A DNA stretch of 64,000 nucleotides, from the NCBI GenBank assembly GCA_020850535.1, contig JADZEM010000021.1:1-64000 (forward strand). Direction: 5' to 3'. The position numbers and the translations under genes are program-made. Below are positions 1 to 64,000 of this stretch, piece by piece. The notes beneath the pieces are model-generated. The model was not told the DNA's origin, did no database searches, and saw nothing but the letters and a program-made list of their open reading frames with translations. Numbering within the stretch: position 1 is the stretch's first letter; every line of letters starts with the position of its first letter. Source of the DNA: Chloroflexota bacterium (GTDB taxonomy: Bacteria > Chloroflexota > UBA6077 > JACCZL01).

Positions 1-134
1 GCCCGCGACACCGCCACCCCGCCGCCATGACCGTACGCCACCGCTTCCGCCGCGACCAACAAGCGCCGCTGCCGCTCGTCAAGTCCTGGCGACACCGCCG
101 CATACCGCTGCCGAATCGCTTCCACCCTATCCAT
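1..134 (-). mobile_element. ISAzo13-type transposase, N-terminal part (runs off window)
   Basis: Read on the minus strand from an ATG at 134 the frame stays open to the window edge (44 codons). The N-terminus begins MDRVEAIRQRY and contains LDERQRRLLVAAEAVAYG, which resembles the start of ISAzo13-family transposases (an LDERQRRLWAAAEA-like helix before the helix-turn-helix). The rest lies outside the window, so it is unknown whether the element is intact. The start codon lies inside the first unit of a 15-bp tandem duplication (129-158). The family call comes from remembered sequence similarity. Confidence 0.6.
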
Positions 135-158
135 ACTTGACAGATCCATACTTGACAG
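129..158. repeat. 15-bp perfect tandem duplication
   Basis: The unit atccatacttgacag occurs at 129-143 and again at 144-158 with no mismatch. It covers the start codon of the minus-strand transposase fragment and lies at the boundary with a second transposase remnant. It may be a slippage product at the element end. Confidence 0.85.
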
Positions 159-225
159 TATCGGGCACCGCCCACCAGCCGCCGTCTCTACGCCATCGTG
201 ATGAGCCTGTTATTTCTCGGCGGAT

Positions 226-306
226 CCTAAGACCATCGACTGGCGCTTCACGACCGAGGACGCCCGCATCAAACTCGATCATCTCTACCCCGTGTTTCAC
301 GACTGA
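226..306 (+). pseudogene. IS630-type transposase C-terminal remnant
   Basis: A short open stretch ending in TGA at 304-306 encodes PKTIDWRFTTEDARIKLDHL followed by YPVFHD. This resembles the extreme C-terminus of IS630-family transposases, which typically end in an FTT.DARIKL..LYP motif. The frame has a stop at 202-204 and no start, so only the tail survives. With the ISAzo13 fragment on the left it shows that this edge is an insertion-sequence graveyard. Confidence 0.55.
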
Positions 307-313
307 TGAGCCA

Positions 314-1177
314 CTAGACCGCGACCCCGGGCCGGTACCGGACCAGCCGGATCCGCCGTTCGCGCACCCGGTCGCTGGCGGCGCGGCCGGTCAGGGCGGC
401 AAGCTCGCGGTCGCGGCCCTCGGAGAACGATGTCAGGCGCACCAGTTCGTCGTCCGGGTGGCCCGGATGTGTCATCAGCTCGGTCAGGCCGGTCGGGAGG
501 TCGTCCAGGGCGCGCAGCAGCACGGCCTCGTCAAACCCCATGCCCATCCCGATACCGCGAAAATGGCGGGTGGACCGCAGGCCGGCTTGCCGCACCAGCA
601 CCCGAGTCAGCATGCCGAACGTCGAGATCGCGACCGTCCGCACAGCGTCGCGGGGGGCCTGTGCCAGCAGGGCTGGCGACGGGCCGCCCTCGACCGGGCT
701 GCGTACCCAGCCGATGCCGTGCTCGCGCGCCAACGCGATCACGACCGGCGCGACCCGTGGATGGATGTGCACGTGGTGGTGCGCGTCGAGATGGTCCGGC
801 TGAACGCCGCGCTGCAGCGCCCACTCCACCTGGAGCGTCAGCTCGCGGCGCAGCTCGTCCGTGCTGACGCGGCCGGTCGAGAGGCGTGTGAGCAGCACGC
901 CCAGCAGGAAGAAGCCGCCATCGGCGTCCACGAGCGTCGGCACCTGATCGGGCCGACTCAGCGGCCGGCCGGCCGTCAATGTCAGGTGCAGGCCCAGCCC
1001 CAGATCGGGACAGGTCGTGGCGCGAGTCAGGGCGTCCTCGGCAGAGGGCAGGTTCGCCATCAGGCTGGCGCTGGTCACCAGACCGTGTCGGTGCGCCTCC
1101 ACGATGCCGCGATTGACGCCCCGGCTGATGCCGAAGTCGTCGGCGTTGACGATCAACTGTCGAGCGTGTCGCGACAT
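314..1177 (-). CDS. ChbG/YdjC-family carbohydrate deacetylase
   Basis: The product of 287 residues matches the YdjC/ChbG family (PF04794), metal-dependent deacetylases of N-acetylated oligosaccharides. Near the N-terminus is QLIVNADDFGIS with the two metal-site aspartates at about residues 13-14. Further motifs are GLGLHLTLTAG and the histidine-rich HLDAHHHVHIHP, also typical of the metal site. The open frame extends further upstream, but homology begins at the ATG at 1177; a GTG directly before it (1180) is better spaced from an AGGAG and may be the real start. In Chloroflexota-like genomes such genes often stand next to glycosyltransferases, as here. The substrate is not known. Confidence 0.88.
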   Translation of the reverse strand: MSRHARQLIVNADDFGISRGVNRGIVEAHRHGLVTSASLMANLPSAEDALTRATTCPDLGLGLHLTLTAGRPLSRPDQVPTLVDADGGFFLLGVLLTRLSTGRVSTDELRRELTLQVEWALQRGVQPDHLDAHHHVHIHPRVAPVVIALAREHGIGWVRSPVEGGPSPALLAQAPRDAVRTVAISTFGMLTRVLVRQAGLRSTRHFRGIGMGMGFDEAVLLRALDDLPTGLTELMTHPGHPDDELVRLTSFSEGRDRELAALTGRAASDRVRERRIRLVRYRPGVAV

Positions 1178-1232
1178 CACGTGCGGGAGGCTCCTGACGG
1201 TGGGCCGCCGATTGCGGCGGGTCAAGCGGGCG

Positions 1233-1238
1233 ATTGTA
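1233..1238 (-). promoter_or_regulatory. Candidate -10 element of the ChbG-like gene
   Basis: On the minus strand 1238-1233 reads TACAAT, about 53 nt upstream of the GTG at 1180. The same hexamer or TAGAAT recurs before several other genes in this window. No convincing -35 box is seen. Confidence 0.35.
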
Positions 1239-1323
1239 TACTCCCGCGCCAGCGGCCGTGCCAGCGCCATGACGCCCCCTGTGGGCGTCGCCAGGAGGCG
1301 GCCAGCCCAGCGACGCCAGGGGT

Positions 1324-2016
1324 ATGGTGCGAAGGAGCCACAGCGGTCCCGTGAGCGATCCACTCCCCCCGTCCGTCGCCATTCAGCGCGCGTTAGGCCG
1401 GTATCGCGGCCAATCGCTCGGAATTCGAGGGTTCGTGCTGGCCCGCCACATCCTGGCGCCGCTGGCCCGAGTGCTCGACGCGATGCCGCCTGCTGGCCGG
1501 CTGCTGGATGTCGGCTGCGGCCACGGCCTGTTCGCCAACGCGCTGGCGCTCGGATCGCTAGAGCGCGACGTGCTCGGCGTGGACCCGTCAGGAGCCAAGA
1601 TCGCCGTGGCGCGTGCCAGCGCGGCCGGGCTGCCCAACGCGCGCTTCCAGAAGGGCCTCGTCCAGGACGTGCAGGAGGACGGCTTCGACGGCATCTCGAT
1701 CCTCGACGTGCTGTACCTGCTGCCCGTCGAGGAGAAGCTGGCGATCCTGCGGGCCTGCCGCGAGCGGATCTCGCCGAACGGCGTGCTGGTGCTCAAGACC
1801 AACGACACTCGTCCGCCCTGGAAGTACCGCGTGGCCCGACTGCAAGAGCAGGTGATGACGGGCCTAGGCCTGACGCTCAGCCACGGCGACCTGCACTTCC
1901 TGAGCCGCGAACAGAACGCCGGGCTGCTGGAGCTGGCCGGATTCCAGCCCCGCATCGTCGATCTCAACAACTGGCTGCCGTACCCGCACGTGATGTTCGT
2001 GAGCCGGCCGGTATGA
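1324..2016 (+). CDS. Class I SAM-dependent methyltransferase
   Basis: The 230-residue product has the Rossmann SAM-binding motif LLDVGCGHGLFANAL near residues 60-74, an acidic VLGVDPSG loop after strand 2 and FDGISILDVLYLLP at motif IV. Its stop overlaps the ATG of the next gene (ATGA at 2013-2016), so it is translationally coupled with the GT2 glycosyltransferase and probably modifies the same glycolipid or polyprenyl intermediate; this is inference from context. The ATG at 1324 lacks a good Shine-Dalgarno sequence. A GTG at 1351, preceded by AAGGAG, is an alternative start that would shorten the protein by nine residues. The acceptor is unknown. Confidence 0.85.
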   Translation: MVRRSHSGPVSDPLPPSVAIQRALGRYRGQSLGIRGFVLARHILAPLARVLDAMPPAGRLLDVGCGHGLFANALALGSLERDVLGVDPSGAKIAVARASAAGLPNARFQKGLVQDVQEDGFDGISILDVLYLLPVEEKLAILRACRERISPNGVLVLKTNDTRPPWKYRVARLQEQVMTGLGLTLSHGDLHFLSREQNAGLLELAGFQPRIVDLNNWLPYPHVMFVSRPV

Positions 2017-2777
2017 CACGGCTGTCGGTCGTCATCGCCGCCTACAACGAAGAGAAGGTGATCGCCGATACGGTCGAGCGGGTCGGCGCATACCTCGAAG
2101 CGACGCCCGATCCCGAGCTGATCATCGTCGATGACGGCAGCCGCGACCGCACCCGAGAGATCGTCACCGCGCTGACGGGCCGCTTCCCGTTCCTGCGCCT
2201 GGTGGAGAACGACCGCAATCGCGGCAAGGGCTACTCGATCAAGCACGGCATCATGGAGTCGCGCGGGGAGTATGTGCTCTTCACCGACGCCGACCTGGTG
2301 TTCCCGATTGAGGGCGTCGAGCCGTTCGTCAAAGCCCTGGAGCAGGGCGCGGACGTGGCCATCGCCTCGCGGCGGCACCCTGGTACGCTGTTCGCGCTGC
2401 ACCCGCGCCATTTCTCGTACATCTACCAGCGGTACTTGATCGGCGGCACCTACATCAACGTGGTCAACCGCATCCTGAAGCTCGGCGTCTCGGACACCCA
2501 GGCCGGCTTCAAGTGCATGCGGGGCGAGGCCGCCCGGAACATCTACGCCCGCACCACCCTCTTCGATTTCGCTTTTGACGTGGAAGCGCTGTTCATCGCG
2601 CGGCAGCTTGGCTACCGCATCACCGAGCTACCCGTCTACTTCCTCTACCTTGGCGAGCAGAGCAGCGTCCAGTTGGTCAAGGACTCCGTCCTGATGCTGT
2701 ACGACCTCTGGAAGATCCGCCAGAACGGTAGGCGCGGCGTCTACCTGCGTGCCTCGTGCGAAGCGTCCGGTCGCTAG
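2013..2777 (+). CDS. GT2 glycosyltransferase, dolichyl-phosphate glucose/mannose synthase type
   Basis: The 254-residue protein starts MTRLSVVIAAYNEEKVI and has the GT-A signatures IIVDDGS (about 38-43) and TDADL (about 91-95), followed by SDTQAGFKCMRGEAARN, characteristic of the eukaryotic Alg5/DPM1-like branch that transfers a hexose from a nucleotide sugar to polyprenyl phosphate. No C-terminal membrane helices are present. The start overlaps the methyltransferase stop. Its 3' end overlaps the end of the convergent GT-C mannosyltransferase by 4 nt; that enzyme type uses polyprenyl-phosphate sugars, so the two may act in series. Confidence 0.9.
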   Translation: MTRLSVVIAAYNEEKVIADTVERVGAYLEATPDPELIIVDDGSRDRTREIVTALTGRFPFLRLVENDRNRGKGYSIKHGIMESRGEYVLFTDADLVFPIEGVEPFVKALEQGADVAIASRRHPGTLFALHPRHFSYIYQRYLIGGTYINVVNRILKLGVSDTQAGFKCMRGEAARNIYARTTLFDFAFDVEALFIARQLGYRITELPVYFLYLGEQSSVQLVKDSVLMLYDLWKIRQNGRRGVYLRASCEASGR

Positions 2778-4312
2778 CGCGCCGGATCGAGGTCAAGGCG
2801 GGGCCGCATCCGCACCGTCGCGGCGAGGTGCAGCAGCGGCAGCCCGAAGATCAACACGACCGAGATCCCCATGATCGTGGTGTAGGTCATCGGCTGAGCC
2901 ACCGACCAGATGTACTTGAACACGACATAATTGAGGGTCGCCCCGAAACAGAAGAGCAGCACGCGGTCGTGGACCAGCCGATTGGGCAGCAGCGCCGCCA
3001 GGGCCACCAGCCACACCAGATACCACGGCTGCCACCAGAGGGTGCAGAACGCCAGGTAGACGAACGTCATGTCGTAGGCCGCCCCGAGCCACGGTGGCGT
3101 CGGATCACGGGCAGTGATCGGCTCCGACGCGACGGCAGATGACAACGGCACACTCTGTCGGTCCTCGCGCCACGCCAGCCAGAGGCGCACCAGCACGAAC
3201 AGGCCGAACGCCAGCCCGACCACCGTCGCCGAGAGCCGGCCTGCCTCCTCGAAAGGCATCCACTGGCGCAGCAGCTCGCGCAGCATGGTCGGCAATGACG
3301 CCGTGAACCAGTTGCCGCGCGTCAGGAAGTAGAGGGTGTCCAGCCCGCGCCAGAACGGCGCGTAGAGCACGACGGCCAGTCCGAGTCCGACGAGGCCGCC
3401 GGCGGCGATCTCCCGCAGCTTGACCCGCCAGGGCCGCGGCCCGCGCAGCAGGGCGTACAGGAAGACTGGCCCCAGCGCGATCACCAGCAGCTTGGTCAGC
3501 ACCGCGAGCGCCAGCAAGGGCAGGACGAGCAGTCGCCGCTCGGCCAGCAGCGCCCAGACGGCCAGCAGCAGAAACAGCGCCATCACCACGTCGTTGTGGC
3601 CGTTGCCGACCAGCTCGAACTGGAGCAACGGGTTCCAGGCGAACAACAGCGTGCCGGACGCCGCCATCGTGGGGCACAGGCGTTTCAGCACACGCCAGAT
3701 CACCAGGGTGCAGCCGATGAACGCGATCAGGCCGAGCACTTTGAACAGCACGAGGCCGCGCAGGATGCTCTCGCCGGCGATGGCCGTCGGCACGAGGCTC
3801 AGCACCTGCCAGACCGGCCCGTAGACCGACCGTTCGTTCGGCCAGGGCGAGTAGGCAACCAGCGGATCGGGAAACGCCGAGGGTGGCTGGAAGAACGGGT
3901 TCCCGCCGTAGACCAGGATCGTCCGACCGTACATCAGGTAGTCGTACAGGTCCAGCGCGGCGACCGGATAGATCCACACCTGCAAGATGCCGAAGACCAG
4001 CTGCCCGGCCAGGATCAGGTCGATGGGGACGGCGTCAGGAACGCGGCGGAGGTAGTGGTAGGCCACGTACTGGAGCAGGAACAGCGCCAGGAACGCCCCG
4101 ACGTACTGGACCTGGCTGGCGACGGTGTACCGACCGAACCAGGTGTAGTCCGCCTGGGGCTGCTGCCACAGCTCCCAGAGGGGCCAGGTCATCATGAAGG
4201 CCCAGGCGTAGATCGCCGCGCTGGCCGCCCCGACGAGCACCACCGGCAGCCAGGGCCACGACGCCAGCAGGCCGCGCGGCTGAGCGGCAGTCCCTGACGA
4301 CGCGTCGGTCAT
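2774..4312 (-). CDS. Polytopic GT-C mannosyltransferase (polyprenyl-phosphomannose dependent type)
   Basis: The 512-residue protein is almost entirely hydrophobic helices, about 11-13 membrane segments, with the loop motifs LYDYLMYGRTILVYGGNPFF and YSPWPNERSVYGPVWQVLS. The acidic D-Y/W-rich first outer loop and the NPFF element are seen in GT87 and MptA/MptB-like alpha-mannosyltransferases that take sugar from a lipid carrier. The ATG at 4312 was chosen because the upstream extension is Arg-rich and unlike the family; it also overlaps the stop of the upstream gene (ATGA), indicating coupling. Linkage and acceptor cannot be told from sequence. Confidence 0.8.
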   Translation of the reverse strand: MTDASSGTAAQPRGLLASWPWLPVVLVGAASAAIYAWAFMMTWPLWELWQQPQADYTWFGRYTVASQVQYVGAFLALFLLQYVAYHYLRRVPDAVPIDLILAGQLVFGILQVWIYPVAALDLYDYLMYGRTILVYGGNPFFQPPSAFPDPLVAYSPWPNERSVYGPVWQVLSLVPTAIAGESILRGLVLFKVLGLIAFIGCTLVIWRVLKRLCPTMAASGTLLFAWNPLLQFELVGNGHNDVVMALFLLLAVWALLAERRLLVLPLLALAVLTKLLVIALGPVFLYALLRGPRPWRVKLREIAAGGLVGLGLAVVLYAPFWRGLDTLYFLTRGNWFTASLPTMLRELLRQWMPFEEAGRLSATVVGLAFGLFVLVRLWLAWREDRQSVPLSSAVASEPITARDPTPPWLGAAYDMTFVYLAFCTLWWQPWYLVWLVALAALLPNRLVHDRVLLFCFGATLNYVVFKYIWSVAQPMTYTTIMGISVVLIFGLPLLHLAATVRMRPRLDLDPAR

Positions 4313-4701
4313 CTGGGCGCGGTGGGCGCACGGGCTTCGAGCGTACGGGCCGCGTCGTTCTCCGGCTCGGCGTAGCGCCCTGGTCCGTGCGCGATCCAGC
4401 AAGCGTCGTCGAGGCAGACGCGCCAGTGCTGCGGGGTCGAATACGGGTAGATGACAGCGCTCTGGAGCTTCCGGCGGGCCTGATCGCCCGTGGCGTCCAC
4501 CGGGAGCCGGAGCGACACGATCTCCAGCGCGTCGGCTGGGCCGTGCGCAGGAATGGTCGAGGCGTCCGACTCGAAGCTGATCGCCTGGCGCGGCGGGAGG
4601 GGGGCAGACGGCGTGCTGCGAGCGACGACGTAGGTGATGCCCGACGCCGCCATCGTGACGATGCCGAACGCTGCCAGCCAGACGACGATGAATCCGCGCA
4701 T
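4309..4701 (-). CDS. Small membrane-anchored protein of unknown function
   Basis: The 130-residue product starts MRGFIVVWLAAFGIVTMAAS, a single N-terminal membrane segment, followed by an outer domain with the paired cysteines of CLDDACW near the end. I do not recognise a family. It is the first gene of a two-gene operon; its stop overlaps the start of the GT-C mannosyltransferase by 4 nt, suggesting an accessory or substrate role for that enzyme. The open frame extends to 4860, but the added N-terminus is low-complexity Arg/Pro and was left out. Confidence 0.65.
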   Translation of the reverse strand: MRGFIVVWLAAFGIVTMAASGITYVVARSTPSAPLPPRQAISFESDASTIPAHGPADALEIVSLRLPVDATGDQARRKLQSAVIYPYSTPQHWRVCLDDACWIAHGPGRYAEPENDAARTLEARAPTAPR

Positions 4702-4912
4702 GGCAACCTCACTCTCGTGGATCGGTCGGACGGGGGATCGGTCGGGCCGTGAACAGGCGGCGTGGCGCGCTGCGCCTGAGCCTGCTCGCATGATCTTGCC
4801 ATCTTTTCGCGGGCGGCCGCTGCCAGCGTGTTGAAAGCGTCGAGCCAGCCGCTTGTCCACGGCCGCCTGTTGAGATAGAATCTCATCATCCTGCTCGGGG
4901 GCGCGGTGCTGG

Positions 4913-5129
4913 CCCAGGGCGATTGCATGTTCATTGGTGTACCCGGAGCATCATGGAACGGGCGGTCGGGGACTGAAGTCCCCGCCTACCGTCACGCCGT
5001 CGCTGCGCGACGGCCGTCGGGAACGGCCGGCACTGGTGCGACTGGAGCGTCGCGCAGCAACTGCAGGATGGTAGGCGGGGCTTTCAAGCCCCGACGCGGC
5101 GGCACGACGACATCAACATGCGATTGCTC
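4913..5129. repeat. Large palindromic repeat, copy 1
   Basis: This copy begins cccagggcgattgcatg and ends near catgcgattgct, which are inverted. Inside are two perfect hairpins: CGGGGACT-GA-AGTCCCCG at 4967-4984 and CGGGGCTT-TC-AAGCCCCG at 5076-5093. Their flanks (cgcctacc and ggtaggcg) are also mutually inverted, so the whole element folds as a long imperfect stem. The centre carries a further pair around gtcgctgcgcgac and cgtcgcgcagc. It encodes nothing recognisable and resembles a REP/BIME or MITE-like element. Confidence 0.8.
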
Positions 5130-5141
5130 CGGTTCGTGACT

Positions 5142-5360
5142 CAGGGCGATTGCATGTTCATCGGTGTACCCGAAACATCATGGAACGGGCGGTCGGGGAC
5201 TGAAGTCCCCGCGTACACTCATTCAGTCGCTGCGCGACGGACACCGGGAACGGCAAGCACTGGTGCGACCGGCGCGTCGCGCAGCGACTGCAGGATGGTA
5301 GGCGGGGCTTTCAAGCCCCGACGCCGCTGCACGACGACATCAGCATGCGATCGCCCTGGG
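5142..5360. repeat. Large palindromic repeat, copy 2
   Basis: This is a direct, slightly diverged copy of the element at 4913-5129, in the same order: terminal agggcgattgcatgttcat, the GGGGACT/AGTCCCC hairpin, a GTCGCTGCGCGAC arm, a gcaggatggtaggcgggg block, the GGGGCTT/AAGCCCC hairpin and an inverted end (catgcgatcgccctggg, 5344-5360). The central arms cagtcgctgcgcgacg (5224-5239) and cgtcgcgcagcgactg (5275-5290) are perfect inverted repeats, more exact than in copy 1. The outermost ends of the two-copy array, 4913-4929 and 5344-5360, are 17-bp inverted repeats with one mismatch. Copy 2 ends 33 bp before the Fur-family gene. Confidence 0.8.
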
Positions 5361-5392
5361 TGCTGGCCGGCTCCTGTTGACGAGTTGAGAGC

Positions 5393-5917
5393 GTGTTTGG
5401 GAAACTTATCGAGTGTGGAACCGTGTCTCAGGTCGTCGACGAGGAGCCCTTCACCGTGGCTGATGCAACGCAGATCATTGGACAACTGACCAAGGAAGGG
5501 CATCGCTTGACCACTCCGCGCCAGGCCATCATCAAGATGGTCGCGCCACGCCAGGACCACTTCAGCGCCCAGGAAGTCTGGGAGGATGTGCGGTCGCGGC
5601 ACCGCGGCATCGGCCGAGCGACGGTGTTCCGCACGCTCGACCTGCTGACCGAGCTTGGCGTGCTCAACCGTATTCACACCGGCGACGGCTGCCACCGCTA
5701 CACCGTCTGCGAGACGAAGCACCATCATCACCTGATGTGCGTCTCGTGCGGCACGGTCCTGCCGCTTGAGGCGGCCGGCATCGAGGGGCAGATCCGCAAG
5801 ATGGCCGCCGAGGCCGGCTTCGACCTGCTGACCCACCATCTTGAGCTGGTCGGGCGGTGCGCGGCCTGCCGCGAGCGTGGCGTGGACGTCTCCGCCAGCA
5901 TCACGGCGTCGCACTAA
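5393..5917 (+). CDS. zur: Fur-family metal regulator, probably Zur-like
   Basis: The 174-residue protein has the winged helix of Fur regulators (HFSAQEVWEDVRSRHRGIG then ATVFRTLDLL, about 56-86), a histidine cluster HHHH near 110-113, and the structural zinc cysteines CVSC (116-119) and CAAC (156-159). The genes just downstream encode the ATPase and permease of a zinc/manganese importer, so a Zur- or Mur-like role is inferred; sequence alone does not separate Zur from Fur. The called start is GTG at 5393; a GTG at 5423 gives a length nearer the family norm and sits better after a TTGACG at 5377-5382. Confidence 0.87.
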   Translation: MFGKLIECGTVSQVVDEEPFTVADATQIIGQLTKEGHRLTTPRQAIIKMVAPRQDHFSAQEVWEDVRSRHRGIGRATVFRTLDLLTELGVLNRIHTGDGCHRYTVCETKHHHHLMCVSCGTVLPLEAAGIEGQIRKMAAEAGFDLLTHHLELVGRCAACRERGVDVSASITASH

Positions 5918-6039
5918 TACCCGATGTCTGGGCGTATGCGCTTCTCATCTGGTCGTGCTCTGTCGCTGAGATTCAGTGTCGATAGCGATGTTGCTTCGAC
6001 CTGTGGTCGATCTCGACGCCCCGATTGCTGGCGGCCAGC

Positions 6040-6897
6040 GTGACGGCGACCGATTCACTGGGCGCGGCGAGTGACATCTCCGGTCCGAAACGCCGGCCGG
6101 CTGAGGTCCCGCTGGCCGTCGATCTGCGGGACGTCGCGGCCGGTTACCGAGGCCATCGGGCGCTGAACGAGGTCACCCTCCAGGCCCCGCGCGGCACGAT
6201 GATGGCGATTGTCGGGCCGAACGGCGGCGGCAAGTCCACGCTGCTCAAGCTGCTGCTGGGCCTGCTGCCGCCCTGGACCGGCGAGGCGCGCGTCCTGGGC
6301 CAGCGACCGTCAGACGCCCGCAAGCGCATCGGGTACGTGCCGCAGACCGGCTCCGGCGACTGGCGCTTCCCGGCCACCGTCGGCGAGGTCGTCATGATGG
6401 GGCGGTACGGTCGGCTCGGGTGGCTGCGCCGGCCGGGCAACGTTGACTGGCAGCTCGTCCGCGACGCGTTGGATCGCGTCGGCATGGGCGACCGGATCGA
6501 CCGGCAGGTGGGGGAGTTGTCTGGTGGCCAGCAGCAGCGCGTCTTCTTCGCGCGGGCGCTGGTGCAGGAACCGGAGCTGTTGCTGCTCGACGAGCCGCTG
6601 GCCGGCGTGGACGCGCTGACCGAGCGCGACATCTACCACCTGCTGCGCCACCTGAGCGACCGTGGCGTCACCTCGCTGCTGACCACCCACAACCTGTCGA
6701 GCGTGGCCGAGCAGTTCGACCTCGTGGCGTTCGTCAATCGGCGCATCGTGGCGGTCGGCCGGCCTGAGGACGTGTTCAACGAGGCCAACCTGCGCGCCAC
6801 CTACGGTCCCCGGATGGCGCTGGTGCGCGTCGGGGATCGGTACTACGCCATCGACGTGGGCAGCCACGCCGAGGTCGTGGGCGTCGGCGATGCTTGA
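6040..6897 (+). CDS. znuC: Zinc/manganese ABC importer, ATP-binding subunit
   Basis: This ABC ATPase of the metal-uptake family (ZnuC/MntB/TroB) carries Walker A GPNGGGKST, signature LSGGQQQRV, Walker B LLLLDEPLAGVD and the switch histidine in TTHNLSS. Counted from a TTG at 6025 these fall at residues 64-72, 165-169 and 185-190. Homology starts well inside, so the TTG at 6025 or the GTG at 6040 are both possible. It drives the permease encoded by the next gene, whose start lies within its 3' end. No substrate-binding lipoprotein gene (znuA type) follows, so that component must be encoded elsewhere. Regulation by the adjacent Fur-family protein is likely. Confidence 0.88.
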   Translation: MTATDSLGAASDISGPKRRPAEVPLAVDLRDVAAGYRGHRALNEVTLQAPRGTMMAIVGPNGGGKSTLLKLLLGLLPPWTGEARVLGQRPSDARKRIGYVPQTGSGDWRFPATVGEVVMMGRYGRLGWLRRPGNVDWQLVRDALDRVGMGDRIDRQVGELSGGQQQRVFFARALVQEPELLLLDEPLAGVDALTERDIYHLLRHLSDRGVTSLLTTHNLSSVAEQFDLVAFVNRRIVAVGRPEDVFNEANLRATYGPRMALVRVGDRYYAIDVGSHAEVVGVGDA

Positions 6898-7759
6898 TCT
6901 GCCCCGCCTGCTCCTCGATCCGTTCCTGTTTCCCTTCATGCAGCGCGCACTGGCCGCCACGTTGATCGTCGGGGTGCTCTGCGCGGTGGTCGGGGCGTTC
7001 GTGGTCTGGAAGGGCCTGTCGTTCGTGGGCGATGCGCTGGCGCACGCCTCGTTCGCCGGCGTGGCGGTGGCGTTCGTCGGCGGCGCGAACATCTACCTTG
7101 GCGCGGCGGTCGCGGCGGTCGCGACCTCCCTGCTGATCGCCTTTCTCAGCCGGACGGCCCGCATCAGCTCGGACACAGCGATTGGCGTCCTGTTCGCCTT
7201 CGCCTTCTCGCTGGGCATCGTCATCATCAGCCGCGTCCAGAACTACACCGTCGATCTGTTCGCCTACCTGTTCGGCAACGTGCTGGGCGTGGGCTTCGAC
7301 GACCTGGCCCTGATCTCGATCGCCGGCGGCCTCGTCCTGCTGACGATCTTCCTGGTCTACAAGGAGCTGTTCTTCGTCGCCTTCGACCCGGTGATGGCCG
7401 AGGCGAGCGGGCTGCCGGTCGGTGTGCTTCAGTACCTGCTGCTGGCGATGATCGGCGTCACGGTGGTCGTGGCGATGCGGGCGGTCGGGATCGTGCTGGT
7501 GGTGGCGATGCTCGTCACGCCGGCGGCGACGGCGTCCCTGCTGACGCGCCGCTTCCACCGGATCATGCTGATGGGCGCGGTGATCTCGGCCGTGTCGTCG
7601 ATTGCCGGGCTGTACCTGTCGTTCTACGCCAACGTCGCCTCGGGCGGGGCCATCGTGCTGGTCAGCACCACCATCTTCCTGGTCGTGCTGGCGGCGGTCG
7701 TGCTGCGGGACCGCGCCCGACCGCACACCGTGGCGCCGGCTGGCGAGGTTCCAGCCTGA
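6890..7759 (+). CDS. znuB: Zinc/manganese ABC importer, permease subunit
   Basis: The 289-residue protein has about eight hydrophobic helices and fits the ABC-3 permease family (ZnuB/MntC/TroC). Family-like segments include WKGLSFVGDALAHASFAGVA near the N-terminus, SSDTAIGVLFAFAFSLGIV and RAVGIVLVVAMLVTPAATA. The ATG overlaps the ATPase stop by 8 nt, so the two are co-translated. It forms the membrane channel for divalent metal import. The metal is inferred from the family and the Fur-type regulator in front. Confidence 0.9.
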   Translation: MLDLPRLLLDPFLFPFMQRALAATLIVGVLCAVVGAFVVWKGLSFVGDALAHASFAGVAVAFVGGANIYLGAAVAAVATSLLIAFLSRTARISSDTAIGVLFAFAFSLGIVIISRVQNYTVDLFAYLFGNVLGVGFDDLALISIAGGLVLLTIFLVYKELFFVAFDPVMAEASGLPVGVLQYLLLAMIGVTVVVAMRAVGIVLVVAMLVTPAATASLLTRRFHRIMLMGAVISAVSSIAGLYLSFYANVASGGAIVLVSTTIFLVVLAAVVLRDRARPHTVAPAGEVPA

Positions 7760-7923
7760 GGCCAGGCTGACGGACGGCGCGCCGCCCTGGCGGCCCGTCC
7801 TGCCAGGAAATGCAACAACCGGCCCGTTCCCAGCGTCCTACTGCTGAGCGCGGCCCGGCCTTTCTGCCGCGGACCGGCTCCTGGCACGCCAATTGCGCCC
7901 GTCCACCAGTGGAGGCCTCATCG

Positions 7924-8274
7924 ATGTTCGGCAAGTTCTCGCTCCTGTCGCAGCTCTGGCGCTCTGCGCGGCTAACCTATCGCCTGCTGCGCGATTCGCG
8001 GGTGCCGCTGCTGGCGAAGGTCGTCTTCTACGCCACGGCGATCTACGTGGTGTCGCCGCTCGACTTCGCGCCAGACTGGATTCCGGTGCTCGGGCAGGGC
8101 GACGATCTCGTCGCGATTCTGGCCGGTCTGAACCTGTTCTTCCGGGCCTGCCCGTCCTGGATCGTCAAGGAGCACGAGGCGGACCTGGACGGCCGGCTGC
8201 CCGAGTCCGGCGACGCCGAGCGGCGCGCGCGGCCCGGCGAGACCATCGACGGAGCGTATCGGCGGGTGGCTTGA
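7924..8274 (+). CDS. YkvA-like DUF1232 membrane protein
   Basis: The 116-residue product contains the DUF1232 core KVVFYATAIYVVSPLDFAPD followed by WIPVLGQGDDLVAI, a short membrane hairpin with conserved D and P residues typical of the YkvA family. The molecular role of that family is not established. ATG at 7924 is preceded by GGAGG at a proper distance, which decides the start over longer open frames. The C-terminal tail is charged and variable. It stands alone between the metal-transport operon and the carotenoid locus. Confidence 0.8.
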   Translation: MFGKFSLLSQLWRSARLTYRLLRDSRVPLLAKVVFYATAIYVVSPLDFAPDWIPVLGQGDDLVAILAGLNLFFRACPSWIVKEHEADLDGRLPESGDAERRARPGETIDGAYRRVA

Positions 8275-8310
8275 CTCCGCTTATCGAGTGGCCCGACCCC
8301 ACCGATCAGG

Positions 8311-8316
8311 TACAAC
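8311..8316 (+). promoter_or_regulatory. -10-like TACAAC immediately before a start codon
   Basis: TACAAC lies only 6 nt in front of the ATG at 8323, and no ribosome-binding sequence stands between. If used, the transcript would begin at or next to the start codon (leaderless). No clear -35 is seen. Confidence 0.35.
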
Positions 8317-8322
8317 GCCCGT

Positions 8323-9492
8323 ATGCGACGATGGCATGCGGGCGTCGTCCTACTCGGCCTCCTGCAGGCAGCGGCAGCGTCGCGGGTGATTCGTCGGCTG
8401 CGGGCGGGTCCATGCGGGCCGTCCATCTCCGCGGGCGCACGCATCCAGCCGGGCGCGGTCAGCGTCGTGGTCCCGGTCCTGAACGAAGCCCTGCGGCTCG
8501 AGCCGTGCCTGGAAGGGCTGCTGGCACAGGACGCGACCGTCCGCGAGATCCTGGTGGTGGACGGCGGCTCTGAGGACGGCACCGAGGGGCTGGTGCGGGC
8601 GGTCGCCCATCGTGATCCTCGGGTGCGACTGCTGGACTCCGCGCCGATCCCGCCCGACTGGAACGGCAAGGCCTGGGGGCTGGAGGTCGGACGGCGCGCC
8701 GCGAGCGCGGCCTCCCCCTGGCTGCTGACCATCGATGCCGACGTTCGCCCGCGTGCTGGATTGGCGGCCGGCCTCGTGGCGCGCGCCCTCGCCGACCGGG
8801 TCGTGACGGCCAGCGTCGCGACCGTGCAGGACGTCAGCGGCCCGGCGCTCGGGCTGTTGCACCCGGCCTGCCTGACGACCCTCGTCTACCGGCTCGGTCG
8901 GCCGGGCCGCGTGGCGCGGTACAGGGGCGAGGTGCAGGCGAACGGGCAGTGCCAGCTGCTCGACCGTGAGGCCCTCCGCGCGGCTGGCGGCTTCGGCGTC
9001 GCCCGCGCCTCCCGTTGCGAGGACGTGACCATCGCCCGGACGCTGGTCGTGTCGGGTGGGCTGGCCGCGTTCTACGAGACGGACGGGTTGGTCAGCGTCC
9101 GCATGTACGACCGCTGGCACGAGGCCTGGAACGGGTGGACCCGTTCGCTGCCACTGCGCGACCGCTATACGCCGTGGTCGAGCCTCGTCGGGCTGGCCGA
9201 GGTGACGCTGGCACAGGGCTTGCCGCTGCCGCTCCTGGCGCTGCTGCTGGGCCGTGGACCGGGTGCGCGCGGCGATACCGCGTGTCGTCTGCTAGTGGCC
9301 CTGAACGTGTTGCTGCTGGTGCTCCGCGTCGGCGTGCTGGTGGGCATTCGGCGGGCCTACTCCGCGCCGCCGTGGACATTCTGGCTGGCCCCGCTGGCCG
9401 ATTTTCCTGTTGCGCTGCGCCTGTGGGCCAGTATCCTCAAGAGACGGCACACCTGGCGTGGCCGACCTCTTGTTACGGGAGTGCATAGCTGA
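8323..9492 (+). CDS. CruG-like carotenoid glycosyltransferase (GT2)
   Basis: The 389-residue protein has an N-terminal hydrophobic segment, a GT-A domain with VSVVVPVLNE, ILVVDGGSEDGT and LLTIDADV, and the PPDWNGKAWGLEVG element seen in CruC/CruG/CrtQ carotenoid glycosyltransferases. Helices at the C-terminus anchor it to the membrane. Its stop overlaps by 1 nt the start of a CruF-type gene; in cyanobacteria CruF and CruG act one after the other on gamma-carotene-type substrates, supporting the same order here. The acceptor is inferred. A paralogue sits at 12665-13795. No Shine-Dalgarno sequence precedes the ATG. Confidence 0.8.
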   Translation: MRRWHAGVVLLGLLQAAAASRVIRRLRAGPCGPSISAGARIQPGAVSVVVPVLNEALRLEPCLEGLLAQDATVREILVVDGGSEDGTEGLVRAVAHRDPRVRLLDSAPIPPDWNGKAWGLEVGRRAASAASPWLLTIDADVRPRAGLAAGLVARALADRVVTASVATVQDVSGPALGLLHPACLTTLVYRLGRPGRVARYRGEVQANGQCQLLDREALRAAGGFGVARASRCEDVTIARTLVVSGGLAAFYETDGLVSVRMYDRWHEAWNGWTRSLPLRDRYTPWSSLVGLAEVTLAQGLPLPLLALLLGRGPGARGDTACRLLVALNVLLLVLRVGVLVGIRRAYSAPPWTFWLAPLADFPVALRLWASILKRRHTWRGRPLVTGVHS

Positions 9493-10358
9493 TGTCCGCT
9501 GCCAGAGGGTTGCTCGTCGCGCACATCGTTGCACTCGTGTTCGGCCTGATCGGCATGCTGGTCATGATCCCGAATCCGTGGCTCTGGTCGGGGAGTCCGC
9601 TGCTGACGTCGGTCTTCGCGGCCAGCATGGAGTACGCCGGGGCGCTGCACATCTGGCTCGGCGCAGCCGTGATGCTGGTCTACGGCCTGGCGACCGTCGG
9701 GCCAGCCCGAACGGCGATCTTCTTCGTGGCGTCCTGCGCCATCTCGCTCGGCTTCGAGCTGCTCGGGACCGGGACGGGCTGGCCGTTCGGCGCGTACGAG
9801 TACACCGCCGGCCTCGGCGCCAAGGTGCTCGACCGGGTGCCGTACACCATCCCGCTGTCCTGGTTCTACATGGGGTTCTGCTCGTACCTGCTGGCGTCAA
9901 CCATCCTGGCGCAGGCGCGGGCGCCGCGCCTGGGACTCTCGAGCGTTCTCTTCGGCGGATGGCTGCTGATGGCCTGGGATCTCGTGCTGGACCCCGCGAT
10001 GGCTCACGACAGCCTGCCGCTCAAATTCTGGGTCTGGCACCAGACCGGCTTCTACTTCGGGATGCCGCTGCAGAACTTGCTCGGGTGGATCGCGACTGGA
10101 CTCGCGTTCATGGCCGTCAGCCGGCTGCTCTGGCAGGGCGATGTGCGGCCCGGACAGGCTCCCGCGATGATCCCCTTCGCCGTCTACGTCGCGAACGTCA
10201 TCTGGGCGATGGCCCTCAGCGCGAGCGTCGGGCTGTGGGGACCGATCCTCCTGGCAACTGCCCTCGGGATCGCGCCGGCTCTCGTGGCGCTGCGGGATCG
10301 GCTCGTGCTGCCCGGCCAGGGGACGCCCTTGCCCGGACCGTCCGGTGTCTCCGCATAA
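9492..10358 (+). CDS. cruF: CruF-family carotenoid 1',2'-hydratase
   Basis: The 288-residue membrane protein matches the DUF422 (PF04240) carotenoid family, which includes CruF and haloarchaeal bisanhydrobacterioruberin hydratase. Supporting segments are SLGFELLGTGTGWPFGAYEY, PLSWFYMGFCSY, LMAWDLVLDPAMA and WHQTGFYFGMPLQNLLGW, with conserved acidic and aromatic residues between about seven helices. The known reaction adds water across a terminal psi-end double bond of a carotene, giving a tertiary alcohol that can be glycosylated. It overlaps the upstream glycosyltransferase stop by 1 nt. The exact substrate is inferred. Confidence 0.88.
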   Translation: MSAARGLLVAHIVALVFGLIGMLVMIPNPWLWSGSPLLTSVFAASMEYAGALHIWLGAAVMLVYGLATVGPARTAIFFVASCAISLGFELLGTGTGWPFGAYEYTAGLGAKVLDRVPYTIPLSWFYMGFCSYLLASTILAQARAPRLGLSSVLFGGWLLMAWDLVLDPAMAHDSLPLKFWVWHQTGFYFGMPLQNLLGWIATGLAFMAVSRLLWQGDVRPGQAPAMIPFAVYVANVIWAMALSASVGLWGPILLATALGIAPALVALRDRLVLPGQGTPLPGPSGVSA

Positions 10359-10473
10359 CGGCTCGGTCGCAGCGTCGGCGACTGACCCCGACAGTGCAGC
10401 CTGCCAGCCTGCGACTGACGCCCGCTCGATTCACAGCTGCGCGGACGATCGCACGGCATGCGACTCGGCCCTA

Positions 10474-10788
10474 TCAGGCTGGCGGCTTGCAGACCAGCAT
10501 CACGATCCCCTGCACCACCATGACGTTCGTGACCAGGAAGAACACGCCCTCTTCGAGCGGCAGCCCGCCTAGCCAGATGTTGAGGGTCAGCTCAGGATGG
10601 AGGCTCCAGATGCCGATGTGGATGGCCAGGACGTCAGCAGCGCACAGGTAGAGCGTGGGGATGGCGATGCCAGGGACCACCACGCGCCAGTACGCCCGCA
10701 GCGTCCGATGGGCCAGCGCCCACTGCCCCAGGATGACCGGCAGCGCCCAGGCTAGCTCGTACACGAGATACGTCCACTGCCCCAGCAT
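10474..10788 (-). CDS. crtYd: Lycopene beta-cyclase subunit CrtYd
   Basis: The 104-residue protein has three hydrophobic helices and the cyclase-domain motif GLPLEEGVFFLVTNVMV, matching the PLEE..FF signature of the heterodimeric CrtYc/CrtYd cyclases. It forms with CrtYc an active lycopene cyclase that makes beta- or gamma-carotene rings. The ATG at 10788 overlaps the CrtYc stop by 1 nt (TGATG), so both subunits are translated together in matching amounts. A longer frame upstream overlaps crtYc and is not real. Confidence 0.88.
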   Translation of the reverse strand: MLGQWTYLVYELAWALPVILGQWALAHRTLRAYWRVVVPGIAIPTLYLCAADVLAIHIGIWSLHPELTLNIWLGGLPLEEGVFFLVTNVMVVQGIVMLVCKPPA

Positions 10789-11102
10789 CAGCCGGCGGCC
10801 CGCCGCGTGCGTACGAGCAGGGCCAGGACGATCAGGCCGGACAGCAGCGGCTGGAGCAGGAAGAACAGGTACTCTTCCAGGGGTACCCAGCCGAGAATGA
10901 CGCCGACGACACGCTGCGGATCGTAGGTCCAGACGCCCTGCGCGACAATCAGATTGTCCCACGGCGTCGCGTACACGAAGGCCGCCAGCGCCATCAGCCC
11001 GACCACACGCAGGTAGCCCGTCGTCAGGTGGCGGTGCAGCAGCAGCGTCAGCATGCAGATTGGGACCACCAGGAAGATCAGCAGAAATTGACCGTACGTC
11101 AC
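10788..11102 (-). CDS. crtYc: Lycopene beta-cyclase subunit CrtYc
   Basis: The 104-residue protein starts at a GTG and reads TYGQFLLIFLVVPICML, with later YATPWDNLIVAQGVWTYD and WVPLEEYLFFLLQPLL. The PWDN and PLEEY..FF motifs are diagnostic of the small membrane lycopene cyclase domain. It pairs with CrtYd. The GTG at 11102 is directly abutted by the ATG called for the divergent oxidoreductase, leaving no spacer, so one of the two starts is probably wrong. The promoter of this operon must lie inside the neighbouring coding sequence if both calls are correct. Confidence 0.87.
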   Translation of the reverse strand: MTYGQFLLIFLVVPICMLTLLLHRHLTTGYLRVVGLMALAAFVYATPWDNLIVAQGVWTYDPQRVVGVILGWVPLEEYLFFLLQPLLSGLIVLALLVRTRRAAG

Positions 11103-12671
11103 ATGCGATCCAGGGCTGGTGTTGAGGTGGATGATACGGCGTCGGCCGTGGGCGTCGATCCGATTCCTGAGGCGGACGGGGACCGCCGCCCGCGCGCTGC
11201 ACCGCGTCACGCCGACCTGGCAGCGCTGGCCTCGCTGCTGGCGTCGGCGCTGGTGGCCGTGGGGCTGGACCGCCCTCCGCCCCTGGAGCCGTTGGCTGCC
11301 GCCATCATGGAATGGACGCCGGTGCCGGTCGCCAACTGGCTGCTGGAGTCGTTCGGCGCGGCCGGTAAGCCCCTGGCGCTGTTCGGGGCGTCGGCGGTCT
11401 GGCTCGCGACGGCGGGTCTGCTCGGAGCAGTGGCGTCGGCCGGACGGCTCGGGCGGCTGGCGCTGCCGGCTGCGCTGCTGGCGTCAGCGCTCATCGGGTG
11501 GGTGCTGACGCGGGCCGGAGGCCTGCCGGGCGTGCTGACGCTGGTGGGCGGCTTCTGGGTCGTCTACGGCACGCTCAGGGGACGGCGCGTCCGTCCAGCC
11601 GTGGCCGCCGGCGGCGTGCCACACCCGATTGAGCCACGCCGGCGGGCGTTGCTGGCGATGGCTGCGAATGCGTCGGTCCTTGCCGTCGTGAGTGGTCTGC
11701 CTGTCGCGGCGTCGGCCCTGCGGGTGCGCCTGTTCGGCCGGTCCTCGCGGCCACCGCTTCTTGCGTACGCACCGCCGGCCGCGCGCTCGTCCGAGTTCTC
11801 CCTCGCCGGGCTGACGCCGGAGGTGACGCCGCTGGCGTCGTTCTACCTGATGAGCAAGAACGTGGCCGATCCGGTGCTGACGGCGTCCGCCTGGAGCCTG
11901 GGCGTACATGGCCGGGTGCGGCGCAGCCTGAGCCTGTCGCTGGACGATCTCGCAGCGATGCCACGGACGGACCAGCATGTCACCATGCAGTGCGTCAGCA
12001 ATCCGGTCGGCGGTCCACTCTGGAGCGCGACCCTTTTCAGCGGCGTGAGGCTGGCCGACCTGCTCTCGTTGGCCGAGCCGCTGCCGGACGCCGCCTGGGT
12101 CAGCTTCTCCGCTCCAGACGGCCACCGCGAGCAGCTGTCGCTCGACCGGGCGCTGGACCCATCGATCCTCGTCGCCTACGGCATGGGCGGCGACTGGCTC
12201 ACGCCCGAGCATGGATTTCCGGCCCGCGTGCTGGCGGCCGGCCTGTACGGTTTCCGCAGTGTCAAGTGGCTGGCCGCCGTCGAGCTGCTGAGCCAGCCCC
12301 GCCCCGGCCACTGGGAGGAGCGAGGCTGGACGGCCGCCGAGATCCACACCACAGCCCGCGTCGACCTCGTGCAGCGGGAACCGGGCGGCGAACTTCTGGC
12401 GGCCGGCGTGGCGTTCGCAGGACGGCGGGGCGTACGGGCCGTCGAGGTGCGAATCGCGGATGGCGCATGGCAGCCGGCGATGCTCCATCTGCCGCCTCTC
12501 GGGCCGGCGATGTGGGTGCAGTGGCGGGCGCGCCTCGACGCCCCGACCGGTCGAACGGCGCGCGTCGAGGTGCGTGCCATCGACGGGGCCGGCGTGCCGC
12601 AGGACGAGGCGGCGCGCGGCCAGTTCCCGAACGGCGCGACCGGCTTGCACGGGCTGTCGGTCACATGGTGA
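11103..12671 (+). CDS. Membrane-anchored molybdopterin-dependent oxidoreductase (sulfite oxidase-like)
   Basis: The 522-residue product (from ATG 11103) has about four N-terminal hydrophobic segments (roughly 38-155), another near 185-205, then a sulfite-oxidase/YedY-type molybdopterin domain. SLDDLAAMP and HVTMQCVSNPVGGPLW place the molybdenum-ligand cysteine near 297, followed by SGVRLADLL and a C-terminal dimerisation-like domain. The substrate is unknown. Downstream starts (GTG 11127 or 11148) would free space for promoters between it and crtYc. It is coupled to the following glycosyltransferase (ATG 12665 lies before its stop), so it belongs to the carotenoid/glycosyltransferase operon by position. 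Confidence 0.82.
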   Translation: MRSRAGVEVDDTASAVGVDPIPEADGDRRPRAAPRHADLAALASLLASALVAVGLDRPPPLEPLAAAIMEWTPVPVANWLLESFGAAGKPLALFGASAVWLATAGLLGAVASAGRLGRLALPAALLASALIGWVLTRAGGLPGVLTLVGGFWVVYGTLRGRRVRPAVAAGGVPHPIEPRRRALLAMAANASVLAVVSGLPVAASALRVRLFGRSSRPPLLAYAPPAARSSEFSLAGLTPEVTPLASFYLMSKNVADPVLTASAWSLGVHGRVRRSLSLSLDDLAAMPRTDQHVTMQCVSNPVGGPLWSATLFSGVRLADLLSLAEPLPDAAWVSFSAPDGHREQLSLDRALDPSILVAYGMGGDWLTPEHGFPARVLAAGLYGFRSVKWLAAVELLSQPRPGHWEERGWTAAEIHTTARVDLVQREPGGELLAAGVAFAGRRGVRAVEVRIADGAWQPAMLHLPPLGPAMWVQWRARLDAPTGRTARVEVRAIDGAGVPQDEAARGQFPNGATGLHGLSVTW

Positions 12672-13795
12672 CAGGCGTACGCCGCTGGCTGCCCTGGCTC
12701 CTGCTGCTGGTGCAGGCGCTGCTGGCGTTGCGCTCCTGGTGGCACTACCGCTCCTGGCCGCGGCTCGAAGCACTGCCCGAATCCAGCGACGGCGCTCCCC
12801 TCAGCCCGCTGCCAGTCGCCATCGTGATCCCGGCCCGCGACGAAGCAGAGAATCTGCTGCTCCTGCTGCCGTCCCTGCTCTGCCTGGAGCCGCCACCGGC
12901 CGAGATCGTACTGGTGGACGACCGCTCCCACGATGCCACGGCAGCCGTCGGCCGGGGGTTCGGGATTCGTGTGGTGCAGACCAGCGAACCGCCAGCGGGC
13001 TGGAGCGGCAAGAACTGGGCGTGCGTGGTCGGCGCGGCGCAGACAACCGCTCCCTGGCTCCTGTTCGCCGATGCTGACACCTGGCAGGCACCGGGGTCGC
13101 TCGGGGCAGCATGCGCGTGCGCCGAGCGTGAGGCAGCGGACCTTCTGAGTGTCTTCCCGCAACAGGAGTGTCGGACCCTCTGGGAGCGGCTGCTGCTGCC
13201 ATTCGCCTTCGCGCAGTATCTGGCCGCCGTCAACCCGCGCTGGGCCGCCGACGACCGCGCGTCCTCGGCGCTGGCGAACGGCCAGTACCTGCTCGTGCGC
13301 CGCGCGCTCTACGACCGGGTCGGCCGTCATGCTGCCGTCCGGACCAGTCTGGGGGAGGACGTGGCGCTGGCGCGGCTGGCGCGGCGGGCGGGCGGACGCG
13401 TGCGCGTCTTCCGAGCGGAGTCGCTGGTCCGCGTGAGAATGTACCGGTCGCTGGCCGGGCTTCAGACCGGCTTCCGCAAGTTTATGGTGGGATACCTGCT
13501 GGCCGAACCAGTACACGGCGTGCAGATCGTCGCCGCGACCGCCCTGGCCGGGCTGCCGCTGATCCGACTGGTCGAGTGGCGGCTGGGGCGGGGGTCCGGG
13601 CGACTCGCCGCGGCATCCTGGGTCGTTGGCGTGGCAGGCGCGTGGCCGTGGGCGCGCTGGTTCAACGCTGGCTGGTGGACAGTTGTCGCGCAGCCGCTGG
13701 CCTATGCGCTGTTTCAGGTCGTGGCGCTCGACAGCCTGGTACGCTGGCTGCTCGGGATCCGGGTCCGCTGGAAGGACCGCGACTACCCCGTCTAG
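12665..13795 (+). CDS. CrtQ/CruC-like GT2 glycosyltransferase
   Basis: The 376-residue protein has an N-terminal hydrophobic anchor, GT-A motifs VAIVIPARDEAEN, IVLVDDRSHDAT and LLFADADT, and the PPAGWSGKNWACVVGA element typical of carotenoid glycosyltransferases. Several C-terminal membrane helices follow. It is a paralogue of the 8323-9492 gene and shares its overall layout. The start ATG overlaps the oxidoreductase stop (12669-12671). The gene ends just before a strong hairpin. Two such transferases could decorate two ends, or add two sugars in order. Confidence 0.82.
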   Translation: MVTGVRRWLPWLLLLVQALLALRSWWHYRSWPRLEALPESSDGAPLSPLPVAIVIPARDEAENLLLLLPSLLCLEPPPAEIVLVDDRSHDATAAVGRGFGIRVVQTSEPPAGWSGKNWACVVGAAQTTAPWLLFADADTWQAPGSLGAACACAEREAADLLSVFPQQECRTLWERLLLPFAFAQYLAAVNPRWAADDRASSALANGQYLLVRRALYDRVGRHAAVRTSLGEDVALARLARRAGGRVRVFRAESLVRVRMYRSLAGLQTGFRKFMVGYLLAEPVHGVQIVAATALAGLPLIRLVEWRLGRGSGRLAAASWVVGVAGAWPWARWFNAGWWTVVAQPLAYALFQVVALDSLVRWLLGIRVRWKDRDYPV

Positions 13796-13806
13796 CGTCC
13801 GGCAGG

Positions 13807-13845
13807 GGCCGGCCCGCCCTTCCTGGAGGCGGGCCGGCCATTCTT
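13807..13845 (+). terminator. Rho-independent-type terminator after the carotenoid operon
   Basis: Perfect 12-bp arms (ggccggcccgcc at 13807-13818 and ggcgggccggcc at 13828-13839) with a 9-nt loop, followed by a short T-rich run (attcttt). It lies 11 bp after the glycosyltransferase stop. Confidence 0.8.
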
Positions 13846-13929
13846 TGTCCCGTGTGGGTCGGTTCGTGCGGGAAACGCCTCAGCGGGCGGCCCTGCACGA
13901 GCCGACTGTCGGCAGACCGGGTGGCAGAC

Positions 13930-14712
13930 TCAGTCAACCTGAGCTTTGAGCGGCGCGGCCACGCGATCCTGCTCACGGTACGCCACCAGGGCAAGCTGCT
14001 GTCGCTCCATCGAGACCCAGTTGACCTTGTACAGCCGCGCGCCGATGCGGACCGTCTCGCCTTTGTAGAGATAGTGGTCCTGCGGATCGCGCGTCGAGCG
14101 CACGGTGACGCCCAGCACCTTCGTCTCCTGAGGCTGTCGCAGCTCACTGTGCAGCACCGCGTAGATGGCCGAGTCCTGCCCGGTCGGCTCGGCCCGACGC
14201 TGGATCGAGGCGAGCGTGATGGATCGCGTGGTCGATCCCTGGATCTCCCCGCCGATGTTCAGGCGCAGCAGCTCGTCGATCTCGGCATCCTGGGCCAGCG
14301 CCTGCCGTGGGGGATGGGCCGGGTCGAACGTGTCGGTGACCCGCTGAGCCGCGGCGGCTGCCACGCCGGCTCCACGCTCGATGGCGTTCCCGATGCCCTC
14401 CCCGATGGCAGCCGGCGCGCGCATCCCCGCGCCCACGAACGATACGACGCCCCACAGCACCGCTCCCAGAATCAGGAGCATCGTCAGCCTGAGCAGCAGG
14501 CCGATCCCTCGGCTGACGGTGTCCAGGGCCGATCGAGGCCTTGGGGCGGGCTGGAAGATGATCGGGCGCGCCGCGTCATGGACGTTGGCCGGAGCCGACT
14601 CGGCCTCGCGAATCGGTCGGAGATCCTGGGGGGCCGGCCGATCCAGCAGCAGATCGTCGTCGTGGCGAGGCTGTCGACGGGCGGGATAGCGGTCGGCCTG
14701 GTTGGCGCTCAT
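13930..14712 (-). CDS. Membrane protein of unknown function
   Basis: The 260-residue product has a charged, Arg/Asp/Pro-rich N-terminal part, a transmembrane segment (LLLRLTMLLILGAVLWGVVS) and an outer alanine-rich stretch. The C-terminal domain reads like a beta-rich repeat region (TVRSTRDPQDHYLYKGETV). I do not recognise a family. Start options are the two consecutive ATGs at 14715 and 14712. It ends about 80 bp before the terminator-flanked end of the divergent operon and lies just downstream of the DUF4349 lipoprotein gene on the same strand. Confidence 0.65.
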   Translation of the reverse strand: MSANQADRYPARRQPRHDDDLLLDRPAPQDLRPIREAESAPANVHDAARPIIFQPAPRPRSALDTVSRGIGLLLRLTMLLILGAVLWGVVSFVGAGMRAPAAIGEGIGNAIERGAGVAAAAAQRVTDTFDPAHPPRQALAQDAEIDELLRLNIGGEIQGSTTRSITLASIQRRAEPTGQDSAIYAVLHSELRQPQETKVLGVTVRSTRDPQDHYLYKGETVRIGARLYKVNWVSMERQQLALVAYREQDRVAAPLKAQVD

Positions 14713-14795
14713 CATCTGGTGGACTCGCAGGGGCCGTGCCAGCGGGCGTGCTGGCACGGCAACGGGACGACGGATAGAACGGCGGGTGACGGAGG

Positions 14796-15761
14796 TCAGG
14801 CGGGCGGGCCGGCCGGGCCGCCCGGTCCGACAGGTGGGCGCGGGGGCCAGTTCCGGGCCGTGCGTCGCGACAGCCAGCGAATCCCCATGATGAACGCCCA
14901 GAGCAGGAGCAGCATGCCGCCCCAGATCGGCGCGAACACCAGGGCGTAGATGCCGAACTCGGCCAGGACGCGCAGCGCCGACCCGAGCGCGTTGACGGCC
15001 CGCTCAAACGTCGAGCCGGCGCTCCAGCCGGGCCGGGTGAACGTGGCCGACTCGCGGATGGTCAGGGTGATGGTCGCCATGTCGGCGCGGCGCTCCAGGG
15101 CCTGCTTGCGTCCCTGGATCTGCTCGATCTGGCCGCGCACGTTGGTCAGCTCACGCTGGACGTTGATGATGTCCTCGACCTTGGTCGCCTTGCCGAGCAG
15201 CGCCAGCAGGCTCTGCTCGGTCGCCTGGAGGTTTCGCATCCGCGACTCCAGGTCAACGTACTCCTCGGTGACATCCTGGGCCTGGGACTGCTCGTCGATG
15301 ACCCGGTCGGCCAGGGCGCGCAACTGATCGAGTGTGGCCTGGTAGGTGGCCGGATCGGCCGGCACGCGGAGCGTCACATCGGCGACCGTCCGGTCGCCCT
15401 CCTGGCGGATGCGGGTGCCGGACAGGTAGCCGCGCTGGGCCGCCGCCAGCGCCTCGACCTTGTTGTAGGCCTCCTGCACGTTCGGCACGGCGATGGTCAT
15501 GGTGACGGTGCGGACGATCATGCGGTCGAGCGAGGGCAGGTTCTGCTGGGCCTGATCGGCCGGCTGGTTCGCGCCGCCGCTGGCTGGACGCGAAACCGCT
15601 GCTGGCGCCGGGGCGGCCGGGGCAGCGGCCGATTTCGGTGCGCTGGCGGCGCTCTCGGCGGTGCGCGGCGGCGATGCGCTCGGGCTGGCAGCGCAGCCGG
15701 TGGTCGTGAGCAGCGCTGCCGTCAGCAGCAGTGCGAGGATGGCGACGATCCGAGCGCGCAT
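14796..15761 (-). CDS. DUF4349 lipoprotein
   Basis: The 321-residue product has a lipoprotein signal (MRARIVAILALLL ... TTTGC), a Ser/Ala/Pro-rich linker, and the DUF4349 domain: RMIVRTVTMTIAVPNVQEAY, a RGYLSGTRIRQEG beta region, then a long coiled coil about 150-240 (EEYVDLESRMRNLQATEQSL). A C-terminal membrane helix (YALVFAPIWGGMLLLLWAF) and a basic tail follow. Such proteins are surface-exposed and of unknown role. ATG 15761 is preceded by GGGGGAA, which decides it over the longer open frame. Confidence 0.82.
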   Translation of the reverse strand: MRARIVAILALLLTAALLTTTGCAASPSASPPRTAESAASAPKSAAAPAAPAPAAVSRPASGGANQPADQAQQNLPSLDRMIVRTVTMTIAVPNVQEAYNKVEALAAAQRGYLSGTRIRQEGDRTVADVTLRVPADPATYQATLDQLRALADRVIDEQSQAQDVTEEYVDLESRMRNLQATEQSLLALLGKATKVEDIINVQRELTNVRGQIEQIQGRKQALERRADMATITLTIRESATFTRPGWSAGSTFERAVNALGSALRVLAEFGIYALVFAPIWGGMLLLLWAFIMGIRWLSRRTARNWPPRPPVGPGGPAGPPA

Positions 15762-15908
15762 CCGTTCCCCCTGAACGTCCGGGTGGCGGGCAGCCTGGCT
15801 GCCGCCGCGAGTTTTCTGCATTCCTAGACGAGCGGAGCGCCGAAGATGTTCCGTCGTACAAACGACCTGACGAGGGCCGGGAGGCTGGTTCCCGCGCGGC
15901 CGGTACGG

Positions 15909-15914
15909 TAGCAT
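15909..15914 (+). promoter_or_regulatory. -10-like TAGCAT just before a start codon
   Basis: TAGCAT ends 9 nt before the ATG at 15924 and no ribosome-binding site is present between them, as expected for a leaderless transcript. Confidence 0.35.
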
Positions 15915-15923
15915 CGCGACACT

Positions 15924-16712
15924 ATGAGCGACATGCTGCTTGTCGAGGCCCGCGGGGCCATCCGCACCGTCACGATCAACCGGCCAGATGCCCGCAACTC
16001 CCTGCCGCCGGCAGCCTGGATCGAGCTTGCCGACCTCCTCCACGATCTCCGGACGGATCGCGAGGCGCGGGTGATCGTGCTGCGTGGCGCGGGCGGCCGA
16101 GCGTTCTCGTCAGGGTATGACATCAACGCCCTGCGCGAGCTGGAGGAGCAGGGGATCGTCCTCTCGACGCCGGCCGACCCGTTCGAGGTCGCGCTGGCGG
16201 CGGTGGTCGAGCATCCGCTGCCGATCATCGCGATGGTTGGCGGGTTCGCGGTCGGCGGCGGCTGTACGCTGGCGGCCGGCTGCGATGTGCGGATCGTCGG
16301 GGCGTCGTCACGCTTCGGGATGCCGCCGGCCAAACTCGGGCTGGTCTACAGCGCGACGGAACTGCGACCGTTCGTCGATCTGATCGGGCCGGCCCGCACG
16401 AAGTGGATGTTCTTCTCCGGCCGGATCATCGACGCCCAGCGGGCCTTGCAGTACGGCCTGGTGGACGAGGTGCTGCCGGACGACGAGCTGGAGGCCCACA
16501 CCTACGCGCTGGCCGAGGAGATCGCTGCCAACGCCCCGCTCTCGGTGCAGGGCACCAAGACTATCGTGCGGGCGATGCGCGGCGAGGCAGCCGCAGGTGA
16601 CGCCGCCGTACGTATCGCCGCCGAGATCCAGCGGGTCAACCGCAGCGCCGACCTTGCCGAGGGGATGCGGGCGTTCCTGGAGAAGCGCAAGCCGGCGTTC
16701 CGTGGCGAGTAG
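15924..16712 (+). CDS. Enoyl-CoA hydratase/isomerase family protein
   Basis: The 262-residue crotonase-fold protein contains IRTVTINRPDARNSLPPAAW, the oxyanion-hole segment GGRAFSSGYDINALRE, and MVGGFAVGGGCTLAAGCDVR with the second oxyanion glycine. Length and layout are normal. In place of the usual catalytic glutamate pair, the segment GMPPAKLGLVYSATELRPFV keeps an E but the exact activity cannot be assigned. It precedes the CodA-family gene on the same strand with a 68-bp gap. No Shine-Dalgarno precedes the start. Confidence 0.88.
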   Translation: MSDMLLVEARGAIRTVTINRPDARNSLPPAAWIELADLLHDLRTDREARVIVLRGAGGRAFSSGYDINALRELEEQGIVLSTPADPFEVALAAVVEHPLPIIAMVGGFAVGGGCTLAAGCDVRIVGASSRFGMPPAKLGLVYSATELRPFVDLIGPARTKWMFFSGRIIDAQRALQYGLVDEVLPDDELEAHTYALAEEIAANAPLSVQGTKTIVRAMRGEAAAGDAAVRIAAEIQRVNRSADLAEGMRAFLEKRKPAFRGE

Positions 16713-16780
16713 GCGAAACCTGACAGCAGAGCGAGAGCCCGCGCAGCGCGCACACCCGGGTGAGAGGGGTTGTACCGACG

Positions 16781-18064
16781 ATGTCAGAGCCGCTCGATCT
16801 GCTCGTTCGGAACGCCCGCCTGCCCCGTGCGACCGGCGTCTCTGAGATCGCCATTCGGGATGGGCTGATTGTCGACGCCACCGAGCCGGCGGTGGGCGCG
16901 CGCGAGACGCTCGACGCGGCCGGCTGTCTCGTCACGCCAGCCCTGGTCGAGCCACACATCCACCTCGACGCCGTCCTGACGGTCGGCCAGCCCCGCTACA
17001 ACCAGACCGGCTCGCTGTTCGAGGGCATCGCGATCTGGGGCGAGCGCGTCAAGGATCTGACGGTCAGCGACGTCAAGGAGCGCGTTCGAACGGTGCTGCG
17101 CTGGCAGCTTGCGAACGGCGTCCTGTTCGTGCGGAGCCACGTGGATGTCTGCGACCCGGAGCTGACAGCCCTGCGCGCCCTGGTCGAGCTGCGCGAGGAA
17201 GTCGCCGGCCAGATGACCTTGCAGCTGGTCGCCTTTCCGCAGCAGGGCATCCTCTCGTTCCCGGACGGCGAGAACCTGATGCGGCGGGCCGTGTCCCTGG
17301 GCGCTGACTGCGTCGGCGCGATCCCGCATTTCGAGCTGACCCGCGAGTACGGTGTGCGGTCGGTCGAGTTGGCGCTGGGGCTGGCGGCCGAGCACGGGAA
17401 GCTCGTGGACATCCACTGTGACGAGACCGACGACGAGCAGTCGCGGTTTCTGGAGGTCATGGCCGCCGAGACGATCCGCCTCGGGCTGCAAGGCCGCGTC
17501 ACGGCCAGCCACACGACGGCCATGCACTCGTACAACAACGCCTACGCCTACCGGCTGATCCACAACGTGCGCCGGGCCGGCCTGCACATGGTCACCAACC
17601 CGATGGACAATTCGACGCTGCAGGGCCGCTTCGATACCTACCCGATTCGGCGCGGCCACACCCGCTTCAAAGAGCTGCTGGCGGCGGGCGTCAACGTCTG
17701 CATCGGCCACGACTCGATCATGGACCCGTGGTACCCGCTCGGGTACGGCGACCCGCTCCAGTGCGCGTCGGTCCTGGCCCACTACGGCCAGATGTCCGGC
17801 TACGACGAGATCCAGACCTTGTTCGACATGATCGGGCCGAACGGCGCGAAGGCGCTGGGGCTGGAGCGGTACGGGCTGACGCCGGGCTGCCGGGCTGACC
17901 TTGTCGTCTTCGACGCGCCGTCCGAGATGGACGCCGTCAGGCTGGCGCCCGTCCGCCGCGCCGTGATCCGAGGCGGCACGGTGGTGGCGCGGGCCGAGCC
18001 TGCCCGCAGGACGGTGGTCTGGGACGGCCGCGAGGAGCCGGTGGACTTCCTGCGGCCATCCTGA
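16781..18064 (+). CDS. codA: CodA-family deaminase, candidate 5-methylcytosine deaminase
   Basis: The 427-residue protein aligns along its length with E. coli cytosine deaminase as I recall it: LVEPHIHLD (metal His 59 and 61), FPQQGILSFPDGE, IPHFELTREYGV, HCDETDDEQSR (His 212, Glu 215), TASHTTAMHSYN (His 244) and NVCIGHDSIMDPWYPLG (metal Asp 311). The E. coli enzyme has GHDD at the last site; here the second Asp, its residue 314, is Ser 312 (codon 17714-17716). In published work on CodA homologues, loss of this Asp marks enzymes that deaminate 5-methylcytosine to thymine. The ATG at 16781 fits the family start and follows GAGAGGGG; a GTG lies at 16760. Confidence 0.9.
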   Translation: MSEPLDLLVRNARLPRATGVSEIAIRDGLIVDATEPAVGARETLDAAGCLVTPALVEPHIHLDAVLTVGQPRYNQTGSLFEGIAIWGERVKDLTVSDVKERVRTVLRWQLANGVLFVRSHVDVCDPELTALRALVELREEVAGQMTLQLVAFPQQGILSFPDGENLMRRAVSLGADCVGAIPHFELTREYGVRSVELALGLAAEHGKLVDIHCDETDDEQSRFLEVMAAETIRLGLQGRVTASHTTAMHSYNNAYAYRLIHNVRRAGLHMVTNPMDNSTLQGRFDTYPIRRGHTRFKELLAAGVNVCIGHDSIMDPWYPLGYGDPLQCASVLAHYGQMSGYDEIQTLFDMIGPNGAKALGLERYGLTPGCRADLVVFDAPSEMDAVRLAPVRRAVIRGGTVVARAEPARRTVVWDGREEPVDFLRPS

Positions 18065-18111
18065 TCCGTCAAAGATCGGCAGCGGCTGCTGCTGTGCGCG
18101 CTGGTCGGCGG

Positions 18112-19125
18112 TCAGACGTGATGGCGGTCCTGCACGCCGCTGAGCGCGCCGACCAAGTTCTCGAACGTGTGCTGGTCGCGGACGGTCTGCTCGCGGCGCT
18201 GCGCCTTGACGTACTCCGCGCGGAGGAAGTCGCTGGCCGTCCCCTGGTTCGCTCCGAGCGCGGGCGCCAGCCGGTACGCCACGAAGGCGTCGTTCACGTC
18301 ACCGTACTGCGAGATCAACTGGAACATCGGCTCGGCGATGGGCTGGATGGCTGCCCGCGTGTCGGGAAACATCAGCATCAGCAGCAGCACTGACCTGACG
18401 GACTTTCGCACGTCGTGGAAGTGCGCCTCCTGCTCGCGGTCGAAGATGTTCTCCACGAACGGCCCTGACGCCCGGATGCCGGCCAGGGCGCTCGCGCCCA
18501 TCCGCGCCGCATTCCCGACCGAGTCGAAGTCGTTGGTGGCAGTCTGGCCGGCGAACTGCCAGATGCGCGGCACATCCTTGCCTTCCAGGGCGTAGATCGC
18601 GCCCGTTGGCGACCCCAGGAACGCTTTGGCGGCCTCGCGCACGGAGCTGGTGCGGAGCGCCGCCAGCGCCACGTTCATCCGCAGGCGTCTCAGGTCGACA
18701 AGGTCGCCACGGAAGCCGGTCTGCAGAATCGTGGAAATAACCGGGATATCCTGGTAGCCGCCGACCCGCTCGTACGCGTCGTCTACCAGCTCGCGGAACG
18801 TGCTGAGCGGCTCTGGATCGTAGGCGTAGGCGTACAGGTCCATCAGCAGCCGCAGCTCCAGCAGCCGCCGCCGAAAGACGGACTCTCGCGCCTGCTCGGG
18901 CCTGACGCCCTCGGAGAAGCCGTCAAGCTCGCCCATCGCGCGGTCGAACGCGGCGACCACGGCGCTGCTCGCGACCGATGAATACGGTCCGTTCTCTGAG
19001 ATCGTGAAGGATGGCGTTCGATTGTCAGGGCCGCTCTGGGCGAGCGCGACCGCCCGTGGCAGGAGCGCAAAACTCAGCAGCAATCCACCGAAGGCCCGCC
19101 GCCCTACCCGCAACTGTGACTGCAC
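18112..19125 (-). CDS. Secreted or anchored helical protein of unknown function
   Basis: The 337-residue product starts at GTG 19125, with GGGAGG 7 nt before it. An N-terminal signal ([22 protein letters not shown]) suggests export, possibly by Tat because of the RR pair. The mature part is mainly helical with no recognised domain; segments include [19 protein letters not shown] and [20 protein letters not shown]-like leucine-rich helices. It is convergent with the codA-type gene, 47 bp apart. Confidence 0.7.
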
Positions 19126-19389
19126 CAGAAGCCTCCCTCGCCGCCCATCAGATGCCGTGCCGGTGTTGGAGCCACCCTCGGGTCTCCGCGACGGCTGCTG
19201 GAACCTTCAACGTCCTGGTACAACGAACGACTCGCCGGAATACTTCCAAATGCACATGGTCGGGCGGTTCCGGACCGAGTGAGCGCGGGCATGACCGCCA
19301 CATCGCCGGGACGTTCTGGCAGCTCTGCCCACTCTGGCAATACCAGGAAGAGTAGAGCAGATGTTCTGCATAGCGTGACGGAACGCTGG

Positions 19390-19395
19390 TATCCT
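19390..19395 (+). promoter_or_regulatory. -10-like TATCCT before uvrB
   Basis: TATCCT ends 9 nt before the uvrB ATG at 19405, without a Shine-Dalgarno sequence, which suits a leaderless message. I looked for a LexA-type palindrome in 19126-19404 and saw none that convinced me. Confidence 0.35.
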
Positions 19396-19404
19396 TTACG
19401 AGTC

Positions 19405-21519
19405 ATGCCAGACTTCCGTGTCGTCTCCGAGTTCCAGCCGATGGGCGATCAGCCCCAGGCGATCCAGCAGCTCACCGAAGGCGTCCGCACGAACCGCCGC
19501 TTTCAGACGCTGCTCGGCGTGACCGGCAGCGGCAAGACGGCCACCATGGCGTGGCTGGTCGAGCAAGTCCAGATGCCGACCCTGGTGCTCGCGCCGAACA
19601 AGACGCTGGCCGCGCAGCTCAGCGCCGAGTTTCAGGAGCTGTTCCCCGAGAACGCGGTCGAGTATTTCGTCTCCTACTACGACTACTACCAGCCTGAGGC
19701 GTATGTCGCTCGGACGGATACGTACATCGAGAAAGAGACGATCACCAACGAGGACATCGACCGACTGCGCCACTCGGCGATGCAGTCGATCCTCACGCGT
19801 CGGGATACGCTGGTGGTGGCGTCGGTGTCCTGCATCTACGGTCTCGGTGCGCCCGAAGACTACGGGCAGGCCGTCCTCAAGCTCCGCAAGGGCGAGCTGC
19901 GGAAGCGGGACAAGGTGCTGCGGCACCTGACGGACATCTACTACGAGCGCAATGACTACGACTTCAAGCGTGGGACGTTTCGCGTGCGCGGCGACACCCT
20001 GGAAGTACACCCGGCCGGGCTGGAGATCGCCATCCGGATCGAGTTCTGGGGCGATGAGATCGAGAAGATCACCGAGGTCGATCCCCTGACCGGCACGCTG
20101 CTGGTCGAGCGTACGTCGGTCGAGATCTTCCCGGCCAAGTACTTCGTGACCTCTCGTGAGAAGCTGCTGGCGGCGCTCGAAGACATCGAGGTGGAGCTGG
20201 AGCAGCGAGTCGCCGAGCTGGAGCGGCAGGACAAGATCCTGGAGGCGGCGCGCCTGCGCCAGCGCACCAACTTCGACCTGGAGATGCTGCGCGAGACCGG
20301 CGTCTGCTCGGGCGTCGAGAACTACTCGCGACACATGTCGCGGCGAGCGGCCGGCAGCCGGCCGTGGACGCTGCTCGACTACTTCCCGGACGACTTCCTG
20401 CTGCTGGTGGACGAGTCGCACATGACGGTCCCGCAGGTGCGCGGGATGTACTTCAGCGATAAGGCGCGTAAGGATGTGCTGGTCGAGCACGGCTTCCGGC
20501 TGCCATCCGCCCTCGACAACCGTCCATTGATGTTCCCGGAGTTCGAGGAGCGCATCTACCAGGCGGTCTTCGTGTCGGCCACGCCCGGCCCGTACGAGCA
20601 GGAGCACAGCGAGCAGGTGGTCGAGCAGGTGATCCGGCCGACTGGGCTGATCGATCCGCCGATTGAGGTCAAGCCGACGGCCGGCCAGATCGACGATCTG
20701 ATCGACCAGATCGGGCAGCGGGTGGCGCGCGGCGAGCGTGCACTGGTGACGACGCTCACCAAGCGAATGGCCGAGGATCTGGCTGACTATCTCCGGGATA
20801 TGGGCATCAAGGTGCAGTACCTGCACTCGGAGATCGACACGTTCGAGCGGATCGACATCCTGCGCGACCTGCGCCTCGGCGTCTACGACGTCGTGGTCGG
20901 CATCAACCTGCTGCGCGAAGGTCTCGATCTGCCCGAGGTCTCCCTGGTCGCGATCCTCGACGCCGACAAGGAAGGGTACCTGCGCTCCGAAAGCTCGCTG
21001 ATCCAGACGATTGGCCGGGCGGCCCGGCACGTGGACGGCCAGGTCATCATGTACGCCGACACGATGACCGGCTCGATGGAACGGGCGATTGCCGAGACCT
21101 ACCGCCGCCGCAAGATCCAGATGGAGTACAACGAGGCGCACGGCATCCAGCCGCGCGGCATCCAGAAGGCGATCCGCGACATCTCGAATCGCGTCAAGGC
21201 GGTTGCCGAACAGGCGGTCGAGTACGCCACCGACGGCCCGGCCACGATGCCGAAGGACGAGATCGCGCGGCTGATCCAGGATCTGGAAGTGCAGATGCGG
21301 CAGGCCGCCAAGAACCTCAACTTCGAGGAGGCCGCCGCGATCCGCGATCAGGTGGTCGAGCTGAAGCGGCTGCTGGTGGCCGAGCAGCCGCTGGTCCCCG
21401 AGGCCTGGATTAGTAAGCCGGCCGCGCCCGTGACCTACCAGACCGCTGAGAGCGCTGGCCGCAGGTCAGACGGCCGTCCGAAGTCGTCCCGTCCCGGCCG
21501 GTCCAAGGGCCGCCGGTAG
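19405..21519 (+). CDS. uvrB: Excinuclease ABC subunit B
   Basis: The 704-residue protein is a full-length UvrB. Walker A GVTGSGKT is at 38-45, followed by [12 protein letters not shown] and the beta-hairpin region [13 protein letters not shown] that clamps DNA. The helicase motifs [35 protein letters not shown] and QTIGRAARH are present. The C-terminal UVR motif ([18 protein letters not shown]) binds UvrA/UvrC. UvrB verifies lesions in nucleotide excision repair. The open frame starts at 19279, but conserved sequence begins at [10 protein letters not shown], so the ATG at 19405 was chosen. uvrA follows 27 bp later in the same direction. Confidence 0.97.
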
Positions 21520-21546
21520 TTCTCGCTGCGCGCACGAAGGAGCCGT

Positions 21547-24660
<3,114 letters not shown>

Positions 24661-24722
24661 CCGCCATCGCCCCGCCCCGCTTTCCGTCACGGTCCGCGGC
24701 CAAATCCGCCCGGAGGCGCATC

Positions 24723-25292
24723 GTGAGCATCGCGCGCCGCTACACGCTCGCCGATCTTGAGCTGATGACGCCCCGAGAGGGCGAGCGTCTGGAACTGATC
24801 GACGGAGAGCTTTTCGTGTCGCATTCGCCGGCCTGGCAACATCAATATGCAGCTGGGAAGATCCATATTTCGCTCGGTCTCTGGAGTGATGATCGAGGGA
24901 TCGGTCTGGTCGTCGAGGTACCGGGAATTGTCCTGCCGGGCGAGAGCGGCGTGATTCCCGACGTGATCTGGATGAGCTGGGAGCGCGCGCGGGCCTCGAT
25001 GGATGCCACCGGCCACTTCACGCAGGCTCCTGAGCTGGTTGTCGAGATCCTGAGCCCTGGATCGGAGAACATCCGGCGCGACCGCCAGGTCAAGTTGAGC
25101 CTCTATGCGCGGCACGGCGTCCAGGAATACTGGATCGTGGATCTGGCACGGCAGAGCGTCGAGATCTACCGCCGCGCCGGCGATCAGCTCGCCATGATCG
25201 GGACGGCGGTTGACGACGACGTGCTGGAGTCACCGGTACTGCTGCCCGGGTTCAGTATGGCGGTCTCGTGGATCTGGCCGCCGGCCCTCTGA
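24723..25292 (+). CDS. Uma2-family (DUF820) endonuclease-like protein
   Basis: The 189-residue protein matches the Uma2 family (PF05685), with a PD-(D/E)XK nuclease-like fold. Seen are RYTLADLELM, GERLELIDGELFVSHSPAWQH, PGIVLPGESGVIPDVIWMS, PELVVEILSPGSENIRRDRQ (acidic core with E) and YARHGVQEYWIVDLARQSVEIY. The cellular function of the family is unsettled. The GTG start is preceded by ggaggcgcatc; the identical leader precedes the second family member at 61710. It stands alone behind uvrA. Confidence 0.88.
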   Translation: MSIARRYTLADLELMTPREGERLELIDGELFVSHSPAWQHQYAAGKIHISLGLWSDDRGIGLVVEVPGIVLPGESGVIPDVIWMSWERARASMDATGHFTQAPELVVEILSPGSENIRRDRQVKLSLYARHGVQEYWIVDLARQSVEIYRRAGDQLAMIGTAVDDDVLESPVLLPGFSMAVSWIWPPAL

Positions 25293-25483
25293 CGCTTCGC
25301 CCGACGACGCGTGAGCTGACAAGTAGTCCGAGCGGCAGAAGGGTCCGCAGCCGTCGCAGCCACGTCATGCGTGTCGTCCTTCGAGCGTCGTCCACCCTCT
25401 CGGTGAGAAGATCGATTGTGCTGGCGCGTATGTGATGCCTCTTTCATTGCAAATAGCATCCGGACCGGGTGCGCCCGACTGGC

Positions 25484-25489
25484 TACAAT
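25484..25489 (+). promoter_or_regulatory. Candidate -10 element of the thiolase gene
   Basis: TACAAT lies 51 nt before the ATG at 25541. The preceding 190 bp after the Uma2 gene show no gene. A conventional -35 is not obvious. Confidence 0.4.
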
Positions 25490-25540
25490 TGGGTGCACCA
25501 TGCAGCGGCCATCGTCTCGCCGGCTGGGGGGAGCGTGCTG

Positions 25541-26716
25541 ATGACGGACGTCTTCATCGTTGGGGCGGCGCGGACGCCGATTGGACGGTTCCTCGGGGGA
25601 CTGGCCAGCGTCCCGGCCGTTGAGCTGGGCGCGGTGGCAGCGCGGGCGGCGGTCGAGCGATCCGGGATCGATCCACAGTCGGTCGAGGATGTCATCATCG
25701 GCAACGTCGTGCAGGCCGGAGTCGGGCAAGCGCCGGCCAGACAGGCTGCACTCGGCGCGGGCCTGCCAGCCTCGGCGTCGGCCACCACGATCAACAAAGT
25801 CTGCGCCTCCGGCCTGGAGGCGATCAACGCGGCTGCCCTCTCGATCCGCAATGGCGACGCCGACGTCATCGTGGCCGGCGGCATGGAGAGCATGAGCCGT
25901 GCGCCGCACCTGCTGGACGGTATGCGCCAGGGCGTCCGCCTGGGCAATGGCCAGCTCGACGACGCCGTGATTCACGACGGACTCTGGTGTCCGTTTGAGA
26001 AGCATCACATGGGCAACGCCGCCGAGGCGATAGCCGAGAAGCATGGCATCAGTCGGGCGGAGATGGACGCGTACGCACTCAACAGCCACCGGAAGGCCGT
26101 GGCCGCCATCGAGGCAGGCCGCTTCGACGGCGAGATCGCACCGGTCACCGTAAAGGGCAAGACTGCCACCGTCGTCAGCCGCGACGAGAGTCCCCGCGGC
26201 GACACCTCAGCCGAGGCCCTGGCGAAGCTCCGTCCTGCCTTCCTGCCGGATGGCAGCGTCACGGCCGGCAACGCGCCCGGCCTGACGGACGGCGCGGCGG
26301 CGCTGGTGGTTGCTGGCGAAGACGCCGTGCGGGCGCAGAACCTCACGCCGTTGGCCCGGGTGGTGGCGCACAGTACGGCGGCCCTCGAACCGCTGTGGCT
26401 GTTCGACGCGCCGACCATCGCCATCCAGAAGCTGCTCAAGAAGACGAACACGACGCTGGACGACTACGACCTGATCGAGGTCAACGAGGCGTTCGCGGCG
26501 CAGATCCTGGCGAACGGCAAGTCGCTCGGCTGGGACTGGGACCGGGTGAACGTCAACGGCGGGGCGATTGCGCTCGGCCACCCGATAGGCGCGACCGGCG
26601 CACGGATCGTGGTGACGCTGCTGCACGCACTCCAGCAGCGCGGCGTGAGGCGCGGCATGGCCGGGCTGTGCCACGGTGGCGGCGGTGCCGTCGCGATGAG
26701 CTTCGAGCTGGTGTAG
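25541..26716 (+). CDS. Acetyl-CoA C-acetyltransferase (thiolase)
   Basis: The 391-residue protein is a type II thiolase. The nucleophilic cysteine is in INKVCASGLEAI (Cys 88); the other active-site elements are GGMESMSRAPHLL, VNEAFAAQ, GGAIALGHPIGATGAR (His) and GLCHGGGGAVAMSFELV (second Cys). The last block normally reads C-x-GGGQG, here CHGGGGA. It condenses or cleaves acetoacetyl-CoA. The ATG at 25541 follows a GGGGGGAG run; the open frame extends to 25469 without homology. No other fatty-acid or PHB genes adjoin. Confidence 0.94.
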   Translation: MTDVFIVGAARTPIGRFLGGLASVPAVELGAVAARAAVERSGIDPQSVEDVIIGNVVQAGVGQAPARQAALGAGLPASASATTINKVCASGLEAINAAALSIRNGDADVIVAGGMESMSRAPHLLDGMRQGVRLGNGQLDDAVIHDGLWCPFEKHHMGNAAEAIAEKHGISRAEMDAYALNSHRKAVAAIEAGRFDGEIAPVTVKGKTATVVSRDESPRGDTSAEALAKLRPAFLPDGSVTAGNAPGLTDGAAALVVAGEDAVRAQNLTPLARVVAHSTAALEPLWLFDAPTIAIQKLLKKTNTTLDDYDLIEVNEAFAAQILANGKSLGWDWDRVNVNGGAIALGHPIGATGARIVVTLLHALQQRGVRRGMAGLCHGGGGAVAMSFELV

Positions 26717-26805
26717 AGCGACAGGCTCAGAGGCTCTGTCGGTGCGTCGCGCGGCTCGTGGTCTGTCAGTCGTGAACGACCGGGTCGGGTCACTCGATGC
26801 TTCCG

Positions 26806-26923
26806 CCGTCATCCCGAGCGAAGCGACCCATTCGGCACGCTCAGGGCAAGCCTGAGACCTCCCCCCGTCATCCCGAGCGGCGTGAGGCTGCTCCCTTCAC
26901 CGTCATCCCGAGCGGAGTGAGCG
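26806..26923. repeat. Cluster of short REP-like repeats (ccgtcatcccgagcg)
   Basis: The 15-mer ccgtcatcccgagcg occurs three times: 26806-26820, about 26865-26879 and 26900-26914, followed by variable gaagc/gcgtgag/gagtgag tails. The inverse core gtcgggatgacg recurs at 28263-28274 beside the ISL3 fragment. Such motifs are dispersed intergenic repeats in many GC-rich bacteria. They flank the accessory patch 26717-28314. Confidence 0.75.
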
Positions 26924-26994
26924 TGCGAACGCAGTCGAGGGATCGAGCCTGGCCAGAGCCTCCTGGCTCTCCCTCACTTTTGGTGAGAGCCATG

Positions 26995-27870
26995 CTAAGT
27001 ATGGTCGGGAGTCGCGAGAGAATCGTTCGACTGTGCTCTTGCGGTCCGCCAAGCATGGCAGAAGGCGGCCATCGAGTTGAACCGGTGTGAACGCCTTGGG
27101 TCGCACGCCTTGGCGACGATCTGGAAGAGGGCGAGCGATCCGCGAAAAGTATCCGTGTCGAGCGTACCGTCGGAGAGCAACACCAGCGCCGTTCTGCCCA
27201 TCACGAAGACGTTGGTCCGCTCGTCGATCAGTGCCCCCAATACGAACTCTTCCGGCGCCATGAAGCGCGTGGAGCCGAACATGCGCCCCATCGAGTTGTG
27301 GAACGGGCTTGGCGCGTACGTGTCGAGGTCGATCACTCCGAGACGCCCCGCCGCGAAATCGTAGATCAGACACCCATCGTAGAAGTCGATCGCGATCCAT
27401 CCGGCCCGCACGATCTGGTCATGCAGGTCGTAGATGGCGTCGAGGCAGCCCAGGATCACGTCCGCCGGCAGGCTGCGAAACCGCTGGAATGCGCTCGTGG
27501 GATCGTCTCGTTGGGCATGGGGCGTGTTGAGCAGCTCGCCGTCGAGCCACTCGTAGATCAGCAAGGGGCCGGTCGGCGACTCGATGACATGGTAGAGACT
27601 TGGTAAGGTCACATGCTCACAGCTCCTGCGCAGGCGAACCGCGTTGCGGAGCAGCGCGATGCGGGCTGGATGGTCGAGGGCGGGGAGCGGATCGTCTGGG
27701 CGTCCAGCCGTCTTGACGAAGTAGCGTTGCGCGCCGATCCGGACGCCGTAGGAAACATTGCCAGAATCCTGGGTCAGCGCGCCGAACTCGGCAAACACCG
27801 TACCCACCGAGCGCAAATATTGCTCGGCGGCCAGATCAACTACGTCATGGTCCAACAGAGGGTGTGGCAT
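26995..27870 (-). CDS. Protein-kinase-like/phosphotransferase-fold protein
   Basis: The 291-residue product has a kinase-like plan: a beta sheet with QRYFVKTAG (Lys 53), a hinge LIYEWLDGELL, a catalytic-loop-like AIDFYDGCLIYDF (Asp 162), a metal-site VIDLDTY (Asp 181) in place of DFG, and an APEEF-like MAPEEFVLGA after the activation segment. The loop lacks the HRD/N of classic Ser/Thr kinases, so it may be an atypical kinase or a small-molecule phosphotransferase; similar proteins are annotated as kinases in Bacilli. It is flanked by repeats and an IS fragment, and its GC content appears lower than that of its neighbours, suggesting transfer. Confidence 0.7.
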   Translation of the reverse strand: MPHPLLDHDVVDLAAEQYLRSVGTVFAEFGALTQDSGNVSYGVRIGAQRYFVKTAGRPDDPLPALDHPARIALLRNAVRLRRSCEHVTLPSLYHVIESPTGPLLIYEWLDGELLNTPHAQRDDPTSAFQRFRSLPADVILGCLDAIYDLHDQIVRAGWIAIDFYDGCLIYDFAAGRLGVIDLDTYAPSPFHNSMGRMFGSTRFMAPEEFVLGALIDERTNVFVMGRTALVLLSDGTLDTDTFRGSLALFQIVAKACDPRRSHRFNSMAAFCHAWRTARAQSNDSLATPDHT

Positions 27871-27905
27871 CGGCGGCTCCGTCCTCGCCTCGCTAGGCTA
27901 CCGCA

Positions 27906-28241
27906 TCAGGCTACATGCAGAAGACGACGTCGTAGCAGGTCGGAGTTGGCTCGCCCATACATCTGCCGCTTCAGCAGCTTCAGCTTGTTGACTTGGCCCT
28001 CGGTCTGACCGTTGCTCCACTCCAGCGTCAGCCCAGCCTCGATCGCTTCTCGATCATCCGTCAAACCACGCGCGAACCGATCCAACTCCGGGATCTCACT
28101 GGTGGTGGCCCGCGCCAGCCAGGCATCGATCCCCTGGCCCGTCCGCTCACGAGCCATCGCGACGAACTCCTGGGCCAGCTCGTAGGCGTGGGCGATCGTC
28201 GGCTCCTGGTCACACAGCCGCTTCAGGTAGTCCCTCTCCAC
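27906..28241 (-). pseudogene. ISL3-family transposase, C-terminal fragment
   Basis: The 111 residues end with LEWSNGQTEGQVNKLKLLKR then QMYGRANSDLLRRRL, the conserved DDE-domain tail of ISL3 transposases (WSNGQ.EG.VN..K..KR...GRA). The frame begins abruptly at a GTG with a stop a few codons upstream, and the upstream DNA is REP-like (gtcgggatgacg). The N-terminal two-thirds are missing. No intact terminal repeat could be recognised. Confidence 0.8.
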
Positions 28242-28262
28242 TCCGCTCGTTCCTCGCTACAG

Positions 28263-28274
28263 TCGGGATGACGA
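28263..28274. repeat. Inverted copy of the REP-like core next to the IS fragment
   Basis: gtcgggatgacg at 28263-28274 is the reverse complement of the core of the 26806-26923 repeats. It lies 22 bp from the truncated end of the ISL3 fragment. Confidence 0.55.
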
Positions 28275-28314
28275 TGGGCACCGAGCGACCCTGCGATTCA
28301 CGCTTGCCGAGCCA

Positions 28315-28914
28315 TTAGTCGCAGTTTGGCACGCCCGAACGGCAGGCGATCTGATCCACAATGAGCGCGCCCCAGGTCTGCGAGAGGTAGACCAGGATGA
28401 CCGCACCCACGATCAAGTTGAGCGGATAGAGCGCACGGCGCTTGTCAGGCCCGATCCGCCTGAGCATCGGTGATAGGTTCAGGAGGAACGCCATCGGCAG
28501 GAGGATGAGACTGCCGATCATGAACGCGAAGCCGAGCGTGTTCGGCTGATCGCCATCATCGGTGAGCATGTACTTGAGTGCACGCTCGATGGGCCGCAGG
28601 TCGAACACGATGGTCGTGTAGAGCACGATGAGCGGCATGGAGAGGATGACGCTGACCAGGGCCGCCAACCTCGGTTTCGTAGTGATATTCTCGAGGCGAC
28701 GCAGTTGCTCCTTGAGCGCTCCGGCGGCCGTCTCGGTGCATAGCCAGAGCACGGTTGGCAGCTGACGCAACCTGGGTCGGCCGCGATTCTCGTTCAGGAT
28801 GTCCGCGAACGTCTGGTCCATCGAAGCGCCCAGGCGTTCCCGGAACGCGCGTGGATAGAGCAGCAGGATCAGCCCATAGAGTACCCGCGCAGCCGAGCGG
28901 CCATCACGCGCCAT
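28315..28914 (-). CDS. PadR-partner membrane protein (unknown function)
   Basis: The 199-residue product opens ARVLYGLILLLYPRAFRERL, a segment common to integral membrane proteins encoded behind PadR regulators, then a cytosolic stretch and about three membrane helices (AALVSVILSMPLIVLYTTIV; FAFMIGSLILLPMAFLL; LIVGAVILVYL). The ATG at 28914 lies inside the 3' end of the PadR gene (11-bp overlap), so the two are co-expressed. No transport motif is seen. In related pairs the membrane protein is the regulated target, which is plausible here. Confidence 0.75.
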   Translation of the reverse strand: MARDGRSAARVLYGLILLLYPRAFRERLGASMDQTFADILNENRGRPRLRQLPTVLWLCTETAAGALKEQLRRLENITTKPRLAALVSVILSMPLIVLYTTIVFDLRPIERALKYMLTDDGDQPNTLGFAFMIGSLILLPMAFLLNLSPMLRRIGPDKRRALYPLNLIVGAVILVYLSQTWGALIVDQIACRSGVPNCD

Positions 28915-29263
28915 AGCTGAACGGCTGCGGAAACAGCCTCCGCTCCTGTGCAAGCGACACGAGGTTTCGGTACCGTGAAAGCTCCGCGGTCAGGGCCTCA
29001 GTACCGAGACTCGTGATCTGATAGTAGATGCGACGCTGGTCGTTCAACTCGAGGTCCACGCGCTCCGTGGACTCCCTCACGAGGCCAGCGTCCAGCATTC
29101 GCTTGAGCGAGCCGTATAGCGTGCCCGGACCCATCGAGACGGAACCGCGTGAGTCCGCCTCGACCTGCTTCATGATGCCGTAGCCGTGCCGTTCTGCCGT
29201 GGAGAGGGCGAACAGGATGTGGAACACGGCGGGGGTCAGCGGGGCAGAGCTGGAGGTCGTCAT
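28904..29263 (-). CDS. PadR-family transcriptional regulator
   Basis: The 119-residue protein has the PadR winged helix: LTPAVFHILFALSTAERHGY, GIMKQVEADSRGSVSMGPGTLYGSLKRML and LVRESTERVDLELNDQRRIYYQITSLG. PadR proteins are usually repressors. The ATG at 29263 is where homology begins; upstream lies a palindromic operator (29274-29292) in a promoter that would start transcription almost at the ATG. It likely represses itself and the membrane gene behind it. Confidence 0.88.
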   Translation of the reverse strand: MTTSSSAPLTPAVFHILFALSTAERHGYGIMKQVEADSRGSVSMGPGTLYGSLKRMLDAGLVRESTERVDLELNDQRRIYYQITSLGTEALTAELSRYRNLVSLAQERRLFPQPFSYGA

Positions 29264-29271
29264 GCTGCCAG

Positions 29272-29299
29272 GATATATCCGCCACGGATATAGTGTCAA
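29272..29299 (-). promoter_or_regulatory. PadR promoter with embedded palindromic operator
   Basis: On the minus strand a -35 TTGACA (29299-29294) and a -10 TATATC (29277-29272) are 16 bp apart. Between and over the -10 lies TATATCC-GCCAC-GGATATA (29274-29292), a perfect 7-bp inverted repeat, the likely binding site of the PadR dimer. Transcription would begin near 29265, about 2 nt from the ATG at 29263, giving a leaderless message. The promoter overlaps the last codons of the upstream methyltransferase gene. Confidence 0.75.
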
Positions 29300-29868
29300 G
29301 AGCCGGGAGCGCGGCACCAGACCACGATGTTGCGCCGCACCAGCCGCTTCTCGGTGATGCGGAACACCCGCTCGATGCGGGCGAGCCGGTCGTAGAGGCG
29401 GCGCTCGTAGAACAGGTTGAACACGGCCACGCCGCGCGGCCCCAGGAGCGTCTTCAGCCTCCTCAGGAACGGCCGTCCGACGACCCCGTGTGCCATCACG
29501 TTGCCACGATACAGATCGACGGCCACGTAGTCGGCATGCTCGCCGCGAGCGACCGCCTCGGCCAGGTAGGCGAAGGCGTCTGCCTCGACGATCTCCAGGC
29601 CAGAGACCTCGCGCAGCAGTTCGGCGGCGAACACGACGACGCCGGGGTCATTGTCGACGCCGATGATGGTGACGCCGGGGAACCTGGCGTCCAGCAGCCG
29701 CGCGATGGTGCCGGCCCCGAGGCCCAGCAGCACGGCGCGGTCGGGCCGGACATCCGGCACCATCCGACGCCAGTAGCCCTCGGGGTCGTCATCCAGGACC
29801 GATTGGACGGTCCCGTCCACCAGCAGGACGGGCCGCCCATCGTCTTCGCCAAGGCGGACCTCAGTCAA
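29296..29868 (-). CDS. Spermidine-synthase-like methyltransferase
   Basis: The 190-residue protein has a spermidine-synthase/SAM-methyltransferase core: AVLLGLGAGTIARLLDARFP, TIIGVDNDPGVVVFA and EIVEADAFAYL, with DYVAVDLYRG later. It lacks the N-terminal beta domain and the full polyamine site, so it is probably not a true SpeE. The start is unusual: the best frame begins with TTG at 29868, inside a 16-bp tandem repeat whose previous unit supplies a GAGG ribosome-binding site. Stops in that frame upstream (TGA in the next unit) rule out a longer protein. Its function is unknown. Confidence 0.7.
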   Translation of the reverse strand: MTEVRLGEDDGRPVLLVDGTVQSVLDDDPEGYWRRMVPDVRPDRAVLLGLGAGTIARLLDARFPGVTIIGVDNDPGVVVFAAELLREVSGLEIVEADAFAYLAEAVARGEHADYVAVDLYRGNVMAHGVVGRPFLRRLKTLLGPRGVAVFNLFYERRLYDRLARIERVFRITEKRLVRRNIVVWCRAPGS

Positions 29869-29936
29869 GGCGGACCTCAGTCAAGGCGGACCTCAGTCAA
29901 GGCGGACCTCAGTCAAGGCGGACCTCAGTCAAGGCG
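29851..29936. repeat. 16-bp tandem repeat covering a start codon (VNTR)
   Basis: Five perfect units aaggcggacctcagtc at 29851, 29867, 29883, 29899 and 29915, plus a partial sixth to 29936. On the minus strand each unit reads TTGACTGAGGTCCGCC, that is a TTG codon, a GAGG and a second spacing to the next TTG. The unit length is not a multiple of three, so a change in copy number alters the frame of anything read through it. It lies between the Ldh-family gene and the methyltransferase gene. Confidence 0.9.
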
Positions 29937-29958
29937 CTGCCTCGGCGTTCGCCAACGC

Positions 29959-31038
29959 CTACTCGACGGCCACCGGCGTCGGGAGCGGCACGCCTACCTC
30001 GGAGGCCAGCTCCGTCAGACGGCCCACGACTTCCTTGTGGTACGGAATGCCGTCCTTCGTGCGCTGCTGCTCGATGGTGACCTCGCGCTCGCCGTGTACC
30101 AGCACGCCCAGCGACCCTTCGGCCGGCTCGGTGGCCTTGAGGTAGGCGACCAGTCGATCCATGATCGCCTTGAAGTTCTCCACCGAGCCGAAGTGCTCGA
30201 TGGCCAGCGCGCCCTGGAAGTGGCAGGTGCCGCCCGAGCGACCGTCACGCAGCTCGCCGATGTGGCCCGCGCCCGAGAGCACGCCGGCCAGCACGTCGAT
30301 CATTACCGAGAGGCCGTACCCCTTGTAGCCGCCGGTCGACGGCCCGCCCCCCAGCGGCAGAATCGCGCCGCCCTTCCACCAGTCATTCGGATCGTTGGTG
30401 TCGTTGCCCTTGGCGTCGACGATCCAGCCGGTGGGGATCTGCTGCTCCTTCATCCTCGCCAGCTCGAGCTTGCCGGCCGCCACGACGCTGGTGGCGATAT
30501 CGAGAATGAACGGCATCGCGGCGCCAGCCGGGGCAGCGACGCTCATCGGATTGATGCCGACCCGCCGGCCGCGCCCGCCCGTCGCCACGACGCCGAGGCC
30601 GCCGACCGTCATCGAGAAGCCGATCATGTTGTGCGGCAGCGCCATCTGGCTGTAGTGCGATGATGCGCCGTAGTGGTTGCTGCCGCGAATCGAGACGAAG
30701 CCTGCGCCCGTCTCCTTCGCCTTGGCAATCGCCAGATCCATCGCGACGGTGCTGGCGACCGGGCCGAGGCCGTTCTGCCCGTCGATGACGGCCGTCGAGG
30801 CCGCCTCGTGCACGATCTCGGGCTGGGCCCTACCGTCGATAGCGCCGCTCTTGAGGCCGCCGGCGTAGCTGGCGACCGTCACCCGGTTCAGTCCATGCGA
30901 GTCGATGCCCATCAGGTCGGCGTGGATCAGCGCGTCGGTCGTCATCCTGGCATCGTCGGCCGAGGTGCCCAGCTTCTGGAAGACAGCGCTCGTCCACTGC
31001 TTGATCTCGGTCGCGTCGAACCGCGAGTAGTCAGCCAT
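29959..31038 (-). CDS. Malate/L-lactate dehydrogenase-family (Ldh/YlbC-type) oxidoreductase
   Basis: The 359-residue protein fits the NAD(P)-dependent Ldh/YlbC fold (PF02615): GIDSHGLNRVTVASYAGGLK, VSIRGSNHYGASSHYSQMAL with the catalytic-type SNHYG, GINPMSVAAPAG and DIATSVVAAGKLE, plus GPSTGGYKGYGLSVMIDVLAG near the C-terminus. Members reduce 2-oxo acids such as oxaloacetate, sulfopyruvate or delta1-piperideine-2-carboxylate; the substrate cannot be told. It is divergent from the amidase gene, with 225 bp between the two starts. Confidence 0.92.
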   Translation of the reverse strand: MADYSRFDATEIKQWTSAVFQKLGTSADDARMTTDALIHADLMGIDSHGLNRVTVASYAGGLKSGAIDGRAQPEIVHEAASTAVIDGQNGLGPVASTVAMDLAIAKAKETGAGFVSIRGSNHYGASSHYSQMALPHNMIGFSMTVGGLGVVATGGRGRRVGINPMSVAAPAGAAMPFILDIATSVVAAGKLELARMKEQQIPTGWIVDAKGNDTNDPNDWWKGGAILPLGGGPSTGGYKGYGLSVMIDVLAGVLSGAGHIGELRDGRSGGTCHFQGALAIEHFGSVENFKAIMDRLVAYLKATEPAEGSLGVLVHGEREVTIEQQRTKDGIPYHKEVVGRLTELASEVGVPLPTPVAVE

Positions 31039-31263
31039 CGGTCGGTCCCCTTCTGTCGTCGTCGAACAGTGTGGTTGGGTGACAGCAGGATACCAGCCTC
31101 AGGTGGGCGATGGCGGCCCGAGCGTTGATGGCGATGTCCGGTCGACAAGTTGCAGCCGCCGCGCCGAGCGGTCATGATGCCGCGAACGCCGACTCGGGCC
31201 GCTGCCGCGCCGCGCTATGCGGTCGGCAGCTGATGCGCGAGGCCCGGCGCGGAGATGTGAACC

Positions 31264-32712
31264 GTGGATGCCGCTGACCTCTGCTACACCTCAGCGCTCG
31301 ACCTCGGGCGCATGATCCGCGCTCGCGAGGTCTCGCCGGTCGAGATCGCCTCGACGGTGCTCGAACGACTCGACCGTCTCAATCCGACCCTCAACGCGTT
31401 CTTGACGCCGACGCCAGAGATCGCCATGGACTGCGCCCGAGCCTCGGAGGAGCGAGCGCGCAAGGGCGAGCTGCTCGGGCCGCTCGACGGCATTCCTGTC
31501 TCGATCAAAGACCTGGAGCCGATGGCCGGCGTGCGCTGCACCTTCGGCTCGAAGTGGACGGAGAACAACATCGCCGCCGAGGACGGCGTCGCGACCTCGC
31601 GGATCAGGGCAGCCGGCGGCGTGATGCTCGGCAAGACCAACACGCCGCACTTCGGCTACAAGGACATGTGCGACAACTTCCTGGGGGAGCCGTGCAAGAA
31701 CCCCTGGAAGCTGGATCGCACGTCCGGGGCGTCGTCCGGCGGCGCGGGATCGGCCGTGGCGGCTGGCATCGGGCCGGTTGCGCACGGCTCCGACGGCGCT
31801 GGCTCGGTGCGGATTCCGGCCGCGCTCTGCGGCATCGTCGGCCTCAAGCCGTCGTTTGGCCGCGTGCCCTACAGCCCGATTGCCGACTACTGGGGCGGTC
31901 GCAGCCACGTCGGGCCGATGACCCGCACGGTGCGCGACGCGGCGATGCTGCTCGGCGTCATGGCCGGCCCGAGCGACCGCGATCCGCTCTCGATTGACGG
32001 CCCGGTGCCGGACTTCCTCTCGCTGGTCGAGGGCGACCCTTCGGCAGGCACGCGGCAGGCGCTGAAGGGCCTGCGCGTGGTCTGGAGTCCCGATCTCGGC
32101 TACGCACCGGTCGACCGGGAGGTACGGCAGATCGCCGAGGCCGCCGCGAAGCGGTTCGCCGACTTCGGCTGCACGGTCGAGGAGCGCAATCCGGTCTGGG
32201 ACGACCCCTACGAGTTCCACCGCGTCCTCTACCACGTCGGCGTCGGCACGCGCATCGCCGAGCGCGCCCAGGAGCACCCGGAGTGGATCGAGGCCACGAT
32301 GCGGGTGATGCTCGAGGATGGCGCGCGCTACTCGGCGTTCGACTACCAGCGGGCGATCATGCAGCGGACGCTGTTCTACAATCAGGCCCGCGCCTGGTTT
32401 GAGAACGTCGATCTGCTCCTGACGCCGCAGATGCCGGTGGGCGCGTGGTCGCACCAGCCGGGGCCGAACGAGGGGCCGGCCACCATTGGCGGCGTCAAGC
32501 CGCGCTCGATGTTCGACCGGCTGCACTTCACCTACCCGTTCAACCTGACGAACCAGCCGGCCGCCACGGTTCCGTGCGGCTTCACGTCGGAGGGGCTGCC
32601 GGTGGGACTCCAGATCGTCGGGCGCTGGCACGCCGACGCCACCGTGCTCCGCGCAGCGGCCTGCTTCGAGGCGGCCCAGCCGTGGGCGCAGCACCGGCCA
32701 GCCCTGGACTGA
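31264..32712 (+). CDS. Amidase (amidase signature family)
   Basis: The 482-residue enzyme has the Ser-cisSer-Lys triad of the family: Lys 82 in PVSIKDLEP, cis-Ser near 157 in SGASSGGAGSAVAAG, and the nucleophile in HGSDGAGSVRIPAALCG (about Ser 181). Length is normal. It hydrolyses an amide whose identity is unknown. The start is GTG 31264, preceded by a GGAG at about 9 nt. Many homologues are annotated as GatA-like, but no gatB or gatC is near. The gene is followed by a strong hairpin. Confidence 0.93.
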   Translation: MDAADLCYTSALDLGRMIRAREVSPVEIASTVLERLDRLNPTLNAFLTPTPEIAMDCARASEERARKGELLGPLDGIPVSIKDLEPMAGVRCTFGSKWTENNIAAEDGVATSRIRAAGGVMLGKTNTPHFGYKDMCDNFLGEPCKNPWKLDRTSGASSGGAGSAVAAGIGPVAHGSDGAGSVRIPAALCGIVGLKPSFGRVPYSPIADYWGGRSHVGPMTRTVRDAAMLLGVMAGPSDRDPLSIDGPVPDFLSLVEGDPSAGTRQALKGLRVVWSPDLGYAPVDREVRQIAEAAAKRFADFGCTVEERNPVWDDPYEFHRVLYHVGVGTRIAERAQEHPEWIEATMRVMLEDGARYSAFDYQRAIMQRTLFYNQARAWFENVDLLLTPQMPVGAWSHQPGPNEGPATIGGVKPRSMFDRLHFTYPFNLTNQPAATVPCGFTSEGLPVGLQIVGRWHADATVLRAAACFEAAQPWAQHRPALD

Positions 32713-32758
32713 GGCGCACCGGCGGGCGGCGCCAGCCACGTGCAGCCAACGAAGTGAA

Positions 32759-32790
32759 ACGCCCCCGACTCGCTGACGAGCCGGGGGCGT
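32759..32790. terminator. Hairpin between convergent genes
   Basis: Arms acgcccccg (32759-32767) and cgggggcgt (32782-32790) pair perfectly, with an inner ctcg/cgag stem. No clear T-run follows on either strand. It probably ends both the amidase and the secreted-protein transcripts. Confidence 0.65.
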
Positions 32791-32826
32791 CGTGCTGCCC
32801 GGATGAGGGATCAGCTCAATGGTGTC

Positions 32827-33246
32827 CTAATCGTCGTCGTCATCGTCCGGGTCGTCGCCCAGGTGCCCGTCGACGCTCATATCCTGCGCTTCGAACAGGA
32901 TCTCGCTGACCTTCTCACCGGTGACGGTGACGTGGTCGCCCAGGCGGACGCTGTTGAGCGCGATGATGTCGGTCTTCAGGCAGCGCACGGTGACGCGCCC
33001 GTCGGTGTTCGCGATGATCATCTCGGGCGGGCTCTTGAGCGTGTCGATCTCCAGAACCTGCCCCGTGGTCTGGCGGTCGTCGCGCTCGGACCGCTGCTTG
33101 TCGGTCTTCGCGTCTTCCTTCTTGCCCTTCTTGTCCTTGTCGTCGTCAAAGCTCGGCGCGGCGTAGCCGATGCTTGGCACGGCCAGTGCGGCCGTCAGCG
33201 CGATCAGCGCCGACCGGCGGCTCAGCCGAAAACCCGCGTCACGCAT
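32827..33246 (-). CDS. Secreted acidic protein of unknown function
   Basis: The 139-residue product has a signal peptide with a twin Arg (FRLSRRSALIALTAALAVPS ... GYAAP), a Lys/Asp-rich linker (DDDKDKKGKKEDAKTDKQRS), a small beta domain (GQVLEIDTLKSPPEMIIANT) with a single Cys, and a C-terminus of eight residues that are nearly all Asp. The beta domain looks like an OB-type fold (TGQVLEID ... VRCLKTDII ... LGDHVTVTGE). The poly-Asp tail suggests metal, possibly calcium, binding. No known family recognised. Confidence 0.7.
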   Translation of the reverse strand: MRDAGFRLSRRSALIALTAALAVPSIGYAAPSFDDDKDKKGKKEDAKTDKQRSERDDRQTTGQVLEIDTLKSPPEMIIANTDGRVTVRCLKTDIIALNSVRLGDHVTVTGEKVSEILFEAQDMSVDGHLGDDPDDDDDD

Positions 33247-33396
33247 GGAAATCCCTCCTCAGGCATAACCACCTCATCGCACAACGAACGAGACGCCCGA
33301 AGGTCGCGCCGGGCGCTCGTTCTCCCTGCTTACGGGCGGTGTAGATGACCGTCACGGTCGCAGCGCGCGGAGTATACCGGCCGCCTCACGCCGGTG

Positions 33397-35184
33397 TCAT
33401 GGTCCGGGCGTCCAGCCACGCACCGCGAAGACCACGGCTACGCGGTCGCGGTAGACCTCTTCCAGGAGCGGATCGGTCGCGGCGCGACGCAGGAACGCTG
33501 CGTGTTGCAGGTCAGTGAAGACCCAGCCGGAGCGGTACTCGTCGCGGATGATCGCGCCGGGATCGGCGACCTCGCCGCGCGTGATCGAACGCCATTGGAG
33601 ATACAGCGGCCCGTCGTGCAGGTACATGTACGTCGGGTCGAGTCCGAGCAGGTACGTGTTGTGGGTGTTCCAGAAGAAGAGCTCGGGGAAGTCATCCCAG
33701 TCGGTCGCGAAGACCCGTGCGCCGGCCGGAGTATTCTGGGACAGCCAGAGCGCCGCGCCTCGATAGCGGGTGTGGTCGCGGGCGCGGCGGGCGTCATCCT
33801 GCGCCCGCTCGACGGTGTCCAGCATCTGCGGCGCGATCAGCAAGCAGGCCAGCAGCGCCAGCCCGACTTGCCGGGCAAGTGAGAAGCGCGGGAGACGCGG
33901 GGACAGGCGGTTGAAGACGCAGTGATTCCAGGCGAAGGCACAGAACAGCGTCGCGAAGGCCGGCTCGGCCTCGACCCATCGTCGTGAGCGCAGGTAGAGC
34001 ACCAGGAACGTCACGGCGATGATGGCGAGGGCGGCCACGCGCCCATCCAGGCTGCGCGCCCACGCCCAGGAGGCCGCCAGTACCGAAGGCCTTTGCACCT
34101 CTGGAACGTCGGTGGTCTGCCGATCTCGCAGGGCCAGCAGCCACCCGACCACAATGGCCACAAAGCCCAAGGGGACCATCAGCAGCGCCAGCCAGCTCGA
34201 TTCGAGCAGGTACGAGACATCGTACGGGTACCACTCATTGCCGACCTGGATCACGTCCTCGCTGTGGCTCAAGCCCAGCAGCTGAAAGACCTTCGGCAGC
34301 ATGTGGAGGTAGGAGAACAGGATGTTGTTCGGAAAGTACGGATTGACGACGTTGCCGAGCAGAACGCCGACCGCTGGATAGAGCACCAGCCCCCAGGTCG
34401 GCCGGCGCTGCTCCCACCACTGCCCCAGGAAGATCGCACCGCAGACGCCGAGCAGGAGCGGAAATCCGTCGAACAGCCAGGTGAACAGGAAGCCGATGAG
34501 CAGCAGCCAGCGCGCCTTGCCACGAAACGCGACCAGCAGGGTCAGCAGCAGCAGCAGCACGGTGAGCGACTGCCGCCGGGTCATGCTCAGGCGGTAGAGG
34601 AACGGTCCAGCCGACGCAAGCGCCAGTCCCAGCCAGATCAGCGACCAGCGGACACGATTCTCGGCCATCACCTGATACAGCAGCAGCAGGGCAGTTGACG
34701 CGAAGACCACCGCCGCAAGCTTCGCCCCGATCCGCAGATCGATCAGGGTGAACGGCGCCAGCATCAGGTGAAAGAGCAGATGGTGGTTCGTGAACTCTGT
34801 CGGGTTGAGGACCGTCAACTGCAGCCACGGGAAATCGAGCGGCAGCAGGATGCGCCAGCCCTGCTGGGCCATCAGCCAGGCCATCTTGATGTGGTAGTAG
34901 CCGTCGATGCCGATGATCGACGGCGTCGACCACTGGATGGTGCTGAACACGATGGCGACCATCGCAGTGGCGATCAGCAGTCCGTCATTGGCAGTGCGCA
35001 CCACGGCCAGAAGCGCTGAACCAAGCGGAGACGGGCGGTCCGCGCCCGTCTCCTCGGCAGCAGCCACGTTGGCAGCGGCCGGAGCCGGCTCGTGCATGTC
35101 CTGAGGGGGCTGGCGGCCGGCGTCCGCGGCGCGGGCAGAGTCCGAAGTGGCCAGCGTGCTACCCTCGGGTGTGGGAACAGCCAT
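33397..35184 (-). CDS. Polytopic membrane protein, STT3/GT-C-like
   Basis: The 595-residue protein has an Ala/Pro-rich cytosolic N-terminus of about 55 residues, then about ten or more membrane helices and a C-terminal soluble domain (RYRGAALWLSQNTPAGARVF ... DWDDFPELFFWNTHNTYLLG). The first outer loop carries IIGIDGYYHIKMAWLMAQQG, a D..YH pattern like the acidic site of STT3/GT-C oligosaccharyl- or glycosyltransferases. It could transfer a lipid-linked sugar, but I cannot identify donor or acceptor. It is divergent from maf with 230 bp between. Confidence 0.7.
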   Translation of the reverse strand: MAVPTPEGSTLATSDSARAADAGRQPPQDMHEPAPAAANVAAAEETGADRPSPLGSALLAVVRTANDGLLIATAMVAIVFSTIQWSTPSIIGIDGYYHIKMAWLMAQQGWRILLPLDFPWLQLTVLNPTEFTNHHLLFHLMLAPFTLIDLRIGAKLAAVVFASTALLLLYQVMAENRVRWSLIWLGLALASAGPFLYRLSMTRRQSLTVLLLLLTLLVAFRGKARWLLLIGFLFTWLFDGFPLLLGVCGAIFLGQWWEQRRPTWGLVLYPAVGVLLGNVVNPYFPNNILFSYLHMLPKVFQLLGLSHSEDVIQVGNEWYPYDVSYLLESSWLALLMVPLGFVAIVVGWLLALRDRQTTDVPEVQRPSVLAASWAWARSLDGRVAALAIIAVTFLVLYLRSRRWVEAEPAFATLFCAFAWNHCVFNRLSPRLPRFSLARQVGLALLACLLIAPQMLDTVERAQDDARRARDHTRYRGAALWLSQNTPAGARVFATDWDDFPELFFWNTHNTYLLGLDPTYMYLHDGPLYLQWRSITRGEVADPGAIIRDEYRSGWVFTDLQHAAFLRRAATDPLLEEVYRDRVAVVFAVRGWTPGP

Positions 35185-35219
35185 CAGGCGGGCGAGGCTG
35201 TCAGAATAGGGCTGCGAAA

Positions 35220-35242
35220 CCGGGCGCGTCTAGCGCGCCCGG
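35220..35242. promoter_or_regulatory. Strong palindrome in a divergent promoter region
   Basis: CCGGGCGCG-TCTAG-CGCGCCCGG (35220-35242) has perfect 9-bp arms. It lies 36 bp upstream of the minus-strand membrane-protein start and about 170-180 bp before maf. It may be an operator or a 5' leader hairpin; nothing in the sequence decides. Confidence 0.5.
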
Positions 35243-35414
35243 CTCCCGCAATCGACCGTCGGGGGCCGGCGACCACAGGGAGCTCCATTCCGCCGCACGG
35301 CGGGCACCTCGGCGGCAGGAACCCTCGCTGCTGGGATCATACCCTGTGAGCCAGGGTGTGTCAAAGTGATAGGCGTGCGTTTCGCTTGAGGAAAAGACCA
35401 CCACCGGTGAGACT

Positions 35415-36179
35415 GTGACACAGATGGCAGAACCTGCTGCTCGCGACAGAATCCCACTTGTGCTGGCCTCGGCGTCGCCGCGCCGTCGCCAGTTAGTCGC
35501 CCTGCTCAAGCGCCCGTACCAGGTCGCCGTCGCCGACATCGACGAGTCGCCCGCGGACGGTGAGGAGCCGGCGCTGCTCGCCCAGCGACTGGCCGTGCAG
35601 AAGGCCCAGGCCGTCGCGGCGCACCTGTCGAGCGTGGCAGAGGCTGGCCCCGATGTGGCAGAGGCTGGCCCCGCGCGCGAAGACCGCGCTGTCGTGCTGG
35701 CGGCCGACACGATTGTCGTGCTGGACGACACCATCCTCAACAAGCCGGCTGACCAGCAGGACGCCCTGCTGATGCTGACCGGGTTGCGCGGGCGGGATCA
35801 TCGGGTGCTGACCGGGGTTGCGCTGACCGTCGCGGGGCAGGTGGCATGGTCGAGCGTGGTCGAGACGACGGTGTGGATGCGGCGATACGAACTTCCTGAA
35901 CTGGCCCGCTACATCGCGACGGGCTCGCCGCTCGACAAGGCCGGCGGGTACGGCATCCAGGACGTGCGATTTCGGCCCGTCGAGCGCATCGACGGCTGCT
36001 ATTCGAACGTCGTCGGGCTGCCGCTCTGCGAGGTCGATCTGGCGCTGCGCCACATTGACGCGCAGGTTGTGAACGGCGGGAGCGTCACGGCGATTGAACG
36101 CGGCGTGGTGCAAGGGTCGTGTGGGCCGCTCTGCGAGGCGGCTCGGCGGCGCAGCGCTCGCCGTCGCCGCTCCCGCTAG
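35415..36179 (+). CDS. maf: Maf-family nucleotide pyrophosphatase
   Basis: The product carries the Maf core: IPLVLASASPRRRQLVALL, VVLAADTIVVLDDTILNKP, DKAGGYGIQD (GGYGIQ loop) and CYSNVVGLPLCEV. Maf proteins hydrolyse non-canonical or modified NTPs to NMP and pyrophosphate. A 21-bp in-frame duplication in the loop before AADT adds the heptapeptide VAEAGPD a second time (VAEAGPA). The Arg-rich C-terminal tail goes beyond the usual family end. Start is GTG 35415 or the ATG 35424, with no strong ribosome-binding site for either. Confidence 0.9.
   Translation: MTQMAEPAARDRIPLVLASASPRRRQLVALLKRPYQVAVADIDESPADGEEPALLAQRLAVQKAQAVAAHLSSVAEAGPDVAEAGPAREDRAVVLAADTIVVLDDTILNKPADQQDALLMLTGLRGRDHRVLTGVALTVAGQVAWSSVVETTVWMRRYELPELARYIATGSPLDKAGGYGIQDVRFRPVERIDGCYSNVVGLPLCEVDLALRHIDAQVVNGGSVTAIERGVVQGSCGPLCEAARRRSARRRRSR
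35634..35675 (+). repeat. 21-bp in-frame tandem duplication inside maf
   Basis: gtggcagaggctggccccga begins at 35634 and again at 35655; the units differ only at the last two bases (at versus cg). It adds seven residues in a loop and does not shift the frame. Confidence 0.85.
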
Positions 36180-36266
36180 CGCGTCCGCCTGCTCCGCAGG
36201 GGGTCGGCGCCGTTCGTGAGCTTCCCGGCTGCAGTCGGCGCACAGGGTCGCGCGCAGGGGCGCTGC

Positions 36267-37094
36267 TCAGTTGCGGCGCGACTCCAGCCGGTCGATCAAC
36301 TCAAGCTGCTCGCGGACGCTGCCGGCGTCGGCCATGTCCACCGCGTTGAGCAGATAGTGCTCGAAGTCGGCGCGGGCGCGGCGCAGATCGCCGAGGCGCA
36401 GGTGGGCGTTGGCTCGGTCGCGGTACTCGCCGAGCGCGCCCGGCTGCGTCAGCAGCATCAGATCGACGGTCCGGACGGCCCGCGCCCAGTCCGCCTGCCC
36501 GAAGTAGATGCTCTTGAGGTTGTTGAGCGAACGAAACACCATCTGACGCGGCGTCACGGCGGTGAGCATCGACGGAAGCAGCCGGACATTCGGGCCGTAG
36601 AGGCCACGCAGACGTGCCTCGCAGGCGGCGTCGTCCATCACCACGCCATCCTGGAACGGATCGAGCAGCACGGGTGAGCGATGGTGGCGCAGCCGCACCA
36701 GAAAGTGGCCGGGCATGCCTACACCCTCGAACGGCACGCCCAGCCGCCGCCCGAGCGCGAGGTAGATGGTCGAGAGGCTGATCGGGATGCCCTGACGGCG
36801 CTCGATCACGTCGTTCAGATAGCTGTTGCGCGGGTCGTAGTAGCTCTCGGCGTTGCCGTGGAAGCCAAGCTCGACGTGGAGGAACTCGGCGACGATGCGG
36901 GCGATATCGAGCGGTTGCTTGGGGCCGAACAGCCGTGGACCGAGCCGTTCGGCGAAGGCGTCAAGCATGTCGAGCCACGCTTCGACGTCGAGGCCGGGGT
37001 ATTCAGCGGCCGAGAACAGCAGCGCTGCTCGGTCGATCTCGATCTCGTCATCGTCCTGGCCCATCAGCTCGGCAAAGGCATCCATCGGGTCCAC
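36267..37094 (-). CDS. SirB1-family protein with TPR-like C-terminus
   Basis: The 275-residue protein matches the SirB1/YchA family (transglutaminase-like core plus TPR): FLHVELGFHGNAESYYDPRN, SYLNDVIERRQGIPISLSTI, YLALGRRLGVPFEGVGMPGH, FLVRLRHHRSPVLLDPFQDG, then helical repeats RANAHLRLGDLRRARADFEH. The family is of uncertain function. GTG 37094 has GGGGGAG 8 nt before it; an ATG at 37085 is possible. It ends 87 bp after the convergent maf. Confidence 0.87.
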   Translation of the reverse strand: MDPMDAFAELMGQDDDEIEIDRAALLFSAAEYPGLDVEAWLDMLDAFAERLGPRLFGPKQPLDIARIVAEFLHVELGFHGNAESYYDPRNSYLNDVIERRQGIPISLSTIYLALGRRLGVPFEGVGMPGHFLVRLRHHRSPVLLDPFQDGVVMDDAACEARLRGLYGPNVRLLPSMLTAVTPRQMVFRSLNNLKSIYFGQADWARAVRTVDLMLLTQPGALGEYRDRANAHLRLGDLRRARADFEHYLLNAVDMADAGSVREQLELIDRLESRRN

Positions 37095-37136
37095 CAGTCG
37101 CTCTCCCCCAATTCTGCCCGTGCCGAGCCTCGCCCT

Positions 37137-37724
37137 TCAGGCCGACGCTGCACCGCTCAGGAACTTCTGGAACGTGTCCGCCAGAACGACGGGATCGTGC
37201 AAGAAGTAGTCGGTCTTCTGGCCCTGGAGGTTGATGCGCGCCCGGATCAGCACCGGGCCGTTGACGCCCTTCGCCTCTTCGAGCGCCGCCTCGAGCCCGC
37301 CGACCGTGTCCACGTCGTGCGCCAGCATGCCGCAGGCCCGGGCCACGCCCGCGAAGTCCGTGGTGTGGGCGGCAGTCGGCTGGTGGCCGGTCGAGCCGTA
37401 GGTGCCGTTGTCGAGGATGACCAGGATCATCTTCTCGGGCTTGAGCATGCCGATGGTCGTGAGCGCCGAAAAGCCCATCAGCAGGCCGCCATCGCCCTCG
37501 ATGGTGACGACCTTGCCGAATCGGGAGTCCGCGAGGCCCATCGCGAGCCCCAGCCCGATGGCCGGCGGCAGCCCCATCGAGTCGAGAATGTGCAGATGGT
37601 TCTTCTTGTAGCCCACGGCCGCCACCATCTCGCGGATCGCCGCGCCGACGTTGACGACAATCGGGTCGGTTGGGAAGGCCGCGTCCACGGCAACCAAGGC
37701 ATCGGTGCGGGTCATCTCGGCCAT
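37137..37724 (-). CDS. TPP-dependent decarboxylase, beta (PP-site) subunit, sulfopyruvate decarboxylase-like
   Basis: The 195-residue subunit has the thiamine-diphosphate binding motif GDGG (about 77-80) ending at Asn 106 in VILDNGTYGST, as in ComE or the C-terminal half of phosphonopyruvate decarboxylase. Supporting segments are ILDSMGLPPAIGLGLAMGLA and HTTDFAGVARACG. It needs the alpha subunit encoded just upstream (2 bp gap) for a complete active site. The family decarboxylates 3-sulfopyruvate or phosphonopyruvate; no other coenzyme M or phosphonate genes are close, so the substrate is open. Confidence 0.85.
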   Translation of the reverse strand: MAEMTRTDALVAVDAAFPTDPIVVNVGAAIREMVAAVGYKKNHLHILDSMGLPPAIGLGLAMGLADSRFGKVVTIEGDGGLLMGFSALTTIGMLKPEKMILVILDNGTYGSTGHQPTAAHTTDFAGVARACGMLAHDVDTVGGLEAALEEAKGVNGPVLIRARINLQGQKTDYFLHDPVVLADTFQKFLSGAASA

Positions 37725-37726
37725 GG

Positions 37727-38239
37727 TCAGCCCCCCATCAGGTTGACGAGCACCATCACCGGGCGGTGGGTGATGCGGCTGAAGTCGTAGGCCTTGACGA
37801 TGGTGTCTGCCCACTTGTCCACCGGCGTGCGACTGTCCAGGTCGAAGTAGCGCACGTTGGCCGCGTCGAGCACCCCCGGCACCTTCTCGCAGATCATGTG
37901 GATCATCGAGTTGTACTCGTTGATGCCGCCGCGTCGAGACACGATGTAGAACTGCGGGATGTGGTAGGCCATCGGGAACGTGGCCAGCGCGGTCAGGAAG
38001 TTGCCAACGCCGTTGTCCTGGATGATCGCGACGGCCTTCTTGCCTGCAAGCTCCAGCCCGGCCAGAATCCCGACGCCCTCTTCCTCGCGCGGGATCGGGA
38101 ACGCCGTCGTGTTCGGCCGCGCCAGCATGTGGTTGATGATCGACACCAGCGTGCTGCTCGGAAGGTGCAGCACGTACTCAGGGTCGATGGTCTCAAGGCC
38201 GTCGATAATCGCTTTACTGCGCTCGTCGGGCTCGGGCAT
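37727..38239 (-). CDS. TPP-dependent decarboxylase, alpha (Pyr-site) subunit, sulfopyruvate decarboxylase-like
   Basis: The 170-residue subunit resembles ComD: a catalytic-type glutamate in FPIPREEEGVGILAGLELAG (Glu 52-54), AIIQDNGVGNFLTALATFPM, and PQFYIVSRRGGINEYNS. It supplies the pyrimidine half of the TPP site. The ATG at 38239 is preceded by GAGG at 8 nt; a GTG at 38245 is less likely. It opens a two-gene operon with the beta subunit. A perfect TATAAT lies at 38294-38289 on this strand. Confidence 0.85.
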   Translation of the reverse strand: MPEPDERSKAIIDGLETIDPEYVLHLPSSTLVSIINHMLARPNTTAFPIPREEEGVGILAGLELAGKKAVAIIQDNGVGNFLTALATFPMAYHIPQFYIVSRRGGINEYNSMIHMICEKVPGVLDAANVRYFDLDSRTPVDKWADTIVKAYDFSRITHRPVMVLVNLMGG

Positions 38240-38288
38240 CAGCACCGCCTCGTAGATTCGTACCCGGTCTGGGCGTCACGGGCTCCTG

Positions 38289-38294
38289 ATTATA
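38289..38294 (-). promoter_or_regulatory. TATAAT -10 candidate for the TPP-decarboxylase operon
   Basis: The minus strand 38294-38289 reads TATAAT, 49 nt upstream of the ATG at 38239. No good -35 was found at 16-18 bp, so only the -10 is supported. Confidence 0.45.
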
Positions 38295-38421
38295 GGCGTC
38301 CGTCCCTGACCTGCCCGTCGGCAACGTTATCTTTGCCGAGACGGCCAGCCACCCATATCGGTAACCCGGACGCCGAGACGCTGAGCCGACTTCATGTTGC
38401 ACCCGGGAGATCGGACCGAGC

Positions 38422-39564
38422 ATGCCGAGGCCACGCATCCTCCTCGTCGACGATGACCGACGGGTTCGCCAGCTCGTTGGCCTGACACTGCCAGCCGACG
38501 ACTATGAGCTGTCGTTTGCCGAGGATGGCGCGGACGCCATTCGGGCGGCGATGCGGCTGCACCCGGACCTGATCCTCCTGGACTACGCGATGCCCGGCAT
38601 CCACGGCGTGGACGTCTGCATGGCGATCCGCGCCGAGGCGTCCACCGCGCGCATTCCGATCATCATGCTGACCGGGCACGGCGACGACGAAACGCGCCGC
38701 CGGTCGGCGGCAGCCGGCGCCAACGGCTTCCTGACCAAGCCGTTCAGCCCCCTCAGCCTCGAAGAGACCATTCGTGCGCTCCTGGGCGTCGAGAGCGTGT
38801 CGAGCGGCGCATCTCCGTCGCGGTCATTCGGGAGGCGGGGACTGGAGCCGCGCCGTCTCCCCCGCATCGCCCCCCAGATGCAGCAGACCGCGTCGCGCGA
38901 GCCGGCCGAGCGGGCCACGACCGACTCGGTGGGGGCGGCCGGCAGCCTGCTCGGCAACGGCGTCCTCCGCGACACGTTCCTCTCGACCATCGAAGCGTTG
39001 GCAACCGCGTTGGAGCTGCGTGGCGCGCAGGTCGAGGGCCACGCGCAGCGGGTCAGCGTCTACACGGTGGCAGCCGGCCGGCGCATGGGCGTCGACGAGG
39101 AAGAGCTGGAACAGATCCGCTGGGGCTCGATCCTCCACGATGTGGGCATGATCTGCGTGCCCGACTCGATCCTGCTCAAGGCCGGACAACTGCTCCCCGA
39201 AGAGTGGGCGCTCGTCCGCAAGCATCCTGAGCATGGCGCGCGGCTGCTGGGTCACATTCCTGGCCTCGCGACGGCGCTCGCCATCGTCCGCTTCCACCAC
39301 GAGCGCTTCGACGGCGCCGGGTATCCGCTCGGCCTGCGCGGCACGGCCATCCCGCTCGGCGCGCGGATCTTCGCCGTCGCGGACGCGTTGGACGCCATCA
39401 CCACGGACCGTCCCTACCGCCCGACCCGGTCCTGGGAGGAGGCGCGCGTCGAGATCCTCGAAGGACGTGGCACGCACTTCGACCCGAGCGTGGTGGACGT
39501 GTTCCTGGAGATCTTTGACGACCTCCACGGTCTGACGAGCGTCGAGCTGCCGTTCAAGGTGTAG
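38422..39564 (+). CDS. Response regulator with HD-GYP c-di-GMP phosphodiesterase domain
   Basis: The 380-residue protein has an N-terminal receiver domain with acidic residues DDD (10-12), phospho-acceptor Asp 54 in ILLDYAMPG and Lys 106 in LTKPFSP. After a poorly conserved linker (120-185) comes an HD-GYP domain: GHAQRVSVY, ILHDVGM with HD at 239-240, HHERFDGAGYPLGLRG (292 on) and VADALDAITTDRPYR. It is predicted to hydrolyse c-di-GMP under control of a sensor kinase not adjacent. Its partner in the opposite direction could be the GGDEF protein at 46042-48147. Confidence 0.92.
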   Translation: MPRPRILLVDDDRRVRQLVGLTLPADDYELSFAEDGADAIRAAMRLHPDLILLDYAMPGIHGVDVCMAIRAEASTARIPIIMLTGHGDDETRRRSAAAGANGFLTKPFSPLSLEETIRALLGVESVSSGASPSRSFGRRGLEPRRLPRIAPQMQQTASREPAERATTDSVGAAGSLLGNGVLRDTFLSTIEALATALELRGAQVEGHAQRVSVYTVAAGRRMGVDEEELEQIRWGSILHDVGMICVPDSILLKAGQLLPEEWALVRKHPEHGARLLGHIPGLATALAIVRFHHERFDGAGYPLGLRGTAIPLGARIFAVADALDAITTDRPYRPTRSWEEARVEILEGRGTHFDPSVVDVFLEIFDDLHGLTSVELPFKV

Positions 39565-39598
39565 CGTCGGCCCGCCGCGCCCGGTCCGCCTGACCGGC

Positions 39599-39604
39599 TA
39601 CACT
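39599..39604 (+). promoter_or_regulatory. -10-like TACACT before the MFS gene
   Basis: TACACT ends 6 nt before the GTG at 39611, another case of a -10-like hexamer almost touching the start codon. Confidence 0.3.
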
Positions 39605-39610
39605 CCGTGC

Positions 39611-40879
39611 GTGCGCTCGGTATCCGCACGCCCAGCTTCAGAACGCCCTGACTCGTCGCCGCCGCCGACTCCCTCCCTCATTGACCGTGGCATGCACTGG
39701 CCAACCGTGGCCCTGGCCTTCACGGCGATGTTCATGCTGATGGGGTCGCGGACGGCGTTTGCTGTGTTGTACCCGGCGATGGTGACGGCCGAGGGCTGGT
39801 CGGTGGCCGAGATCAGCAGCGCCTACTCGTCGGGCTTGCTGCTCTACGCGATCCTCGCCATCGGGTTCGGCGTCGGGGTGGACCGGCTGGGCTGCCGCAC
39901 CATGATGGTGGCCGGCTCGCTCCTGATGGGTATCGGGCTGCTCGTGGCGGCGTCCGCGAGCCAGCTCTGGCAGCTCTACGTGGCCTACCTGATGATCGCC
40001 GGGCTCGGGGCCGGCGGCATCGGGTTCATCACGCTGATCAAGACGCTGTCGCTGCGGACCGGACCGCGCTTCGCGACGGCGTTCGGCATCGCCTTCATGG
40101 GGCAGGGACTGGGATCGCTGCTGGTCAGCCCGGCCGTGCAGCTGCTGGTGGACGCGCAAGGCTGGCGGCTCGCCACGGTGCTCTGCGGACTCGCCGTCCT
40201 GCTCGTGTTGCTCCCGATGGGCGCGCTGCTGGCGCCTGGACGCCACGAGTCCCAGGGGCGCGGCAGTTCGGGCCAGACCGGTGGGAACGACGCGCCGGGC
40301 GTCTTGAGCCTGGTCTGCCTGATCTTCGTGATCGCGAATTTCACGCTCGGCTTTCAGATGCTGGTCCCGACGCATCAGGTTGCCTACATGCTCGATCTCC
40401 GCCACGCCGCCACCGTGGCCGCCACCGCCGCCGGGGCGTGGGGCCTGATGATGTCGGTCGGATCGTTGGCGGGCGGCTGGCTGGTGGACAAGCTGGGGCT
40501 GACCCAGATGCTGATCTACTCGCTGATCGTGTTCGCGCTCGGGACCATTGGCCTCGCGCTGAGTACGCCAGAGGCGGCGTGGCTCCTGGGGGCGTATGTG
40601 CTGGCGAGCGGGGTCGGCCGGGGACTGTTCGGGGTGACGCTCGGGGCGGCCCAGACCAGGACGTTTGCCGGTCCGCGCCTGGGCCGCATGACCGGCATCC
40701 TGGACATCGGGTTCGGCAGTGGCGCATTCCTCGGACCGTGGGGCGTCGCCGTCTTGCACGATCAAGTCGGGACGTTCGCGCCGGGCTTCCTGGCGACGAT
40801 CCCTGCGTCCATAGTCTGCGCCGCCTGCACGATTGCGGCGATGCGTCTGCGCTCGGCTGCTGGGGCACGCGGTACGTGA
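39611..40879 (+). CDS. Major facilitator superfamily transporter
   Basis: The 422-residue protein has about 12 hydrophobic helices and an MFS motif-A-like loop after helix 2 (GFGVGVDRLGCRTMMV) plus a matching one in the second half (GGWLVDKLGLTQMLI). The N-terminal 27 residues are Ser/Pro-rich and hydrophilic; an ATG at 39692 would drop them. Homology to monocarboxylate/oxalate-formate type carriers is likely from the motifs. The substrate is unknown. A hairpin terminator follows. Confidence 0.87.
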   Translation: MRSVSARPASERPDSSPPPTPSLIDRGMHWPTVALAFTAMFMLMGSRTAFAVLYPAMVTAEGWSVAEISSAYSSGLLLYAILAIGFGVGVDRLGCRTMMVAGSLLMGIGLLVAASASQLWQLYVAYLMIAGLGAGGIGFITLIKTLSLRTGPRFATAFGIAFMGQGLGSLLVSPAVQLLVDAQGWRLATVLCGLAVLLVLLPMGALLAPGRHESQGRGSSGQTGGNDAPGVLSLVCLIFVIANFTLGFQMLVPTHQVAYMLDLRHAATVAATAAGAWGLMMSVGSLAGGWLVDKLGLTQMLIYSLIVFALGTIGLALSTPEAAWLLGAYVLASGVGRGLFGVTLGAAQTRTFAGPRLGRMTGILDIGFGSGAFLGPWGVAVLHDQVGTFAPGFLATIPASIVCAACTIAAMRLRSAAGARGT

Positions 40880-40891
40880 TCTGATTCAGCG

Positions 40892-40919
40892 GGCTGCCGC
40901 GCGAGCCTCCGCGGCAGCC
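40892..40919 (+). terminator. Hairpin after the MFS gene
   Basis: ggctgccgcg (40892-40901) and cgcggcagcc (40910-40919) form a perfect 10-bp stem with an 8-nt loop, 12 bp after the MFS stop. No long T-run follows. Confidence 0.65.
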
Positions 40920-40959
40920 TACACGCCTTCGAGGCTGGTCTGGAGCGTCGGCGAGGTCG

Positions 40960-41064
40960 GGATTCGGCATCCCGGTCAACATCCACGAAGGTATAGCGGA
41001 CGCGATGGTCGCCGAAGAACTTCGTGGCCCGGCGGCAGTCGCTGCACCGGCTGGTGCCGTACAT
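40960..41064 (-). pseudogene. Glutaredoxin-like gene remnant
   Basis: From an ATG at 41064 the minus strand encodes MYGTSRCSDCRRATKFFGDH and RVRYTFVDVDRDAES, the first half of a glutaredoxin/NrdH-type protein with a CSDC redox site. After about 35 residues similarity stops and the frame becomes Arg/Pro-rich; the expected cis-proline (VPT) and C-terminal half were not found in the other two frames. It therefore looks truncated. Confidence 0.55.
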
Positions 41065-41422
41065 GGTGATGCCCGGGGGCGTTGGTGTCCGTGCTGCGTC
41101 CCGATGACTGGCGGCTTGCTCCTGGCAACCTGCGTGCCGTGGGCTGGCCAGGGCTGACGGGCTGGCGCGGGGCTGAGCCGCGATCCATGGGGATAGTCCC
41201 GTGCCGACTTCCGCCGTTACGGTCGGGTGTGGCTGACCGCGCTCGGCAGGCTGCCCGTAAGATCGTCGTAAGAACTGTTGTCGCCTGACCCGACATTCGC
41301 CGGCACACTGGCAGGAAGCTCGGATCAAGCTCGCGGGTAGAAGGTCGGCAGGCATGGCGTTCATTGACCAGTGCGACACTCTCCGAACCGGCGACCATCC
41401 ATCATCCGCGGAAAGAGGAGCC
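41065..41422. other. Interval without recognised gene
   Basis: About 360 bp between the glutaredoxin remnant and the response regulator. Only overlapping low-complexity frames are present. I see no RNA gene or repeat; it must hold the promoter of the two-component operon, whose boxes I cannot define. Confidence 0.5.
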
Positions 41423-42118
41423 ATGAGCGGCGAGCGAATCCTCGTGGTCGATGACGAGGCAATCGTCACCGAGGTCGTGCAGCGGTACCTGCTCCGTGAG
41501 GGGTTCCAGGTGGACGCTGCCGCCGACGGACGGACGGCGCTGCGGCTGGCCCGCCAGTCGGCGCCCGATCTCGTGGTGCTGGATCTGATGCTGCCGGAGA
41601 TCGACGGGCTGGAGGTCTGCCGCCAGTTGCGGGCCGAAACCAGCGTCCCGATCATCATGCTGACGGCCAAGGGCGAGGAGAGCGACAAGATCCTGGGCCT
41701 GGGCATCGGCGCGGACGACTACCTGACCAAGCCGTTCAGCCCCGGCGAGCTGATCGCGCGGGTCAAGGCCGTGTTGCGCCGCAGCCAGGCCGTCGCCCTC
41801 ACGCTGCCCGGCGACGCCCTGCGGCTCGGCGGTCTGCGGATCAACCCGGGCGGCAGGGTCGTCGAGCGGGACGGCCAGGTCGTCCATCTCACCGCCAAGG
41901 AGTTCGACCTGCTCTACTTCCTGGCGAAAAGCCCGGGGCAGGTCTTCAGCCGCGAGCAGCTGCTGGACAACGTCTGGGACTTCGAGTGGTACGGCGACCC
42001 GAGCACCGTCACGGTCCACATCCGCCGCCTGCGTGAGAAGATCGAGCCGAACCCGGTGCGCCCGCGCTACGTGAAGACCGTCTGGGGCGTCGGCTACAAG
42101 GTCGAGCCGCAGCCGTGA
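41423..42118 (+). CDS. OmpR/PhoB-family response regulator
   Basis: The 231-residue protein has a receiver domain (acidic DDE 10-12, phospho-acceptor Asp 54 in VVLDLMLPE, Lys in LTKPFSPGEL) and a C-terminal winged helix (VHLTAKEFDLLYFLAKSPGQ, then VTVHIRRLREKIE and YVKTVWGVGYK). The ATG at 41423 follows AGAGGAG, which fixes the start. The sensor kinase follows with overlapping codons. The regulon is unknown. Confidence 0.95.
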   Translation: MSGERILVVDDEAIVTEVVQRYLLREGFQVDAAADGRTALRLARQSAPDLVVLDLMLPEIDGLEVCRQLRAETSVPIIMLTAKGEESDKILGLGIGADDYLTKPFSPGELIARVKAVLRRSQAVALTLPGDALRLGGLRINPGGRVVERDGQVVHLTAKEFDLLYFLAKSPGQVFSREQLLDNVWDFEWYGDPSTVTVHIRRLREKIEPNPVRPRYVKTVWGVGYKVEPQP

Positions 42119-43365
42119 GCGGGCGCGTCGGCGGCCTGCTGGCGGCCTATCGCACGCCGCTGCTGGCGTTGGCGAGTGGCATCGTCGGGGCGGCCCTCCT
42201 GAGCAAAGGCGTGATGGGGATGCCCGGCTCGGACCTGCGCGACCTGATGATCTGCCTTGCGGCGTCCGGGACCGGTTCGCTGTTGATCGGCGTGGCCGCC
42301 ATGACGCTCGCGCCACGGGTTGGCCTGGGCGGCCTGCGTGCCCGCCTGCTGCTGGCGCAGTTGCTGGTACTCGGCATCGCGTTTGTCAACATCGTGGTGA
42401 CTGCCGTGCTGATGTTCATCTCGCCGCACGATCTCGGCTTGCTGGGCCTGCTGCTGGCGTTCGCAGCGGTGGTTGCCGTCGCATTCGCAAGCTGGACAGC
42501 CGAGGATGTGCGCCGCGCAGTCGGGCGGATCGGGGTCGCTGCACGTCAGGTGGCCGGCGGATCGGCGGGCATTCGCGTGCAGCCGTCCGGACCCGACGAA
42601 CTGATCGCCCTCGGACATGACTTCAACCGGATGGCCGAGCAGCTCGAATCCGCGGATCGCCGCCGTCGTGAGATGGAGGATGCCCGCCGCCACCTGTTCG
42701 CCGCGATCTCGCACGATCTGCGCACGCCGCTGGCCTCGATCAGGGTCATGGTGGAGGCCCTCAACGATGGCGTGGTCACGGATGCCGAAACGACTCAACG
42801 CTACCTGCACACCGTGCTGGGCGAGGTGCAGCGGCTGAACGGCCTGATCGACGACCTCTTCGAGCTGTCGCGGCTCGACGCCGGCGTGCTGACGCTCAAC
42901 ATCGAGCCGGGCTCTCTGCACGATCTGATCTCCGACACCCTCGAATCGCTCCAGCCGCAGGCCCACGAGAAGCAGGTGCGGCTGCAGGGCCACGTCGACG
43001 GACACTTGCCGCCGGTCCTGATGGATCACGCCCGCGTGCAGCGCATCCTGGTGAATCTCGTGCAGAACGCCATCCGCCACACCCCGTCCGATGGCTCGAT
43101 CCTCCTCGAAGCGGCCGAGGAGGCGGACGCCGTGCGGGTGGATGTCGTCGATACCGGCGAGGGGATCGCTCCGACGGATCTCCCGCACATCTTCGAGCGG
43201 TTCTATCGCGGCGAGAAGTCGCGGGTGCGCGGGCAGGGCGGGGCCGGGCTTGGCCTGGCCATCGTCCACGGACTGGTGGAGGCGCACGGCGGACGCGTCT
43301 GGGCGGAGAGCGCGCCCGGCCAGGGGGCCAGGTTCAGTTTCGTGCTGCCGAAGGCATCGGCATGA
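42115..43365 (+). CDS. Membrane sensor histidine kinase (HAMP, HisKA, HATPase)
   Basis: The 416-residue protein has four N-terminal membrane helices (about 15-127) without a sizeable outer domain, a HAMP-like linker, the phospho-acceptor His 200 in AAISHDLRTPLAS, then the N box LVNLVQNAIRHTP, VVDTGEGIAPTDLPHIFERF and GGAGLGLAIVHGLVEAHGG. It starts at a GTG overlapping the regulator stop, so kinase and regulator are made together. The lack of an outer sensor domain suggests membrane or internal sensing. Confidence 0.94.
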   Translation: MSGRVGGLLAAYRTPLLALASGIVGAALLSKGVMGMPGSDLRDLMICLAASGTGSLLIGVAAMTLAPRVGLGGLRARLLLAQLLVLGIAFVNIVVTAVLMFISPHDLGLLGLLLAFAAVVAVAFASWTAEDVRRAVGRIGVAARQVAGGSAGIRVQPSGPDELIALGHDFNRMAEQLESADRRRREMEDARRHLFAAISHDLRTPLASIRVMVEALNDGVVTDAETTQRYLHTVLGEVQRLNGLIDDLFELSRLDAGVLTLNIEPGSLHDLISDTLESLQPQAHEKQVRLQGHVDGHLPPVLMDHARVQRILVNLVQNAIRHTPSDGSILLEAAEEADAVRVDVVDTGEGIAPTDLPHIFERFYRGEKSRVRGQGGAGLGLAIVHGLVEAHGGRVWAESAPGQGARFSFVLPKASA

Positions 43366-43416
43366 GTACAGCCAGGGATCGGCGGCGGTTTCAAACGCCG
43401 GGACCGCCTGCCCGGA

Positions 43417-45402
43417 CTACGGCGTCAGCGTCCACTCGGCGATGTTCCAGGTCTCCACGTCGAACGCGCGCGGGGCCGGTCCGCTGAGGCCCGGCGCGCG
43501 CGCCCCGACGAAGAGACGGTCCACCAGCGGCACGACCACGCCCGACCCGACGGCCAGCTCGTCGAGGCGCTGCCAGAGCGCCCGCGCTCGCCCTGGGTCC
43601 GTCTCGACCAGGACATCGTCGTAGACGCGGTCGTATTCAGGGTCGGCCCACTTGACGATGTTGGCCGGCGCCCAGCTATTCGACTTCTGGGCCCAGTCCT
43701 TCGCCGGATCCTTGCCGTAGAACCGCTTCATCAGCGCCGCCGGGAACGGCGAGGTGAACGGCACCGTCAGCATCTGGACGTCGGCCTCAAAGCGGATGAC
43801 CGCGTCGGGATTGCTGGCCGGCCCGAAGAACGCGCCCGAGTCGACGGCCTTTAGCTCGGTATCGATGCCGAGCTTCTGCCAGCCGTCCTTGATGATGGCC
43901 TGCTCCTTCTGCCTGAGCGAGTTGACGCTGGTCGAGAACAGCACGGCCATTCGTGCGCCGCCGGGCGTGCGTCGAATACTATCCGAGCCGCGCTGGTAGC
44001 CTGCGCCGTCCAGCAGGCGATTGGCCTCTGGCAGGTCGAACGTCGCGCGGGCGCCGGTCCAGGCCAGATCGGTCGGCGTGGTCAGGACAGTGGCCGCGAC
44101 CGTCCCGGCCAGCCCGTTGCCGTACAGCACGTCGGCCAGCGTCTGGCGGTCGATGGCGAGCGCCATCGCCTTGCGGACGACGGGATCGGTCAGGAACGGA
44201 TGGCGGGTGGCCGGTGAGGACCGTTCACCATCGGGCTCGACACCTGGATCGGCCTGATTGAGCAGCAGCAGCTCCACGCCAGCGCCGCCTGATGTGACCA
44301 CCTCGCCGCGCCCCGACCGCAGGATGTCCTGCAAGACCGGGCCTTCGACCTGGAGATTCCAGGCGTAGTCGAACTCGCCGGTCTGGAGCACGGCCCGCGC
44401 GGCGGTGGTGGCGTCGCCGCCGCCCTTCAACTCGACGCGGCCCACCGCCGGCCGGCCAGGAGTCCGATAGCGCGGGTTGGTCACCAGCGTCAGCCGGTCG
44501 CCCGGCGCGAAGCTGTCGACCATGTACGGCCCGGTCCCGAACGGCTTCAGGTTGTACGGGGCCGTACGGGCCGCGGCGCCGGCGTATCCGGCAAAGGCGT
44601 GCCTCGGGAGCACCATGCCGGTGCTGCCGACGAAGGGGACGTACCAGCCGCCGGTGGCCTCGCGGAACGTCAGCTTGACCGTCAGCGCGTCGAGCGCCTC
44701 GACCGAGGCGAGTGGACGGTACGCAGCGGTGGTGGTGGCCGCCGTCTCGGGGTTGGTGATGAAGCTGTAGGTGAACGCCACGTCGTCGGCGGTCAGCGGC
44801 TGGCCGTCCGCCCAGGTCAGGCCGGCCTTCAGCCGGTAGACCACCGTCCGGCTGTTTGGAAGACCACCATTCTCACGCGACGGCACGTCCGCTGCCAGGA
44901 CCGGTTCCAGACGGCCGCTGTTGTCCACGGTCAGCAGCGGCTCCAGACAGCAGCGGGCAGCGAGCAGATCGGCCTGTCCGCTGCTCAGGTACGGATTCAA
45001 CTGGTTTGGCGCTTGCCAGGAGAGGATCCGGAGCGTCCCGGTCGCAGGTGGTGCGCCGGGCACGGCTGGCGGGGCGACGACCGCCGACGTGGCGGCCGGC
45101 GATGCCGAGACGGCCGGCGATGGCGACGCAACGGGCGACGCCGAGGGTGACGGCAGCGGCGCGATGCCCGGCGACGGACTGGTCGTGGTCTGGAGGGCGG
45201 GTGACGGACTGGCTGGCGGCATCGCCGGGGCAGCCGTCGGCGCGGCTGTCGGAGCGGCGGGAGCGGCAGTGGTGCAGGCCTGCAACAGCAGGCTCCCGCC
45301 AGACAGACCGATCAGGCCGAGAAAGCGCCGCCGACTGACCAGTCGGCGAGTCCTCAGCGGGATTCTCGTTGCATCATCGCGTTGGTACACGTCCCCCGCC
45401 AC
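43417..45402 (-). CDS. Family 5 extracellular solute-binding lipoprotein (peptide/nickel ABC transport)
   Basis: The 661-residue protein begins with a Tat-type signal (SRRRFLGLIGLSGGSLLLQAC) ending in a lipobox Cys 43, followed by about 95 residues of Pro/Ala/Ser-rich linker. The SBP_bac_5 domain then shows LEPLLTVDNSGRLEPVLAAD, RLKAGLTWADGQPLTADDVA and AMALAIDRQTLADVLYGNGL. It binds peptides or similar ligands at the cell surface. No permease or ATPase gene adjoins. Start is GTG 45402, and the frame supports the signal at 22-43. It is convergent with the sensor kinase. Confidence 0.92.
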   Translation of the reverse strand: MAGDVYQRDDATRIPLRTRRLVSRRRFLGLIGLSGGSLLLQACTTAAPAAPTAAPTAAPAMPPASPSPALQTTTSPSPGIAPLPSPSASPVASPSPAVSASPAATSAVVAPPAVPGAPPATGTLRILSWQAPNQLNPYLSSGQADLLAARCCLEPLLTVDNSGRLEPVLAADVPSRENGGLPNSRTVVYRLKAGLTWADGQPLTADDVAFTYSFITNPETAATTTAAYRPLASVEALDALTVKLTFREATGGWYVPFVGSTGMVLPRHAFAGYAGAAARTAPYNLKPFGTGPYMVDSFAPGDRLTLVTNPRYRTPGRPAVGRVELKGGGDATTAARAVLQTGEFDYAWNLQVEGPVLQDILRSGRGEVVTSGGAGVELLLLNQADPGVEPDGERSSPATRHPFLTDPVVRKAMALAIDRQTLADVLYGNGLAGTVAATVLTTPTDLAWTGARATFDLPEANRLLDGAGYQRGSDSIRRTPGGARMAVLFSTSVNSLRQKEQAIIKDGWQKLGIDTELKAVDSGAFFGPASNPDAVIRFEADVQMLTVPFTSPFPAALMKRFYGKDPAKDWAQKSNSWAPANIVKWADPEYDRVYDDVLVETDPGRARALWQRLDELAVGSGVVVPLVDRLFVGARAPGLSGPAPRAFDVETWNIAEWTLTP

Positions 45403-45628
45403 CTACATGCCCCCCTGGTCGGTGTGCTGTGTTCAGGATAGCTGAGTTCGCCCTCATGAACGGCGTAAGCGCTCAAACCAGGATGGGTCACGACAAGATG
45501 ATCGGAAATCGCCAGGTTTGGGGTGTAACGTCTGGTGCAAAGTGGGGACTGGACCCCTGCGTCATGTCGCTTTCCGCTGAGCGGGCTGCTGATGTGTCGG
45601 CGCCGACGCCAGGGAGTCCGTAGCGAAC

Positions 45629-45769
45629 ATGCGAGATACAGAGCTGACCTGCCGGGAGCTTGTCGATCTGGTCGCCGAAGACCTGGACGGCGCGCTGTCT
45701 GAGGACGATCTCAGGCCAACGGTCCGAGCGACGTTGCTCGGCGTGTTTCGCGACTGGGAGCACCGATGA
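45629..45769 (+). CDS. Short anti-sigma-like (zf-HC2 N-terminus) peptide
   Basis: A 46-codon frame reads MRDTELTCRELVDLVAEDLD followed by GALSEDDLRPTV. This resembles the start of zinc-finger anti-sigma factors (TC.ELV.LV.DYLEGAL) but ends at 45769 without the HxxxCxxC zinc ligands. It may be a truncated relic or a small regulator. No sigma gene is nearby. It is followed 33 bp later by another small gene. Confidence 0.45.
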   Translation: MRDTELTCRELVDLVAEDLDGALSEDDLRPTVRATLLGVFRDWEHR

Positions 45770-45802
45770 TCTACGGTCTGCCGTTCATGGGGAGGGGCGC
45801 CG

Positions 45803-46081
45803 ATGCCCATCAGGTTTGATGCCGTTGCGCCGGCCACCGAGCACGCTCCCGAGTGTGCGATCTGTGGCGCCACCCTGGGCGGCCCGTTCGGAGCGCTGGC
45901 GGTGCTGTTCGAGGTAGTGGCGCATGCCTACTCGGAAGCAGCCGAGGCCGCGTCGCCCTGGTCCGGGGACGCGTTCACGGCAGAGGTCGGACCGCACCTG
46001 CAGCTCCTGCACCGCACGGCGCTGCGCCTCAGGCACGACGATCAGGCCGTCCGCGCGAGCGACGCCGCGTCGCTCCCGTAG
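45803..46081 (+). CDS. Small CxxC protein of unknown function
   Basis: The 92-residue product has CAIC near residue 18 and helical segments GALAVLFEVVAHAYSEAAEA. The ATG is preceded by GGGGAGGGG at good spacing, which argues that it is translated. Its last 40 bp overlap the 3' end of the GGDEF gene on the other strand. No family recognised. Confidence 0.5.
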   Translation: MPIRFDAVAPATEHAPECAICGATLGGPFGALAVLFEVVAHAYSEAAEAASPWSGDAFTAEVGPHLQLLHRTALRLRHDDQAVRASDAASLP

Positions 46082-48147
46082 ACGGCCCACTGGCCCTTGC
46101 CTCGCCGCTTTGCCTCGTACATCGCGGTATCGGCGTGGTGCAGTATCACCTCGGCGCTCAGACTCGGATCGTCGCACAGGGCGATGCCGACGCTTGCACC
46201 GACCTGGACACGGTTGCCGTCCAGCACGAACGGCTCTTCCAGCGTGTCCAGGATGCGCTGGGCAATGGCACGCGCCTCGGCGACGTTGACCGGCGCTTCC
46301 AGCAGGACGGCCATCTCGTCGCCGCCGAGCCGCGCCACCGTGTCGCCGGGGCGGAGGCACGCCTCCAGGCGGCGGGCCGTCCCGATCAGGAGCCGGTCGC
46401 CCATCGCGTGCCCAAGCGTGTCGTTGACACTCTTGAAGCCGTCCAGGTCCGAGAACAGCACGGCGAAGCGCAGGCCCGGCTCGCGGAGAATCCGGCGCAC
46501 GGCATGCGCCAGCCGGTCTGAGAACAGCGCCCGATTGGGCAGGCCCGTCAACGAGTCGTGCAGCGCGTCATGCCGCAGCTTGTCCTCGACGGCGCGGCAG
46601 GCCGTCTCGTCCCGGGCGATGAGCACGCTGTTGGTCAGCGCGCCGTCCTCGTCGTGGATGGTCTGGTACTCGACGGCCACCCAGGTCTCTTCTCCCGAGC
46701 GGGTGCGCCAGACATGCTCGACGGTCTGCCCGTCTGGCGTCCGGCCGTCCGCGAACGGCGTCACCGTCGGCGACAGGTCCGAGTCGGCGGCCACGGCCAG
46801 CACCTCGGCGGGGCGTCGCCCGAGCACCTCGCCCAGGCTGAAACCGGTCAGTCGCATGAAGCCCGCGTTTGCCCAGATCACCTTGTGAGCGCCGTCGGTG
46901 ATCAGCACCGCGTTGTCGGTGTGCCGAGCCACCAGCGACAGCAACTGGGCCTCACGGGTGCGCTCGCGAACGCGGTCCTCCAGCGATTGATTCAGCTCGC
47001 GTAGCTCGGTCTCGTGCGCCGCCACCTCTGCGATCATCCGGTGGACGGTGCGCGCGAGGCTGCTGAACTCGTCGCGGCCGTTCACCTCGGGCAGCGGCAG
47101 ATCGCGCTGGCCCAGGCGCACCCGCTCGGCCGTCACGGCGAGCCGACGGAGCGGCCGAAGGATGCGAGCGGCCGACAGCCAGCCGACCACGGCGAAGACC
47201 AGGCCGAGGGCGAACGCCACGAGGACGATGGCAAGCTGGATCGCCTGGATGGGCGCCAGTGCGACGTCGCTGCGCTGACGAACCAGGACGATCCACCCCA
47301 GGCCCGGGTACGACTGAAAGCCCCGGCTCCGCGCAAAGCCCGTGACGTACTCGACGCCGTCGGGCCACGATTCGATGCGAGCCCCGGTTTGCCCCTGTCT
47401 TGCCGCCGAGACGCTCTCCAGCGGGAGCGGCGCTGAGGATTGCATGGAGCCGTCGGGCTGGAGCAGCACCGTGCCATCTGCCCCGAGGATCAGCATCTCG
47501 ATGCCATGCTCGGAGCCGGCGGACTGCTCCAGCGAAGCCTGAACCTCGCGGGTCCAGGCCCAGCTCGGGTGGGCCACCAGGACGCCTCGCAGCGAGCCGT
47601 CCGGTGCGAAGATCGGCGCGGAGATGTCGAGCAGCCGCATGACGCCGTCGCTGGTCTCGGGCAGCAGCCTCGCCAGCAGGATCGCCTCGTGCACGTCGCC
47701 GACGGATGGTGCGGTTCGCCCGTTCAGGAACGGTGTGCGCTGGGCCATGCTGACGCCTTCGAGAATGCCGCCCGTGCCCGCCACCACCGTGCCATCGGGC
47801 GCAACAACGCCGATCCAGGCGTAGTCGGGGTAGCTGCGCTGGAGCTTCTCCAGCACCTCGCGCTGTTCGGCCACCGTCCACTCGCCGTCTCGCAGTCCAG
47901 GGACGGCGGCCAGGACGCTGACATCCTTGTACCGCTCGAACATCTGGCGGTCGAGCTTGTCGGCGGTCTGATACGCCAGCTCGCCAAGCCGGACGCCCGC
48001 GAACCGGTGCAGGCTTCGGGCGATCAAGTTGCCGACCAGCAGGCTGACCAGCACCGCGAAGATGAGCGAGCCGGCCGCGAAGGCCAGCCCCACTCGCGCT
48101 CGCAGACTTCGGCGTGGATCGAGCCGCGAGACGATGGTGAGCGGCAT
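46042..48147 (-). CDS. Membrane diguanylate cyclase (dCache-HAMP-PAS-GGDEF)
   Basis: The 701-residue protein has a membrane helix near 18-42, an outer sensor domain of Cache type (about 43-300, WIGVVAPDGTVVAG and GVLVAHPSW), a second helix, a HAMP linker, a PAS domain (NAVLITDGAHKVIWANAGFM) and a GGDEF domain. The active site reads RLGGDEMAVLL, with the last Phe changed to Met, which is tolerated in active enzymes. An inhibitory I-site RPGD lies five residues before it. It should make c-di-GMP in response to an outside ligand. Confidence 0.93.
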   Translation of the reverse strand: MPLTIVSRLDPRRSLRARVGLAFAAGSLIFAVLVSLLVGNLIARSLHRFAGVRLGELAYQTADKLDRQMFERYKDVSVLAAVPGLRDGEWTVAEQREVLEKLQRSYPDYAWIGVVAPDGTVVAGTGGILEGVSMAQRTPFLNGRTAPSVGDVHEAILLARLLPETSDGVMRLLDISAPIFAPDGSLRGVLVAHPSWAWTREVQASLEQSAGSEHGIEMLILGADGTVLLQPDGSMQSSAPLPLESVSAARQGQTGARIESWPDGVEYVTGFARSRGFQSYPGLGWIVLVRQRSDVALAPIQAIQLAIVLVAFALGLVFAVVGWLSAARILRPLRRLAVTAERVRLGQRDLPLPEVNGRDEFSSLARTVHRMIAEVAAHETELRELNQSLEDRVRERTREAQLLSLVARHTDNAVLITDGAHKVIWANAGFMRLTGFSLGEVLGRRPAEVLAVAADSDLSPTVTPFADGRTPDGQTVEHVWRTRSGEETWVAVEYQTIHDEDGALTNSVLIARDETACRAVEDKLRHDALHDSLTGLPNRALFSDRLAHAVRRILREPGLRFAVLFSDLDGFKSVNDTLGHAMGDRLLIGTARRLEACLRPGDTVARLGGDEMAVLLEAPVNVAEARAIAQRILDTLEEPFVLDGNRVQVGASVGIALCDDPSLSAEVILHHADTAMYEAKRRGKGQWAVYGSDAASLARTA

Positions 48148-48268
48148 AGCAACTGGTCTCCTAGAAGTGAGGGGTCATGGAGCGTGGAAGCGGTGCGTCG
48201 CCTGATTCAACGGAGCGAACCCGGGAACAGTGGACATTCCGTGGCAAGTGAGCCTGGAGGATCAACGC

Positions 48269-48274
48269 TACAAT
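48269..48274 (+). promoter_or_regulatory. Candidate -10 element of the peptidase E gene
   Basis: TACAAT is 31 nt before the ATG at 48306, in the 158-bp gap opposite to the GGDEF gene start. Confidence 0.4.
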
Positions 48275-48305
48275 CCCGAGCGAGCCTGAGACGGAGTCTG
48301 CCTGC

Positions 48306-49094
48306 ATGTCGATCGATCTGCTCCTCCTGAGCAGCACCAGCGTCCACGGCTACGAGCCGTTCCAGCACGTGCTGGACGCCATCTCCGAGTTCGTGGCTGG
48401 CGCGCGGACGGTTGCATTTGTACCGTTCGCCGGCTCAGATCGTGAGCGCTACACGGCCTGGGTTCAGGAACGGCTTGCGCCCATCGGGGTGCCGGTCGTC
48501 GGGCTGCACAGCGCGAGCGATCCACAGGCCGCGCTCGAAGACGCGGACGTCGTGTTCATCGGCGGCGGCAACACGTTCAGGCTGCTGAAGGCGCTGTGGG
48601 AGCGTGACCTCGTCACCACAATCCGGCGGCGCGTGCAGGCCGGTGAGCTGCGCTTCATCGGATCGAGCGCCGGCACGAACATGGCCTGCCCGACGCTGCG
48701 GACGACGAACGACATGCCCATCGTACAGCCGCCGACCTTCGAGGCGGTCGGACTGGTGCCGTTCCAGATCAATCCGCACTACGTCGACGCCGATCCCGAC
48801 TCCGAGCACAAGGGCGAGACCCGCGAGCAGCGGCTGCTAGAGTTCCTGGACGAGAATGACGTGCCGGTGCTCGGGCTGCGCGAGGGGTCGTGGCTGCGTC
48901 GGCATGACGACGTCTTGACGCTGCACGGCGTGGCCGGGGCGCGCCTCTTCAGGCGGGGCCGTGAGTCAGAGATGTTCGAGCCGGGCACGGATCTCTCCTG
49001 GCTGCTCCGCGAGCCGGCCCGGTTCGACAGCCCGCCCCCGCCCGCGCCGCCCGCGTACGGAGACCTCAGCCGGCCGGCACGGGCTGCAGGGTGA
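48306..49094 (+). CDS. pepE: Dipeptidase E (peptidase family S51)
   Basis: The 262-residue protein matches PepE: FVPFAGSDRERYTAWVQERL, FIGGGNTFRLLKALWERDLV, the nucleophile Ser 121 in FIGSSAGTNMACPT and INPHYVDADP with the catalytic His. PepE removes N-terminal Asp from dipeptides. The C-terminus is extended by a Pro-rich tail that overlaps the convergent glycosidase gene by 29 bp. Confidence 0.92.
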   Translation: MSIDLLLLSSTSVHGYEPFQHVLDAISEFVAGARTVAFVPFAGSDRERYTAWVQERLAPIGVPVVGLHSASDPQAALEDADVVFIGGGNTFRLLKALWERDLVTTIRRRVQAGELRFIGSSAGTNMACPTLRTTNDMPIVQPPTFEAVGLVPFQINPHYVDADPDSEHKGETREQRLLEFLDENDVPVLGLREGSWLRRHDDVLTLHGVAGARLFRRGRESEMFEPGTDLSWLLREPARFDSPPPPAPPAYGDLSRPARAAG

Positions 49095-51402
49095 TGGAGA
49101 TCGCCTCCCCGTTGCGGAGCGGCCAGGTGTGCTCGGCGGCCACGACGGGTACCGGCCTGGCGGGTACCGCCACAGCCGTCGCGTTCACCACGGCCGCGCA
49201 GGAGGTCGGTGCCTCGGCGGCGACCAGCGCCGTGAGCTGGGCCGGCTCGGCGTCCGTCGCGGCTCGCTCGACGCGGTAGCCGATGGAGAGCTGCGCCCCG
49301 CGATACGGCAGGTTCACCACCTTGTAGACCGCGCCGGGAACCAGCAGATCGTCGGGCAACTGGGGTGCGAGCGAAAACCGCAACACCGGCGCTCGCCAGC
49401 CCGGCGCGCCGGGCGTCGGATCGGTTTCGAGTGGTCCCTCGCGGAAACCGACGATCTGGCGCATCAGCAGCGTGGCCGTGTTCGCGCCCCAGCCGTACCC
49501 TTCGCAGGAGGCCCAGGTGTCGAGGTCGAGCGGCCAGTACTCCCGCGCGACGCCGGGCGTGGGGTGCGATGGTGCGTCAATCTGGCGGGCGTCCAGCTCA
49601 CGGTACACCCGGTCGACGATGCCAGCCGCGATGGTGCCGGCCCAGGCCGACTGGCTCAGCTGACATGCGGCTTCGAGCACGACGTAGCTCCACGAGGCCC
49701 AGAGGGTCCACGGCGGTCCGCCGTACGCCTCAAGCTCGCGCCCGAGCGCCCGGGCTTGCGCGCCGGTCGCCAGCCCCGCCAGCACTGGCGTGAACGCCAA
49801 TGCTGAGTAGCGGCAGGGATCGATGCCCCAGTAGTTCGTCTCACCCGCGGATGCCGGCTGCAGGAAGCCGGCGCGCCGCCGATCCCAGTCCCGGAAGCGG
49901 CCGGCCTCGTCGTCCCACAACTGCCCCGTGCGCTCGGCAAAGTCGCTCTGGACGCGTTCCCAGCGCGCAACCTCATCCGACTGGCCCAGGGCGCTGGCGA
50001 ACCGCGCCAGCACCCCAGCCGAGAGCGCCTTGGTGGCCTGGAGCTCGACGGGCCGCACGTACTCCGAGACGACGTTGTCGCCGCGCCGCTCGGGGTCCAG
50101 GCGCGGCGTGTCGTCCTCGCCGGCCTCCCAGGTGCACTTGTAGACGGCCCAGCCATCGGCGTCGGTGCGCTCGCGCAGCCACCACGAGAGATAGCGGGCG
50201 AGATGCGGGTAGATCGCCGCCAGCCACGCGCGGTCGAGCGTCCGCCGGTAGAGCAGCTCCAGGTTGTAGAACGGCACGCACCAGGCCGGTGAGGTGCCGC
50301 AGACGCCGCCATCCGCCGCCACCATGTTGGGCTCGCCGTACTGGAAGATGCAGGGGATATTGTCGGCGGTGGTGTCGCGGAACAGCGAGAGGGCCGCCCG
50401 CAAGGCCAGCGCCGGGTCGGCGTAGGCGAGGCGCGCCACGTCGAGCGTGCCCTCGGCCACCACGGCGCGCGGCCACTGGATCATCCAGGCCGGCCAGACG
50501 TCGGTGAAGACGCCTCCAGCAGGGATCATGCACATGCGGGTAGTCTCGATGTCGTAGACCCAGCCGCGCCGCCAGTGGTGCGGCCAGTCGCCGACCAGCC
50601 GCGCCGCCTTTGACCAGAACCGATCGTCGGCCCGCCGCGCCCTCGCGACTGCCTGCACGATGTCTGACGGGTCGAACGCGGGTGCGTTGGCGTCAGCTTG
50701 AAGCGCAACGCGGGCTGCCGAGGCGCGCACGATGCTGTCGCCCGGCGGCAGGAGGACGCTCGCGGCGGCGGCTGCCCGATCCGTGAGGCCCAGGGTGAGC
50801 CAGCCAGCATCCTCGTCCGTCTCTGGGTGCTGGAGCAGGATGCGTCCGTCCGCTGTCGTGACGAGCGCATCGCCAACGTCGAGCCGCCACCCGCCGAACG
50901 GCTCGCCCAGGCTCAGCAGCCCGTCGCGCCTGACCGCTGGCGCCGGGCTGTCGCCGCCGGGCTGCCGCCAGCCGACGACGCCGACCGTGAGCACCACGGG
51001 GTCGGATACTGGCCCGTCGGGTTCGCCCGGCAACGCCGACGACACGAGTTCCAACCCGAGGCGGTCGGCGTCGACCTGCACGTAGGAGGCGTCCCAGGTT
51101 CGTCCGAACGCCTGCCAGCGCAACGTCAGCAGGGTCGCCGAGTGGTGCGGGCTGAACACGTCGCAGGCCGAAAAGTCGGCACGACTGACGATGCGCTCGC
51201 CCCGGCACTCCAGCGCCACGACCAGATCGGCGCTGGCCTTTGCCTGGAGCGCCCAGGGCAACTGCCAGCCGACACCCAGATGCGTGCGGCTGCTCCGCAG
51301 GCAGCCGCCTTCGCCATCGCTCCAGGAGTGCGCGACGGCGTGCGGGTTCGCGAGGTACCCGTGCGGCGTGTAGTCGTCTGCTGGGAATCCGTAGCGTGAC
51401 AT
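49066..51402 (-). CDS. GH63-like (MGH/trehalase-type) glycoside hydrolase
   Basis: The 778-residue protein has an N-terminal beta domain (about 1-260) and an (alpha/alpha)6 toroid: WVYDIETTRMCMIPAGGVFT, VWPAWMIQWPRAVVAEGTLD, YKCTWEAGEDDTPR (equivalent of the WE.G.DNSPR catalytic motif) and SCEGYGWGANTATLL. This layout is that of glucosyl- or mannosylglycerate hydrolases and GH63 enzymes. The sugar acted on is uncertain. ATG 51402 was chosen because the upstream extension is Arg-rich; there is no signal peptide, so it is probably cytoplasmic. Confidence 0.75.
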   Translation of the reverse strand: MSRYGFPADDYTPHGYLANPHAVAHSWSDGEGGCLRSSRTHLGVGWQLPWALQAKASADLVVALECRGERIVSRADFSACDVFSPHHSATLLTLRWQAFGRTWDASYVQVDADRLGLELVSSALPGEPDGPVSDPVVLTVGVVGWRQPGGDSPAPAVRRDGLLSLGEPFGGWRLDVGDALVTTADGRILLQHPETDEDAGWLTLGLTDRAAAAASVLLPPGDSIVRASAARVALQADANAPAFDPSDIVQAVARARRADDRFWSKAARLVGDWPHHWRRGWVYDIETTRMCMIPAGGVFTDVWPAWMIQWPRAVVAEGTLDVARLAYADPALALRAALSLFRDTTADNIPCIFQYGEPNMVAADGGVCGTSPAWCVPFYNLELLYRRTLDRAWLAAIYPHLARYLSWWLRERTDADGWAVYKCTWEAGEDDTPRLDPERRGDNVVSEYVRPVELQATKALSAGVLARFASALGQSDEVARWERVQSDFAERTGQLWDDEAGRFRDWDRRRAGFLQPASAGETNYWGIDPCRYSALAFTPVLAGLATGAQARALGRELEAYGGPPWTLWASWSYVVLEAACQLSQSAWAGTIAAGIVDRVYRELDARQIDAPSHPTPGVAREYWPLDLDTWASCEGYGWGANTATLLMRQIVGFREGPLETDPTPGAPGWRAPVLRFSLAPQLPDDLLVPGAVYKVVNLPYRGAQLSIGYRVERAATDAEPAQLTALVAAEAPTSCAAVVNATAVAVPARPVPVVAAEHTWPLRNGEAISITLQPVPAG

Positions 51403-51498
51403 GGTGGCGTTGCGAGTGTAGCGGCCCCAGCCGTGTGACGTCAGGCGACGGACGGCCCGGCAGGACGACAATTCTCCTGGTCAGCGCGGTCGCGGCGG

Positions 51499-51504
51499 TA
51501 GAAT
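51499..51504 (+). promoter_or_regulatory. Candidate -10 element of the Nudix gene
   Basis: TAGAAT, 45 nt before the ATG at 51549 (and 15 nt before a GTG at 51519). Confidence 0.35.
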
Positions 51505-51548
51505 AGGCCAGCGTCTGTGTGTCGGTTGGGGCAGGCTGGGAGGGCGAG

Positions 51549-51971
51549 ATGGTGGCGCTGCTTGAACGATCCGTCGTCGCCTGCTTCCTACGGTTTGACG
51601 GGCGTATCTGTCTGCTCAAGCGCAGCCAGTCGGTCGGATCGTCGCCGGGCCGCTGGCACTGTGTGACGGGCTTCCTGGAGGACGGCATCGCACCGCTCGA
51701 CCAGGCATTGACTGAGATCGTGGAAGAGACCGGCCTGGAGGCTGCCGCGATCAGCCTGGTCGGCGCGCCGGAACCGCTGCGGATGGAGCGCCCCGGGCAG
51801 GGTTGGGTCTGGGTGGTGTACCCGTTCCTGTTCGACACTGCGTCGTCCAGCCTGCGCCTGGACTGGGAGCACGACGAGTACCGCTGGATCGACCCGGCCG
51901 AGCTGGCGTCCAGCGACTGCGTCCCGTGGATTCGCGATGTCTGGACGGCGCTCAGCGCGGGCCGGGTCTGA
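51549..51971 (+). CDS. Nudix-domain protein with degenerate Nudix box
   Basis: The 140-residue protein has the Nudix fold: SVVACFLRFDGRICLLKRSQ, then GFLEDGIAPLDQALTEIVEE, TGLEAAAIS, and WVVYPFLFD, WEHDEYRWIDPAEL. The box differs from the consensus: the first Glu is Ile and the Arg before EIVEETGL is Thr, while the metal-binding EE pair is kept. Activity may be altered. An in-frame GTG at 51519 would add ten residues. It is convergent with thiE. Confidence 0.83.
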   Translation: MVALLERSVVACFLRFDGRICLLKRSQSVGSSPGRWHCVTGFLEDGIAPLDQALTEIVEETGLEAAAISLVGAPEPLRMERPGQGWVWVVYPFLFDTASSSLRLDWEHDEYRWIDPAELASSDCVPWIRDVWTALSAGRV

Positions 51972-51991
51972 CGAACGGGCAGCGCCTGCGA

Positions 51992-52681
51992 CTAGGTTCT
52001 GCCCTTCCGCGCCTCGGCGATGGCTGCCAGCAGGTCGCGCGTGGCCGCGGCAGGATCTGGTGCGCTGAAAACTGCGCTCACGACGGCAACGCTGTCCGCC
52101 CCCGCCGCGAAGGCCGGGCCGAGGTTCCTTGCCGTGATCCCGCCGATCCCGACGATGGGGAACGACACCTTCGTGCGCGCCTCGGCCAGCATGTCGGGGC
52201 CGGCCGGCTCGGCGTCGGGCTTGGTGGGCGTGCCGTACAGCGCCCCGAATCCGATGTAGTCCAGATCAGGGTTGACGGCTGCGTCGTCGGCCTCGTGGAG
52301 ATGCGAGACCGACAGTCCGATGATCTGACGCGGCCCGACCACCCTGCGTACGTCGGATGGCGGCGCGTCCTCCTGCCCGACGTGAATGCCGTCGGCCTGA
52401 ACCTCGGCGGCCAGCTCGGCGTCGTCGTTCACGATGAACAGCGCCCCGAACGAACGGCAGGTCTCCGCCACGCGCCGACCAACGGCCCAGACGGCCGCGC
52501 GGTCCGTGCGCTTGTCGCGGAACTGCACCACATCCGCGCCGGCCTGAATGGCCGCCGTCAGCTTCTCAACCAGGACGTCGGCCGGCAGCCGGTCGTCCGT
52601 CACGAGGTACAGGCCGCTGCGCGTCATGCGCGCGAGCAGCTCGGCGCGATACGCCTTGTCAGCTGCGTCGTCGCTCGCCAT
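51992..52681 (-). CDS. thiE: Thiamine-phosphate synthase
   Basis: The 229-residue TIM-barrel enzyme joins HMP-PP and thiazole phosphate. Motifs: GLYLVTDDRLP, QAGADVVQFRDKR, LFIVNDDAELAAEVQADGIH, VGQEDAPPSDVRRVVGP, IGLSVSH, GFGALYGTPTKPDAEPAGPD and PIVGIGGITARN. No other thiamine genes and no TPP-riboswitch pattern were found upstream. It is convergent with the Nudix gene, 20 bp apart. Confidence 0.94.
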   Translation of the reverse strand: MASDDAADKAYRAELLARMTRSGLYLVTDDRLPADVLVEKLTAAIQAGADVVQFRDKRTDRAAVWAVGRRVAETCRSFGALFIVNDDAELAAEVQADGIHVGQEDAPPSDVRRVVGPRQIIGLSVSHLHEADDAAVNPDLDYIGFGALYGTPTKPDAEPAGPDMLAEARTKVSFPIVGIGGITARNLGPAFAAGADSVAVVSAVFSAPDPAAATRDLLAAIAEARKGRT

Positions 52682-52848
52682 GCTCGGTTGCTCCCAGGCA
52701 CGCCGTCTGCCGGCCTGCCGCGTCAGTCAGTCACCGGGGTCCGCGCGGCATGGGTGTCCCGGCTGGCGGGAGCGGCCCACGCGCTGCCAGGATTGTGGCC
52801 CGTCCTGGTGGGAGGCTGCTAATCGTGTCCTGTACGGGCGCGATTCGC

Positions 52849-52854
52849 TAGAAT
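52849..52854 (+). promoter_or_regulatory. Candidate -10 element of the AI-2E-family gene
   Basis: TAGAAT, 54 nt before the ATG at 52909. Confidence 0.35.
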
Positions 52855-52908
52855 CGGCAGACGGCGTACCGTCACCTGGGTGGCGTGGCCGGCCACGAAG
52901 GCGGACCG

Positions 52909-54183
52909 ATGAGCACCCGTGACCCGTGGATTCGCGCCCTCGTCATCGTGCTGGTGGCGATATGCAGTCTGTATCTGGCCGGGCTGATCTGGCAGATCGC
53001 CGCTCAGTTCGCGGACGTGATCCTGCTGTTCTTCCTGGCGTGGATCGTCGCCTTCGTCCTCGAGCCGGTCGTGGATTTCCTCGAACGTGGCGCAACCATG
53101 CCTCGGCCGGCCGCCGTGACCGTCGCCTACGTCGGCATGCTGATCGTCGGGGCCACGGGCGTCATCTGGTTCGTGCCGGCGCTGTCGCGCCAGATCATCC
53201 AGCTCAGCTCGGAGTTGCCGGCCTACCTCGCCTTCCTGGAAGGGCACTTCGTGCAGGCACAGGCGCTGCTGGACGAGCGCGGCCTGACGGCGAACATCGC
53301 GGCCCTGCTCCAGATCGACGAGCTGGTGCGGCGCGTCGAGGCCGTCGGCCCGTTGATCCTGGCGAACGCCGTCACGCTGGCGACGGGGATCGCCTCGTTC
53401 ATCGTCCAACTGATCCTGGTGTTGATGCTCTCGTTCTACATCATGCTGGACGGGCAGCGAATCATCCGAGGGCTGCTGGCCGTGATGCCGCTGACGGTGC
53501 GCGAGGATGCCGTCTTCTTTCTGGACAGCGTCAACCGCGCCTTTGCCGGGTTCCTGCGAGGGCAGTTGATTCAGGCGTTGCTGTACTCGCTCGGGACGGC
53601 GTTCATCATGTGGATGGCCGGTCTCGACCTGATCTTGCTGACGGCGGTCGTCAACACGGTCTTGATGATGATCCCGTTCGTGGGGCCGCCGCTGGCGCTG
53701 GTGTTGCCGCTCTCCATCGCCGTCTTCGAGTCGACCACCGGCTTCCTGGTCGTCTGGGTGCTGGTGGTGGCGCTTCAGACGGTCGTGGTCAACGTCGTCG
53801 CGCCCCGCGTGATGAGCAGCGCGGTCGGCGTTCACCCGCTGCTGGTGTTCCTGGGCATCCTGGCTGGCGCAAAGCTCGCCGGGGTCTGGGGTGCGCTGTT
53901 CGGCGTGCCGGTGGTGGCGGTCATGGCCACGATGGCGACCTTCTACCACGCGATGCTGGAGGACCGGCGGACGCGGAGCGCCAGCAGCCTCGCGTCGGTT
54001 AATCCTGGGCACCCGCAGCCGATGGGCGAGCGGCTCTACGACGACGCCGACGACTCGCCCGTGCCGTCATCTGAGGGGCCGTCGCCGCTGGAGACGCCAG
54101 CCGCGAACGTGCCGCCGACGGCGCCGGTCGGCCCGAGCGTCCGCCGCCGCCTGCACCCGGACGGCGGCGTCAGCCGGGGGTAG
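52909..54183 (+). CDS. AI-2E family transporter (PerM/YdiK-like)
   Basis: The 424-residue membrane protein has the PF01594 pattern: two N-terminal helices (VILLFFLAWIVAFVLEPVVD), FLERGATMPRPAAV, a central amphipathic region, and LRGQLIQALLYSLGTAFIMW, LILLTAVVNTVLMMIPFVGP, VVNVVAPRVMSSAVGVHPLL and WGALFGVPVVAV. Members export AI-2 or ions; the substrate is unknown. A hydrophilic tail of about 75 residues follows. The ATG at 52909 is preferred to the GTG at 52885. Confidence 0.91.
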   Translation: MSTRDPWIRALVIVLVAICSLYLAGLIWQIAAQFADVILLFFLAWIVAFVLEPVVDFLERGATMPRPAAVTVAYVGMLIVGATGVIWFVPALSRQIIQLSSELPAYLAFLEGHFVQAQALLDERGLTANIAALLQIDELVRRVEAVGPLILANAVTLATGIASFIVQLILVLMLSFYIMLDGQRIIRGLLAVMPLTVREDAVFFLDSVNRAFAGFLRGQLIQALLYSLGTAFIMWMAGLDLILLTAVVNTVLMMIPFVGPPLALVLPLSIAVFESTTGFLVVWVLVVALQTVVVNVVAPRVMSSAVGVHPLLVFLGILAGAKLAGVWGALFGVPVVAVMATMATFYHAMLEDRRTRSASSLASVNPGHPQPMGERLYDDADDSPVPSSEGPSPLETPAANVPPTAPVGPSVRRRLHPDGGVSRG

Positions 54184-54196
54184 CGCGAGCCGGTCT

Positions 54197-55198
54197 CTAC
54201 AGGCTGGGCAGCTCGTCCTGGTCGGGCGGCCCCAGCGTGGAGTCGTCGCCGAGGTTCGCCGAGAGCGGCGTCCCCACCAGGGCCGTCCGGTCTCCGAGCA
54301 GCGTCCGCTCCAGGATCTGGTTCTTGACCGAGGCGCCAGGGGCCAGGATCGTGTCCGAGAGCACGGATCGCTCGACACGGCACCCGGACTCGACTGTTAC
54401 GTATGGCCCGATGACCGATTCGCTGACGACGGCGTCGTCGGCAATGAAGACCGGCGGTACGATGGTCACGCCGTCGCGCGGGGACGCCTGCCCGCCGGAC
54501 CGATCGAGCAGCCAGCGGTGGGCGTGGAGCGTGTACTCGGGCGTGCCGTTGTCCTCCCACTCGGTGGCCAGGTGCGGGCGGAGATGCTTGCCATCGTCGA
54601 TCATGAGCTTGATCGCGTCGGCAAGGTAGTACTCGCCGCCCAGGCGCGGCGGCGCGGCCAGTACCCGTTCGATGGCGTCGTACAGGCCGGCGCTCGGCTT
54701 GAAGTAGTACATGCCGATGGTCGCCAGCTTGCTGATCGGGTTGGCCGGCTTCTCGATCATGTCGACGATACGGTCGTTCTCGACCACGATGATGCCCATG
54801 CGGGACGGATCGGGGATCTCCTTGACGTAGATCAGGCCGTCAGCATCCGTCGAGGCGAGGTGGTCGAACGTCACATCGGCCAGCGTGTCCGAGAACACGA
54901 TCAGCACCGGCTCGTCAACGTACGGGGCCGTCCGGGCGATGGCGTCGGCCTGTCCGCGCGGGTGATCCTGCACCACGATTCTGAGCGGGCGCTTCGTCGC
55001 GCCGCGGGCGTACGCCTCGACGTCGGTCTGGTGAGGACTGATGATCAGGATGATCTCGTCCACGTGGTCGCCGTCGAGCCACTCCAGGAGATGGCCGAGG
55101 ATCGGGCGGCCGGCGAGCCGGATCATCGGCTTCGCCTTCGAGTGCGTTTGTGGGCGCATACGCTTGCCGAGGCCGGCCAGCGGGATGACCACCTTCAT
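54197..55198 (-). CDS. Sugar-1-phosphate nucleotidyltransferase with left-handed beta-helix
   Basis: The 333-residue enzyme has the nucleotidyltransferase start VVIPLAGLGKRMRPQTHSKA, KPMIRLAGRPILGHLLEWL, FSDTLADVTFD and VVENDRIVDMIEKPANP, then a short hexapeptide-repeat C-terminus (VFIADDAVVSESVIGPYVTV, ESGCRVERSVLSDTILAPGA). It joins a sugar phosphate to a nucleotide, possibly UDP- or dTDP-glucose/GlcNAc. Only 13 bp separate it from the convergent transporter. Confidence 0.9.
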   Translation of the reverse strand: MKVVIPLAGLGKRMRPQTHSKAKPMIRLAGRPILGHLLEWLDGDHVDEIILIISPHQTDVEAYARGATKRPLRIVVQDHPRGQADAIARTAPYVDEPVLIVFSDTLADVTFDHLASTDADGLIYVKEIPDPSRMGIIVVENDRIVDMIEKPANPISKLATIGMYYFKPSAGLYDAIERVLAAPPRLGGEYYLADAIKLMIDDGKHLRPHLATEWEDNGTPEYTLHAHRWLLDRSGGQASPRDGVTIVPPVFIADDAVVSESVIGPYVTVESGCRVERSVLSDTILAPGASVKNQILERTLLGDRTALVGTPLSANLGDDSTLGPPDQDELPSL

Positions 55199-55299
55199 AG
55201 TGCTTCAAACCTGTAGGAGTGTTGGGAGGCACGCCCGCGGCCGGGGGAGCGCAGCGGACAGCGGGTGTCCGCCATGCTCTGAGCCAATGTCGCGAACGA

Positions 55300-55791
55300 T
55301 CAGGCAGCGGCGGCGTCGAGGGCGGCCGGACGGATGCCATAGTAGCGGTCGTGCTGGATGAGCCGCTCAAGCTGCTCGGCGGGGAGCAGAAGCCACTGGC
55401 AGCCGCCGCCAGGGCACCACTCGGCCAGTTGCTCGCGGACCTGTGCCAGGGTGAGCGGTACATTGCTGTTCGCCAGGAACACGCGGAAGACCGCTTCGAG
55501 CGTCGGCATGTCTGGCGTGATGTAGTGGCGCTTCTTCGAGCAGCAATCATGAATCACGCGGACCGGGTTCGAGCCGTACCGGGTGCGCCGGATCTCGAAA
55601 CTGGCGCGTCCCGTCTTCTTGTCGAGGACCGTGAAACGCTCCTCCACCTCTTCGTCAACGCGATCCTGACACGAGTCGCACATGCGCGACTGCACGAAGT
55701 CATCGAATGAGTAGTGGTTCTCTTCAAACCAGGTCACGTCAACCGAGTACGGCGTCGTGCTCTCTTCTTGCGTGACCTCTTCCATCACCAT
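55300..55791 (-). CDS. Cys-rich, probably metal-binding protein of unknown function
   Basis: The 163-residue product has CDSC at 38-41, CC at 83-84 and CPGGGC at 126-131, which could form one or two zinc sites. The rest is predicted mostly alpha/beta with many charged residues. I do not recognise the family. A GGAG precedes ATG 55791. It stands between the nucleotidyltransferase and the YebC gene, on the same strand as both. Confidence 0.7.
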   Translation of the reverse strand: MVMEEVTQEESTTPYSVDVTWFEENHYSFDDFVQSRMCDSCQDRVDEEVEERFTVLDKKTGRASFEIRRTRYGSNPVRVIHDCCSKKRHYITPDMPTLEAVFRVFLANSNVPLTLAQVREQLAEWCPGGGCQWLLLPAEQLERLIQHDRYYGIRPAALDAAAA

Positions 55792-55931
55792 CTGTGCTCC
55801 ACCGAGTTCGAAATGGGGCCGCGCGAACCGGGCGGCAGGCGGGTCCGGCGGGGGGCCGGGCGGCAGGTGGCGCTCGCAGCGGCGGATCGGGACCGAGGCC
55901 CAACCGTCGCGCCGCCCGAGCGCCGTCGAGG

Positions 55932-56681
55932 CTACGCGTACTCGCTCAGCGCCTCTTCCGAGAGCTCGACGTTCGAGTAGACGCGCTGTACATCGTCCAG
56001 CTCCTCGAGCCGCTCCATCAGCTTGAGGACGGTAACGGTCTCCTTCGGTTGCAGCTCGAGGGTGGTCTTCGGGATCATCGCCAGCTCAGCATTCGCGATC
56101 TGCAGCTTGTCCTGTTCGAGCGCGCTCCGCACGCTGTCCAGGCTGGCCGGCTCGGTGTAGATCTCGATGCCGTCATCGTCCACGCGAAAGTCGTCAGCGC
56201 CGGCGTCGATGGCTTTGAGCGCGACCTCGTCCGGATCCTCGCCGTTCGGCTGGAGGCTGATGACGCCACGGTTGTCGAACAGCCAGGCCACGCAGCCGGC
56301 CTCTCCGAGACTGCCGCCGCCACTCTTGAAGGCGTTGCGGATCTCCGCCACCGTCCGGTTGCGGTTGTCGGTCATGGCTTCGATGAGGATGGCCGCGCCG
56401 TTCGGGCCGTAGCCTTCGTAGAGGATCTCCTGGAGCGCGGCGGCGTCTCCACCGCCAGCGCCGCGCTTGATCGCGCGGTCAATGGTGTCCATCGGCATGT
56501 TCGCCTCGCGCGCCCGTTGGACGGCGAGACGGAGACGAGCATTGGCGTCCGGATCGGGGCCGCCGCCGTCGCGTGCTGCGACTGAGATCTCACGCCCGAG
56601 CTTGGTGAAGAGCTGGCCGCGCTTGGCGTCGGCGGCGCCCTTCTGGCGCTTGATCTGAGACCACTTAGAATGGCCGGACAC
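55932..56681 (-). CDS. yebC: YebC/PmpR-family transcriptional regulatory protein
   Basis: The 249-residue protein starts at GTG 56681 behind GGGGGAGGAAC, and reads SGHSKWSQIKRQKGAADAKR then GQLFTKLGREISVAAR, the signature of the family. Three domains follow: ANMPMDTIDRAIKRG, YEGYGPNGAAILIEAMTDNR and VSLQPNGEDPDEVALKAIDA-like segments. Members act in transcription or as ribosome-associated factors aiding proline-rich translation. It is followed by unrelated genes and has its own promoter region. Confidence 0.95.
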   Translation of the reverse strand: MSGHSKWSQIKRQKGAADAKRGQLFTKLGREISVAARDGGGPDPDANARLRLAVQRAREANMPMDTIDRAIKRGAGGGDAAALQEILYEGYGPNGAAILIEAMTDNRNRTVAEIRNAFKSGGGSLGEAGCVAWLFDNRGVISLQPNGEDPDEVALKAIDAGADDFRVDDDGIEIYTEPASLDSVRSALEQDKLQIANAELAMIPKTTLELQPKETVTVLKLMERLEELDDVQRVYSNVELSEEALSEYA

Positions 56682-56800
56682 GGTGAGTTCCTCCCCCGGG
56701 TTTCGCACAACCTGGCATTGGTGCTGCTGCTGCCGAGCAGATGCTGTCTTCGAGTGTGGTAGCAGAAAAGTGTAGCAGGCCGGGCCGGGCCGCAGGCGAA

Positions 56801-57502
56801 CTAGCGTGCGGCGTAGGCGTAGGTCTGCTCCCGGCCGCGCAGCAGCAGTACCAGTGGCAGACCCACCACGAACCCGCCCACGTGCGCCCAGAACGCCACG
56901 CCGCTCGTCTGAGCAGACGCTCCCACGGCTGCCAGTCCGGACACCAGCTGCGTGACGAACCAGAAGCCGATCATGATGATGGCCGGGACGCGGGTCATCG
57001 TGATGAACGGGCCGATCAAGAGCAGCGTGCGGATGCGGGCGGACGGATAGAGCACCATGTAGCCTGCCAGCACGCCGGCGATGGCGCCGCTCGCGCCGAC
57101 GCTCGGGACCGTCGAGCCCCAGTTGAAGTAGATGTGGGCGAGGCTCGCGCCGAGGCCGCAGACCAGATAGAACAGCAGATATTTCGCGTGGCCCAGCCGG
57201 TCCTCGACGTTGTCCCCGAAGATCCAGAGGAACAGCATGTTCGAGCCGATATGCAGGAACCCGCCGTGCAGGAACATACTCGTCAGCAGTGTCGTGTAGA
57301 AGACGCCGAGCGGAGCCGCTGGCGGCACATCCGTGCGAATGGCGAACTCGAGCGGCGTCACACCGGCCGACCGGAACAGCTCGTCGACGCCGCTCGTCAG
57401 CGACAGCTCATACAGAAAGACGACGATACTGACTGCGATGAGCGTTAGCGTCACGAGGGGGAACGACCGTCTCGGGGCCGGATCGTCACTAAGTGGGATC
57501 AC
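56801..57502 (-). CDS. Rhomboid-family intramembrane serine protease
   Basis: The 233-residue membrane protein has the catalytic dyad Ser 138 in SVGASGAIAGVLAGY and His 207 in FWAHVGGFVVGLPL. HGGFLHIGSNMLFLWIFGD matches the conserved first loop and helix 2. It cleaves membrane proteins within or near the bilayer. The substrate is unknown. The gene runs divergent from the EF-G2-like gene. Confidence 0.93.
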   Translation of the reverse strand: MIPLSDDPAPRRSFPLVTLTLIAVSIVVFLYELSLTSGVDELFRSAGVTPLEFAIRTDVPPAAPLGVFYTTLLTSMFLHGGFLHIGSNMLFLWIFGDNVEDRLGHAKYLLFYLVCGLGASLAHIYFNWGSTVPSVGASGAIAGVLAGYMVLYPSARIRTLLLIGPFITMTRVPAIIMIGFWFVTQLVSGLAAVGASAQTSGVAFWAHVGGFVVGLPLVLLLRGREQTYAYAAR

Positions 57503-57659
57503 CGCTCGCCTCCAGAGCTATACTACCACCACTTTTCCAGCGGGCCTTCTTGCATGAGTTGGACCGTTTCCCCGGCCAGATCTGTCGAGCGTCCAGGTGG
57601 CCTCGCGGGCTGCTGGCGCTTGACGTCTGTACGCGCACCATCTGACGAAGGAGTCACGC

Positions 57660-59696
57660 ATGAAGCCGTATGACGCCGAGCACGTCTTTAACGTCGCGCT
57701 CGTCTCCCACGGTGGAGCCGGTAAGACATCGCTCACCGAGGCGATGCTCTTCCGGTCTGGCGCGATAACGCGGCTTGGCAGCGTTGAGGAAGGCAACACC
57801 ACCTCGGACTTCGATCCCGACGAAGTCAAGCGAGGAATGTCCGTCAGCCTCTCCGTGGCCCCGGCCGAGTGGCAGAACAGCAAGGTGAACCTGCTCGATA
57901 CGCCGGGGTACGCAGATTTCTTCGGCGAAGTCGTCCAGGCTGCGCGCGTCGCGGATGGCGGCATCGTCGTGATCGACGGCGTCTCTGGCGCACAGGTCGG
58001 CACCGAGCAGGTGTGGCGTGCGCTGGACGAGCGCAACCTCCCGCGCCTGGTCGTCATCAACAAGCTCGACCGCGAGAACTCCAACTACGACCGGATCCTG
58101 GATCAGCTTCGTGAGCGCTACGGCAAGCAAGTCGTCCCGCTGACCGTGCCCATCGGGCATGAGAACACGTTCCGTGGCGTCATCGATCTGCTCCACCGTA
58201 CGGCGTACCTGGGTGGCACGAGCGGCGCGGCTGACGTGCCGGACGACGCCCACGAGGTGATGGACACGCACCGTGAGGCGCTGGTCGAGGCGATCTGCGA
58301 GCTGGACGACGACCTGATCAACCTCTATCTTGAGGGTGAGGACGTCTCGGCGGACCAGCTGCAGGCGGTGCTGGCCCGTTCGGTCCGGAGCGGCGATCTG
58401 ATCCCCGTGCTGGCGGCCTCGGCCACGCGCCAGTTGGGGCTGGACTGCATCCTCGACGCCATCGTGAGCCTGCTGCCCTCGGCGGCTGTCGGCGCCCAGG
58501 AGGCTGAGTCGGCCGGCGGGCGGCTGGCGGCGTTGGCCTTCAAGACGATCTCGGACCCGTACATCGGACGCCTCACCTATGTGCGCGTCTTCTCGGGGAC
58601 GCTGGCCGGCGACAGCCACGTCTGGAACGGCGCCAAGGCCCGCGACGAGCGCATCACCCAGTTGATGTTCATTCGCGGCAAGAACCAGGAGCCGACCCAG
58701 CGCATCGGCCTGGGCGACATCGGCGTGATCCCGAAGCTGGAGGCCTCGACGGGCGACACGCTGACCGTCCGCGAGAATCCGGTCACGCTGGAGCGGCTGA
58801 CCTTCCCCGACACGGCCTACGCGGCGTCGATCCACCCGAAGACCCGCAACGACGTGGACAAGCTCAGCACCGCGCTGGGCCGCATCACCGAAGAAGACCC
58901 GACGCTGCGGGTCCATCGCGACGACTCGACGGGCGAGACGATCATGTCCGGCCTGGGCGAGTCACACATCCAGATCGCGGCCGAGCGGCTGGCCCGTAAG
59001 TACGGCGTGAACGTCGATATCGGGCTGCCGAAGGTCGCCTACATGGAGACGGTCACGTCGGCGTCGAAGGCCGAAGGACGGCACGTCCGTCAGTCTGGCG
59101 GCCATGGGCAGTACGGCGTCTGCAACCTGGAGATCGAGCCGACCGAGCGCGGCGCGGGCTTCGAGTTCGTGGACAAGATCGTGGGCGGGGTGGTGCCGAA
59201 GCAGTTCATCCCGGCCATCGAGAAGGGCGTCCGCGAGGCGATGGAGCACGGCAACCTGGCCGGCTGCCCGGTCGTGGACGTGCGGGTCTCGCTGGTGTTC
59301 GGCAAGTACCACCCCGTTGACTCGTCAGAAGCGGCGTTCAAGATGGCCGGATCGATCGGCTTCAAGGCGGCGTTCGACGATGCTCGCCCGTGCCTGCTCG
59401 AACCGGTGATGCAGGTCTCGGTGACCGTCCCCGACGAGTTCACCGGCGACATCATCGGCGATCTGAACGGGAAGCGCGCGCGTGTCCAGGGCATGAACCC
59501 GGCCGGCGGCTTCACGACGGTCGAAGCGGCGGTGCCGCAGGCGGAAATGCTCCGCTACGCCACCGAGCTGCGGTCGATGACCCAGGGGCGCGGGATGTTC
59601 ACGATGAAGTTCTCGCACTACGAGGAAGTGCCGGCGCACGCCGCGCAGAAGGTCATCGAGGAGCGCAAGAAGGACGTGGTCGCGGCCCGTGCCTGA
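57660..59696 (+). CDS. fusA: EF-G2-like translational GTPase
   Basis: The 678-residue protein has the EF-G layout: G domain with P-loop SHGGAGKT (16-23), LLDTPGYADFFGEV and VVINKLDREN, then domains II-V (EFTGDIIGDLNGKRARVQGM near the end). The usual DTPGH catalytic His is Tyr 84 and the switch I RGITI is KRGMSVSLS, as in the EF-G2 subgroup of actinobacteria. GTPase activity may thus be altered and the role non-canonical. GAAGGAG precedes the ATG. It is not in a ribosomal operon, which also argues against the housekeeping EF-G. Confidence 0.88.
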   Translation: MKPYDAEHVFNVALVSHGGAGKTSLTEAMLFRSGAITRLGSVEEGNTTSDFDPDEVKRGMSVSLSVAPAEWQNSKVNLLDTPGYADFFGEVVQAARVADGGIVVIDGVSGAQVGTEQVWRALDERNLPRLVVINKLDRENSNYDRILDQLRERYGKQVVPLTVPIGHENTFRGVIDLLHRTAYLGGTSGAADVPDDAHEVMDTHREALVEAICELDDDLINLYLEGEDVSADQLQAVLARSVRSGDLIPVLAASATRQLGLDCILDAIVSLLPSAAVGAQEAESAGGRLAALAFKTISDPYIGRLTYVRVFSGTLAGDSHVWNGAKARDERITQLMFIRGKNQEPTQRIGLGDIGVIPKLEASTGDTLTVRENPVTLERLTFPDTAYAASIHPKTRNDVDKLSTALGRITEEDPTLRVHRDDSTGETIMSGLGESHIQIAAERLARKYGVNVDIGLPKVAYMETVTSASKAEGRHVRQSGGHGQYGVCNLEIEPTERGAGFEFVDKIVGGVVPKQFIPAIEKGVREAMEHGNLAGCPVVDVRVSLVFGKYHPVDSSEAAFKMAGSIGFKAAFDDARPCLLEPVMQVSVTVPDEFTGDIIGDLNGKRARVQGMNPAGGFTTVEAAVPQAEMLRYATELRSMTQGRGMFTMKFSHYEEVPAHAAQKVIEERKKDVVAARA

Positions 59697-59746
59697 GTCT
59701 CGGTCGCTGTCTTGAAACCCTGAGTGATCCGCAGCCACACCCAACC

Positions 59747-59783
59747 GTCTCCCCCTCTCCCGCGCACCGGGAGAGGGGGAGAC
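59747..59783. terminator. Perfect 16-bp hairpin between convergent genes
   Basis: gtctccccctctcccg (59747-59762) and cgggagagggggagac (59768-59783) form a perfect stem with a five-base loop. It lies 50 bp after the EF-G2-like gene and serves both it and the opposite gene. Similar ccctctcccg/cgggagaggg elements occur as dispersed repeats in GC-rich genomes, so it may be mobile as well as a terminator. Confidence 0.75.
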
Positions 59784-59841
59784 GCAGTCGGTATTTGCGC
59801 CGCGCAGCGGAGGGAGCCGGGGGGTGACGAGTCGGCGACCG

Positions 59842-61638
59842 CTACTCCGGCGCCAGCTCGGCCAGCCCCAGCATCGCGCTGATGAAGTGCTGCGGGTAGT
59901 CGATCCTGATCTCGGCGTCGTCCAGGCCGCCGCGCACGCCCCCCAGCACCTGGTCCGGGCGCGCCAGGAAGTAGGTGTTGTCGGCGGTGTACTGGAACTG
60001 CAACAGGTGCGGGACTGTCCGCAGCGTGTCGGCCAGGAGGGCTGGCGCGCGGTCATCGCCGGCTTTGACGGCCAGCCGGTAGCCTGCAACCAGTCCTTCG
60101 ACCCGAGCCGTGGTGCGGGTCGATCGGACCGGCTCCGGTCCGAACCCGCCGACATAGGCCGGCGGGGCGTCCTCGCCGAACTGGTCGGCCAGCATCGAGC
60201 GGCCGATGGCGAGGGCGTGCTCGACGTACGATGGCTGGGGGCGGTCGTCGTACAACAGGTCGAGCGCCTGCATCAGCCAGGCGTCCGGCGGCAGACGGTC
60301 CCGGCCCTGTCGGGATGCGATCAAGTAGGCCGCCCCACGGTGAGCAGCGTCTCGGAATGCGCCGTCTGGGTCCAGCCCGAGCCGGGCCAGCCGCGCCAGC
60401 CCGAGCATCGCCTCGCCGGGGTAGTACAGGGAGACGCTGCCGCGCTTCTCGGTGCCCTTGATCTGTAGGTAGCTTTCGAACGTACCATCCGGCAGCTGCA
60501 TGCGGACGATCTGGCGGGCGATGCCGAGCGCGTGCGCCGCCTCCTTGCCATCCAGACCGAGATCGAGGCGACGGGTCAGCGCCAGCAGTCCCAGCCCGAG
60601 CGCGCCGAGCTTGCCCTTGCCGTCGGTGTCGAGCACGTAGAGCAGTCCCGGCTCCGCGCCCGTTCGATACCAGCGGGCCTGAAACGCGAGTGCGTGGTCG
60701 GCGGCGGCCCGAAACCGCTCGTCGCCGCTGGCTGCGAAGACCTCGTAGAGTGCGGCGGTCGTCCCGCTGTGCCGCACGATGTTGTACTCCGCGCGACTGT
60801 GCCGCCTGAGCCACGGATCGGCGGTGTAGGTGAACGATCCGTCGTCATGCTGGACCCGCAGCAGGTACTCCGCCGCCGCGATGGCGGCCCCGCGCATAAC
60901 CCTGCCTGTGGCCGTGGGCGCGGCCTCGCCGCCGGAGATGACGCCCTGTGGCAGCGCCAGGGCGCGCTGTCCGTCGGCGCTCTCGATCCAGGCGCGCGTC
61001 TCAAACGACCACAGCTCGATGGACGGATCGAGCCACCGGTCATCGGCCCACCCGATGCCGCGCATGGCTGCAACCAGGAGGTCAGATGGCATGGCCGGCT
61101 CCGTGTCACGAGTGATGCGGGCCATGCCCTGCATCAGCAACTGGCCCGGCACCAGCCAGTACGCCTGCGCACCCTGTGCGATGACCATGCCGCGCTGAAA
61201 CGAGGTCAACTGCCGCCATGCAGTCTGCGCCTCCGGGTCGAACGGCCAACCAGTCAGTGGTGGGCGGCTGAGCGGCCGTGGGTCGCCAGCGACGATATCG
61301 AGCTGGAGCCGCCCGACCGCCTCTCCCTCGGCGACGGCGGTGCTGACGGCGCGCATCACCGCGCCCAGGAGTGTGTCGGCTTCGCCACGATAGCCGCGTC
61401 GCCCTCCGTGATGGTGGACGGTCAGGAAGACCGTGGACGGCTTGGGTGTGCGCAGGCTCGCCGGCGGCGGCCCAGGCCGCTCGATCTCGCCAGGCGCGAG
61501 CTGGGTTCTCGCCCAGCGGAGCAGCCACGCGGCACTGTGCGCTGACAGCACGTCGTCGGCACGGTGGGCGGGCAGCATCAGTGAAGCGACCTCAGCATGG
61601 CAGGGGGATGCTGCCACGGGGCTCCCGACGAACGCCAC
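59842..61638 (-). CDS. Alpha/alpha-toroid protein with AMMECR1-like N-terminal domain (function unknown)
   Basis: The 598-residue product has a C-terminal region rich in paired helices, with repeats such as AAEYLLRVQHDDGSFTYTAD, FRAAADHALAFQARWYRTG and LGLARLARLGLDPDGAFRDA, as in prenyltransferase/terpene-cyclase or glycosidase toroids. The Asp-box of squalene cyclases is absent. The N-terminal part (about 70-165, VFLTVHHHGGRRGYRGEADT) faintly resembles AMMECR1 domains. No signal peptide. The function is not known; it may be a cytosolic carbohydrate- or lipid-modifying enzyme. Confidence 0.6.
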   Translation of the reverse strand: MAFVGSPVAASPCHAEVASLMLPAHRADDVLSAHSAAWLLRWARTQLAPGEIERPGPPPASLRTPKPSTVFLTVHHHGGRRGYRGEADTLLGAVMRAVSTAVAEGEAVGRLQLDIVAGDPRPLSRPPLTGWPFDPEAQTAWRQLTSFQRGMVIAQGAQAYWLVPGQLLMQGMARITRDTEPAMPSDLLVAAMRGIGWADDRWLDPSIELWSFETRAWIESADGQRALALPQGVISGGEAAPTATGRVMRGAAIAAAEYLLRVQHDDGSFTYTADPWLRRHSRAEYNIVRHSGTTAALYEVFAASGDERFRAAADHALAFQARWYRTGAEPGLLYVLDTDGKGKLGALGLGLLALTRRLDLGLDGKEAAHALGIARQIVRMQLPDGTFESYLQIKGTEKRGSVSLYYPGEAMLGLARLARLGLDPDGAFRDAAHRGAAYLIASRQGRDRLPPDAWLMQALDLLYDDRPQPSYVEHALAIGRSMLADQFGEDAPPAYVGGFGPEPVRSTRTTARVEGLVAGYRLAVKAGDDRAPALLADTLRTVPHLLQFQYTADNTYFLARPDQVLGGVRGGLDDAEIRIDYPQHFISAMLGLAELAPE

Positions 61639-61658
61639 CCGGGTCGTCCGCGCGGCGG

Positions 61659-61664
61659 TACAAT
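61659..61664 (+). promoter_or_regulatory. Candidate -10 element of the second Uma2 gene
   Basis: TACAAT is 45 nt before the ATG at 61710. It overlaps the end of the opposing gene's upstream region. Confidence 0.35.
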
Positions 61665-61709
61665 GGCGGTACGGCAGTGGCTCACGGCCCTGTACCCGGG
61701 AGGCGCATC

Positions 61710-62270
61710 ATGGCGGTCGAGGTCGCGCGCCGGCTGATCAGCGTCGATGAGTTCGTGCACCTCATCGAGACGGGCTTCTTCGGCCCTGAAGAGCGCGTCG
61801 AGCTGATCCATGGAGAGATGATCGCGATGCCGCCTATCGGCGACGGCCGCGTCGGTCACACCAATCACGTAAACTTCAGCTTCAATCGGCTCTTTGCTGG
61901 GCGTGCGGTGGTGGCTGTCCAGAATCCCATCGTGCTTCCTGGATTGTCGCGTCCCCAGCCCGATGTCGCCGTGCTTCGACCGCGTCCGGACTTCTACGGA
62001 CGATCCACGGCGACGCCCTCGGATGTGCTGACGCTGGTTGAGGTGGCGGACACGACGCTCACCTATGACCGCGACACGAAGGGGCCGATGTACGCGGCTG
62101 CCGGCATCGTCGAGTACTGGATCATCAACGTCGCGGCCGGCGAGGTGATCGTGCACCGCCAGCCGACCCCGACCGGCTACGCATCGGTCACGACGCTGCG
62201 GCGCGGCGACACCGTGACGCCGGTCATGTTCCCCGACGTCCCGGTCGCTATCTCCGATCTGCTGATCTAG
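61710..62270 (+). CDS. Uma2-family (DUF820) endonuclease-like protein
   Basis: The 186-residue protein shows the family pattern: RLISVDEFVHLIETGFFGPE, ERVELIHGEMIAMPPIGDGR, IVLPGLSRPQPDVAVLRPRP, DVLTLVEVADTTLTYDRDTK and YAAAGIVEYWIINVAAGEVI. Putative nuclease residues (Asp in PDVAV, Glu in LVEV, K in TKGP) are kept. The start ATG follows ggaggcgcatc, as in the other copy at 24723. Its stop shares a CTAG with the stop of the convergent aldolase gene. Confidence 0.88.
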   Translation: MAVEVARRLISVDEFVHLIETGFFGPEERVELIHGEMIAMPPIGDGRVGHTNHVNFSFNRLFAGRAVVAVQNPIVLPGLSRPQPDVAVLRPRPDFYGRSTATPSDVLTLVEVADTTLTYDRDTKGPMYAAAGIVEYWIINVAAGEVIVHRQPTPTGYASVTTLRRGDTVTPVMFPDVPVAISDLLI

Positions 62271-63160
62271 CTCCCGCTTGCCGGAACGCCCTCGGCCTGC
62301 TGGATGGCCAGCACCAGCTCGTTCAGGTCGATCTCATCCACTGGCGTCCCGGCCGGCTCGCGGACGAACGTGGTCGAGAAGAGTCCGATGCGCTTCAGGT
62401 ACGCCTTGCCGATCTGGTGGTTGTACTGCGCCCGCATCAGCAGCACGGGCGCGACTCGTGCAAACGCGGCGCGGGCGGCTGCCTCGTCGCCGGCCATCCA
62501 GGCGTCGAACGTCTGGCACAGGCCGGGCACCCCGATGCACGACGGCATCGACGCGATGGCCCCGCGCTGCAGCTCGCTGAGCAACGCCTGCCCGCCGCGC
62601 CCGCCGAGCAGGAGCAGATCGGGCCCCGTCGCCGCGCGGATCTCGCTCAGCTTGAGGGTGGCAACGGTCGGGAGCTGAACCTCCTCCTTGAGGTAGCGGA
62701 TGCGTGGCTCATCCTTGACCAGCCTGGCGATGGTCGGTACCGGCAGCGGCGCAAAGAGATCCTGGAGCATCAGCGGAACGCCTGACGCATCGGCCACGCG
62801 GCGGAAGCTCGCCAGCGTCTCCTCGTATGAGGCGCCGGCCGTCGGCATCAGGAAGACGGCGTCGGCCCCGAGCGACGCGGCATGCTCGGCCAGGATGGCG
62901 CTCTCGCGGGCGTTCGGAGCGCTCACTCCCACGATGACCGGCACGCGGCCAGCCGTCTCGTCGAAGACGATCTCGGCCAGCCGCAGCCGCTCCTCGCGGA
63001 TCATCCGCGTGGACTCGCTGGCCTCGCCCACGGCGGAGATGCCGTGAGCGCCCTGTTCGATCACCCAGTTGACGAGCGCCCGAACTTCAGACTCGACGAT
63101 CTCGCCACTGGCGTCGAACGGCGTCGAGAGCACGGGCAGAATGCCGCGCAAGGTCTTCAT
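62267..63160 (-). CDS. DapA-family aldolase/lyase with altered active site
   Basis: The 297-residue TIM-barrel protein resembles dihydrodipicolinate synthases: GILPVLSTPFDASGEIVESE, GAHGISAVGEASESTRM, RVPVIVGVSAPNARESAILA and the Schiff-base Lys 158 in RYLKEEVQLPT. The catalytic Tyr of DapA (YN motif) is replaced by Gln 133 in LMLQDLFAP, so it is unlikely to be lysine-pathway DapA. Related enzymes act on 2-keto acids and hydroxyproline-type substrates. It lies next to an amidohydrolase gene on the same strand, 40 bp downstream of it. Confidence 0.87.
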   Translation of the reverse strand: MKTLRGILPVLSTPFDASGEIVESEVRALVNWVIEQGAHGISAVGEASESTRMIREERLRLAEIVFDETAGRVPVIVGVSAPNARESAILAEHAASLGADAVFLMPTAGASYEETLASFRRVADASGVPLMLQDLFAPLPVPTIARLVKDEPRIRYLKEEVQLPTVATLKLSEIRAATGPDLLLLGGRGGQALLSELQRGAIASMPSCIGVPGLCQTFDAWMAGDEAAARAAFARVAPVLLMRAQYNHQIGKAYLKRIGLFSTTFVREPAGTPVDEIDLNELVLAIQQAEGVPASGS

Positions 63161-63200
63161 CGCACTGCTCCAGACAGGCTGATCTCAGATTCACTCGTCC

Positions 63201-64000
63201 TCAGGCGGCCGGTATCCACTGGCCGGCCCGCACCACGCCCACGGCGACTACTCGACGGTCGGCCTGCCGCGAGCGCCCGTCAACGTCGACCAGCGCGTAC
63301 GTGCCTTCCTCGACGCGCAGCACGGTGGCGTCGCCGATGTTGCCGCGCTGCAGCCGCCCGAGGTCGTCGCGGCGGATCGCCCGGGCCGGGTTCAGCGTCA
63401 CCATCGGGATGATCTCGTCCAGGGGCACGCCGAACGACAGCAGGTGCGTCATCACCAGCGGCAGCCCGTAGGTGGGGTCAGCGCCCGTCGTCAGCGTGAT
63501 GTCGGTGGCGAGTGAGTCGGGCAGAAAGGCCTGCTCGACAGCCGCCTGCATCACCGGGAACGAGATGTGATTGCGGCCACGCGCCGCGTCGAAGAGGACG
63601 CCGCGTGCGCGGGCCTCGCGGACGGCTGGCAGGATCGTTCCATCTGGGCCAAGGATGCCGTTCTTCCGTCCGGTCAAGGTGTGGGTGACGACGTCGCCAG
63701 GGCGCAACAGCGGCAGCAACTCGCTCAGGGGCTCGCCGGAGTCGCCGATGTGCACCATGATCGGCAGCCCGGCGCGTTCACCGGCGGCCAGGACGGCGCG
63801 CAGGGCCGGCAGGGCGCTCCCGCCGCAGACGTAGGTGCTGAGGCGCGCCTTGAACCCGACGATCGAGTCGCGGTTGGCCTCGGCGGTGGCGACCGCTGCG
63901 TCCACGTCGAGCCACTGGGCCGCCATCAGTTCGCCGACCCGCAGATCCACCTGGCCTATCGAGCTGAGATTCAGCCAGGCGAGCGTCCGCGACCGATACT
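63201..64000 (-). CDS. Metal-dependent amidohydrolase, C-terminal part (runs off window)
   Basis: The frame is open through the right edge; the visible part has about 266 residues. It begins TLAWLNLSSIGQVDLRVGEL, has the carboxylated-lysine segment IVGFKARLSTYVCG, metal-site HIGDS and VTHTLTGRKNG, and ends with TLNPARAIRRDDLGRLQRGN as in dihydroorotase-like enzymes. The order fits the amidohydrolase/deacetylase group. The N-terminal HxH lies outside the window. With the DapA-like gene behind it, a two-step catabolic unit is likely. Confidence 0.85.
   Translation of the reverse strand, partial: YRSRTLAWLNLSSIGQVDLRVGELMAAQWLDVDAAVATAEANRDSIVGFKARLSTYVCGGSALPALRAVLAAGERAGLPIMVHIGDSGEPLSELLPLLRPGDVVTHTLTGRKNGILGPDGTILPAVREARARGVLFDAARGRNHISFPVMQAAVEQAFLPDSLATDITLTTGADPTYGLPLVMTHLLSFGVPLDEIIPMVTLNPARAIRRDDLGRLQRGNIGDATVLRVEEGTYALVDVDGRSRQADRRVVAVGVVRAGQWIPAA

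Follow-up and report, generated by a model that had tools for sequence, protein, structure and literature searches.

A perfect 16-bp tandem array at the start codon of a spermidine-synthase-like gene, probably a tolerated minisatellite made by slippage

The window (the whole stretch of DNA that was analyzed, 64,000 nucleotides of a Chloroflexota contig) carries a tandem repeat that begins between an Ldh_2 gene and a gene for a short SAM-fold protein and runs into the start of the latter. The features of the locus, in the direction of reading, are as follows.

29959 to 31038, minus strand: Ldh_2 gene (malate/L-lactate dehydrogenase family; Pfam PF02615), upstream and co-directional
29940 to 29943, minus strand: GAGG preceding the array in the sequence, with 7 nt between it and the TTG of the first unit; a candidate for the ancestral Shine-Dalgarno sequence
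29929 to 29955, minus strand: possible mini-ORF MANAEAAP-stop, in the Ldh_2 frame just past its TAG; its TGA overlaps the first TTG (TTGA, −4)
29850 to 29936, minus strand: tandem array of TTGACTGAGGTCCGCC, five perfect copies (29853 to 29932) plus a 7-nt partial copy, from TRF and exact identity
29930 to 29936, minus strand: direct repeat CGCCTTG at the upstream edge of the array (other copy at 29850 to 29856)
29861 to 29932, minus strand: four overlapping mini-ORFs, MTEVRLD-stop (29932 to 29909, 29916 to 29893, 29900 to 29877, and 29884 to 29861), from sequence and simulation
29875 to 29878, minus strand: Shine-Dalgarno-like GAGG of the fourth unit, 6 nt before TTG 29868
29861 to 29868, minus strand: TTGACTGA junction, in which the 7-aa mini-ORF of the previous unit ends over the real start (−8 spacing, NTGNNTGA)
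29296 to 29868, minus strand: 190-aa SAM-fold gene (spermidine-synthase-like/Methyltransf_12) opening at the TTG with which the last unit begins, a start placed by orthologue alignment

TRF located the array at window positions 29850 to 29936 with a period of 16, 5.4 copies, 100% matches, and no indels. Read on the minus strand, positions 29932 to 29853 are exactly TTGACTGAGGTCCGCC × 5, flanked by CGCC and TTG (87 nt in total). Five perfect copies of a 16-mer cannot have arisen by chance. The unit is absent from the rest of the 7.65-Mb, 227-contig assembly save for one place with one mismatch, and a dispersed mobile repeat was rejected because the unit is unique in the genome. The 16-bp array reported in the initial annotation is thus real, and with head-to-tail units in the range of about 10 to 60 bp (16 bp × 5.4, 100% identity), it has the unit structure of minisatellites or variable-number tandem repeat (VNTR) loci. 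The draft genome is fragmented (227 contigs, with 4.58% contamination), and assembly can collapse or expand short repeats, which might make the copy number an artifact. We consider this hardly probable at all: the 87-nt array fits within an ordinary short read, and intact genes flank it on both sides within a 76-kb contig.

The ORF opening at TTG 29868 encodes 190 aa, and relatives of it were found in 36 of the 61 genomes searched (its own included); those from the family's two other genomes show 53 to 58% identity. The sequence at the start is TTG ACT GAG GTC CGC CTT GGC GAA GAC here, TTG CCC GAG GTA CGC TGG GGC GAG GAC in genome G002, ATG CCT GAG GTC CGC ATC GGC GAA GAT in G003, and CTG GTC GAG ATT CGG TTC GGC GAG GAC in G001, where CTG is the likely start because an in-frame stop sits just upstream. 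The orthologues therefore begin with ATG or TTG, or probably with CTG, and continue as x-E-V/I-R; their start codons fall in the same column as TTG 29868. This exact alignment bears out the earlier choice of TTG 29868 and places the gene start inside the array, in its last unit. An in-frame TGA occurs 15 nt upstream, within the previous unit, and none of the other in-frame starts preserves the conserved N terminus. A true start beyond the array, which would have overturned that choice, was checked and rejected: the next start in frame is a GTG located 29 nt beyond the array, and its use would cost the protein the conserved segment V-R-x-G-E-D-D-G-R. No such repeat was present at the gene start in any of the 19 relatives read.

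The initial annotation called the product a methyltransferase, which is a loose label. The protein scored 53 bits against PRK04457 (cut-off, 304), 20.6 against MFS_SpdSyn (cut-off, 40), and 24.3 against Pfam Methyltransf_12 (cut-off, 30), and by curated model score, it does not qualify as a polyamine aminopropyltransferase (spermidine synthase). Weak sequence matches were seen to solved METTL13 and aminopropyltransferase chains, and a search across genome contigs returned only two matches, both in distant Clostridia. By these scores, the product is a short SAM-fold protein whose nearest models, below their cut-offs, are those of the polyamine aminopropyltransferases (spermidine synthases), and "spermidine-synthase-like protein" is the fairer label. 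On the far side of the gene, an inverted repeat, ATATCCG-CCA-CGGATAT (29275 to 29291), separates it from a PadR-family gene and is a candidate PadR operator.

The repeat unit, TTG ACT GAG GTC CGC C, is identical to the first five codons of the gene plus one base, and because the start codons align codon by codon with those of the relatives, it represents duplicated coding sequence. As the initial annotation had claimed, a GAGG stands 6 nt ahead of each next unit's TTG. Its bases belong to the gene's conserved Glu-Val codons, at which the relatives have GAG GTC, GAG GTA, or GAG ATT, so that the motif seems to have come to sit upstream of the start through the duplication. Ribosomes would presumably use it (the 16S sequence in the assembly is a fragment covering model positions 9 to 873, with the 3′ end missing). 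Since another GAGG is found 7 nt before the first unit, an ancestor with one copy would already have had a comparable site. The unit is bounded by two copies of a 7-bp direct repeat, CGCCTTG, spaced 16 bp apart; such a pair would have flanked a single ancestral unit and, being the kind of substrate on which slippage usually acts, could have seeded it.

We simulated arrays of different lengths. All arrays of 1 to 8 units gave an identical 190-aa product from the last unit, and with zero units, the gene was left without a start. Each extra unit yielded a 7-aa MTEVRLD-stop whose TGA lies within TTGACTGA and overlaps the next TTG by 8 nt. Two frames of every unit contain a TGA, and the remaining one runs into a TGA in the following unit; with stops in all frames, there is no read-through of the array. 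The proposal that changes in copy number shift the frame of a read-through product consequently falls, as there is no such product, while its companion, that the nearest unit always restores the start, holds for any copy number of at least one, with the frame kept. Frame-based phase variation, also suggested earlier, is excluded by this anatomy: no OFF state exists at any copy number from 1 to 8. Simple-sequence contingency loci likewise have, at a gene's 5′ end, a repeat with a unit length not divisible by 3. Unlike in those loci, the start here travels with the array, so that a change in copy number cannot put the product out of frame. Nor does the array behave as a contingency locus by on/off switching, as the same ORF is open at 1 to 8 copies and no promoter-like site is present.

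The resemblance of TTGACT to a −35 box had raised the idea of a variable number of promoters. A consensus scan found no sigma-70-like site at the array, and no −10-like hexamer can be fitted inside the unit after TTGACT, so that the idea finds no support. A promoter array was rejected on the same scan, with GAGGTC/AGGTCC occupying the −10 position. The remaining routes by which copy number might tune or phase-vary expression are leader length, mRNA structure, and the number of mini-ORFs. Instability is expected of a perfect tandem array located at a start, and the predicted leader structure does differ between one copy and more: opening the mRNA around the start is predicted to cost about 19 kcal/mol for a single unit and 12.5 to 14.3 kcal/mol for two to ten. 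Past two copies, there is almost no trend, and this near-flat accessibility from 2 to 10 copies speaks against control by copy number, as do the facts that no copy number of at least one alters the frame or removes the start and that no promoter-like site was found. In addition, the product and its neighbors are metabolic enzymes, not the surface or modification genes that are usually phase variable. Altogether, we regard control of expression by copy number as very unlikely; tuning of the expression level alone is conceivable at most.

The distance from Ldh_2 to the start is 90 nt, of which the four extra units account for 64 nt and the sequence before the array for 26 nt. Both other genomes of the family also have Ldh_2 next to this gene, with 3 and 1 nt between the two, and lack the repeat. 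The Ldh_2 frame stays open for 9 codons beyond its TAG (29929 to 29961) and ends in the TGA over the first repeat's TTG. This open frame suggests that the 26 nt may be an insertion or the TAG a premature stop of recent origin. A scan found no intrinsic terminator between Ldh_2 and the array; GGCGTT-GGCG-AACGCC can form a short hairpin (GGCGTTGGCGAACGCC, 29944 to 29959) that overlaps the Ldh_2 stop and has no T run.

This arrangement raises the question of a translational relay, in which ribosomes finishing Ldh_2 might start again at the first TTG and move from one mini-ORF to the next, so that the downstream gene stays coupled across the widened gap at any copy number, by analogy with MIRUs. 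MIRUs have been proposed to insert at start codons and to contain small ORFs whose stops overlap the next start, with minimal effect on the gene expected, and coupled or overlapping gene pairs are enriched in overlaps of the −8 and −4 classes (PMC12548453). Every internal junction of the array is TTGACTGA, of the enriched NTGNNTGA (−8) class, and the Ldh_2 frame past the TAG ends in TTGA (−4) at the first unit. The short spacing of the two genes in relatives (1 to 3 nt) and the position of the start within a stable predicted structure would also fit. On the other hand, the actual Ldh_2 TAG precedes the first unit by 26 nt, the junction geometry is already set by what a single duplicated unit contains and needs no selection to appear, and with its own GAGG at each junction, independent initiation suffices. 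A relay, though anatomically possible, is unlikely.

Among known systems, the array is most readily placed beside bacterial minisatellites and VNTR loci, with which it has in common perfect short tandem units, a flanking short direct repeat, and an array-rich genome, although here the unit spans the start codon and restores the start in every copy. MIRUs are alike in being repeats at a start codon with a small ORF (here MTEVRLD-stop, −8) whose stop overlaps the downstream start. They differ in being dispersed and apparently mobile, with −4 overlaps, whereas this repeat has 16 bp, is unique in the genome, derives from the gene, and gives −8 overlaps; a dispersed mobile repeat would occupy several loci, and we found one array and a single one-mismatch place elsewhere. 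The TAACTGA heptamer arrays of Beggiatoaceae, Cyanobacteria, and Bacteroidetes, for which a translational role has been proposed, are stop rich and lie just upstream of starts (PMC4679880). They too are short stop-rich direct repeats at gene starts, but one heptamer recurs at many loci with the start outside the repeat, while here there is one locus with the start inside the unit. Our search of the available literature for repeats that carry both a ribosome-binding site and a start codon returned no direct precedent beyond these two reports.

The reading that we favor, with a probability of about 70%, is that the array is a slippage-made minisatellite of the gene's first codons, tolerated because its unit is self-starting. 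Slipped-strand expansion, seeded by the CGCCTTG repeat, would have multiplied a segment made of the five initial codons and one further base. Each duplicated piece would bring along a start codon and also, since GAG GTC happens to encode Glu-Val, a GAGG well spaced before the next start, and the expansion would be tolerated because of these two elements. The last unit would then always open the full 190-aa frame, and extra units would add only a 5′ leader of 7-aa mini-ORFs. The copy number should thus not turn the gene on or off and probably has a modest effect on its level. We infer both the slippage origin and the neutrality of the array; neutral expansion, which the initial annotation had offered as an alternative, fits best. 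Three points weigh against this reading. The copies are identical, meaning that the array is either recent or kept homogeneous, possibly by selection; the neat chain of −8-spaced start/stop overlaps would suit a function; and the predicted mRNA structure would hide the start, at an opening cost of about 13 kcal/mol against about 19 for one copy, such that extra copies could help somewhat. If the favored reading is right, an unstable repeat can occupy the start of a gene harmlessly as long as its unit includes a start codon and a ribosome-binding-like motif, and a repeat at a 5′ end should not automatically be taken for phase variation.

We also surveyed tandem arrays in a 1.73-Mb sample of the genome that included the window, counting those with 2.4 copies or more. 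The sample contained 198 distinct arrays; 38 had a period of 10 or more together with 4 or more copies, and 27 were period-7 arrays with at least 4 copies. Arrays are therefore common in this genome, and both this abundance and the second start-bearing array, at lipB, count in favor of the reading given above. Gene calls for the survey came from a home-made hexamer score, and the counts by location are approximate: arrays with a period not divisible by 3 lay mostly outside genes, with 45 intergenic, 19 at gene edges, and 13 within called genes, and roughly 12 arrays touched called starts, most of them upstream of a better start. The start was forced into the array in only two cases, the one in the window and one at lipB.

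L048 (G000:C6) 147 to 213: CCCATGA × 9.6 at the start of lipB (identified by NCBIfam PRK14345, above its cut-off)

The sole ATG possible before the conserved WLLDLGRVEY of lipB is the penultimate ATG of this array, and in relatives, conservation mostly begins at about query residues 6 to 15. In sequence, the array ATGACCCATGACCCATGA produces 5-aa mini-ORFs with ATGA (−4) overlaps, a chain similar to that in the window, which counts in favor of a relay. It is conceivable, though distinctly unlikely, that self-starting minisatellites such as these two are length-tolerant ribosome relays that make expansion cost free and perhaps steady translation. Were this the case, they would offer a small system, simple to test, in which ribosomes re-initiate from one chained mini-ORF to the next.

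The heptamer arrays are often related in sequence (CCCACGA, CCCATGA, CGACCCA, and the like), and some lie at contig ends. A short ACTGATGACTGA-type repeat (L095, 11904 to 11939) directly precedes the GGAG and ATG of an NAD-epimerase-like gene. In the window itself, positions 4915 to 5351 hold a 227-bp tandem duplication (1.9 copies, 90% matches).
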